The notes below the pieces were generated by a model that searched no databases, was not told the origin of the DNA, and worked only from the letters and a program-made list of their open reading frames with translations. This document shows positions 1 through 64,000 of a stretch of 64,000 bases of DNA, one piece after another. The position numbers and the translations under genes were made by a program. The stretch is from Apostichopus japonicus (lineage: Eukaryota; Echinodermata; Holothuroidea; Aspidochirotida; Stichopodidae), in NCBI RefSeq assembly GCF_037975245.1, contig NC_092561.1:13265001-13329000 (forward strand), read 5' to 3'. Numbering within the stretch: the stretch's first letter is position 1; every line of letters starts with the position of its first letter.

Positions 1-846
1 TGTTTAGTCAACGCTTGTTGCAAACAGCTTCACGTAAATCGTTCATTTCCATATTCCAATACTAATAAGTAATAGCTTAGCCTGATACTTGCTAGTCCTA
101 CGTTAGGCTGTATTCTATAGGGCCCTAGGCCAAGGCCTAACACTATTTTATTTCAGCATTTGGTCCATGGTAAACTGGTTAGAACTACAAATTAATACCA
201 ACTGACCAAGAAATTATATTTCACAAGTAGGTCAGCTTAACTTCTTAACCTACTGTACATGTATCATATATGGCCTTTGAAGTTTGATTTTCCTGGACAA
301 TAATATTACATCTGCCCTAGGCCTATATTCAGACCACATACTGTACTGTAGCTATGCCTAGAATTAGAAACTGTGCAGTCAACATGTAATTTAACTTTTA
401 TTTAACTAGGATTCCTTTAATCTAAGTCTCTCAAATGATGCATTGTGTTTCTTTTAGGTCTTATTTATTACTTGAAAACAATTGTAAAATATAACAATGC
501 CCTGTGTCCAAAAGAGTTATTGAGTCAATACAGTTCCATAATGTAACTGTTACAAAAGCAGAGTGCACATACTTAAATGTATACGTCCCCAAAAATATAC
601 ATAACACAGACATTTGATAAGCCTTCCATCCCTCCCCTGCATATAAGCCATTGTGTTGAGTCTATTCAGATCCATAAGTAATACCAAGTTGACTTATGTT
701 GCAATTCAGTGTTACAGATCTGAGCTCTGTATTGGCTCCAAATATATTTGAGAAGAGTGTACATATCAAATACAAATTGAAATAATACACATCTACGCTC
801 TGACCATTTTGCATTTATTTGATTGGTACTGTTAATGTTTCCTCAG
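1..846. other. non-coding stretch
   Basis: No convincing exon, RNA gene or repeat is visible on either strand. The right edge ends in a pyrimidine-rich tract and CAG that acts as the acceptor of the decayed cadherin exon, so this is probably old intron of that gene. Palindromic AGGCCT-type motifs (GGCCCTAGGCC, CCTAGGCCTA) recur near 120-330. Confidence 0.5.
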
Positions 847-1060
847 ACAAATTTGACCATCAACGTTCTCAACATGAATGACAACAGCCCACTATTCAAG
901 GGAAAACACCGTATGATGTAGATGCTATGCAGTGAAAAGTCAATATTGGAACGGTAGCAATTATAGCTAGAATCACAGATGCCGCCTGGGACAGACCGAT
1001 GTGGTGACCTACTGCATCGTCGACGGCAAAATGGAAGATATTTTCTGAATTAACCTAAAA
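847..1060 (+). pseudogene. decayed cadherin EC-repeat exon
   Basis: An acceptor-like TTTCCTCAG is followed by codons for TNLTINVLNMNDNSPLFKG, which carries the cadherin calcium-binding signature (V/N)xxNDNxPxF that closes an EC repeat. The next repeat begins with PYDVDAMQ, then a TGA stop, then KVNIGTVAIIARITDA. After a frame change near position 1000 comes DVVTYCIVDGKMEDIF, another TGA, and INLK followed by a donor GTAAGT. The order matches the N-terminal half of a cadherin repeat (start, GTxV strand, TDAD-like motif, ITYSI-like strand). Two in-frame stops and one frameshift show that it no longer codes. No companion cadherin exons were found nearby, so this is either a lone relic or the edge of a dead gene extending left. 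Being a cadherin relic is well supported; whether an exon of a living gene lies outside the window is not known. Confidence 0.72.
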
Positions 1061-2741
1061 GTAAGTTTAATATTCTGTAGGTTTTACATTGCATAAAGTT
1101 GATACCATTGGACTCTATTATCCCAAATACAAGTAACATCCGTAGTCATGTATTCCAAAGTAATGGAATGTTGAAGAAAAAAAAACAGAAGGGGTGGAAA
1201 CTTTTTGTATGATCTGGTTAATGGGGTGGTATCTTTACCTTTATCTCCAAAGTATTTAACTACACTAGAGCTATATTTACTCACTGGTTTTTAATCTTAA
1301 AGGTTTGCTTGATCAATGCAGGACAACAGCAAATTGTTAAAGTCTGAAGAGAATTTTTGAGTCCCACCAGGTTAGGTCCACTTATAAATTTACATATTTA
1401 AATTTCGAAATCTTCACAATTGGTAAAGTTTAACGAGTTAGGAAGTTGCTGAGAATGTTGTTGGATTGGTACAGTGTTACAGTATTTCCTTCACATAAAT
1501 TCAGAGCTGTAACAGAAAGCTAACTAGTTCTAGGATATGTTACACGGTTACACCATAGAGAAGAAAAAGGAAATTACTATAAGCTTCAAGCAGACAGAAC
1601 CAAGAGAATGCAGTCAAGTCTTCATGGGAAGTCTTCTACATATATAACTGTATAAATGGACTCGTACTTTTTACAATTGTTTTAGTTCGGTCACATTGTG
1701 GCACCCTATATTTTTGTAAGTATTAGGAAAAATTTGCAGCTATTTGTCAAGAACATGGAACTCGTTATACAAATGAAGTGGTCCTGATGCTTAAGTGGCC
1801 AAAGTTTTGAGGTTACTGGATATCTTGCTGCCTTACCTTTAACTGCTCTTAAATGCATTTCTCATGTTTTAAGATGTTTTCATTTTGTATTCCAAGCAAG
1901 ATCAGCAAGCCATAGTACAGTAATTTTCAACAACCCCCACAAAGATACTTGTGCAGGACCAGGGCATTTGTTAAGCAGATAACTATTATAACAATCTTTC
2001 AAACGTTTATCCCTAGTAATCTCCAGGGGTATGCTGCATTGTTTCTGAACCGCAGTTTCACAAGTCTACAAGTGTGGTTCAGGGGCTATGCTATTGGAAA
2101 AGTTTACGATATTAGGCCTGAATTAATAACTGTAAGCTTGTGGTCTTTTATTACACCAAGAACCAGTTTACTCTTTAAACAAAATTAAATTATTTGCCCT
2201 CAAAATTGAGGAGGTTGAATACAGCAAACGCACATGCAACTAGCACCAATGTCATGAAAACCTTCTAGTGCAGCCCAATGAAACATACAGTAAAACCACA
2301 CAATTTGCAATTATAGGTCTGAAATTGTGCAATCCAGTGGTATTGTGTATAATTTTGTCCCTCCAAGCATGAAAACTGTAAACTCCATGATATTGTGGTA
2401 ATATGCATTGGTTACGGTATTAGATACAGCATATACTGGTAAGATAAATACTTGAGGTATAAGTTACTTCCCAGAATGTTTCTTATGTATGAATGAGGTC
2501 AGTAAATTGAGGTCATGAAATAGTGCAAGCATCCGGTTTATGTGAAATAAATCTTGTGGGAAATATAAACTGGGATTGAAAATGCAATGAACTGCTTGAA
2601 TATGATTGTACAATTTTTATTGTGTCTCGTCTTTTAATATCATGCTAAGCTCCACTACTGTATGTGTTTGGTAATAAGCTTAAGTAATAAGTTTAAAAAA
2701 CAATTCATGAACAATTTTTGATGAATTTTAAGCAATCACAT
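1061..2741. other. non-coding stretch
   Basis: AT-rich sequence with only short chance ORFs. I see no domain, no paired splice sites around a recognisable exon, and no repeat. Confidence 0.5.
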
Positions 2742-3707
2742 TGTTACGTTGGAATGCGGGAGGTCTCGATAATTAAGTTTTAACGAGACACAAGCCTGGG
2801 TTCGTTTCTGGGAGGAACACAGACAAATTGACGAGTCTAGAGAATTTGAATGAGAACGTAAACTATATTGAACAATGGAGTTTGAACCAACAACAACAAG
2901 TGGTAATTACAAATATATAGAAAATTACTCACAAACTTAACAAGATAGGATACACTTTAAAACACGCTGGTCTCTTCCAACGGCGATATCCCTCAGCGAC
3001 CTTGATGACGACGATTCTCGGTCCGTTGTACCGCGAAATTCACTGGTCCTCGACGAAGTTTCTCGCGATCCCAGAAACAGCAGTCACCTTCTTTCCGGCG
3101 ATGCTCCAAAATAGAAGACGGACTTCCAGCCACAATCGAGTGAAGCACAAGTCGAATAAATATTACCAGAGTCAGTCCAAAATCAGCTTTATAGCCACCA
3201 ATTCCTTGCGTAACAAACTTCCTCAACGGAGACAGAAATTCTTCACCCTCTCCGAAATAAAGACTGAAAACTGTAGTTTCACAGCAAAGTCCTCTTCAAA
3301 CTTCTGAATGGAAATGTAGAATCAATCTTGGTATCGATATCTCAATCCCTCAGAAACTACTGGCAGTTGAGCACTGACGATATATAGTAGAATGGTATAA
3401 TATGTGTCGTCGCTTGTATTCGTTCAGAAACAGAGACTTTCCGATCTGGGGCGGGTTTTTATACGATTCGCCATGTCCAGAATCATCTAGATCTTTCTCG
3501 ATACACCTGAGTAACAATTCGACCCAGTTTCTCCGTTCCCGGAAGTCCTTTGCATATCTCGCGAACATTCCAGAGAATCCACGAAGATGCGTGCATAGCG
3601 TACAACGGGATTTTACGTAAACCGACGGGAACCGAGACCAGCGTGCCATCATAAGGAATATACCAGAACAATTGTGTATTGCTCATTACATAAATAACAT
3701 TCTGACA
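2742..3707 (-). mobile_element. probable solo LTR, minus orientation
   Basis: Read on the minus strand this 966 bp block starts TGTCAGAATG and ends AACGTAACA, giving the TG...CA ends of retroviral-type LTRs. It has a strong TATA box (CGTATAAAAACCCGCCCC, near 3445-3462) where a U3/R boundary would be. It is GC-richer than its surroundings and contains no ORF of note. No gag/pol ORF and no second copy lie in the window, hence solo LTR. I could not find a matching target-site duplication (left CACAT, right CGGTA), so the exact end may be wrong or the site decayed. A Gypsy/Ty3-type origin is likely but unproven. Confidence 0.5.
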
Positions 3708-5377
3708 CGGTAACCCGACCTAATTTCTCAAATATTGATTTGTCACGTAGGCCATTTCAAATACTTTCTATATTATAACATTAGGTTCCTCACTAGCAGT
3801 GACTAGCGTTAGGCTACAATGGGCACTCGTAACAACATTCACTGCCTATATCTCTGTTTATGTTTTGGGTCAGCGATACAGTATACTGTACAGTAGGGTT
3901 CAGAAAGGGACACTTTCTGTTGTATTCCTGATCATCTCCAAATTTCACCTTTAAAAAAAAAAAACAATTGTTGTTGATTGCAGCAGTATAACATACTGTG
4001 AACAGTTGCATGCTCCTGCACATGCTTTCATACATTACTAAAATTATGTTCTGGTGCAATTCATGTAATATTCACTGTCAATTTTAGTTTAAAATTGCCA
4101 GTATACCATAAGTTCCTGAGCCATATTATTTTTGCTTTAACAGTCTGGCTTTGAGTGTACAGCATTTTGTCAAAAACATAAAAGAGGAGGGGGCTGCTTA
4201 TCATCATTTCCTGAACAGGCTATACTCAATACGTTAACTGTCATAGTTACATATCAAAGCGTCTGGCGGACTTGCCGCAGTGCTGACAATGTTCAGATAT
4301 TTCCATGGTTCCACCAGGGATGTTAGCGATGGACAAACAACATGTGAGCTTTCTTTAAATTTTGGTTCGTGCCGACATTAATACCGTTTTTGTTCCAATA
4401 CTAGTACCTAAACAGCACTCAAAACGGATTATGGTACCAGACGGTACCTGTAAGTTGTCTGCTCGATTTATAAGATGTCAAAACGCTAGAAGATGCTATG
4501 TAATATTGTTATCAGTCGTCAATAGGTATATGCCACACTAATCTCATATCAGTCTTTGTTTCTAATGTCATAACAGGAGTGACTTTCTATATGTTATTGA
4601 TAGGAAATTGCAAGAATTATTGGAATCTTCAATGAAAACTATGCGTAGGTAGCCTTGTTTGCGTAGAAATTGAGTTGTGTAAGTGTTACAGAAAAATGAA
4701 TATAAGCTTTATTCTTGCGGAAAGCCTCTTTCACTTTGATATCAGATAAACCTGTGGTACATGGCGCCGAAGCATATATCTTCAAAGTACTCTCTCCAAC
4801 TTTCAAATGTTTCAAGCTACTATGTGACCAAAAAGAAGTACTCAAGATGAAGCTGCAAATCTGAAAGGACCAGTAATTTAACTAGGAAACCTGTCAATCA
4901 CACCTTAGAAGTAGGATAGGATAACAAAGTATTTGAATTCTTCATCGATTGGCTTAAAGTCTTAGCGTTTTTCGTTGTGTATCCATCTCTAGATAACACA
5001 TCCCTGGTTATACAAGGCTTTGTATTAAATTAGCTGAAACTCTATAGACCAGCCTTGCAATATTAAAAGAAATAGCTCCTTACATAGTTGGCATGATGCA
5101 AATTCATCCAGTGCCAATAATGGTCGAGAACTTGCTAGAACATGCAGTAGGTATATTCAAATTTTACACTTTTGGCAATAAGGTGCCACATTAATCTCAT
5201 ATCAGACAACATTCAGATGGATTAAACAACTCTCCAAAACCTGTTTATCTATTTTGCCAACTATTATTTAGGGGATACCTAGAAAATTTGATGTAAGCGC
5301 AGGTCAAAGTTTGCAACCCTTATGAAGAATAAAAAAAAGTATAGCATTGTTTAAAGGCATTCTCTCAGCTTTTTTAG
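3708..5377. other. non-coding stretch
   Basis: No exon or RNA gene recognised on either strand; short ORFs here have no family resemblance and no consistent splice context. Confidence 0.45.
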
Positions 5378-5378
5378 A

Positions 5379-5426
5379 GGGCGGGCCAATTTCTTTGGTT
5401 TCGCTGGGACACCGTTACTCACGTGA
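5379..5426. promoter_or_regulatory. promoter-like cluster: GC box, CCAAT, E-box
   Basis: GGGCGGG is directly followed by CCAAT (5379-5390), and a palindromic TCACGTGA E-box lies 29 bp downstream (5419-5426). The next few hundred bases (5540-5760) are unusually CpG-rich for this AT-rich window. This is what a TATA-less promoter looks like, and it sits about 1 kb upstream of the candidate first exon at 6421. Orientation cannot be decided from sequence alone. Confidence 0.35.
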
Positions 5427-6420
5427 CACGGTATTTGTAATATACTGTCAGTGTACAGTGAAAATTCTCTATGTAAATATACGTAATGTATAGCACAGTT
5501 TCATGCATTGGTAGCATAACACACGTAACGTGTATATTACGGTCGCGTCGCCGCGCTGTTTAGGTGGAAGGCACAGGTTGCTTTATTGTGAGTCCCGAAG
5601 CCAGAAGCAGTGAGCGAAAAAGGGACAGAGAATTGCATGCATGAAAAGTGTACTTGAGCTGGTGCTACGTACGTGGACTGGGTCTCCAACAACGATCTAC
5701 TGGAACAGAGATCGGGGATCGACAAAATGACCAATGCTACCTTCGCGGAGCATTTACTGGCATGACAGATCATACGAGTAGGTAGGCAGCAAATTATGAT
5801 AACGACCAACGTTATATATTCACTATTTATGCTACAGTATACTGTTTTCCGGCCGAAGTGTTTGGTCTACTATAGACTTCCTTGTTATATTGTTCAATAG
5901 ATCATGCTAGCTAGGCCTACTTAGGAGTAGCTAGGCCGACAAACTAAGGCAACTAATACACCGAGAGGCATAGGCTAGTACATTAGTAGTATAGTCAGTA
6001 TTGAGAAGTTTCGAACACTGCGAAGTTCGGACACCCCTAAGAAATACACGATTTCACCAAGACAACCTACAGCAAGAGCCAATTGCACGAAAAACTATGA
6101 AGCTAAATTTATTTTCTCTCCAAAATGACCCAACCATATCAAGTATAGTTCTAGGTGATTTTTACCATGAGATATAGTTTTGGGGTGTTTTAAGGCTAAG
6201 GTGACCGAAGTTCGCAGTGTCCATGCTACTGCAGTGCAGGCTGCTGTACTAAATGTAGCCTAGCCTAGGCCGAACATTTCTTGAAGTGTTATTTATGCTT
6301 TTCTACTTATATTCGCCTAGTAAACATTATCAGTATGGAAGTCTGCGGTATCATATGTGTTTGGTTTATGATTCGGTAGCTTTGCAAATATGAATAGGCC
6401 TTAGCCTACATCAGTGTAAT

Positions 6421-6508
6421 ATGGACATGGATTTGGTAAGGAGATCTCCGCACAAGAAAATAAAACTCGAAAGAAATGCAACTTCTCATGAGCGGAGCAA
6501 TAGCAAAA
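6421..6508 (+). CDS. candidate first coding exon, unknown protein
   Basis: Opens with ATGGACATGGATTTGG and reads MDMDLVRRSPHKKIKLERN then ATSHERSNSK, ending at a donor GTAGGA in phase 1. The KKIKLER stretch resembles a basic nuclear-localisation signal. A second possible exon at 6934-7013 (acceptor CCGTATAG, donor GTATGC) continues the same frame with TLAVDDSPLAKKKCTHKFKL. I do not recognise the family and found no later exons before the next gene, so this is speculative. The promoter-like cluster at 5379-5426 is the main supporting context. Confidence 0.25.
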
Positions 6509-7013
6509 GTAGGACTACTGTAGCCTAGCTCCAGGCCCAGATTTATAAAATTATGCACCATGCAGGATTGCAGGGCCTACCTCATTTTGGTGATAATTCC
6601 TGTCAAGAGCATTTTTTGATATGGGCATATTTATTTTGTAACTGTAAGTCTAGTATGCAGTGAGGTACGTGAGGGACAGGGGCCTATACTCAATAAAGTA
6701 ACTGTTTTCATTTCCTACTCTAGTTTACCAGCACAATTATAGAGTTCCTTGCAACAAATACATTAGTCTGACAACTTGAATTGGGTTCTTAAATGGTGAA
6801 ATACTCTCGAATCTGCTGAGCAACTCCAAGATGAATTAAGTTACTAAGGCATTGGGTTCTTTTTACATGTTTAAGTCTAATATGCAAAGGCTAGGGTATT
6901 TACTTTGCTTCACTTGCTTGTCAATCCGTATAGCCACTTTAGCTGTGGATGATTCTCCACTTGCAAAGAAAAAATGTACGCATAAATTTAAACTCTTTCT
7001 ATCCCAAATTAGA

Positions 7014-8066
7014 GTATGCCTAATACTCCCAACTTGGTAGTAACTTAAAAAAACGCTAGCGGCTACCTCTTTTCCTGGTAACTGTAGTGTAAAGTGATAC
7101 AAGTAAGTTTTCCAAATTAATTCAAAACTCAAAAGTCTTCTCAGAAAGACGCTACACTAGCTCTACAGGCTCCTTTGTTGAATTAGTGAAGGATACTGTT
7201 CACATATGTATGCATTCATAACATGATAGTTTGCTATCATCGTTGTTTAATCAGAAAGTCGAGGACAAAATAAACAAATGCCACCATTTTATGTTCGACA
7301 AAATTTATCACATTTAATTTAAAGGATGCACCATGATATTTAGTTACACTGACACATATATTGTAGTTGTAATGATGCACCAAATGTGCGCTTTGACGGA
7401 CCCCTTAGTCACACAATTCATCGGACATGACGCACCATTCCGGGGTCCGTTGAGTCCGTCTTACAATAATTGATAATTTCATCATGATATAGAAATTAAA
7501 GACATTTGCCAAAATATAACAACATCATAGGCTTCATAGCTCTACACATAATCTGATCATGCAGTTCTAAAAATTATACAAAATGGAAGTGATACTACTG
7601 ATTTGTGAGAGAACTAGAATGGTCGCCCATAATATACCATATCATGTTTCTATGTTATCTTTTAAACACTTCATTGTTCAGGGCACACCTGTAGAATATT
7701 CCGTAATTTTTAGTCTTGGAAATAAGCAAAGCCTAGCTATATTTTTGAAAGCAATTATGCATCCCTGAACATGATGAAATTTGGTGACATATTAGTGTAT
7801 GAACAAGCCTACTGGGACATTGCCATTGTAACATCAAACGTTATGACATTTAGTGTATGTAAGGTATTTTAATATAAGTTATAATACTGCAGGTGTATAA
7901 TATTAACATAGAAAAAAAATATAATAGAAATTGTTGCACATCACTAGTTTAGGTTTGCACTAGATTAGTAATGAACCATTCTTGAATACTTGCAGAGTTG
8001 ACACTATACATACTGTAAATCATAAAGCAGATGTGATGAATTTGTGCCGCCAATAGCAAAGTTCTG

Positions 8067-8067
<1 letters not shown>
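7014..8067. other. non-coding stretch
   Basis: No gene seen. One short inverted repeat (arms CGGACCCC at 7398 and GGGGTCCG at 7440) is the only structure noticed. Confidence 0.4.

Positions 8068-8136
<69 letters not shown>
8068..8136. repeat. (TA)n microsatellite
   Basis: About 33 uninterrupted TA units. It produces spurious poly-IY reading frames on both strands. Confidence 0.97.
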
Positions 8137-8142
<6 letters not shown>

Positions 8143-10255
8143 CGGTACACTGACCACTAACAGACCACCATCCACTTTCCACCAATCATCATTAAATAAT
8201 ACTTTTAGTATATTTTATTCGTATTTCTCCATTGCTCTATCCTTGAAGTACATTTACAGCGTTTATTTGAACTTTTAGTTGCCACGGATAGAATAAACCA
8301 TCTTGAAATTAGTAGAAGCTAGGCTACCGAAATAGCCTACCAAATAATTTTTATCAGGGGCAACGATAGTACCATCTCTATCGAGCTACAGGCGTTATTC
8401 ACCTCATTACATTAGGTGGGCTATTGATGTGCCATCCTAATTTACATATATTTAATAGTCATTATAAAATGGCGGCATTTTGCCTCTTTGTATTTCATTA
8501 ATTCATTAGTTAACTTGAAGGTCTAAATAAAAAATAAAAAAATGGTACACTCTCGTTGATTTATTTAATAATTCGTAAAGTAACGTGATTTATTTAACGG
8601 AAATATTGTTTTGATTTTTTTCCACTCTAAAATTGCAATCCACGAATACTCCACAAAACACGCCAACACAAACATGTGAGCAATTTAACTGCACATGTCG
8701 GTATCGTTAAGATTACAAATTAACTTTTGTAATAGTCGTTAATCTCTTTACGGACAGGTATTCCTTAATAATAACTTAGACAAATAATAACACCTGCCAG
8801 TATATGTAGCAAATATCTAGATAATACTTTATTTTATGAAGTATTGCGCTGTATTTCACAATCAACATGTTTTTCTACGGATAAATGTTTCATTGACCTA
8901 TCAACTCTTTGCTAAGAGGTGACAAAGTATCTCATAGATACATACAACAACTTTACTAACTGCTGCTCGTGCTATAACTTACTAATTTTGTCACAGACTT
9001 CGAGTTAGTATCAACCCGTTTATTGATATTAATATTAAATAAGATTTTCTTTTAGTATCAAAGAGTCAAAATGGCATATATGTTTTATGTTATAGGCATG
9101 ACAGACATAACATTTATCTGACAATTTGGTGATAAAATGTCTAAAAAGATCGTGTTGTTCTAATGTATCCATGCAAGGTACAGAGTGTCTAATACCTTGA
9201 CTAAATCATCAAAGCTCTTTGCAACATAGATTCACGAAAGTCTTCACTCTACGTAATGGGTACAAGCTCCTTTTTTCGATAGCTGGCATATTGGTCATTC
9301 ATTGCGTCTTAACTACAATACGTATCATAATCACGTATATACTTAGCTAGGAGAGATCTGTTTTGATCAGTGAACTAGAACCACTCACTCTTATTACCAG
9401 TAAACTGCTTAATCTGTTCCCGAGATACAATTACGTAATCTTTAACTTACTCGGTTTTTACACCACCTATATTATTTTTTGAAAAGTTACAAATCAAATT
9501 CAAAATACTTTAATATCCAGTTTGGTAACATTTACGGAGGATATTCAGCTCTTATTTCTATTTACGACAGGCTTTCTGTGATGGAGAAGTGTTGGAATAC
9601 TGACGTATTGGCATTGTGGAGTATATTATATCAAGAGGTAGAAAGGAATCACAGAAAACCTCAGAATATTTATATTTTTCCTCCCACGTTCAGTTTCTTT
9701 CAAGTAATTTATCAAAGACAGTGAAAACCTTTGAAAAAAAAAACAACTGCTCATGTCGGCTACTGCAGAAAGAATCCTATTTGTCATTGTCAATTGCAGC
9801 AGAAGGACAAAAACTTAAAATGTTAATTTACATACTGCGTACGAGTGTTGACATTGCCTTCAAGGCAAGAAATCAACTTTGTAGGTTGGATTTTAATTAA
9901 TTACTTTATTTTATTTTTTATATCAACCGCAAAGTAAACACATTTGATAATTTTTTGTAACAAAGGTAATGTGTGTACCTTAATACCATTTAAAGCTTGG
10001 TTTATATATTTCATTTTGGTAAAGTAGGTTCTGTGTAGGCGTTGACTAACAAATTATAATTAGAAACAGGTGAGGAATGTTTGTCATTGTATTACTAATC
10101 AAACAACTCCCGATGAACACACGAAATAAAGATGTAATTAATCAAGTAATATATCTAAGTAACAAATATTACGAATATAAGAATGTGATAAAAAAGATTT
10201 GAGACATTATTCAACGAGACGTTTACAGACAAGAATTACAAGTTTACTCGAAGAA
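8137..10255. other. upstream region of the fibrinogen-related gene
   Basis: AT-rich, no coding exon recognised. Presumably contains the promoter of the gene starting at 10256, but I could not identify a convincing TATA box or initiator. Confidence 0.4.
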
Positions 10256-10333
10256 ATGATGACTTTCACAATCCTCATGGTGGTTGTGGCTACAGGGATC
10301 TTTGGGAACATTGCTCTCGGGCTGGACGATAAG
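10256..10333 (+). CDS. FReD gene exon 1: signal peptide
   Basis: 26 codons, MMTFTILMVVVATGIFGNIA then LGLDDK, ending at donor GTAAAT in phase 0. A hydrophobic core without charge is typical of a secretory signal. Confidence 0.88.
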
Positions 10334-13300
10334 GTAAATCAAACGTTAAGAAGTTAAGAATGAAAGCTAAGGAAGTTGAATGGTTCATACAAATTGCTGA
10401 TCTACAATTTCAATCATGCAACTTGATTAATCGTGCAATATTTGGAGCGAATACCGATAAATATATAATATATAGTTTAACATATTTAAATTGATTAAAG
10501 TTTAGATTCATTGATATCGGTATATCTACTAGCTCTAAAATAACAATAATAAACCAATTTTAAAACAATATACAACATCTACTCCTCCCAAAAAAATAGA
10601 CTTGCTTATTACAGACACAGTAATGGTTAATGTATGACCGTACTTGTACATTTTATATTATATTTTATTGTCAGTAAAAATCAAAATTACTGTGTTGGCG
10701 GACAATATCATGTCTCTCGATGAATGTTGGAAAAAAAGAAGTGAAGAAAATATGTGGATCGTAATTTGTGGTGAAGTTGGTGACGGTGGCTAGAGCCCCC
10801 ATGGGTTGTGTTGGTGTTGTTGTTGTTGTTGTAACCGCTCATCTTATATTAAGGCTAAATATTGCTAAATAATATATGGAATAAGATAATATAGAAGGTT
10901 CGGTTTCAATTTAAGGAACCATCCGAAATTGTAAATACGTTTCTTCATAGATACCGTAAACTTACTCCGACTTGCATTATTATATAAGGTAGAAGAAAGA
11001 TCAATTATGTCTAAATCAGAATTTATTCTGAATAAATAATTAGATTAATGAATTAATTAGATTAATTCAGCAAGAGGGCACTTGATGTCTCCATGTAATC
11101 TCTGGGTACAGGGTTGTGGTCGAGCGGCACAAAGGGCGGTGGCATAGAAGGAATGTAGCCTACCATATGGGATGTCTTGGGTTCGCTCCTTGACCGGCCA
11201 AAGTAAATGGCGTTTACCTCCAGCAAACATCTACGGTTTTGCCATCTGCAATGGATTGTAAATATTCAAAATAATCTAAAACTGTAAATCGAAAAGCCAC
11301 CCGACGTCAGGTTACAAGCCATTGCGACAGAGTATCGTAAAATAACTGCCTTGAGACTAAAAGAGGACAAGATTTACAACCGGGATTGATGGGACTGGGG
11401 CTAAGGCCCTCAATATTAGGTTCAAATTTGGAAGGGAGATGGAAGAAAAGGGAAAGACGTGTAAAGTAACTGACCATTAGAAACCCCTAAGATTCTTCAT
11501 TTGACTTACATTGTTTTTGTCTAACATTAATCCTTTTCTTCTATGTGATAATATTGTGGTGTACAAGTAAGTTGGCCTGACGTTTCGATCCTAGAAGGAT
11601 CTTCTTCAGAGGCTAAATGACTCGTAACAGTAACTTAAGGGACAATAACACGCACAGATTACAGACAGGTTAATGAGCATTGTAAACACAAAGAGATAGA
11701 TGTAAGGGGATCAGTAGACAAGGGATGGAAAGAAGAAAGAATGAAACCAGCAGGGGAAGGGAGAAGTAGGAGATAAACAGTAGAAGGACAAAGAGAGGAT
11801 TACGAGAAGGGGGTAGGGAATAAACTAGAGAAGGACAAAGACAGAAAGGTGAGGAGAAAAAAAAGATGGAAGAGAGCTATGAGAAGAGGAGTGACAGGGG
11901 GGGGGGGTGAGAAGAAAATATATTATTGTTGTTATTATTGTTAGTGTCTTTACCTTTTTAGGAAATTATCACTCCAAATGCACCCTACCAATGCCCTCTC
12001 ACCTCTCAACCAGTGATGTATCGCGACTGTAGCGAAATGCAGGCTGAATGTCATTCACAAGCCAGTGGGGTATACCAAATTCAACCAGAGGGATATGGTG
12101 CATTTAAGGTGTATTGCGATTTCGACACTGACGAAGGAGGATGGACGGTAACAACGTTTTTGTTCATTAATTTATTTATTCTACTCGCTTGTTTGGAATG
12201 TGATACATGTTTATATATTCCGCCTAACACAGTAGAACGCATAGGGCACGGTTGTTGTCAGTCTACAGGGGTTTGCGCAAATATCAACCATGATGGATGT
12301 CTTATGTTCTACTAAGGTAGATGTCTAGAGAACCTTTGATGAAGCGCGCAAGTGTCATTTACTTCCTATTACCCTGCCTGACAGCTCTCATATATAGCCT
12401 TCGCATAAAAAGTTTCTATTAGGTCTTACAGCCTTGGAACGTTAATTCAAATTTCTGAACGTACCCATTTTACTTCACTCAGCTCTATATACAAGGAATG
12501 AAATGGTCCTGACACTTGACGCATACGTCTGGTCAACGAACCTCGTGATACATGAAATTGTATCATATATACGTATCTTTAGATTTGATGATCACGTCTT
12601 TTACATTCCTACCCTACAGGTGTTTCAACGACGCTTGGACGGATCAGTCAATTTTGATAAACTGTGGACTGATTACAAAAATGGCTTCGGCTTTCTAAAC
12701 ACAGAATTCTGGCTTGGTAATGAAAAACTTGCCTACCTCACCGCTCAGAAGAACTACGAGTTACGAATAGATTTCCGAAACAAACACGGAGACCCCTACT
12801 ACGCATCATATGATCACTTTCGTGTTGGTGACTCGGGCAATTACTATCATCTTTTGCTGGGGGTATACTCCGGAAATAGTGGTAGGTGTAATCTCAACCG
12901 ATAGTCTCGGAGAGTTATTAATCGGTTTAAATGATAACTAAAGCAAGATTTTAGACTTTTTATGTCAGAGCCCTAGAAAGAAAGAGAGGAATAAAGAGTG
13001 CTAGTAATGTTTCTATAACTACTCCGGTTTTCGAGATATTCAGATTTAAAATATATTTCTGGAAGGCTCCTTTCAGGCTAAACTGAAGGTGATTCAGGCA
13101 TCTCATCAGCAGGTGAAATTATGAATGTTAATTAATCTTTTATCAATTTTAATATTTGGACCAAAACTTGTTCTTTTAAATTCATATTAACAACAGAGTA
13201 TCATTGCAAGATGTCCAACCCCCCCTTTTCATTGTGAAGGTTGCAATGCACTGTAAGAATGTTATCTGGAGCCATGAAAGTCTCGTGTTTTTCTATTGAC

Positions 13301-14754
13301 ATTGTGTAACGTATGACGGAGGTAATTATATGTCTGTTAGACTAAATTTTCCATCTATTTTAATTGTTTAGGTCATTTTGCTAGAATTGAAAGCGGTGTA
13401 GCAAAATATCCAGTACTGATAGGAGTATGCGTTAGCGATTAACAACATATCGAATGTTGTGCCACAAGTCATCTTTTAACCCAACACAGGCACAAATCAA
13501 TTCAAAGTTAGTCAAATAAGCTCTGTCGTTTTCAAGTTTATGCTTACTTTTCGTAGACCTAAATAACAATTAACAGTTCCAGGTAACATTACAATTGTTA
13601 ATGGAACCTCAATGCTGTTGACAAGTTCAACGAAACATGCGGTTACGGGATGTACCAAACACTTAAGTCTTAGATAAAAAATGTATAATGCTAGAAGTCC
13701 TGTTATGTAAAACGAGCATAATTGGTCCATTTCCCATCTTCATACTATTTTGCGTTACTTCGATTGAAAGCAGAGCGTTTTTTAAGAATATTTTAGAGAA
13801 TTCAACAAGTGGGGAAAAGGATCGGGGTGGGGGGGGGGGGACCTGCACCAACGTGACAATGTTATACAATATTAGGGACAGATGGATCGGAACCCCATTG
13901 GGGAGGATCGAGGGTCACCTTCCCGGCCTCTTCCTCCAATGGAATTGTAGACGTCAAATGGTACGTTCAAAGAACTATAATGACTATCATTAGTTTCCTT
14001 TAATAAGTTTAAGACGCTAGCTTGTGATAGTAAAATAACTTCTGATTTTGTTCGTAATAGAAAAAAAGGGGCTGGCGGCTGTTCGACTTCCAACTGCCTG
14101 GATCCCTGCCTGAAGATACAATGCAAAGATCCTGCGGATGTCAAATGTTCAACTCACCCCTCCGCCTCTTTGGGTTAGAAACATAGTTCAGGTCTTAAGT
14201 TTGCACATAAAATGAAAATATAAAGTCCTCTCGAAATTTCGACATTAAAATGAAAAGGAAGTGACACGACCAAACCAAAATAGTAAAAATATTAAGGTAG
14301 GCTTGCAATGTTGCCTCAATCATCTCTAACGAAATCAGTTTTATACAAATTCTTTTTCCTATAGGTATCAGGTTCGGAATTTTCATTCTTCTGGTATTCG
14401 TAATTAAATATCACGCATACACCCATAGATACGTACATTTTCAATACATGCGATGTACATAAGTGTACAGTATTGCAGAAGTCGAATATCACATCTTTTT
14501 ATTTCTTAATTTAAGGGAACGATGCTCTCGACTATCACAGGAACATGTCATTCTCAACGAGCGACGCAGATCACGATCCGGCTACGTGGAACTGCGCAGC
14601 TTCAAATAAAGGAGGCTGGTGGTTCAATGCTTGCGATACTTCAAATTTGAATGGTCGCTATGGAGTCGAGGAAGATGCTGGCGCAGTTGAGTGGACTGGC
14701 ATGCCAGGGGGTTCTTACGCACTCAAATTCACCGAGATGAAGATACGGCCGTAA
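10256..14754 (+). CDS. secreted fibrinogen-related protein (FReD lectin), 4 exons, 254 aa
   Basis: Exons 10256-10333, 11962-12147, 12620-12881 and 14516-14754 sum to 765 nt (255 codons with stop), all with GT-AG introns and matching phases 0, 0 and 1. Residues 1-22 or so are a signal peptide (MMTFTILMVVVATGIFG). A short linker with one Cys (PYQCPL) leads to a complete fibrinogen C-terminal domain: DCSEMQAECHSQASGVYQI, YCDFDTDEGGWTVFQRRLDG, EFWLGNEKL, a DADHDP calcium-site loop followed by WNCA, KGGWWFNACDTSNLNGRY, and the terminal SYALKFTEMKIRP. Proteins of this family (ficolins, tachylectins, sea-cucumber fibrinogen-like proteins) are secreted and bind acetylated glycans in innate recognition; that role is inferred from the family. 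There is no collagen-like stalk, so it resembles the short invertebrate FREPs. Two ATGs (10256, 10259) are possible starts; I chose the first. The gene looks intact. Confidence 0.93.
11105..11400 (+). mobile_element. tRNA-derived SINE-like sequence in FReD intron 1
   Basis: A pol III A-box-like TGGTCGAGCGG (11117-11127) and a B-box-like GGGTTCGCTCC (11179-11189) lie 62 bp start to start, the spacing of a Ser/Leu-type tRNA with a long variable arm. The tRNA-like head is followed by unrelated sequence rather than a tRNA 3' end, so this is a SINE head, not a tRNA gene. The 3' border is not clear; the end given is approximate. Confidence 0.55.
11575..11613 (-). ncRNA. minimal hammerhead ribozyme motif
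   Basis: On the minus strand: stem I 5' arm GCCT, core CTGAAGA (fits CUGANGA), a 5-bp stem II GATCC/GGATC closed by a 5-nt loop, then GAAACGTC and the stem I 3' arm AGGC. All invariant hammerhead core positions are present. Stem III is reduced to the palindrome ACGT, as in the dimeric hammerheads reported from Penelope-like elements and animal retrozymes, which pair between two molecules. Predicted cleavage falls after the C of GTC. No reverse transcriptase lies nearby, so this is an orphan or truncated element in intron 1 of the FReD gene. Confidence 0.75.
11690..11930 (+). repeat. polypurine tract
   Basis: About 240 bp made mostly of A and G on the plus strand, containing a run of nine or more G near 11898, just upstream of the exon 2 acceptor. 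Such tracts can form triplex structure. Confidence 0.7.
11962..12147 (+). CDS. FReD gene exon 2: linker and start of fibrinogen domain
   Basis: 62 codons, acceptor CCTTTTTAG, donor GTAACA, phase 0 to 0. Encodes EIITPNAPYQCPL and the first fibrinogen-domain strands through GGWT, including the first conserved Cys pair. Confidence 0.92.
12620..12881 (+). CDS. FReD gene exon 3: central fibrinogen domain
   Basis: Acceptor ACCCTACAG, donor GTAGGT, phase 0 to 1. Carries the family landmarks VFQRRLDGSVNF, EFWLGNEKL, LRIDF and the strand ending YSGNSG. Confidence 0.94.
14516..14754 (+). CDS. FReD gene exon 4: calcium and ligand-binding end
   Basis: Acceptor TTAATTTAAG, phase 1 in. Contains the DADHDP calcium loop, the NCA and NACD cysteines, the WW pair of the binding pocket region and the MKIRP end followed by TAA at 14752. 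Confidence 0.95.
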
Positions 14755-15124
14755 TAACCGGCGATGAAATATATTCGTTTGCCGTTCTTATAAATTCGAG
14801 TTTCTTTTCCATTAACCGTTATATTTATTGATAACATCTCGTTTAATGACACACAAAGAATACTGTGGAACAAAGAACCATAACAGTTATATACCATACG
14901 GAATAAGATAATACCTAACTTCAATGAAATGTCTTTTATGAATTGGGAGATAATTGGGGTAAATTCTACCTTATTTAAATCCCCTCAAATTTAATTATAA
15001 AAATCATGTATAAACAGAAGACTTTGTTCCTGTTGTTAAAGCGTCGTGTAAAATTCTTGGACTAGTAACCTTTTAAGATAACGTCATCTCCTCATCACCC
15101 TTCCAACTGTCTGTTTACATCAAC

Positions 15125-15161
15125 AATAAATTTAAATGGAAGTGAAACTTCAATAAATAAA
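15125..15161 (+). terminator. polyadenylation signals of the FReD gene
   Basis: AATAAA at 15125-15130 and overlapping AATAAA copies at 15152-15161, about 375-405 bp after the stop codon. Plausible 3' end; not verified. Confidence 0.5.
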
Positions 15162-17949
15162 TTCAAGTTCACCTCAAGCTAGTTTCCTTTTTTTTTCTCC
15201 AATGCAATATAATTATTTACATTCGTCGAAAGTTTTAGTATAATTTCCTGTCGACAAACAATGTGAAATTCATATCTCGCCCATAACTCGAGATACAGGT
15301 GATTGAATGTTACTTATTTTAACTGGCTAAACCTTCAACTATACTCCAGAGAGATGGCTTGAAGCCAGAAAATTCTTACTACCGCCTTAACCTCCCCCCC
15401 CCCCCCCCTCTGCGCTACTCGTCAACGATACGGTAAATGTCAGTCAGACACCCCATCTTTCGCGACTGCACTTTTGTTCCGAACGTTTTCTTTACATTTG
15501 TACCCACTGGCCCTCACTTCACAAAGTTATTTAATCACCCTTGTTAAGCAAGTGAGCAACTGCGTATAAGTTATTTGCTTGAATGCTACATAGGCTACTA
15601 ACTACAAAAGCTATGTTTATGTAACAAGGGGAAGTTTTTGAACAAATTATATTCGACGACATAGTGAATTACCCCAAAATACAGTGCTTTTCCTAGCGCG
15701 CTTAATATTATTATTTTGAAGGGGCGGGGGGGGGGGGGGCTATTTATCACTCACTTGAACAATCTGCCTATCATCTTCGTAAAAGCATTTAATCTTTTAA
15801 TTGTATACCATAGAGACAATATATATACCAGCGCCGCAGCCAGGAATTTGAACAGGAGGGGAGCACATTCTGCGATTGATATGGGGGAGGGGTCTAAGGG
15901 GAGCAATTTTGAACAATTGAAGGTCCTTAGATGCGATCTGGTGCAATGATTTGCTAGTTTCATCATAATCAAATTATATCATATTATCAGCGATTTTGTT
16001 CCCGGTATGAATTATTCTTTTACATGTTCTTTTACATATTTTATCAGAACCACAAACATAGTGCTCTTTTACAATTTTTCCAGTAGGATGATTCTTGTTT
16101 ATTGTCCAATGTCTGGACTTGAATACATTTGACGAACTTAGCTGATGGACAATATTAACTCTCATATTTAGCAATGTAATAATTATTTATAGGCAGCGCG
16201 TATCACGTACGATTGCTAGCCTTAGCTTCATAACATGCTGTTCGTGCAACAACTTATGACGAATCATAAAGGATGAGAACGCACGTCGTCGTCGTCGTCG
16301 TGCATACGGTTCGTGACTCTCGATCGAGTGCGGTAAGGTAGGCTATGTTTATCTTTTACGCTGTGGCCAACTGTAGGCTGGTAATAGGCTATAGGCTAAA
16401 TTTAGCTAATTGCATCGGCCAAACCAAGTGGCTGAATCAGTAGGCCTGAATGTTACTACGATTTTAATCGAGTTAACGGAGCTGACACGTATTTAAGATC
16501 AAAAGAGCACTGACAACATACCATGCAAAAAACCCAACAGTTTTTAACATTTTTTTCGACTCTGAAGGGCATGCTCCCCCCCCCCCCCACGGCTTCGCCC
16601 CTAATAGATACTGAACTTACTTGAAGCTAGCGAACAGGGTCAACCCACACAATAGCTAAAATTAGTACATAAATAAACCGGATTGAAGCTGGCGAACGTT
16701 GTACTGTAGTTTTATTAGGCATTTTTTTAGAGTATTCAAACTCATACGAAGTTTTGTATGGTGGAGTATAAGGATCGCGAGATACAATTTCTGAAAGTGG
16801 CTAGGAAAACGTGGTAAATATGACTTAATAAAGGTTAAGTTTGACCGAAATCTTTCAATGTTTAGGTCATTCGCAATCACAGGAATATATGAATAGGCCT
16901 AGGTAAATAAGAGTGCGACAGTCGGAAATTCCGACTGTCGCCTTCCAATTTTCCAATTATCGTCAGTGTTACCAAGTTTGGGAGGGAGAGGGGGGGGGGG
17001 TGAGACACCCCGACACCACCCTTTAGCGACGTCCCTGAAACAGGAATAACAAATAAGAAAGAAACATGTTCCCAATTGTTTATAGCACAGTTTTCTGTTC
17101 CTTCCTGGCGCCTTCAAATTTGCACTTAAGCTAAATCCGGACCAACCGAATATCGAGATACCAGCGTTAACCAACCTGACAAGATGTAATATATCTCCCA
17201 AATCTCCATTTATAAAACTCCCATTACAGTATAATACTTGAAAACTGCCAAGAAAGAATATAGAATATTTGTACTTCTGCGCCGTAGGAAATGAGGCGGG
17301 GAACGGGTGGGGAGTGGGTGAGGAGGAAGGAATATACCTTCCAAAGAAAGTAAGCATTTCAATTAGTTTACAATTTATAAACACGTACGAAAAGTCGTTT
17401 ACTCCGGGAATATTTTCACTTGTATCACACAAATGTAGTTAAAATGATAGAAATTATATAGCACCGTTCTGTACCTAAGCCCTATCACCAAAACAGCAAT
17501 TTCCCGAGGGAGGAGACACACCCTTGGACCCTCCTCTCGAAGTACTTCATCCAATTTTGGTGAATCCGCCCCATCGCTCCAATACCAATCCTGCGAACTC
17601 TGGATACGGGGCTGATGTGGGAAACCAATAGGATTGCTACTCTTAGTTAATTTTAAGACTTTTTACAAACCATGACGTCACGACAATTAAGGTACTGAGG
17701 TAAATAATGACTAATACAGTAATACTGGTAAGTACTGAGATAGTGTTCGGTGTACATTTTTATTGTGCTTGCTGATGGAACCATATATTGAAGACATTAT
17801 TCAGCAGCTCTTCGTTGTCACATTACAGCGTTGTTCACCAATAATACTTCACTAATCACTGATGTTTCGACCGTGCGTAGTTGTTTTGTTTTAATGAGTA
17901 TAACTAAGACTAATTAAATCCATATCCATGCCGATAAGAACAACATTCA
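15162..17949. other. intergenic, with G/C homopolymer-bearing repeat debris
   Basis: No gene recognised. Runs of nine or more C or G occur near 15395, 15723, 16574 and 16991, each inside short GC-rich stretches (for example CGCCGCAGCCAGGAATTTGA at 15831) that look like decayed interspersed repeats. A (CGT)n run lies near 16287. Confidence 0.45.
16915..16941. repeat. near-perfect 13-bp palindrome
   Basis: GCGACAGTCGGAA and its exact reverse complement are separated by one base. Possibly the end of a small inverted-repeat element. Confidence 0.8.
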
Positions 17950-18236
17950 ATGTGAAGAGCGTAACCATTAATAATAACATTCATTGCATGTAGCCTAACC
18001 TTCAATTGTAACATTTATTATTTGCAGCCTAACCATTAATAATATTTTTTTTGGCGGTAGCGTAACTATTAATAATAACATTCATTGTAGGTAGCCTAAC
18101 CATCATTTATAAAATCCATTCTGCGTAGCTTAAATCACTAATAATAACATTCATTGTAGCCAGCCTAGTCATTAATAATAACATTCGCTTTATGTAGCCT
18201 AACCATTAATAGTAACATTAATTGTGTGTATCCTTA
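17950..18236. repeat. degenerate tandem repeat, about 35-40 bp unit
   Basis: Seven or so diverged copies of a unit like TAGCCTAACCATTAATAATA followed by ACATTCATTG. Old array, strongly mutated. Confidence 0.75.
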
Positions 18237-18569
18237 AAATACAAGAACATGCTCTTCAACTAAACATCAACAATAAACATGTTCTTGTTTTAACTGTGGC
18301 GTAATGGAAATTATTGTCGAGGTATTTCCAAGATGGATACAAACTTGATAACACTTAAACACTTCCTACATTAAATCAAAAGATATAATTAGGTGAGCAT
18401 TGTAAACGTAAATTTTACATTTTAGTTTCGATTAAGCAGTTCATTGTGGAGTGATTACAGGTTAGAGTGAAACGAAATTTTGTAAAAAGAAGAAGAAAGA
18501 TACAATGAGTAAATGCTCAGTAATAAAAAGAAAACAGCCTGTAACTTAGAAAGTTTCAGGTTGTCAAAT

Positions 18570-18744
18570 ACACAATCGGAATACATATGCAGTCGCAATG
18601 GACATACACAATCGGAATACATATGCAGTCGCAATGGACATACACAATCGGAATACATATGCAGTCGCAATGGACATACACAATCGGAATACATATGCAG
18701 TCGCAATGGACATACACAATCAGAATACATATGCAGTCGCAATG
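18570..18744. repeat. 36-bp minisatellite, about five copies
   Basis: Nearly identical copies of a 36 bp unit (begins ACACAATCGGAATACATATG). Because 36 is a multiple of three and the unit lacks stops, it opens reading frames on both strands; these are not genes. No spacers, so not CRISPR. Confidence 0.95.
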
Positions 18745-19837
18745 TGTAAAGTGATTGTGTATTTCGCTACGTCTTTTGGTTGGTTGTTGTATTAATCTTC
18801 AGTAATATTATCAATTCAAACTAGTAACCTACATGTACTTTAACATTTAACTTTGCATCTTTATAGGATTTTCAAGAACAATCACATAAATTTCTGTTTC
18901 ATTTTCTGTATTAGTTAAAAAGTGATTGCTTACGGCAAAACAAATTCAAAATCAGTTACCATGTTTTATCCCAGCGACCTTTATATGTGGTGTTCCGGGA
19001 AATTATTTAGTCTGAGGATTCTCGTAGACTTTAGCGTTGCTTCACGAACTAACATATGACGTCATCAATATCTTTCTTCGAGGCTTTCACGATGTAACGT
19101 TTGTTTTCAGGACTGCAGTTTAAACTCATTGGTTTCTGTTTGAGATGACACAAGAACAACCGTTTTACCGCAACGATTTGTCAAATATGAGTGACTATTC
19201 TTAGATTGTTTGTGATAATTGGTCTCTGTGGGACATACCATTATCATTTTTGCAATACAGTATTAGCTGCAGAGTAGAACTATCCAATAAGTTAAGGGTA
19301 GTATTATTAATGAACCTTCAATAACGGGAATTTTCCTTTCTTATCATACGTCCTTAAAATTATATCTGCCATTTGATTAGTTCCGAAGGCCACTTGAATC
19401 TTAAACTGGATAGTCCTGCTGGAAATATTGATTTCCTTTCAATTTTCTACCATTTTTTATTGCTGACATCCATAGAGACCTTCAACATTACTAGCGATAT
19501 TTGTTTCCACGAATTTTGGCGAATTATTAAGCCATATCTCTAGATCGAGATGGCTGAAATGATCTACAGAGAGAGGTCGAGAGGTAAACCTGTAAATGGC
19601 ACTGCACACATGATTTAGTAGGGTTAGTAATCAAGTGTTATGTGATATTTCCCTAAACCAGGAAAATATCCATATAAGACCTTAAACTATTGAGCTATTT
19701 TCAGTAGATTTGTGATCATGCCTCAGTCTCGAGACTTCATATTAAGTAAAATGGTTGGTGTAATAGAAATGGGAACCCATATTGTCATTAAAAAGAAGAT
19801 GACACGTGTTAAGTAGGACTTTATTTGTTAATTTAAT

Positions 19838-20446
19838 TATTGAAGGATACATTAACTGTTATAAAAATGTACTTAAATATGTTAGAAAAATGTTAAAAAA
19901 GTGAAATGCCTATTAGAAGAAACTGATCTGTACAACAATCCAAGTACCAACAACATACGCGATATTGTGTCAAACCAGAGTATTTAGGCAAGTCCCTAAG
20001 TGAGACAACTCACTTGGTGAATTGAGGCAACTCCCGACAATTTGGATCCACAGTACCTTATGCCAGCATTTCTCAACACAAAGCATTAGAGAGTGAAACA
20101 ACCTCTGACACTATTAAAGAGGTGTGTTTCCTAACTGGCACTGTAATGTAATTATTAAAGGTTACATTAGCTGTTATAAAAATGTACTGAAATATGTTAA
20201 AAAATGTTAGAAAACTAAACTGCCTATTAGGAGAAACTGATCTGTACAACAATCAAAGTACCAACAACAAACGCGGTAGTCGTGAAGTTAGACAACTCAC
20301 TAGGTGAATTAAGGCAACTCCCGACAATATGGATACACAATACCTAATGCCAGCATTTCAATGCTTTCTCAACGAAAAGCATTATAGAGTAAAATAACCT
20401 CTGACACTATTCAAGAGGTGTGTGTTTCCTAAATGACACTGAATTT
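19838..20446. repeat. tandem duplication of about 310 bp
   Basis: Copy 1 at about 19838-20148 and copy 2 at about 20151-20446 share long blocks such as GAAACTGATCTGTACAACAA and GGCAACTCCCGACAAT with scattered substitutions and indels. No coding content. Confidence 0.85.
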
Positions 20447-21061
20447 AGTAATGCCAAGTGTTAAAAGCAACCCATGGCAGGATTGATGAATCGCGCTTTT
20501 CATAAACTACCTGAATTTAACAACATACCTTTCTCAAATTAAATTAATGTTGTAGGGAATTGAGTGATGTGGTGATGGTTATAGAACGTTTTGATTATCT
20601 TTAGGACTTTTTGCAGGCAAGACTGTATTTGATGTGGAGCGGGCAGCCGAACGGGGCCAGCTATGTCCCGCCAAAAAATTATGTAACAACTTTCCACGGT
20701 TTCGAAACGATTCAGAAAGAGATAGGTATACTGTGTTGCTAAAATTATTTCCAACAAGTACAAGGTGGAATAAGGTGATTTAATTGTGAGTAGGCCCAAT
20801 CTGGTAAAGCCGAAAAATATTGTAACAACAAATTTAAAAAAAAAACAACACATTTTTTAAAATTTATTATAAAAGCGGACAGGTATATGGTAGAAACAAT
20901 TTTTTATTCTTGTGAACTCAAAAGGGAACATCTTTTAAAGTAAGTGCAAAACAATAGCTTATCGTGCAGGATGCTTTCAAACTTTCACAAGATGGAGGGG
21001 GGTGGGGAGGGGGGCTTTCTCTTAAAATTACCCGCGTTTTGGACAAGGTTAAACAATTATA
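20447..21061. other. non-coding stretch
   Basis: No gene or repeat recognised, apart from a short G-rich stretch near 20995-21015. Confidence 0.4.
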
Positions 21062-21355
21062 TAATGAACATACTTCCAAAGTTTTCTGGTAAACAAATGG
21101 TTCTTTGCAGTTCTCTTGCAGTTCATTTAGGACCAGTATTTTGTTGAATATCATCTAAGCATCACAGAGCACCAGCCTTGAGTAGTGCTCGGTTATGAAC
21201 TTATATGCATTAATGAAAATACTTCCAACGTTTCTCTGGTAAACAAATGGTTATTTGCAGTTCTTTTGCAGTTCATTTAGGACCATTATTTTGTTGAATA
21301 TCATCTATGCATTACAGAGCACAGGCTTTGATTAGTGCTCGGTAAAGAACATCGT
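21062..21355. repeat. tandem duplication, 149-bp offset
   Basis: Two copies starting at 21062 and 21211 share TAATGAA...CTTCCAA, GGTAAACAAATGGTT and TTTTGTTGAATATCATCTA. Confidence 0.85.
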
Positions 21356-22226
21356 TAATTTGATGCCCAGAAGGGGAGTCTTCCATTGCTGTATTTCCAT
21401 GTGTATATGTGTGTTTGTCAGTGTGTGTCGGTGTGTTAAGATACATATGTCCGTGATTTGGAGCATCCGAATGACCGTATTAATGTAGATCTCCATATTT
21501 TATCAAGCTTCCTAGCTTAAAAGTTACGATTTTTTTCAGGCGGGATCATGTCTTTCATCAACGTATACTACTTTCTGCTAAATTTCAATTGTAATCTTAG
21601 CTACAAGATCTTTCTATTTCTTTGTCAACAAATTTAGAACAATAGTACGATTTAAGCTGATAACAAGCCAATGATTGCTTATCATGCATTGAATTAGTAA
21701 CGGAATGTATTCTATCAATGACTTGTTTGACAATGATGGGGCACTTTTACCAAGTTGATCAATTTATTGAGAAGTTTTCGTTATCCACTCATTTCTGAAA
21801 TCTACTTGGAATAAGGTTATTACTAAAAGTTGATTGATGTTTGTATAATCCCATTAATTGTTCGTATGATATGTTTCTGACTGATTGTTATTTGACATGT
21901 CAAACAGTTCACACTAATTAGGTTGAAACTGTTTGCAGCCCGAGTAAATCTCATTTAAAATGTGGTGAGACTTTTAATCTTTAAGAGATGACCACTTTAA
22001 ACATCAGAGGCTATGTTTATAACGGCTGGACTACTTAGATTAACACCCAGACAATTAGATCAGTTTCTCCAGATGCAACACAAAACTCATTGGAAAACTA
22101 ACAAATTTTTGACAATTACATAACATGTAAGCAATTCATCAAAACACAAATGGTGTTTAATGGCATCTTAATGTTTTCTGTTGTTAATATAACGTGGTTG
22201 GGGTCAGGGAGGGGATGGTATGTGGT
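21356..22226. other. non-coding stretch
   Basis: AT-rich with a short GT-rich run near 21400-21435; no gene seen. Confidence 0.4.
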
Positions 22227-23505
22227 GTTGAAAAGAGAATGGTGCAAGCCCACGCATGCATACCACCCACCAGGTTTAGCAATGGTGCCAGCGCCATGGA
22301 TGCAGGCCACCCACCAGGTTGACAACGGTGCCAGCCTCACGCATGCAGGCCACCCACCAGGTTGGACAATGGTGCCAGCCCCACGGCAAACCATCTACCA
22401 GTTTTGACAATACTTATATGTTATGGTCCCAGCCCCGTGTATGCAGGCCACCCACCATGTTTAAAAATGGTGCCTGTCCCATGAAGCATGCCACCCACCA
22501 GGTTTGACAATGGTGCCAGCCCCATAAAGCAGGCCACCCACCAGGTTGGACAATGGTACCAGCCCCACACATGCAGGGCACCCACCAGGTTTAACAAAGG
22601 TGCCTACCTCATGCACGTAGGTCACACACCGGGTTTGACAATGGTGCCCAGCCCCACGGCATACCAACTACCAGTTTTGACTATACTTATATGTTATGGT
22701 CCCATCCCCACGCATGCAGGCCACCCACCAGGTATAAAAGTGGTGCCAGCGCCATGGATGCAGGTAACCCACCAGGTCTAACAATGGCACCAGACTCACG
22801 CATGCAGGCCAACCACCAGGTTTAATAAATGGTGCCAGCCCCATGAAGCATGCCACCCACCAGGTTTGACAATGGTGCAAGCCCCATAAAGCAGGCCACC
22901 CACCAGGTTTGACAATGGTACCAGCCTCACGCATGCCGGCCACCCACCAGGTTTAAAAATGGTGCCAGCCCCATGAAGCATGCCACCCACCAGTTTGACA
23001 ATAGCGCCAGCCCCATAAAGCAGGCCACCCATCAGGTTTGACAATGGTGCCATCCCCATAAAGCAGGCCACCAACCAGGTTTGACAATGTTACCAGCCCC
23101 ACGCATGCAGGCCACCCACCAGGTTTAACAATGGTGCCAGCCTCATGCACGCAGGTCACACACCGGGTTTGACAATGGTGCCCAGCCCCACGGCATACCA
23201 CCTACCAGTTTTGACAATACTTATATGTTATGGTCCCAGCCCCATGCATGCAGGCCAAACAACAGGTTTGACAATGGTACCAGCCCCACGCATGTTTACC
23301 AACTACCAGTTTTGACAATACTTATATGTTATGGTGCCACCCCTACGCATGCAGGCCACCCACCAGGTTTGAAAATGGTACCATCCCCACGCATGCAGGC
23401 CACCCACCAGATTTGACAATGGACCCAACCCCACGCATGCAGGCCGCCCACCAGGTTTGACAATGACGCCAGCCCCATGCATACAGGCCACCCACCTGTT
23501 TTCTC
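22227..23505. repeat. minisatellite array, about 42-44 bp unit, with recurring variant
   Basis: About 30 diverged copies built on CCACCCACCAGGTTTGACAA then TGGTGCCAGCCCC and ATGCAGGC. A variant unit containing CTACCAGTTTTGACAATACT and TTATATGTTATGG recurs four times (near 22393, 22671, 23204 and 23306), giving a higher-order pattern. All reading frames across it are artefacts of the repeat. Confidence 0.95.
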
Positions 23506-23839
23506 TGGTTTCCGAAACCATATATTATGTGTACTGTTAGACTAAGAGTAACGACATATATGGACAGGTTTGTCCATATGTTTATGGAGATTGATGATGG
23601 AGGTTCCAAGGCATGAATCGTCCATGCAAGAAATAATTAGACGCCAAATGAGGAATGTTTAGACTATAAATGGTGCATGAATAAGTATCCCTAAACTCAT
23701 GGTTGTGATAATAAATACTTTTATGAGGTTTGAAAAAGGGATGAGGAGAGGATAAGGGAAGGTTTGATGAGAGAGGGGAGGGGCGTAGTGGGTGATGCAC
23801 CCTGTGTTAGCGGTCTAATAGTCTTCCCCAGCTAAATGT

Positions 23840-24076
23840 TTTTTGTATTTATGTATTTTAGATCCTCCTGCAAGCAGGAACTCGCGAAGATGCCATCATT
23901 GGCTTATCAAAGCCGCAAGCTGACTGAAGTCTGTCTCTTAGATCCATATTTAACGTCCATTATTATGAATGTCAACCACTCTGTAAATGGACGTCATACA
24001 TTACTCTTGGAGTGATTCCAACTCGGGAAACTATGATTGAAAGGCACCGGCGTTAACCACTGAGTTAACACTCCTC
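23840..24076 (-). mobile_element. tRNA-derived SINE-like element, minus orientation
   Basis: On the minus strand the head reads GTTAACTCAGTGGTTAACGC with an A-box-like TAACTCAGTGG (24058-24068), followed by a B-box-like AGTTGGAATCACTCC (24009-24023). The body continues through GCGGCTTTGATAAGCC and CGCGAGTTCCTGC to an A-rich tail (AAATACATAAATACAAAA). It sits immediately upstream of the LINE at 24426. I did not assign it to a named SINE family. Confidence 0.6.
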
Positions 24077-24425
24077 ATTGAATGCGATTTTCCCCCGAAA
24101 GAACCTTGCAGACTCACATGCAGGACTTGTTGAAATTTGAATCAAACAATGATTTTCAAATTTACCTAAAGAAATAAGAGGATCATATTGATGTTTGTAT
24201 ATAGCACCCTGTGAGGTTGCATATGTTTCGCAGCTCCTGTTTACATCGATTTTTGGCAGAATATATTCATCATACAATTTTGTAGAATGGACTGTTGATT
24301 TTCGAAATATCAGAGAGTCTGTACATACCATCATTTAGCAATTTGACGGACTAGAAAGTGCATATTTATGTGGTTTTCTTCAAGTTATACGTCTTCGATT
24401 CTGTCACAGTTGACTGGTTTCTAAC

Positions 24426-26888
24426 ATGCTTAAGTATACTAGTGCACAACTGCTTAGTATCCGTGGATCATTGACCAAGCCTTTGCTGCGGCTACCGCTC
24501 CAAGTCTACAACACTCTCAAAAGAAATGGAATAAGTGCTGTTAAGCCAACCAGCCGGGGCACAAAGGGGATTAAAAGGAGAAGAATACCTGTGAGACTGA
24601 AAAACACACTGGCCAGACAAGTGATTAAACAACGCTCAGCCAACTATGATAACCTGATCAGCCTGGTCAGGGGTCAAGGTCGTCCAGGGCCGGACGAAAA
24701 CAACAACAACAACACAGATCAGCTGATTGGTTCCTTCTCTACTAACTCTATGCCATTGAAACTCTGCCTGATTAACCCTTGCTCCGTGTGCAACAAAGCT
24801 ACAGAACTTTGTGATTTCACCATGGACAATGCTTTGGATGCATGTGTTATTACTGAAACATGGCTTAAAGGTGATGAGCGAGATGAGGTCATTCTGGCAG
24901 AGCTAAAGCCACCAGGTTATCATGTGAAGCATGTCCCCAGGAAAGGTAGAGGAGGGGGCATTGCTGTCATGCACAGAGACTCTATCTTATTGGTACCCAA
25001 TACATCTAATAGTTACCAATCATTTGAGTGCCTGGAATGTGTGATGCAGACTACTCCTCCTGTGCGCCTAGTGACCATCTACAGGCCACCACCATCAAAG
25101 ACAAATGGTAACAACTTTAGAACTTTTATGGAGGAAATAACTGCTTATTTTGAACTTCTCGTCATATCCACCGGTATTCTCCTTGTCCTTGGAGACTTTA
25201 ATCTACACATTGACAAGCCAGCAGATAAGGAGGGAGCGGAGTTCATTTCTTTAGTGGAGTCACTTGGAATGACTCAACATGTGACTGGGGCTACGCATCG
25301 TGGTGGGCACACGCTGGATTTGGTACTGACCAGGAACATGGATAACATTGTGCCACGTGTTGCTGTTGAGGATAAATGTCTCTCTGATCATTACCCTGTG
25401 TTCTGTGTGCTACCCCTACACTGCCTTATGCCTAAAACACAGGTAATCACCTACAGAAGGACAAAGGCCATCCAGCCTGACAGCTTCATCTGTGATATTA
25501 GTGCCTCATCTCTTGCTTCAATTTCAAGTGACACTGCAGCAGACAATGCCATCAGTCTGTATAACTCTGTCCTATCTTCCATCGTGGACAGTCATGCCCC
25601 AAAGAAGACCAGACGCGTCCCGGTGCGTTCACAGCCAGACTGGTATACGGCTCTGATAAGAGAGGCCAAGCAGCAGCGGAGGCAGTGTGAGCGGCTGTGG
25701 CGAAAGACCAGGCTTACTGTGCACAGAGATATGTTCATCGAAGCTAAGCGAAAAGTTAACATCATGATAGCAGAAGCAAAGTCAAGTCACTTCCACAACA
25801 TCATCTCTGAAAATAGCGGTGACTCCAAGAAGCTCTTTTCTGTTGTTAGCAATCTCCTTGGTAGGAAGGCAACACCAACATTACCCCCCGACAAGGATTC
25901 TAAGGACCTTGTGCATGAGTTTAGCACATTTTTCATTGACAAGATCACCAGAATTAGAGCCAGTATAGTCAGTGAAGGGAAGTCAAAATCCTTCTCATTG
26001 ACAGTGCAGAAACCGCCATCTTGTGCACTAGATATGTGGGAGCCAGCTACAGAGGATGAACTGAAGCGGATCATAATGGCCTCCCCGTCTAAGAGCTGTG
26101 GCCTTGATCCGCTGCCTACAAATCTCCTTAAACAGTGTGTGACACCTCTCTTGCCAGTTATCAGCACTATTGTGAACAACTCCCTCATAACTGGCGATGT
26201 ACCATCCGCTTTCAAGCTCGCCCATGTGACGCCACTCATCAAGAAACCCTCGCTGGATCCTACCGTTCTCTCAAATTATAGGCCAGTGTCAAACCTTCCA
26301 TTTGTTTCAAAGATTCTAGAAAAAGTTGTGTCATCCCGTCTCACATCCTATCTTGAACACAATGGTCTACAGGAGACTCATCAATCTGCCTACAGGAAAC
26401 ACCACAGCACCGAGACTGCCCTCGTGCGCATTCAGAATGATGTGATGGTAGCTCTTGGAGGTCAGAAAGCGTGCCTGATGGTTCTGTTAGATCTTTCGGC
26501 CGCTTTTGATACGGTCGACCACCGCCAGCTTCTTAGTACACTCAGTGACCTTGGTGTTAAAAGTAGCGCCTTAAAGTGGATGACATCATACCTCAGTGAT
26601 CGCCAACAGATTGTGTGTCTGGGAAAGGATTCTTCTGACCCTCAGACGTTAGAATGTGGCGTGCCCCAGGGTTCGGTCCTGGGGCCTGTGCTCTTTACGG
26701 TATACACGTCTTCACTGGGTCAGCTCCTTCGCTCGCAGGACATGGACTATCACTTCTATGCAGACGACTCGAGTCTCTATCTTATGTTCCATCCCAATGA
26801 CATTTCTATCACTGTGCACCGTCTAGAGAAGTGCATAGCCTCAGTTCGGCAATGGATGTCACACAAATGCCTGAAAATGAATGACTGA
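24426..26888 (+). CDS. LINE ORF: APE-type endonuclease and reverse transcriptase
   Basis: 820 residues. Residues about 115-340 form an APE-like endonuclease with ITETWL, YRPP, LGDFN, THRGGHTLDLV and SDHYPV. Residues about 545-818 form the reverse transcriptase with NYRPVSNLPFVSKILEKV, LLDLSAAFDTVDH, GVPQGSVLGPVLF and the catalytic FYADD box. The basic N-terminus (KGIKRRR) is typical of this group. The frame stops after LKMND, inside a segment that normally continues, because of a small indel; the remainder is in the next frame from 26881. Motifs for both enzymes are intact, so the copy is young. Confidence 0.93.
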   Translation: MLKYTSAQLLSIRGSLTKPLLRLPLQVYNTLKRNGISAVKPTSRGTKGIKRRRIPVRLKNTLARQVIKQRSANYDNLISLVRGQGRPGPDENNNNNTDQLIGSFSTNSMPLKLCLINPCSVCNKATELCDFTMDNALDACVITETWLKGDERDEVILAELKPPGYHVKHVPRKGRGGGIAVMHRDSILLVPNTSNSYQSFECLECVMQTTPPVRLVTIYRPPPSKTNGNNFRTFMEEITAYFELLVISTGILLVLGDFNLHIDKPADKEGAEFISLVESLGMTQHVTGATHRGGHTLDLVLTRNMDNIVPRVAVEDKCLSDHYPVFCVLPLHCLMPKTQVITYRRTKAIQPDSFICDISASSLASISSDTAADNAISLYNSVLSSIVDSHAPKKTRRVPVRSQPDWYTALIREAKQQRRQCERLWRKTRLTVHRDMFIEAKRKVNIMIAEAKSSHFHNIISENSGDSKKLFSVVSNLLGRKATPTLPPDKDSKDLVHEFSTFFIDKITRIRASIVSEGKSKSFSLTVQKPPSCALDMWEPATEDELKRIIMASPSKSCGLDPLPTNLLKQCVTPLLPVISTIVNNSLITGDVPSAFKLAHVTPLIKKPSLDPTVLSNYRPVSNLPFVSKILEKVVSSRLTSYLEHNGLQETHQSAYRKHHSTETALVRIQNDVMVALGGQKACLMVLLDLSAAFDTVDHRQLLSTLSDLGVKSSALKWMTSYLSDRQQIVCLGKDSSDPQTLECGVPQGSVLGPVLFTVYTSSLGQLLRSQDMDYHFYADDSSLYLMFHPNDISITVHRLEKCIASVRQWMSHKCLKMND

Positions 26889-27600
26889 GGTGCTTCTAAT
26901 ATCATCAAAGCATCTGGCCAGGAAGATAGAGTGTCCAAGCATCATTATTGGTGACCATCAGGTGGAGCCTAGTGATATGGCAAAGAGCATCGGTGTCATA
27001 ATGGACAAACATGCCTCTATGGAAGACCATATAACATCTGTGTGTCGGTCTGCTCAGTACCATCTCTACAACATCGGAAGAATACGAAAATACCTCACCA
27101 GAGAAGCCACAGAGCAGTTAATCCATGCTTTCATAACATCTAAACTGGATTACTGCAATGCACTTTTCTGTGGACTACCAGTTAAACAAATAAAACGACT
27201 GCAAAGGCTCCAAAACATAGCAGCAAGGATCGTTACACTAACAAGAACATCTAATCATATTACCCCAATATTGCATGAACTTCATTGGCTGCCAGTATCA
27301 CAGCGGATTAGGTTCAAAGTCCTTCTTCTTGTGTTCAAGTGCCAGAACAACATGGCACCTCCATACCTGCAAGATCTGATCCGTCTTTATCAGCCAACAA
27401 GAGCCCTACGTTCTGCTGGTCATAGTCGTCTGGAGGTTCCGATCACCAAAACAAACAGCTATGGGAACAGAGCTTTTTGCGTGGCTGGGCCACGCCTCTG
27501 GAATGAGCTGCCAGCTGAACTGAAAACTGTTCCTACTCTCACGACCTTTAAATCAAAGCTGAAAACTTTCCTTTTTAGACAGCATTACTGCAATTTTTAA
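26881..27600 (+). CDS. LINE ORF, C-terminal part after frameshift
   Basis: Continues the same protein one frame over, beginning TEVLLISS and going through LHELHWLPVSQRIRFKVLL, APPYLQDLI, GPRLWNELPAEL and TFKSKLKTFLFRQHY, the conserved post-RT region of L2/CR1-group LINEs. It ends in TAA at 27598. It is not an independent gene. Confidence 0.9.
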   Translation: MTEVLLISSKHLARKIECPSIIIGDHQVEPSDMAKSIGVIMDKHASMEDHITSVCRSAQYHLYNIGRIRKYLTREATEQLIHAFITSKLDYCNALFCGLPVKQIKRLQRLQNIAARIVTLTRTSNHITPILHELHWLPVSQRIRFKVLLLVFKCQNNMAPPYLQDLIRLYQPTRALRSAGHSRLEVPITKTNSYGNRAFCVAGPRLWNELPAELKTVPTLTTFKSKLKTFLFRQHYCNF

Positions 27601-27821
27601 ACTATGTATTTAAATTTCTTTCATGTGCAATACTCAAACGTGCATGTTTTTTTTGTTGTTTTTTTTTTTTTTCATACTCATTTATATTGTATTTAATTCT
27701 GCATTTTTTACTACATATTTTGTGTCATATTTTTGTATTTCTTATTTGCTGTTACATAGCGTTTTAGAGCACTTTTGTGGATTTTACGCTTTACAAAATA
27801 AATTATTATTATTATTATTAA

Positions 27822-29999
27822 GAGGTACGGAAAATATATCGATACAATAGTATCATAAATTTATTAAAAAGGCAGGCAGATTCGACTCAGTAAAGTGCGA
27901 CAGTACCTACTGTTTCGCCTGTGAAAATGGTCTTCGGGAAAAATCGGACCCTGTGTCTTTCATGGCATGGAAGCGATAACTAGACGAACCTTCCTCGCGT
28001 TCAATGGTAACTTCTTTATCAGTATTATCTTACGAGAGTTCCCGCAAGTGTGTGATGAGAAACGTATCATTGAACGGAAAAAAAAACTGAGACCGGCATA
28101 CTGGGCTCCCTTCGAAATCCAAATATTTGAAAACTCATGTTATTGGCCTTTCTATTTTAAAATAAATTGTACAATTGTTCGTAAAAGATACCATACTTCC
28201 TGAGCAACGATTTTGAGATAACCATGTTTATGTGACAAGGACGATGTGACGCGATGTTATAGTGTTATTTTTTTTAAATTTGATTTGTATCCTATTGTTT
28301 TTCATACCCATACATATGGTAACCATTTATCGTTCCCTCTAAGAAATACTTCACAAAACGCAAAAAACAGTAATGACAAACAGAAAATTAAACACGTTTT
28401 CTTTTTAATTGTGAGATATTTGATTGACAATAATATGCCAATATTTGAAATGTTCATAAGAAACGTTAAAAAATAAACATATGTGGGAACTCAAGAATTT
28501 CGTACTACTGGAACCTTTGTAGTTCATTTCGCAAGATGATGATTCGATCATCCGATACGTTGGAATCAATGCTCTTCCACAATGAAACGCTTACTTTCAG
28601 TACTGTAAGTTAAAGCAATAAACAATATGAATTTGTCACATTTCTCTAATCACGTGGGGTGTAGGAATACATAAACGTTTCAAATTTACATAATTCCCTT
28701 TTTTCAGTTTTCCATATGACATCCACAACGCTTTGGAACAAGAAGGTTCATTGAAAGGAAAATAATTAATAATTTAAATATACTTGTTTTTCCCGTTTTG
28801 CCTTACTTTAGAAGACTCTTCAGAAGGCACAGTGTAATAAGAAATATTCGCTAAAGCATATGCTTCTGTATAATGCACGGTATTCATTATTAGTAGTGTA
28901 ATCACTTTCGTTCAAGGTAATTATTATTCGAAGAATATTATCATTAAACTAACGGTAAGGTTACGGGAAAATAAATCCCAAGAGTTAATTGAGTTTTACT
29001 GGTTAAGCTGCTCACAATTAGTTTCGCAATACTTTCTGCAAAAGCCGTATAACAAATAACGCCACATTGGTCGGATTCACGTTTTTGGGACTCTTTGGCC
29101 AAACATAACTTTGACATACGTAACTGTCAATAGTGCAACCAAGACGGGCGTTGCGTTTACATTTTAATCCAGGTGAACAGTCTTATAATATGTACGAAAA
29201 CAGTGCATGTCTATCATATTGTTGTATATGATAGAGTAACATTTTTATTGACTGGTTAATACATCGTGCGAACCGAAAAAAAAATGTTCTAAACGAAGAT
29301 TTATAACACACGTGAACGATGACTTCATTTAACCCATACCTGGTACGTACATGGTATGTTTCCGCTTGAGGTCAACTATAAGTACCGGTACTTAACTTTA
29401 TGTGCAACGTACTCTTTTCCACATTAAAAAGCAATGTGATAGATATATATTTTTTATGTTTTTTGTGTGTTTGAAATCCACAATCACTCTCAAGATAGAT
29501 TTTTATCTTAAGATACGTAACTTTGATGCCTATGCAGATCAAAAATTCTGAAGAACTCAGTTGTCTACTGCAGTCTAATATCTGTAACTATTGTAACCTA
29601 AAAACGAGTCCACTTTATCCTAGTATCAAACTCAAAACAATTGGCGTACGTATCATTTCAAGATAATATTAAGGTAAATGAAATCAAACTGATCTCTCCT
29701 CAACCTTCACGTTCCAATAAAGGATCTGAACTTGCAAGTACCAATAATTTATCTTATCTTAATAAGTGTGGTACAATCTTTCATCCCCATACGTCCCCAT
29801 AATCTGTTTTATTCTGTCCGAAATTTCCAGTAACTTGTGTTTTCCCCGGACACTTTTAAAGTTGTTCGTAAATGTTGTCCCTCAGTTATTATATACCATG
29901 ATAAAATGGGAGTGGGATGAGGGGGTCTTATATGAGACGTGAATTTTCAGGAGAAACTGTCTCCTAATATAAACAGAAAATGCTGTTAAACCGGCGTCG

Positions 30000-30001
<2 letters not shown>
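27822..30001. other. non-coding stretch
   Basis: No exon, RNA gene or clear repeat on either strand. Confidence 0.4.

Positions 30002-30091
<90 letters not shown>
30002..30091. repeat. (TA)n microsatellite
   Basis: About 45 TA units just beyond the 3' end of the receptor pseudokinase gene. Confidence 0.97.
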
Positions 30092-30096
<5 letters not shown>

Positions 30097-30319
30097 TGTT
30101 GTACAAAAAAGGTGAAGTGATCGGAACAGTCGATAAGGTTACGAAGACCTATAAGACGGTGATGTTATGTTTAAAAATGTCCGTCACAAAAACAGATCAC
30201 ATATCAAATTCAAGGAGAAAAATAATAGAAACTTTAATTGACTGCATGTATAATATCCTCAAATTAATCACAAGTCTAGCGGGCTGTATTCGAATATCGC
30301 AACCATGATTTCATGGATT

Positions 30320-43713
<13,394 letters not shown>

Positions 43714-43989
43714 TTTGATAATTCACGGCTTCACAGATTCACTAACGTCACATCGATGTTAGCTATTGCTTTATTGTATGAACAGCACGTTCAAAATATA
43801 TGTCTAAAGTAGTCCCTAGTCGATCGATAGCCTTGGAGCAATTAAAATAGACAAGAAGTTTTGCTTTCGGTTGCATTCACGAAATGCAACAATTGACAAA
43901 ACGTGTTTTCACTCAGTTTAGTGCTTTTGAAATATTCGAAAGAGATACTTTGAACAAACTGTTAAATGAATTGGAAATAAACGACAAAG

Positions 43990-43992
<3 letters not shown>

Positions 43993-44070
<78 letters not shown>

Positions 44071-44110
44071 TATAGGATTACCGAACTCAATACGATTTCA
44101 ATTATATATT

Positions 44111-44171
<61 letters not shown>

Positions 44172-44180
44172 TTATATATA
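43993..44180. repeat. (TA)n arrays
   Basis: Two TA arrays (about 43993-44074 and 44116-44180) separated by 40 bp. Confidence 0.95.
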
Positions 44181-44689
44181 TTGGGTGTATTAATTGGGGG
44201 CACAGAAACGGCTATTATACCTATAACTTTACTTTTCTGAATTCCAAGGCAAATTAAGAGGAGATGCGGATAAAGGCGCCGACTCTTTCAATTTTTATCA
44301 GGTATGTGGATTATATTTAATCTTTGTGCTCCCCTGGCAGCAGCTTTGTTTACACGGTCTTTATACACAGCGTCAGTTTGATATTACACTTATAGCAACG
44401 CCTTAAACTGACGTAGGCAATCTTACGTGATAACAAGCACGTATCGCAGTTTTCTGTAACGGCTACGTGCCAAGTAGAACAAACAGTGAGGTCCAAAGTA
44501 CGTAGAGATCTGTTATAATAGTATGCTATCATGTATATTCGTATACCCCTTTGTTACAGTCGTATTGAAATCATATTACAGAGCAGAAGCCTTCTTGATA
44601 ATGGTTTCGTTTTCACAACAAGGTTAGTTTGACTAGCTCTACAAATGATAACTTAAACAATTCTTTATATTACATTACTATAAAGGGTA

Positions 44690-44771
<82 letters not shown>

Positions 44772-45247
44772 TTGGGTGTATTGGGGGGGGGGGCACAGAA
44801 ACGGCTACTTAACCTATAACAATACTTTTCTGAATTCCAAGGCAATTAAAAGGGATGTGGATAAAGGCGCCGACTCTTTCAATTTTTATCAGGTATGTGG
44901 ATTATATTTAATCTTTGTGCTCCCCTGGCAGCAGCTTTGTTTACACGGTCTTTATACATAGCGTCAGTTTGATATAACACTTATAGCAACGCCTTAAACT
45001 GACGTAGGCAATCTTACGTGATAACAAGCACGTATCGCAGTTTTCTGTAACGGCTACGTGCCAAGTAGAACAAACAGTGAGGTCCAAAGTACGTAGAGAT
45101 CTGTTATAATAGTATGCTATCATGTATATTCGTATACCCCTTTGTTACAGTCGTATTGAAATCATATCACAGAGCAGAAGCCTTCTTGATAATGGTTTTG
45201 TTTTCACAACAAGGTTAGTTTGACTAGCTCTATAACTTAAATCATTC
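44181..45247. repeat. tandem duplication of about 590 bp flanked by (TA)n
   Basis: Copy 1 (44181-44690) and copy 2 (44772-45247) are almost identical from GGGCACAGAAACGGCTA through GACTAGCTCTA, differing by a handful of changes; a (TA)n array (44695-44771) sits between them. The matching 60-codon minus-strand ORFs (44350-44532 and 45123-44941) come from the duplication and lack a start context or any family, so I do not call them genes. Confidence 0.93.
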
Positions 45248-45282
45248 TTTAAAACACATTAGAAGAAATTAAATTTTCTTTA

Positions 45283-45417
45283 TATATATATATATATATA
45301 TGTATATATAAACATATATAAACATATATAAATATACATATAGACATACATGTTTATATATATATATATATATATTAACATATATAAACATATATAAATA
45401 TACATATATACATACAT

Positions 45418-45506
<89 letters not shown>
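45283..45506. repeat. (TA)n array with internal duplication
   Basis: TA-rich, with a repeated AAACATATATAAATATACAT motif, 120 bp upstream of the Ig-NACHT start codon. Confidence 0.93.
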
Positions 45507-45510
<4 letters not shown>

Positions 45511-45621
45511 AAAGGCACAATTTATGTATTGTGATATGATTCTAACTGTTTCACTGTCTTTTATGTACATTACTGAAAGAGCATAATACACCGCCTAATT
45601 TTCGTCCAATTTGTAGGTGTT

Positions 45622-45679
45622 ATGGCCGTACTCAGGATACTACTTGTTTCAGTGGTGATGCATGTATGTTATGTGAACG
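45622..45679 (+). CDS. Ig-NACHT exon 1: signal peptide
   Basis: MAVLRILLVSVVMHVCYVN, donor GTAGGT, phase 1. A typical secretory leader. Confidence 0.83.
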
Positions 45680-48600
45680 GTAGGTGCTAGTCGTGAATTT
45701 ATGAACACTTGTATTTTGGAAAGCGAGGGCGATTATTTACAAACAGAGCAATCAATAAACCAGAATTAGATAGAAGAGAATTTCATTGCAATTGTATCAG
45801 GAAAAAGTGAGATGGTAATCAACGTTGTGCCTTCATCATTATGGTTTATATGATATGTTGCTCGAAATAAGCTGCATATTGAATACCTAATCGCATTGTA
45901 GTAAGTGAGACTTAGATCAAATCAATGTACTAGATTGTTAATTTATATCAAACATAATGTTATGTACACCAATAATAATAATTCGATTCCTGTCATTTGT
46001 ATATTTGTGCCTGAAGTTTGCTTATCCGATTTAACCTGTTCATACATCCACTTTTGTTCTCATAAACAGGAATGAGAAAACATTGTGATGGGCTAACAAT
46101 TTTTGAGTCATGAAACAATCGTGTTCAAATTACGAAGAACATTGTGGAGATTTAAACCCTGAGAGTTTGCGGGAACAAATGATAAATAATAAATTGTAAT
46201 AAAATCTATGTGACAACTAGTCCGAAAAAAATGTTTTGACGGCTTGTTTTCACAAACTTTTAAAACTTTTATGTTTTCCATGTATGGCACCACAAAGTAT
46301 TGCCCAAATGAGAAATAAAATGAAAGTAATCTCTACAGGTCAACATTGTTTTCATAGCAAAGGAAGGTACGAGATGGTAGTTGGTTGTTACCCATCTCGG
46401 AATTTGTTTCCTTTAGTTGTTCTTTTTTGTTTGTTTATTTGCGGTCCGTACTAGAAAATATCTTATTAGTAATTAACGGGTTATGTTTTACCTACAAGAC
46501 CTCAAACTATGATAAAAAGCAATGAAAATGAAAAATGCATGAGACATAACCTGTTTCCCATTCTTTTACAAAGGTCGGGAGTGGATTGGGTGTTTCTCTC
46601 CTCAGTATGCTGAACAAAATAGTGAGGGATACATTAGATGTACATTTCCATCTGCGTTTCGTGCGGTCTATTGGTACGATGACGTCAGCAATGAAGACGC
46701 GAATCCATTTTTGAGCTACGCTAATTCTGTGAAGACTGGCGACGGCTATGAAAGAGGAGAATTTGATGTTCTTAAGAACGGGACTCTTGTTATTAATACT
46801 GTCAGATTAAAGCACGAGAAACTCTTCAAAGCTTTATGCATCGACAACGATGACATCGGACGAATATTCGTGGTTTCCTTGCTATTGATAGGTATGCGAT
46901 GACGCCCGAATTAATTATATACCGATACTTACTTCTCATTTAGTCTTTACATGGAGCATTTGTACATTAATTTAGATCTGGTGATGTCATAATTTAGATC
47001 ATTTAGAAAACCTTGTAATGTATTAGTGGGGTGGGTGTTTATGTCAACAATATCACTTAATGCCATTATCGTAGGAATTTGAAATCAAAACTGCGCTCAT
47101 TTTTATTTCCTGCAGTCCCACCTACCGAGCAACATCCACTCATAGGCGGTTGTACTTTTGCCGATCCATGTTTAGTACACTATAACACAAGCGGAGCACT
47201 ACGTTGTGACCTCAATGGCATGAGACCAGCTCCGAAACTCACTTGGGTCATCACAAGAGATAGAGGAGAAGATGTCCTAGATTCTACTAAAACCATAGAA
47301 GTAGACGTAAATAACATAACATATAGTGTAACTACCAAAACAAACGCTTTACAAAGAGAACAGTCTGTGTTAGCATCCGTAGTATGCAAAGCAAACTATG
47401 GCATAACTGGATGGAAATCAGACACAAGAGCCCTTGTGGATTTATCACCAACTAAAGATTTCTATTTAAATGAGCCTACCTTAATTTATGGTGAACTCAA
47501 TGGTCCGATTACTCTGCCATCTCCATTTGAAAGGGCAGAAATGGATATGTTGCTTTGGAAGAAAGGAAATCACAAAAGTTCCGACGTGATTGCCTATGCA
47601 GCTTTTGGAAGCGAGAAGTTAATCAGAGATGGGGTAAACGTATTTTTGTTAGACAAGGACGGTAGCCTAACTGTGCAAAGAGTGGCCTTAAAGCATGAAG
47701 GACTATATACCTTTGTTGGCAGTAATGGTTTCCAAAATAAAGTGTCTTTAATTGAAGTAATAGTTATGAGTAAGTATTTTTTTCCTTTGTTTCAGCTTAT
47801 TGTACAACAAAATTTAAAAGATAATGAAGTTCAATGAAATTGTATCACTAATAATTTATGAGCATAGGTAGTTGATTGGGTAGTAGTGCGTGGCTATTTC
47901 CAATAGCCTTTCACTATTACGGTAAACGAGTGAATGGCCATGTTGCCTACAGCTCTATATATAGATTGTTCACTACAAGTGTCACGAAAAACTGACTCCC
48001 GCCTTGGTAAAGAGAAAACATTGGAATTGTTACCTGTGTTTTAACTTTTGTTGCTATTTAAACACACCGTAGTCTTTCATGTCATGTGTTGGGTCAATAC
48101 ATGCATCTCCGAAGCTAAGCGTGTAGAAAGTACTAAAAAGGTAAATTTGTAAACATTGCGTTATCATAATATTTGTGTATTGTATTCTGCAGTTCCACCA
48201 TCACCGCCGTACTTAATAGTTAAACAATGTACAACGATTCACCAATGCATTATTGAGAAAGATCGAGGAACTCTTACTTGTGCAACGTCAGGGGTACGTC
48301 CTCTCATATCCGTTAAGTGGTCTACAGATGAAAATAGTGGGGTGCGCTTTTCCCCAGCAAAATCTACCTCTCAAGACAAAATGGGACTCTTTGATGTTCT
48401 TACAGAAGTGGAGTATGTTATAGAGGATTATATCGAATGTGGAGCCCGACTTCAAGTGACATGTCACGCATTTGGTCAGGCTGCTGCGATATTTCAATCA
48501 ACGGTAACCATTACCATTGTTAAAGGTAAGCAATATTACAATGTGGATTTAGCGACAGATATACAAGTAGATGTGCTAAAAGTTTTGTTATCATACCTAC

Positions 48601-51600
48601 ATAAAAACGAATTCAACCTGTGTTTTACCTTTTCCCCTTCCCCCTGTAAAATGTCCAGAACCAACGATTGTAATATAAGTGATATAAAAACTAGCCCTAT
48701 TGAGTCCGTTGAAGACTCACGGAAGGTCTATTGGAAGCAGCTAGTGGTACAGCAAATGAAGTATACAATGTAAAGAAGTCGTTTTGAAAATTAATTCCCA
48801 AACACAAGCAAAGGCTATGTGTACATATTACAACATTTAATATTATACAAATAATGAATGGTTATGAGTGCAATAGTGCATATATTTCATGAGATATAAT
48901 GTTCCATTCAACGAGGCAATTCAACGAGGCAATACAACGTATTATTTTACGATGGGTAAAATGCAACAGATTGTTTTGAACCGACAGGTTTCTCTGCTCT
49001 CTTACCATTGAAAAAAGTGCTTACAAAAAAGTATAACCCATGGTTCTATATCATATAGTGGAATAGAGCGGATTTTGCATGTGATCAACGAGCAATTGAC
49101 CAATCAAATGACCATAATACAATTAGGTGTTGTATAAAGGCGGTTAAACTATCCATATATGTGTCTGTAGTAGCACGAGGTGACTCCAATCAAAGAAAAC
49201 AATGTGTAGTAAACTAAATACGAATGTGTGCATAGATCATATGCAACAATGTATGACTCCTTTTTGTTTAAAAAAACGTTCTGTGCCAGCCGATACTCAT
49301 AGATGGTAGAGAAATTACTGTTCATGTGCCACAACCGTACATTAGTAATTACTACTTTGTGTTCGTAACACGGTGACATGTTTTACAGGTGGCACTGTAA
49401 CAACTGCAAAACTGTTAACTTGTTCCCATGTAAAACAAAGAACTGCGCGACTGGACAAGGAGTCTATGAAGATGAGAATGCATACGAGATGAAGTAAAGG
49501 AGCTACGGTACCGCTTGATTCAAACTCACACCTCTCTTTGAATTACTCCAATTCGTCATGCCAAGAACGAAGAAAGGCCAAGATCGGGTGTATCCATAGG
49601 ACTACACTTATAGTATAAAAATACTAGATACGACTTTTTTTTAGAATCGCGTATTAATGAACTCACACTCAATGATTGGTACACCAACTACTGTTCAAAT
49701 CTCACAACCGTGCCGCTCAGTTATTACTACTTTGTGTTCGTTAAACGGTACGTGTTACACGTGATACCAGTAGTTTCTGTACCAGCTATGAGTATCGAGT
49801 GTCTGTGCAGATCACAGCCACTAGGCACCAGTTGTCTACTCGATTGGGGGGTACACATTTGGAACTTATTTTCTTGATGTTTCCTAATCTCAACAGGTTC
49901 TGATAACTGTACAAATTTCGCATCTGATGTGGTACCACACTCAAAATCTTGGATAATTCCGGTAGTTATCTTGGCTGTGTTTTGTTGTATTCTGACGGGC
50001 TTCATAGTTTGGGGCTGCTTCCGCCGACTGGGTAAATTTTAAGTGTTCTTAACCTTTTAGTATAACATGGAAAAGATTAAACACATTTATTTATAGAATG
50101 GGATTCAAACAAGTGCCCTCTAAAATTTAACCATACATTATCCCAATGTATTTTACTATATGATGTTTTAGTATACCATAATATCATTGAGTATAACCAG
50201 TCTTTACGAAAGATTTCATACTTTCTTAAAGGTAAACAACAAAAGAGGAAGAGGGGATCTCTTACCACTGAAACGGGACATCCTCTATTAGAGGTACGAA
50301 ATAAGCTTCAGTTTGCTCTTAGGTTGACATACCGAGATAACTGTTTTCTCTGTAGTTATCTTTCTTGTTCATTTCATGGATGTAACTATTTATGTTTTCA
50401 TTGATTTTTCAGGGCAAAGGAATAAGTGGAATAACAGGGACGAACACGACCTCATCGAGCAACACAGGTGAGAAACCACCGTAACACGTAATCCGTCTCA
50501 AGATAATGATATAATTTAGAGCTATTTCAATTGGAGTCTCAACGAGATGGATCTTGAATGTTCAAATTATTTTACATAGATGAGATATGGAAAAATGCGA
50601 AATATGTTAACCCATTGTGCTTCATTTTGGCCATGCTCTTACGTCGCAATGGCCTTCATATCACCTATTCCTGAACATCATCCTTCTTGTGTAGATACTA
50701 TATACTTTGATAAACTCAGGCTATATTCATTGTTATAGCATTATGCAGAATAGAATCATCCATTCCAGTCACTTTGAAATATATTAATGTTAACGTTTCC
50801 CTGTAATTAAAATTTACTTTCCACATTTTCGTGAATGTTAAGTGGGATATAAAGATCAATTCTGATTCTCTTTTTTTACAGGAAAAAAGGATAAATTCAT
50901 TTCCTTGCTGAAAAGTTCTTACGAGAGTAGGTTCGATTACGACGGGATATACATTCTACCGACTTTATCCTACATACAAGCACGAAAACACCCAGGTGAT
51001 GTCATAGAACCAACTCCCAAACCATTAAAAAGCTATTATGAATTTTTCAACACTGACTCATTTTTAGGTCACAAGAAACGAATTGTAATCAAAGGAGGAA
51101 CGGGTTACGGGAAGACTTTGCTAGCTTTAAAAATGGCCAAAGACTGGTGTCGGAATGAAAAAAGTTCGCCTCTTAATGATGTAGACATTTTCATCTTGAT
51201 ATCACTGAAAGGTGTTGATTATAAAGCGACTATTTTCCATTCCATTTGGAAACAGCTTCTCTATGAAGAGTGTGGCCTTAAATTTGAGGATGTGCAAGAA
51301 ATCTTGCAAAATGAAGAAAATTGTGTCTTTATTCTTGATCATTATCATGAGTACCAAGAGAGGAAAAAGAATTTGAAAATTAAAGAAAGTTTTGTTGACA
51401 AAATCTTGGAATCGGAAATATTACCGAAAGCAAAGGTAATTACTTTAACTGCCGTACAACACAAAGCTCACGAAAATATATATTCCAAAAACCCTCCAGT
51501 TGTGACCATTGAAAGGTTTACGGAAGAACAAACAGGAGAGTATTTGGAGTATATCTTTCAAGACGATGATAGTAAAAGAAGGCACTTTGAAGAAAAAATT

Positions 51601-54600
51601 AAGCAAAATAGCTATATAAATGACCTCTGTCACATACCGTTATTCCTACGCATGATAGCCACCACCTTTATCAGCAATAACACACTACGATTCGAGAAAC
51701 TTACTGTATTTTTCGAAGATTGGTTTCGGATTAAATTCAAATATCTTAAAGAAACTAAAACTTTGAATCTACGCTTCTTTAAGGAGTTTACAAAGTTAGC
51801 TTATGATGGGATAGTATCAAATCAAAGCGTATGGTCAAGGAAAGATTTTGTACAGAAAGTAAGGGTAGAATCTTTCAATCATTTTGAAAGAATGGGGATA
51901 ATTGTTGAAACTAAATTTCAAATTGATAATTCCACGACTGAAGATGATCATTCTCACAAAAACGATGACAACAACAATGTCAAATTCATCCACGCGATTT
52001 ATCAACAATTTGTCGCAGCTTATTATCTTGCATACAGTGCCGATGAGACTGAACTGAAAGAAGTTTTGAAAGGTATTAACTTGTCAAAGGATTCCCAGAT
52101 GTTAGTTTTTATCTGTGGATTAAAGAAAGACCATCTCAATATAGTTATTGATCATCTCATATCTCTCAAAGAAGACAATTCCACTCTGCCAATTGAAGAT
52201 TACCTGTTTTCGTGTTGCTACGAAGCGGATTTAACGTCCAGTGTAAAGGAAATAAAGAACATTTTCACGAAGCTTCATGGAATTGTGTTTAAGCAAAATG
52301 ATTCAGTCGTCGTTACCAAAGGAAAGATTGATGTTATTGAGAAAGCAACTGAAGAGAAGGTAATGGTATTATTTCATGCTGTATCAATAAATAGAGGCAA
52401 ATGAACAAACACAATAGACAAAAGAATCGATATTTGCTTATTACAGCTTTACACAAAGTATTATAGAAAGAATTAATAATATACTCTGCAGATATTCGTC
52501 TCAAAATGAAATTGTGATAGCGACACTTTCTGTTTACAACAATATATGTTATAACAAATAGTTTACTTCCCTTTCTCGTCATGTCATCGATTATGCAAAT
52601 TGAAAGCGTCGTTTGTGTTTCGACATCATTTGTACTTTTTTCTTCACACAGATAAACATCCCTTACATAGCTATGAGGAATGCTCTCAAGGAAATTCAAG
52701 ACGAAAAAGTAACCCTGGTTTGTGGTTCATCGTTTCCGCTGCCAAAGTATGTGACTAAGTATTTTATCGACGACAGAGCTGGTAAATGGAATTCATGTGA
52801 TACTGGTTTACTAACGCTTTTGGAAAAGACCAATAGTGTCAAGACAGCAATGTAAGTAGGCCTACTTTTTTTTTCTGGAAGTGTTGGTATTTCCCATGGT
52901 TAGTAACGTACATGCATGTAACGAAACATGAGAACAAATCTCTATCAAGTTTTTTTATTTTTTATTATTCTATGTCTTAAATTATTTCATTGTTAATGTT
53001 ATTATGCTCTTTCAGTGTCATCAGCCGGAGTCGTCCTGAAGCGATGACAGATGATTGTATTCAAAAATTGCAATTGCAAACGCAGATGTCCGGTGAGACG
53101 TCTTTTGTTATTTAATTAACTGGAAGGTTTTTTAAGTGTATAACAGTGTGTAAACAACTACTATTCAAATATCAACATACACTGAAATTAAGACATAATA
53201 TACATACACTTAACATAATTCATTATTAGGATATCAATAACAAATTACTGATTTAAATGCATCATGGACCAGGACTTGAGAAATTATCTTACGTTGAAAG
53301 GAATAATGTCCCTTGATTACGGCAAAACTGTTAGTATAAAGTATCTTACATGCGGAAAATCAATTATGTAACTTTGATAAGTGACTGTAATTTCCTACAA
53401 GATTGGTCGAGTCACCCAAGAAGCAAGTGGTGTTGCAATATTGAAAATGTTTATTAAGTATGTTTTCGACCCTTGTTTTAGACAAATGGTTGTATATGTT
53501 ACAGCGTTATTTATATTTGCAGTTTTACTAGCCGGATTACTTAAAATGTCACAATAACATGTGATTATTTTATGTTAAATGAATGGTTATTTTATATTAG
53601 GTTTTGTGATAATTGATTATGAATTTACTCTTATTGGCTTTCAGTTATGTGGCAAAGTGTTGAATCTTCAAATGGCAGTGACGAAATGATGACCAGTTGC
53701 CCTTCTGTGAATACATGCCAGTGGATGGTAACTTAGTTTACTTTTACGTTATTGCAATGGTCAGTGGGCCATGTATTCGAGAACGCTTATGATTTACGTC
53801 ACATCAGTGTTTTTGGCTATGAATATAATACAATTAATTCATTATTTCTTGTTCTTGCTTTTATATGCTGTTATGGACCTTTCTTTTACTTTTCTCTCCT
53901 AGGCATTTGATCAAGTTTGTCAGTCGGTGAGTTTTACAGTAAGGGTAGGATAGATATCAATTTAAAAAAGCAAAGAGATATTACCTTAAACGTGATATAC
54001 ATTCTTTGCTTTCAGGAATTATGCCGCATTACGTATTTTTAATTCTATTGGCGTTCTCAACTATCGGTCAAGTATTCCTGTTAAATAAGCGTCATCGAAA
54101 AAATGTACGATTTGCTTAAAATAGATAAAGTACGTGAACCATTATTATCAGACACAAATAGCATGCTACCACTTTTACAGTTTAATAACTAATATTTAAT
54201 GAATATTTTGATAATATATTGAAAACAGTCATGCCTAAAGGTAAATATGCATTGCTCTATCTTGCTAAATGAATTTCGTTTGAATATATTGTGAGGTATG
54301 TGTAAATGATATAACTTGATTTCTCTGTAAATTGTTGAATGTGCATTGTACAAAGCCCTTATCATTCGCCTGTATATTCTTTGCATTAGACGAAAAATTG
54401 TATATGGTACGTGCACTTATTCTAGCATGTATTGTGTACGATTAATCGGGAAACATTAACATGACAAACATGCATAATAATTGGTATTATCGTCATTTTG
54501 TCTTCATAAAAAGTGTCAGTTTGTTCAGAATGAAATTGGGCAACAGTAATGCAAACTTTCAATTGTCGCTTTGATACACGTCCAGTATGTTAAAATGAAT

Positions 54601-57600
54601 GGTATGGATTTTCCTGTACAGAAAGTAGCAGCTAACTATGTCATGCGAGAATTTCAAGAAATCTTGGAAGAAGTCGAAAATGTACGTACATTATTTTTCT
54701 CTAAAAATTTGGTTGATAATTAGTGTTTCCAATTGTTTGATTTCATGCAACACAAGTTGTAGCGTTTTTATGAATCAATTGTTTTCATCCTTTCGGGAAT
54801 ATTTACCATATGAAAATTTCATTACATGAATGAAATTGTTGTTGCACTCTCATGCAATGATGACCTATTTAGCATGCTTAAAATCATTTACAATTTTATC
54901 GTGCGACCACTGCATATATTATTTGTTTGCTTACAGTTTTATGTTGACGGAAGCTATGAGACGAGTGGCTCTTTGGCTAAAATTAATAAGGTATTTTATT
55001 AAGTTACAACGGAGTTGCAAGCAAGGAGGGTGTTTAAATTACCTGGCTGATGTGGATGAGGTCTTTTGATTGAATACTTTTATGCAGCTGCTTTGAGAAC
55101 AGTTATCTTACCACACATACTCAAATATAGGTTAGTAACAGGTGGAGGGTGTTGAGGGACGGAATAGATGGGCAACCGGTTCACACAGAGATTACAGTAA
55201 CTACTGTAAATCATAAAGTTTTGTACCACAGTAGAAACTGAATTGTGCTGACAAATCTGATAATTCGGTAGCATGTGCTATTATGTTAACAGTAAGAACT
55301 GAGGATATGTGTAATTCCAACAAATGCATCAAACTGGATGTGTTGGGATTACACGTATCCTTAGTTCTAACTGTTAACCTAATAGCACATGCTACCGATT
55401 TATAGAACGATCCAGCTTTTACATTTGGTACAAAACTTTAAAAGTTACAGTAGTAACTGTGTTCTCTGTGTGTATCGGGTGAGACGGGACAAGTAACCTA
55501 GACCTGTAATTGCATCTACGTGTTGTAGTGTATATATATAGTGTTTACTCTCTAAAATTAATGTCTGACCACACACACATTTTACTCCGTGTACTGCACA
55601 TGTACGTAACAGTAACCGTGATAAGCTAGTTATCAGTTGATATTAGAAATGTTACACATTTACATTGCATTTGGCGTTCAATACGTATTATTCGATTATA
55701 GATAAAGAAAAATATAGTAACAACGCTCACGCAAGAGGGACCGTCAGATACTCAGGAGGTAAGTGTCCGTAAATAACAACTTCTTAGGAGAAACGGAAAC
55801 GAGATAAGAATGTACATGTAACGTATCTCGATAACATGTAATAGACAAAAAAATAGTTATTATTCACCAGTAGTACTCACTTCGTAGAATGATTATTATT
55901 TCGTTCAATAAAATCATCCAATTATAAAATCTGGCTATCTGCAGTATTATTTATCTGATGCTTAAATTTTGCTCACGGCTACATCTCTTTCTTTTTTTTG
56001 GGGGGGGTGGGGTAAATTATGTCAGTTCGAGACACTTCCCTTCTAAATATATGCTAAACACTTCAGAAAATACCTCAATGCAATATTAACATTTCTTCTC
56101 ATGCGCTGAGTTTAGTCGATAAGCGAATGTGTATCAAATTATTTTCATTCCCTTTGCATCTTCATTCTAGAAATGTGGAGCAGCTGCCAATGAAACAACC
56201 TTCGAAGAAATGGGTGGTAAGCTAGTTTTCAAACAGTTAATCAACAACACGTAATTTCCATCAAATATTTATTATGTCGCCAGTTAGATCTTTTTACCTT
56301 ATCTATCGATAAGTACTGGAATGTAATCACCATAATTGATAAAACTAGAACAATTAATTATTCTTAATACATGGAATTAATTATTTTGTTTTTAATTTCA
56401 CATCCGTTTATATGATATATATTATAATAAAGTTTCTCACAATGTCTGGAATTCTTTAGCTCAAGTCAGGAAATAATTAGTCTGTGCTTTAATCTCATTC
56501 GTCCAATAACTACTTTAGTTATCACATTTTATTGTGTTACGTGACATTTGCATTGTAATTGTAGTGTGACGGAGTGATTTTTTTAACCAAGGTGTAAGTT
56601 GTTGTTAAGAACAAATGAATGATATTTTGTAAGATTTTTTTTCCAAAAATATACCAAACTGAAGGAAACCTCCTTTGAACTAACTTAAGAAAATAACGAC
56701 AATTATTCGCATACTGACCCTACATCTCATTTGTTATATCCTCATGATAGTTGATGTCGTACACGCGAAATTCTTTTGGTATCAGTGGTTCTACTCGTTG
56801 CAAAGAGCGATGGAATACTCCCAAGACAACGCTGAAACTATACCAACAGATAATCAAAACATCAATGTTTAAAGACAATGAATCGTGACGGGTAGTTTCA
56901 TCTAGCAGAATGAACAAGTTAATACATTTTTCATAGAGAAGTCAATAGGTTAATTTATTCTACGCTACTTGAACGTTGACAGTACATAGTAATAAGTCCG
57001 TTCAAACATATAGAAAAATATGAAAATTAAACCAAAAGGATAGGAGCTTTCGATTGGGACAAACATTCTTTATAGCATTGTCTATATATATAAATATGTG
57101 CTGGTTCTTATACACCTCGCCAATGTAATTTAGCACATGGTTTTAAACGATCTGTCTTAGCAGTAAGTTTTAGTCAATATTTATTCTTCTTCTTTGAAAA
57201 GCAAATCGAAATCGATAGAATTTATTGTTTCACATTGTAAAAAAAAAAAAATACATCTTTCAATGTCTACTGTGAAATTCATTTGCTGTAGAAGTGTCAT
57301 CCTGTAGTATCTTCAGTGACAACACGTAGATAAACCCGTATTTACATTATCAAATTTTAAAGAATTTAAAGAAAGGTCATAACTCTTATTTCAGGATCGG
57401 TTAGTGGTCTAAGTACAACTGTTGTTGATATAGTATACGTACATGTCTTGTGCCATTAACAGGCTACTAATTTACATTTATGAAACACATTTAAATTCAT
57501 GCCAGCAATATAAAAGAAAGAATATTGTTTCAACTTGAACAAATCGTTCGCATGAAACATTTATGGAACCTCTTTAACTGTAATATATGTGCAACGAACG

Positions 57601-58550
57601 TAGGCGTAATCTGTCCATATGGACTCATAAAGGGTGTGTGAAATTAAATGCAGTTCAACTAAGGCTGTGTGGGGATTGGTACCGGTGTCAAGCAAACCCA
57701 ATTGAACTTTAGTCAATAACTTACACGTGTGTATGAATAGCAATATTATACGCTGTTTTATTGTTCTCTTAAGTACTTGCTTGGTTTTACAAAGCCGTAT
57801 TTCAGTAAAGTTAAATATTCATTTATCTAGTTAGTAATCAAAATTGGCACATTAAACAAGACGATGTCCAAAGGTTGTTTACTCTAAAGATCGGCTTGAA
57901 AACGGGAATGTTGTTTTGTGTAAAGAAAAATATATTTGCTATTTTTATCACATTTTCGCAGTTTGCTAAACCAATGTATTTAAATGCTTGCGTCATGATC
58001 AAGGAGAATGGTAAACCAGTTTTGTCTTCGTGGTTTCATTACCGCTTCATAGGTAAGTCTTCTGTTGGTCAAGTAAAGAAAGGAAGACAAACCGAATATC
58101 CTCATTGGTAGCATTTTTCATATCAAACAAACACAGACCTAGTGCAGTAGTGCCATATCATCCTGGATTCATATTCACCCATTACTGTGTAATCAACAAG
58201 TTTCATAACCACGGACTGTAAAGTCGAAATATTTGTCTAACGAACTAAATACGTTAGCAAAAAAAAATCATCGAATGTTTTCACCCCACCCCTCTACCAA
58301 ATGAAACTACGGATGGATGTTTCCCCTCCCCTTAACTTTAGAAACCATTTACTGTCTCTTGCTGCACTTTTGCGGTTCTGGGAATGTTTCCTTTCACCGC
58401 TGTTACCAAAGACTAATTTATGAACTGAAAGAATTCAGGAGAATGTGCCACATATTAAAATATTTCGTTAACTTGAACATTCGGAAACTAATACTTTGTT
58501 CTATGAGTCCCCAACAAAATGATTACGAATCCTCAAACAAAAGAAGATAA
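45622..58550 (+). CDS. Ig-ectodomain transmembrane receptor with cytoplasmic NACHT NTPase, 19 exons
   Basis: Exons: 45622-45679, 46574-46891, 47116-47769, 48193-48525, 49897-50031, 50232-50293, 50413-50467, 50882-52359, 52652-52851, 53016-53092, 53645-53727, 53903-53926, 54622-54681, 54937-54990, 55702-55758, 56171-56216, 57395-57432, 57962-58052, 58342-58550. Total 4032 nt, 1344 codons with stop, every phase matching and all introns GT-AG. Order: signal peptide; four Ig domains (residues about 20-454); transmembrane helix (about 473-494); basic linker; NACHT (about 539-1030); then about 310 residues of unknown type. The NACHT has Walker A GGTGYGKT and Walker B FILDHYHEY plus HAIYQQFVAAYYL near its end. 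No LRR, CARD, death or PYD domain seen. NACHT proteins are STAND NTPases that oligomerise on sensing; placing one behind an Ig ectodomain suggests ligand-driven assembly at the membrane (inference). Earlier termination is possible at 54042 or 57459. Confidence 0.85.
46574..46891 (+). CDS. Ig-NACHT exon 2: Ig domain 1 (V-like)
   Basis: GYIRCTFPSAFRAVYWYDD supplies the first Cys and core Trp; LVINTVRLKHEKLFKALCID supplies the second Cys. Acceptor CTTTTACAAAG, donor GTATGC, phase 1-1. Confidence 0.87.
47116..47769 (+). CDS. Ig-NACHT exon 3: Ig domains 2 and 3 in one exon
   Basis: Domain 2: VPPTEQHP, GALRCDLNGMRPAPKLTWV and VLASVVCKANYG. Domain 3 resembles domain 1 (LLWKKGNHKSSDVIAYAAFG, LTVQRVALKHEGLYTFVG) but both canonical Ig cysteines are replaced. 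The exon fuses what is two exons elsewhere in the gene. Phase 1-1. Confidence 0.88.
48193..48525 (+). CDS. Ig-NACHT exon 4: Ig domain 4
   Basis: IPPSPPYLIVKQCTTIHQCI, GTLTCATSGVRPLISVKW and ARLQVTCHAFG; close in plan to domain 2, including an extra CxxxxxC pair near its start. Phase 1-1, donor GTAAGC. Reading past the donor to 48773 is chance ORF. Confidence 0.88.
49389..49497 (+). CDS. candidate alternative terminal exon
   Basis: An acceptor (TGTTTTACAG) is followed by a Cys-rich frame WHCNNCKTVNLFPCKTKNC, then ATGQGVYEDENAYEMK and a stop. That frame needs phase 2 in, whereas exon 4 leaves phase 1; the phase-1 frame gives a different 35-residue end. The preceding intron sequence is partly duplicated upstream of the membrane exon (near 49700-49760). 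Either use would give a receptor without a membrane helix. Weak. Confidence 0.22.
49897..50031 (+). CDS. Ig-NACHT exon 5: transmembrane helix
   Basis: SKSWIIPVVILAVFCCILTG then FIVWGCFRRL: a 22-residue hydrophobic helix ended by basic residues, placing the C-terminal side in the cytoplasm. Acceptor TAATCTCAACAG, donor GTAAAT, phase 1-1. Confidence 0.92.
50232..50467 (+). CDS. Ig-NACHT exons 6-7: basic cytoplasmic linker
   Basis: Exon 50232-50293 reads GKQQKRKRGSLTTETGHPLL then E; exon 50413-50467 reads GKGISGITGTNTTSSSNT. Phases 1-0 and 0-1. Low-complexity Ser/Thr linker between the membrane and NACHT. Confidence 0.75.
50882..52359 (+). CDS. Ig-NACHT exon 8: NACHT NTPase domain
   Basis: Single 1478-nt exon, acceptor TTCTCTTTTTTTACAG, donor GTAATG, phase 1-0. 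KRIVIKGGTGYGKTLLALKM is the P-loop; CVFILDHYHEY is Walker B; KVITLTAVQHK occupies the sensor-1 site where most NACHTs have TSRP, so the Arg is missing. FTEEQTGEYLEYIF, LCHIPLFLRMIATTF and FIHAIYQQFVAAYYLAY match the winged-helix region and the end of NACHT modules. Reading past the donor reaches a stop at 52404, which would give a protein ending just after NACHT. Confidence 0.95.
52652..53092 (+). CDS. Ig-NACHT exons 9-10: region after NACHT
   Basis: Exon 52652-52851 (INIPYIAMRNALKEIQDEKV, KYVTKYFIDDRAGKW) and exon 53016-53092 (IVISRSRPEAMTDDCIQKLQ). Phases 0-2 and 2-1, good splice sites. No leucine-rich repeats; family not recognised. Confidence 0.78.
53645..56216 (+). CDS. Ig-NACHT exons 11-16: string of short exons
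   Basis: Six short exons at 53645-53727, 53903-53926 (24 nt, AFDQVCQS), 54622-54681 (KVAANYVMREFQEILEEVEN), 54937-54990 (FYVDGSYETSGSLAKINK), 55702-55758 and 56171-56216 (KCGAAANETTFEEMG). All but the first and last are phase 0-0, so they can be skipped singly without breaking frame. A spurious-looking exon at 54016-54042 (ELCRITYF, stop) could act as an alternative end. Confidence 0.62.
55182..55472. repeat. foldback element, 130-140 bp arms
   Basis: Arms 55182-55322 and 55341-55472 are inverted copies at roughly 80 percent identity around an 18-nt loop; matching blocks include CGGTAGCATGTGCTATTA and AAAGTTTTGTACC. Lies in the Ig-NACHT intron 54991-55701 and would fold as a long hairpin in the pre-mRNA. 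Probably a non-autonomous foldback transposon. Confidence 0.88.
56217..57394. other. intron of the Ig-NACHT gene
   Basis: No feature recognised apart from short A runs. Confidence 0.4.
57395..58550 (+). CDS. Ig-NACHT exons 17-19: unrecognised C-terminal domain
   Basis: Exons 57395-57432 (GSVSGLSTTVVDI), 57962-58052 (FAKPMYLNACVMIKENGKPV, LSSWFHYRFI) and 58342-58550 (ETIYCLLLHFCGSGN to a stop after DYESSNKRR). Acceptors and phases fit exactly. The last exon looks alpha-helical, Cys-rich and basic (LIYELKEFRRMCHILKYF), compatible with a small helical signalling domain, but I cannot place it in a family. Exon 17 read past its donor stops at 57459, an alternative end. Confidence 0.65.
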
Positions 58551-59439
58551 AAACAAAATATGAACCTTTCAAATTTCTCGTTACTGTTTCGCTTGACTTC
58601 GCTTTGATGAATTACCTTGTTCCAACTTTATATAACATACTGTAAAGTTTACATTTGTAGATGCTATTTTGGTATAATTTTGAAATGCTGGCTGTTCATG
58701 ATTGTCTTTGTATATATAAATATTTACTGTTTTTCTTTCTCATTTCTTCAAGCGTTAGTTTAGTTAAACCTTTCACTTTTATGTACCTAAACAGTTAGTC
58801 CTGTGTTACTCACTCAGTATTTAGTATCTATGTTCGCCATTCAATAGGTTTTGATCCCAATGTCCAGTTTAGTAGTTGATACAATTATATATGTACTACC
58901 CAGTCGTCTCTGTTTTTATTTCAGTCTTACGTATTGTTGCATTATTTTTTCAGTACCCTTTAGCTTTCATCGTTCTTTTTCTGAATTGGGATAGACGCTT
59001 ACTGATTAACTTCGAAATAGGGTTTTTTTTTTTTATCAATACGTCTAAGACTAATGGAGCCTATCCACGGTAAAGACTAATGGAGCCTATCCTCTCAAAC
59101 CATGCAATTGCGCGCAATGGGTAGTTCTAACCGTTCAGCGTCTCTCTTAATATTACTTTCTTATTAACTTAAACAAGGCAATAGTAAAGATATTTGGCCT
59201 TTGAAAGAGGGATACAAATAAATAGATACTCCTTTTTATTATGCCGTTGCTCCTGAAAATTGTTGCGTAACATAATCAATCAAGAGCTTAATAAGAAAGG
59301 GAGCTGCATGTTGTATTTTGTAGGCATTAACATGCTCATTTGTATCACCCAGTGTTGAAACTAACGTCCTCTGAATGTGAGCAAAAACAAGGAAATTAAA
59401 ATTACACTTTTTCAATCAATTAAGATGAAGGGACTAAGG

Positions 59440-59620
<181 letters not shown>

Positions 59621-59634
59621 ATCGTAATGAGTTG

Positions 59635-59703
59635 GAAAATCAAGAACAGTGAAAAAACCCTCAGCCTCCACCGGGACCCGAACCCGGGCCCCCCACCCCG
59701 CAT
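59635..59703 (-). mobile_element. SINE fragment with pol III B box between TA arrays
   Basis: On the minus strand: GGGGGGCCCGGGTTCGGGTC then CCGGTGGAGG, a near-perfect B box (GGTTCGGGTCC at 59674-59684), followed by a T-rich tail. The A-box half is missing. GC-rich island between two (TA)n arrays, so the arrays probably grew from the ends of the element. Confidence 0.6.
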
Positions 59704-59708
59704 GTGTG

Positions 59709-59950
<242 letters not shown>

Positions 59951-60659
59951 AGAATGAAACAAAAACTGATGACAACATTACAAAGGGCGATTTCGCTAAA
60001 TTTGTTATTAACCGTTGGACAACTTGCTTAGTCCAAGTGACACAACAGTACACCATACCTAAACACCTTGAAGTGTTGAGAAAATGAAAATTCTAAAATA
60101 AATCAAAACGATGATTAATGCGATAATACTTTGGAGACATAAACACATCCACTGCTAATTTTTCTATTTTCTTTGTTTTAATTACCTGATGGTTTCAAGT
60201 TATGTACCATGATCAACGCAATAGTACTATAGAGGCATATTCACATCCTGTTTTTCTCTTCTTTATTGCTTCAATTACCTGAAGATTCAACGTGGGTTGC
60301 ATTCACATTCACTTCTTCATTATATGGTATTTATTGTTCATTTATTTAAAGACGCTTATGTACGTTGTAGGATCAGCGATGTGTCCTGTATGTGTAATGT
60401 GCAGTGCGTAGTGTGTCGTGTGTGTGAAGGGTGTAGAGTGTAGTGTGCAGTGTGTAGTGTGTATTGGGTGTGTGTAGCGTGTGTGTAGTGGGGGCAAAGT
60501 AGCACACACTTGTCTTGTTTTCACTGATCTGAAGACTTAACGTGTTGCACTTATAGTATGATTGGAATAAAATAACACCATCAAGAAATAAAATCAGATA
60601 ATTGAAACAATAACGAAAGCAAAAATAATACGTACACAACGTTAAGTCTTCAGATAAAT

Positions 60660-60853
60660 ACTTTGTAAGAAAAATGCGCCCAGGAAAGAACCTGGACACG
60701 AAAACCAAACTACCGAACGACTGATCCGTTCTTAACCCCAGTCCCCTTGCATCGGGACTGCGACTGTGTGATCATCGTCAGGTGTGCATCACCATTCCCC
60801 TCGAAAGGGAACAGATACTACACTTGATCTTAGCCAAAAGGCCGAGAAGCGAT
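60660..60853 (-). ncRNA. U2 snRNA-headed retroposed structured RNA element
   Basis: Minus strand from 60853: the first 44 nt equal the conserved 5' end of U2 snRNA (ATCGCTTCTCGGCCTTTTGG, then CTAAGATCAAGTGTAGTATC and TGTT), including the branch-point-pairing GUGUAGUA. After that it departs from U2, with no normal stem IIa or Sm-site sequence visible. The remaining 150 nt contains several strong hairpins: TTCCCT-TTCG-AGGGGAA, GGTG-ATGCA-CACC, CAGTCCC-...-GGGACTG, CCAGG-TTCTTT-CCTGG. GATAAAT flanks both sides (60653-60659 and 60851-60857), as a target-site duplication would. Hence a chimeric U2 retrocopy or a U2-headed SINE, not a functional U2 gene. Confidence 0.75.
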
Positions 60854-61087
60854 AAATGAAACAATAAAGCAAATAACATTAATCAGAGTGTGTGTATGTG
60901 TCTCCACATTACTATCGCGTTGATCGTCATACATAACTTGAAGCCGTTATGAAAAAGAAATTATAACGAAAATCTTTTATTATATAAGCAGGAGGAGTGT
61001 GTTTATGTCGCCACTATATCGCATCGATCATCATACGTATACACAACGTTAATTCTTCACATAAATAAAATAAAAGAGGTAATAGGG

Positions 61088-61729
61088 TTTTAGGTATGAT
61101 CAAGAGGAACTTCAGTTTTCTGAAAGAGGACATCGTAGTTAGGCTTTATAAGCAGTTGGTTAGGCATCATCTGGAGTAAGCTGTGCAGGCTTGGAACCCT
61201 TACTTTGCTAAGGATACGGAAGTACTTGAAAAGGTCCAGAAGAGGGCTACTAGGATGATTAGTTCCTTAAAGAGGGTTCCTTATTATAGGCGGTTACAAC
61301 TGTTAAATCTCACCACACTGGAGCTTGCGAGGTTACGTGGGGACTTCATCCAGGTTTTCAAGATTGTGTATGGTTTTGACAATTTATCCTTTACCGACTT
61401 TTTCATGTTTGCTAACAGTAGTCGTACTAGAGGTCATTGTCTTAAACTCCAAAAGTCGCATAGTAGGATTAATATTCGGCATAACTTTTTTCTAATACGG
61501 TTGTGAATGAGTGAAATGGTTTGCCTGAGAAAGTTGTACTTGCAAGTAGAGTGAATGGGTTTAAGAATGCTTTGGACAAGCACTTTAAGCATTGTAATCG
61601 GGTCTGAGTGTCTGTGTCTTCAGCTTTTTTTTCTCTCTCTATAGGGTCCTTGATGGGGACTTAAGTGTCCCTCCTGATCCTTTTTTCTACTAAACTAAAC
61701 TAAACTAAACTAAACTAAACTAAACTAAA
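61088..61729 (+). mobile_element. 3' end of a CR1-like LINE
   Basis: Encodes the C-terminal end of a LINE RT protein: MIKRNFSFLKEDIVVRLYKQ, then LVRHHLE followed by an in-frame TAA, then AVQAWNPYFAKDTEVLEKVQ, ELARLRGDFIQVFKIVYGF, and after another break WFKN-like text ending HFKHCNRV. The tail is (ACTAA)n at 61688-61729. Strongly 5'-truncated and inactive. Confidence 0.9.
61183..61506 (+). pseudogene. LINE RT C-terminal fragment
   Basis: About 107 residues with the QAWNPYxxKDxxxLEKVQ(K)RATRMI motif typical of CR1-group elements. The upstream coding is cut by a stop at 61170 and the downstream by a frame break near 61506. Confidence 0.88.
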
Positions 61730-61933
61730 GGTAAGCAGAGGGTGTGTATATGTCTCTACTACACATCTCGTTGATCATCCTACGTACACTACGTTAATTC
61801 TGTAAGTAAATGAATAATAAAGATAATTAAAATAAGTAGTAGGTGTCTATGCCTTCATTAGACATCTTGTTATCCTCCTTTTGTGTTATTCTAGGGTATA
61901 TGCATCATGGAGAGATTGCGGACGCATCTGGAG

Positions 61934-62106
61934 TTATTTTGTCCTATAATCAACGCAACCACTGCAAAGACAGTGCAAGTATGAACTACCACACCAGGCG
62001 GCATCCGAGCAACACGGATAGGGTCCGGTTTTATCACAGATGGCTTCTTGGCCGTTTGGCGCAATGAAATCATGGCGACACCTACCGTCACGTCTATATG
62101 GATTCG
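61934..62106 (-). CDS. terminal exon: hevein-like chitin-binding module
   Basis: 57 codons including the stop, eight or more cysteines. One of the usual glycines (CSxxGWCG) is Ala (CSDAAWCG). Confidence 0.75.
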
Positions 62107-63457
62107 CTGAGTAGGAAATAGAAGAAAAACGAGAATTTTAACGAAATAATTAAGTTATTAATGAAAGATATACATTCACTTACTAAATATACGGTATGAA
62201 TAATGCCTTGAATCTGAGTGGTGTAGGCCATAAGTGTATATAAATCAATACACGCAATAAGTTTTCTCATTGGGTTAAACTCAGAGAAAATGGGTAAGGG
62301 GAGGGGGATTGAATATTAATGAAAATAGCTCATTGAGATATGGCTTTAGCCTGATTTGTAGACGGATAAATGATATATAAATGACTGTATGAATCACATT
62401 GGGAAGAAGTGCAATTACATAACGAAAATACGCTGGAAACACTACTACTTTCATTATGTCTTTTATCATTATATAATATATTCTGTGAGCTTCTTTATTT
62501 CCCTTATGGCAACCCTGAAGAAATACCCAGTTTGAATTCATCCATGTGAGTATGTCTACTCGACTGTTCCCTCGCTGCAATATAACTAAGTTAACATTTG
62601 TATTTGGTACCATATAATAGCAATAAACTTTTCTAATACAATGAGATTGTAGAACGCAGACCGACAGGCACGAATGAAGGCGGTTTCTTCTTGGAAAATG
62701 TATTGGTCGCCTTTGTGATTGGCTCTTCGTAGCTATTTGTGAATATTAATACTTTGTGGGTGCGTTGTGAGTCGTCCAATCAACACTTCGTATACAGTAT
62801 ATTCCATTCCAAAGTAGTTCATATTCCAAAGTAGCTTCCCACAAACGTTTGTCAATTGCGCAAAGTTTCGCTGCGTTCGGAAAAATCATTCGAATTTTGA
62901 CGGATCTGATCATGATTTTATATTTAACGTTAAGAGCCGTGAATCATTTAAGGCTTGATTTCGCTCCAATTCGTGACTGAAACCAAAACACTGATTAACT
63001 AATCCGACAATTACTCTTTCTGTGTACAGAGTACTTGCGTATCTGGAGTGTCATACAAATGACTTTAACTGGAAACAGTCTTTTCTGACACGATTTCATC
63101 GCATTAGAGATGTGCGTATGTGAGCGTGCGTCTGAGTGTGGTTATAACAAACATTATAACCGCAAACCGAAATTTTTCCTATTAATAAGATAGCAATACT
63201 CAGTTTGGTCTCCCCTTTATCCATCCTTCATTCTCCAACTCCCAACACCCGACCCCACCACTACCACTACCATCCACTCCGCTTCCATCTTTCATGAAGG
63301 TGTCGAAAGCACTATAATTATAGTAATATCTTACCTGTACATTGTTCTCCGTCCCATGAGTAATCTGTTGTGCATGAGCAATCATAGGACCCAATAGTGT
63401 TGGCGCAAACTGTATTCGGTATGTCACAGATAGTGTTACTCTCGCACTCATCAATGT
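61934..63457 (-). CDS. 3' end of a secreted/extracellular protein: calcium-binding EGF plus hevein-like module (partial)
   Basis: Two exons: 63457-63335 and 62106-61934. The first, phase 1-1, is a whole calcium-binding EGF module: [40 protein letters not shown], with the D-I-D-E-C calcium signature. Its phase matches the second exon (acceptor TTTCCTACTCAG), reading [57 protein letters not shown] and a stop at 61934. The CCSxxxWCGxxxxHCxCxxCxDYR pattern is that of invertebrate hevein/type-1 chitin-binding-like modules. The 5' part of the gene lies beyond the right edge. Likely extracellular glycan or matrix binding (inference). Confidence 0.78.
62107..63334. other. intron of the EGF/hevein gene
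   Basis: Between the two recognised exons; no other exon detected. Confidence 0.45.
63335..63457 (-). CDS. calcium-binding EGF exon
   Basis: 123 nt, acceptor TTTGTATTAG, donor GTAAGA, phase 1-1, the standard one-exon cbEGF. Six cysteines are present in EGF spacing. Confidence 0.92.
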
Positions 63458-63485
63458 CTAATACAAAGGGATAAATATTACTATA

Positions 63486-63648
63486 TAGATGGATGGATGG
63501 ATGTATGGATGGATGCATGCATGGGTGGATGGATGCGTGGGTGGGTGGGAGGATGGACGGATGGATGGATAGATTGATGGATTGATGGATGGGATGGGAT
63601 GTGATGGGATGGGATGGGTTGGACGGACGGACGGATGGATGGATTGCC
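63486..63648. repeat. (GGAT)n microsatellite
   Basis: Imperfect GGAT/GGGT tetranucleotide array just upstream (minus-strand sense) of the cbEGF exon; gives spurious PSIHPSIH reading frames. Confidence 0.95.
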
Positions 63649-64000
63649 AAGGGTAATGGTGCACTCTGAGGTATATACTGTTACGTCTACACGCAAAGTT
63701 GTGATAATGACTAATGGTTTGACGTTCTGTTGCAAAACAAGATCGCATACCAGATTTCTCCACTGGCTGGGGTGATGAAGTTTGGAGTTTGGTTAGCAAT
63801 ATTTACAACAGGATACACATCTCATAAACATAATTGTAACATATTGCTATGAAAACTCTTAAAACAAATATTATTAATTTCGTAGGCAATTTAACCAAAC
63901 CTTTCCTTTATAATGAGACAACCCCCAACATTGTTAAACAAAGCAAGATTATTGAGCAAGCAAGTTATCAGAGAGGCAATTCGAGGTTTAACATTACATC
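63649..64000. other. right edge, probably intron of the EGF/hevein gene
   Basis: No exon recognised before the window ends. Confidence 0.4.

Follow-up and report, generated by a model that had tools for sequence, protein, structure and literature searches.

The window analyzed here is the whole 64,000-nucleotide stretch C1:13265001-13329000 of the sea cucumber Apostichopus japonicus, and the genome searched with it comprises 671.6 Mb in 35 contigs. Its plus strand carries a gene whose ten exons, read from their splice sites and translation, span 45622-53092 with GT/AG splice sites throughout and a single open frame (Table 1). As predicted from the genome sequence, this gene joins a signal peptide, immunoglobulin (Ig) domains in the order V-C-V-C, one transmembrane (TM) helix, and an NLR-type NACHT–winged-helix module. 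The order of Ig ectodomain, one TM helix, and cytosolic NACHT had been proposed in the first-pass annotation, and it is borne out by the open spliced frame, hydropathy, a Pfam NACHT match, and other loci in the genome. The accompanying 19-exon reconstruction stands for these ten exons, and the fit of exon phases invoked in its favor stands insofar as the frame chains (phase 1-1 is common to exons 2 to 5). As proof, however, phase sums are weak where exons were chosen to fit; the real evidence for the gene structure comes from paralogues. Exon 9 matches a stretch 3' of the NACHT exon of locus L034 (41% identity over 34 aa, E = 9e-6), and a paralogue search with exon 10 gave no convincing match. 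Leucine-rich repeats (LRRs) were sought with Pfam in exon 9 alone, and nothing matched.

Head to head with the Ig–NACHT gene, with its start 1.9 kb away, lies a minus-strand gene in which a signal peptide and one TM exon can be recognized by eye, together with Ig domains, one of which passes Pfam (C2-set_2, 31.5 bits against a cut-off of 21), and a receptor-tyrosine-kinase-like domain (PK_Tyr, 1.2e-20; best PDB match, FGFR1). Because its HRD motif reads HPG and its DFG motif reads DFC, the product is probably a pseudokinase. The two genes could have a promoter region in common. The window also holds a fibrinogen-related protein, long open frames that resemble a retrotransposon by eye, and a calcium-binding EGF domain exon. 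PMC5638244 lists both the receptor-tyrosine-kinase-like and the fibrinogen-related families among those that have expanded in A. japonicus.

Table 1. Exons of the Ig–NACHT gene and neighboring features (positions counted from the first base of the window), with related loci elsewhere in the genome (contig coordinates)
Feature	Position	Strand	Content and evidence
Exon 1	45622..45679	+	Signal peptide MAVLRILLVSVVMHVCYVN, phase 1 end; open from ATG, donor gtaggt; hydropathy 1.89
Exon 2	46574..46891	+	Ig V-like domain 1; L045 paralogue exon at equivalent place, family profile
Exon 3	47116..47769	+	Ig C2-like and Ig V-like domains, both in one exon
Exon 4	48193..48525	+	Ig C-like domain 4; paralogue exons
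Exon 5	49897..50031	+	Single transmembrane helix, phase 1-1, then RRLGKQQKRKRG
Exon 6	50232..50293	+	Basic juxtamembrane linker; splice sites, frame
Exon 7	50413..50467	+	Ser/Thr-rich linker; splice sites, frame
Exon 8	50882..52359	+	NACHT–winged-helix module, 492 residues; Pfam NACHT, PDB profile match, motif columns
Exon 9	52652..52851	+	Post-NACHT segment; L034 paralogue match
Exon 10	53016..53092	+	Post-NACHT segment, frame continuous with exon 9; splice sites, frame
Probable pseudokinase gene	33013-43713	-	Ig domains, TM exon, kinase-like domain
Fibrinogen-related protein, two exons	11962-12904	+	Fibrinogen_C, 35.9 and 103.9 bits (Pfam)
Long open frames	24414-27600, 30760-31584	+	Resemble non-LTR retrotransposon endonuclease and reverse transcriptase (by eye)
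EGF exon	63318-63677	-	Calcium-binding EGF domain, 37.5 bits (Pfam)
Ig-type locus	C16:12841476	-	C-V, C, and TM exons
Ig-type locus	C16:4501260	+	V1, C-V, C, and TM exons
Ig-type locus	C12:23081862	+	C-V, C, and TM exons
Recent duplicate (L060+L065)	C16:36692600-36699400		Ig–NACHT
Recent duplicate (L066)	C16:36883900-36889400		Ig–NACHT

The ectodomain is predicted to comprise four Ig-like domains across exons 2 to 4. The earlier claim of four Ig domains is weaker than stated: the Ig identity of the exons rests on paralogues and family profiles, and the gene's own exons all score below the Pfam cut-offs. Exon 2, which matched no Ig family in Pfam at E ≤ 1, is 42% identical over 83 aa to its L045 counterpart (E = 2e-19). 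Exon 3 gave the best Pfam score of the gene's Ig exons (V-set, 22.4 bits; cut-off, 26) and a sub-cut-off C2-set_2 score of 16.2 bits, and its V-like domain lacks both canonical cysteines. Exons 25 to 28% identical to exon 3 and 28 to 38% identical to exon 4 are found in L044, L045, and L048. Some paralogue Ig exons do pass Pfam (Ig_3 at 32.9 bits in L044, cut-off 30; V-set at 34.8 in L045, cut-off 26; C2-set_2 at 24 in L048, cut-off 21), and several further ones gave sub-cut-off scores or no Ig match. Against the PDB, the exon-2 family profile found CEACAM1 (E = 0.0016) and otk (E = 0.011) as the sole two matches under E = 0.02, and 34 of the 35 matches at E up to 1 carry names of Ig or T-cell-receptor type. 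The exon-3 profile matched 124 sequences at E ≤ 0.01, and all 60 listed have Ig-superfamily names; the exon-4 profile gave, at E up to 0.1, one weak match to teleost IgM (E = 0.035). The gene thus has the signal-type N terminus and tandem Ig domains of AjNLRC4-type receptors, with its own exons below the Pfam cut-offs. Single-sequence AlphaFold2 models were set aside (mean pLDDT, 30.6 for exon 3 and 40.1 for the NACHT).

Exon 8 is recognized as NACHT by Pfam (40.4 bits against a cut-off of 26.7; E = 3.6e-10). At E ≤ 0.01, a NACHT profile built from four family members matched 44 sequences in the PDB; 42 are named NLR or BIRC1 (NAIP) and two "uncharacterized protein," and the best matches were NLRP3 (4e-24) and NLRC4 (2e-20). 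Both of these align to the profile over a stretch that starts at Walker A and takes in the winged helix. A protein database search with the same exon left 0 of 7,985 scored candidates at E ≤ 0.001, a result that we attribute to a collection poor in animal proteins.

The Walker A motif GGTGYGKT reported in the first pass is retained in the motif alignment, but the module is not the "full" NACHT that was claimed, as its altered Walker B reads FILDHYHEY without the second acid and the sensor-1 arginine is gone. We aligned 38 NACHT exons, those of the window and 37 other loci out of at least 184 NACHT places. Walker A is conserved across this alignment, and the window gene also retains the winged-helix histidine. 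At the second Walker B acid, the window has His versus Asp or Glu in 35/35 other readable rows, and the sensor-1 arginine that it lacks is present in 36/36; among the 38 exons, the window alone is without both. The gene therefore combines the Walker A and winged helix of NLRs and other STAND NTPases with the loss of their two-acid Walker B and sensor-1 arginine. Given the known functions of Walker A, the Walker B acids, and the sensor-1 arginine in STAND NTPases, its NACHT would bind nucleotide through Walker A, with hydrolysis poor or nil. Because the second Walker B acid and the sensor-1 arginine are lost, this NACHT probably binds but does not cycle nucleotide, a reading that applies to the window gene only. 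Instead of cycling as a switch, the protein would then serve as a scaffold, as a modulator, or in a locked-on form.

The gene belongs to a large family. Used as a query, its NACHT exon found 87 places, itself included, among the matches listed, the others being 25 to 31% identical. Genome-wide, there are at least 184 NACHT places and, with exon 4 as the query and itself included, at least 105 Ig places; these are counts of exon matches to a divergent query rather than of gene models, and more may exist. Of the 184 NACHT places listed, 51 are preceded on their own strand by a homologous Ig exon no more than 10 kb away. No pairs were found downstream on the same strand or upstream on the opposite strand, and 200 shuffles gave a mean of 1.2 and a maximum of 5. 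By exon coordinates, C12:23.08 Mb is a possible 52nd pair (9,961 bases). The remaining 54 of the 105 listed Ig places have no paired NACHT, and exon-4-like clusters without one occur, among the matches listed, at C12:7.3-8.2 Mb, C11:26.3-26.7 Mb, and C15:21.8-22.1 Mb; these are possibly Ig receptors with other tails.

In-frame stops interrupt 15 of the 51 paired Ig matches, all on contig C7, leaving 36 stop-free pairs. At two C7 loci, L061 and L058, the stops fall at identical places upstream of open NACHT frames. Since these shared stops sit amid otherwise conserved sequence, we take the C7 Ig exon to be a relic copied along with the NACHT. In the C7 NACHT cluster, the Ig part may have been lost before the cluster multiplied or have been re-routed by splicing.

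On the NACHT tree, a single branch (100/99.4) separates 11 Ig-labeled rows from 17 with another N-terminal exon, with one change between the two; 5 of the 11 Ig rows are labeled by pairing alone, and 10 further rows are unlabeled. In the sister clade, the N-terminal exon had looked "DED-like" by eye only, and Pfam found no death-fold family in either of the two scanned. The window gene groups with L010 and L034 (100/98), with a long-branch warning. Two recent Ig–NACHT duplicates on C16 are 96% identical over 5.5 kb. Between them, dN and dS are 0.010 and 0.007 for the C-V exon, 0.044 and 0.054 for the C exon, and 0.027 and 0.095 for the NACHT. Amino-acid replacements keep pace approximately with silent changes in the Ig exons and lag behind them in the NACHT. 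These values are suggestive of an ectodomain freer to change than the NACHT, in one pair with 21 Ig-exon changes in total.

In such a family, the window gene could be a decaying pseudogene whose frame is still open while its function fades. It has lost the Walker B acid, the sensor-1 arginine, and both cysteines of its second V-like domain (V2), it sits on a long terminal branch (1.83), and it is 24 to 27% identical to the three relatives aligned; the stops on C7 show that family members do decay. Nevertheless, its three Ig exons and its NACHT exon, 492 residues long, read open from end to end, Walker A and the winged-helix histidine are retained, and its splice sites are intact, and we regard decay as improbable. 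We prefer to see here a germline repertoire of no fewer than 36 loci, each with an Ig exon free of stops linked to its NACHT, and in the window gene a divergent member of it, and we think it likely that this holds together with the receptor role proposed below.

Whether the Ig and NACHT parts belong to one gene can be judged from the exon order of the paralogues. Eight NACHT loci were examined with their upstream DNA, and three proved to be of the Ig type (Table 1), two (L040 and L043) carry an N-terminal exon of another kind, and in three (L042, L046, and L047) neither exon type was seen. Five extra loci were picked from the list of Ig–NACHT pairs, and local BLAST identified Ig exons in L060, L061, L063, and L064. 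The Ig exon of L062 is a match of the exon-4 search alone (E = 1.4e-4) with an open frame; when the window's Ig exons were compared with this locus by local BLAST, nothing matched at E = 0.1 or at E = 1. A TM exon is present in four of the five, L064 having no credible one. Counting the window, the TM exon occurs in eight of the nine Ig-type loci read far enough; in one of these eight, L061, the Ig exon is broken. As background, a TM-exon pattern of this kind yields 20 candidates across 250,220 bases. A scan of the 1.5 kb 5' of the NACHT match found the TM exon in 0/10 Ig-type loci, 1/17 loci with the other N-terminal exon, and 0/10 unlabeled loci. We set this negative result aside because, for L002, L004, L010, L032, and L034, the flank scanned stops short of the TM exon or barely reaches it, an explanation that covers 5 of the 10 Ig-type loci scanned.

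The first-pass annotation had itself named the finding that would undo it: two adjacent genes wrongly joined, the first an Ig receptor that stops after the TM exon and the second an independent NLR. The linker exons of the window gene are indeed short, and exon 6 matches only itself across the paralogue loci compared. Yet exon phases are continuous through these linkers, the TM exon sits between Ig and NACHT in nearly all of the Ig-type loci read far enough, the 51 Ig–NACHT pairs share strand with the Ig upstream against none in either control, and an equivalent order is published within one protein, AjNLRC4 (PMC8699970). The two-gene alternative is very unlikely because the exon order recurs in other loci. 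Reading frame, splice sites, and the order in those loci all place the NACHT after the TM helix in a single predicted protein, with one TM helix between Ig and NACHT, as in AjNLRC4-type receptors.

AjNLRC4 also bears on novelty and topology. The first pass knew of no well-described receptor class with the Ig–TM–NACHT order, but this A. japonicus protein had been published in 2021 as a membrane receptor for Vibrio phagocytosis (PMC8699970; MN607598, per PMC11932488) and has been followed up in PMC11932488 and PMC13133943. The order of Ig, Ig, TM, and NACHT is the same in both, and the published feature boundaries of AjNLRC4 lie 2 to 18 residues from those of the window protein: Ig-like 31-132 against V1 at 21-126, Ig 251-353 against V2 at 249-335, TM 483-503 against approximately 473-496, NACHT 600-757 against 605-766, and a second hydrophobic stretch at 776-795 against 784-802. 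The two differ at a short motif, LRTD at 177-180 in AjNLRC4 (PMC11932488) and ITRD at 171-174 in the window.

That second stretch is called a TM helix by SMART, and the AjNLRC4 paper counts two (PMC8699970). In the window protein, besides the signal-type peak, hydropathy gives a strong single helix with a peak of 2.98; all remaining peaks are lower, with maxima of 1.66 where Ig domains end and 1.24 in the cytosolic region. The segment at 784-802 carries LCxIPLF, which is invariant in four family members and aligns to MCFIPL within the NACHT of solved NLRP3, and for these reasons we interpret it as a helix of the NLR core and regard the protein as crossing the membrane once. The signal-type exon and the basic cytosolic flank that follows the helix (RRLGKQQKRKRG) argue for an Ig-out, NACHT-in orientation across the Ig–NACHT family.

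AjNLR-new (PIK48001.1, 1,197 aa; PMC13133943) likewise joins Ig, TM, and NACHT in one protein and has been published with the inverted topology. That arrangement, with NACHT outside and Ig inside, draws on surface binding by the recombinant NACHT and on a TMHMM prediction that places the Ig between two TM segments (PMC13133943), and it is most unlikely for the window protein, whose first hydrophobic stretch comes from a signal-type exon of its own ahead of the Ig domains, whose TM helix is followed by RRLGKQQKRKRG, and whose counterpart of AjNLRC4's second SMART helix aligns inside the NACHT of NLRP3. Our guess is that TMHMM may have taken the signal peptide of AjNLR-new for a TM segment. A signal peptide and one TM helix, with the NACHT inside, would be a simple reading of the conflicting published topologies.

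Among other relatives, NLRP3 and NLRC4 share the NACHT and winged helix of the window gene, whereas canonical NLRs are cytosolic, with an LRR sensor and a CARD or PYD effector (PMC8699970), in place of its Ig ectodomain and TM helix; for AjNLRC4, too, neither CARD nor LRR is reported in the available portion of PMC8699970. NACHT is fused to an Ig V-set domain in NLRs of another sea cucumber, Chiridota heheva, in which "other domains" occur in only 6 of 53 NLRs and the available text gives neither TM nor topology, and the same source did not identify Ig–NACHT genes among sea urchin NLRs (PMC8913654). Neither the main text of the H. glaberrima genome paper (PMC13228809), which does not contain the word "NACHT," nor the available portion of a ctenophore paper (PMC11797021) mentions an Ig–NACHT joining. 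For A. japonicus, PMC5638244 also reports the expansion of an "NLR family CARD domain-containing" family, located mainly on LG04, which may well be the Ig–NACHT family under another label. PMC13133943 speaks of Ig–NACHT genes in the plural, and the portions of the sea cucumber NLR literature available to us gave no count of an Ig–TM–NACHT repertoire. The class is thus already known, and the exon plan and the lower-bound count appear to be additions.

Taken together, the sequence evidence leads us to propose, with good but incomplete confidence, that the product of the window gene is an immune receptor of the AjNLRC4-type Ig–TM–NACHT class, a germline-encoded protein of the cell surface with a single membrane pass. 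In AjNLRC4, the Ig part binds microbes and polysaccharides, and dimerization, internalization, NACHT–actin interaction, and Arp2/3-driven phagocytosis have been described (PMC8699970), as has MLKL cleavage downstream of a CASP-1 complex (PMC11932488). By analogy with the AjNLRC4 experiments, the Ig ectodomain of the window protein would bind microbes or glycans, ligand would dimerize and internalize the receptor, and the cytosolic NACHT would recruit actin and lead to phagocytosis. We propose that the window gene shares this general role, and the chances that it shares the phagocytosis step seem to us about evenly balanced.

A broader scenario, which we offer tentatively and would not bet on, is that the A. 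japonicus germline carries at least 36, and perhaps more than 50, single-pass V-C-V-C Ig receptors on an NLR-type STAND switch, whose ectodomains diversify or, as on the C7 branch, vanish while most NACHT modules are conserved, and in which members like the window gene have turned into nonhydrolyzing modulators, in this case next to a head-to-head Ig–TM receptor whose tyrosine kinase is dead. If true, this would be an invertebrate counterpart of the variable Ig receptors of vertebrate leukocytes, with NACHT replacing ITAM or ITIM tails. Independently of that scenario, the loci described here extend a receptor so far represented by a handful of cloned genes from sea cucumbers to a genomic repertoire that can be counted and whose exon plan is conserved, which makes the existence of a large, variable, surface-exposed NLR system in an invertebrate testable.
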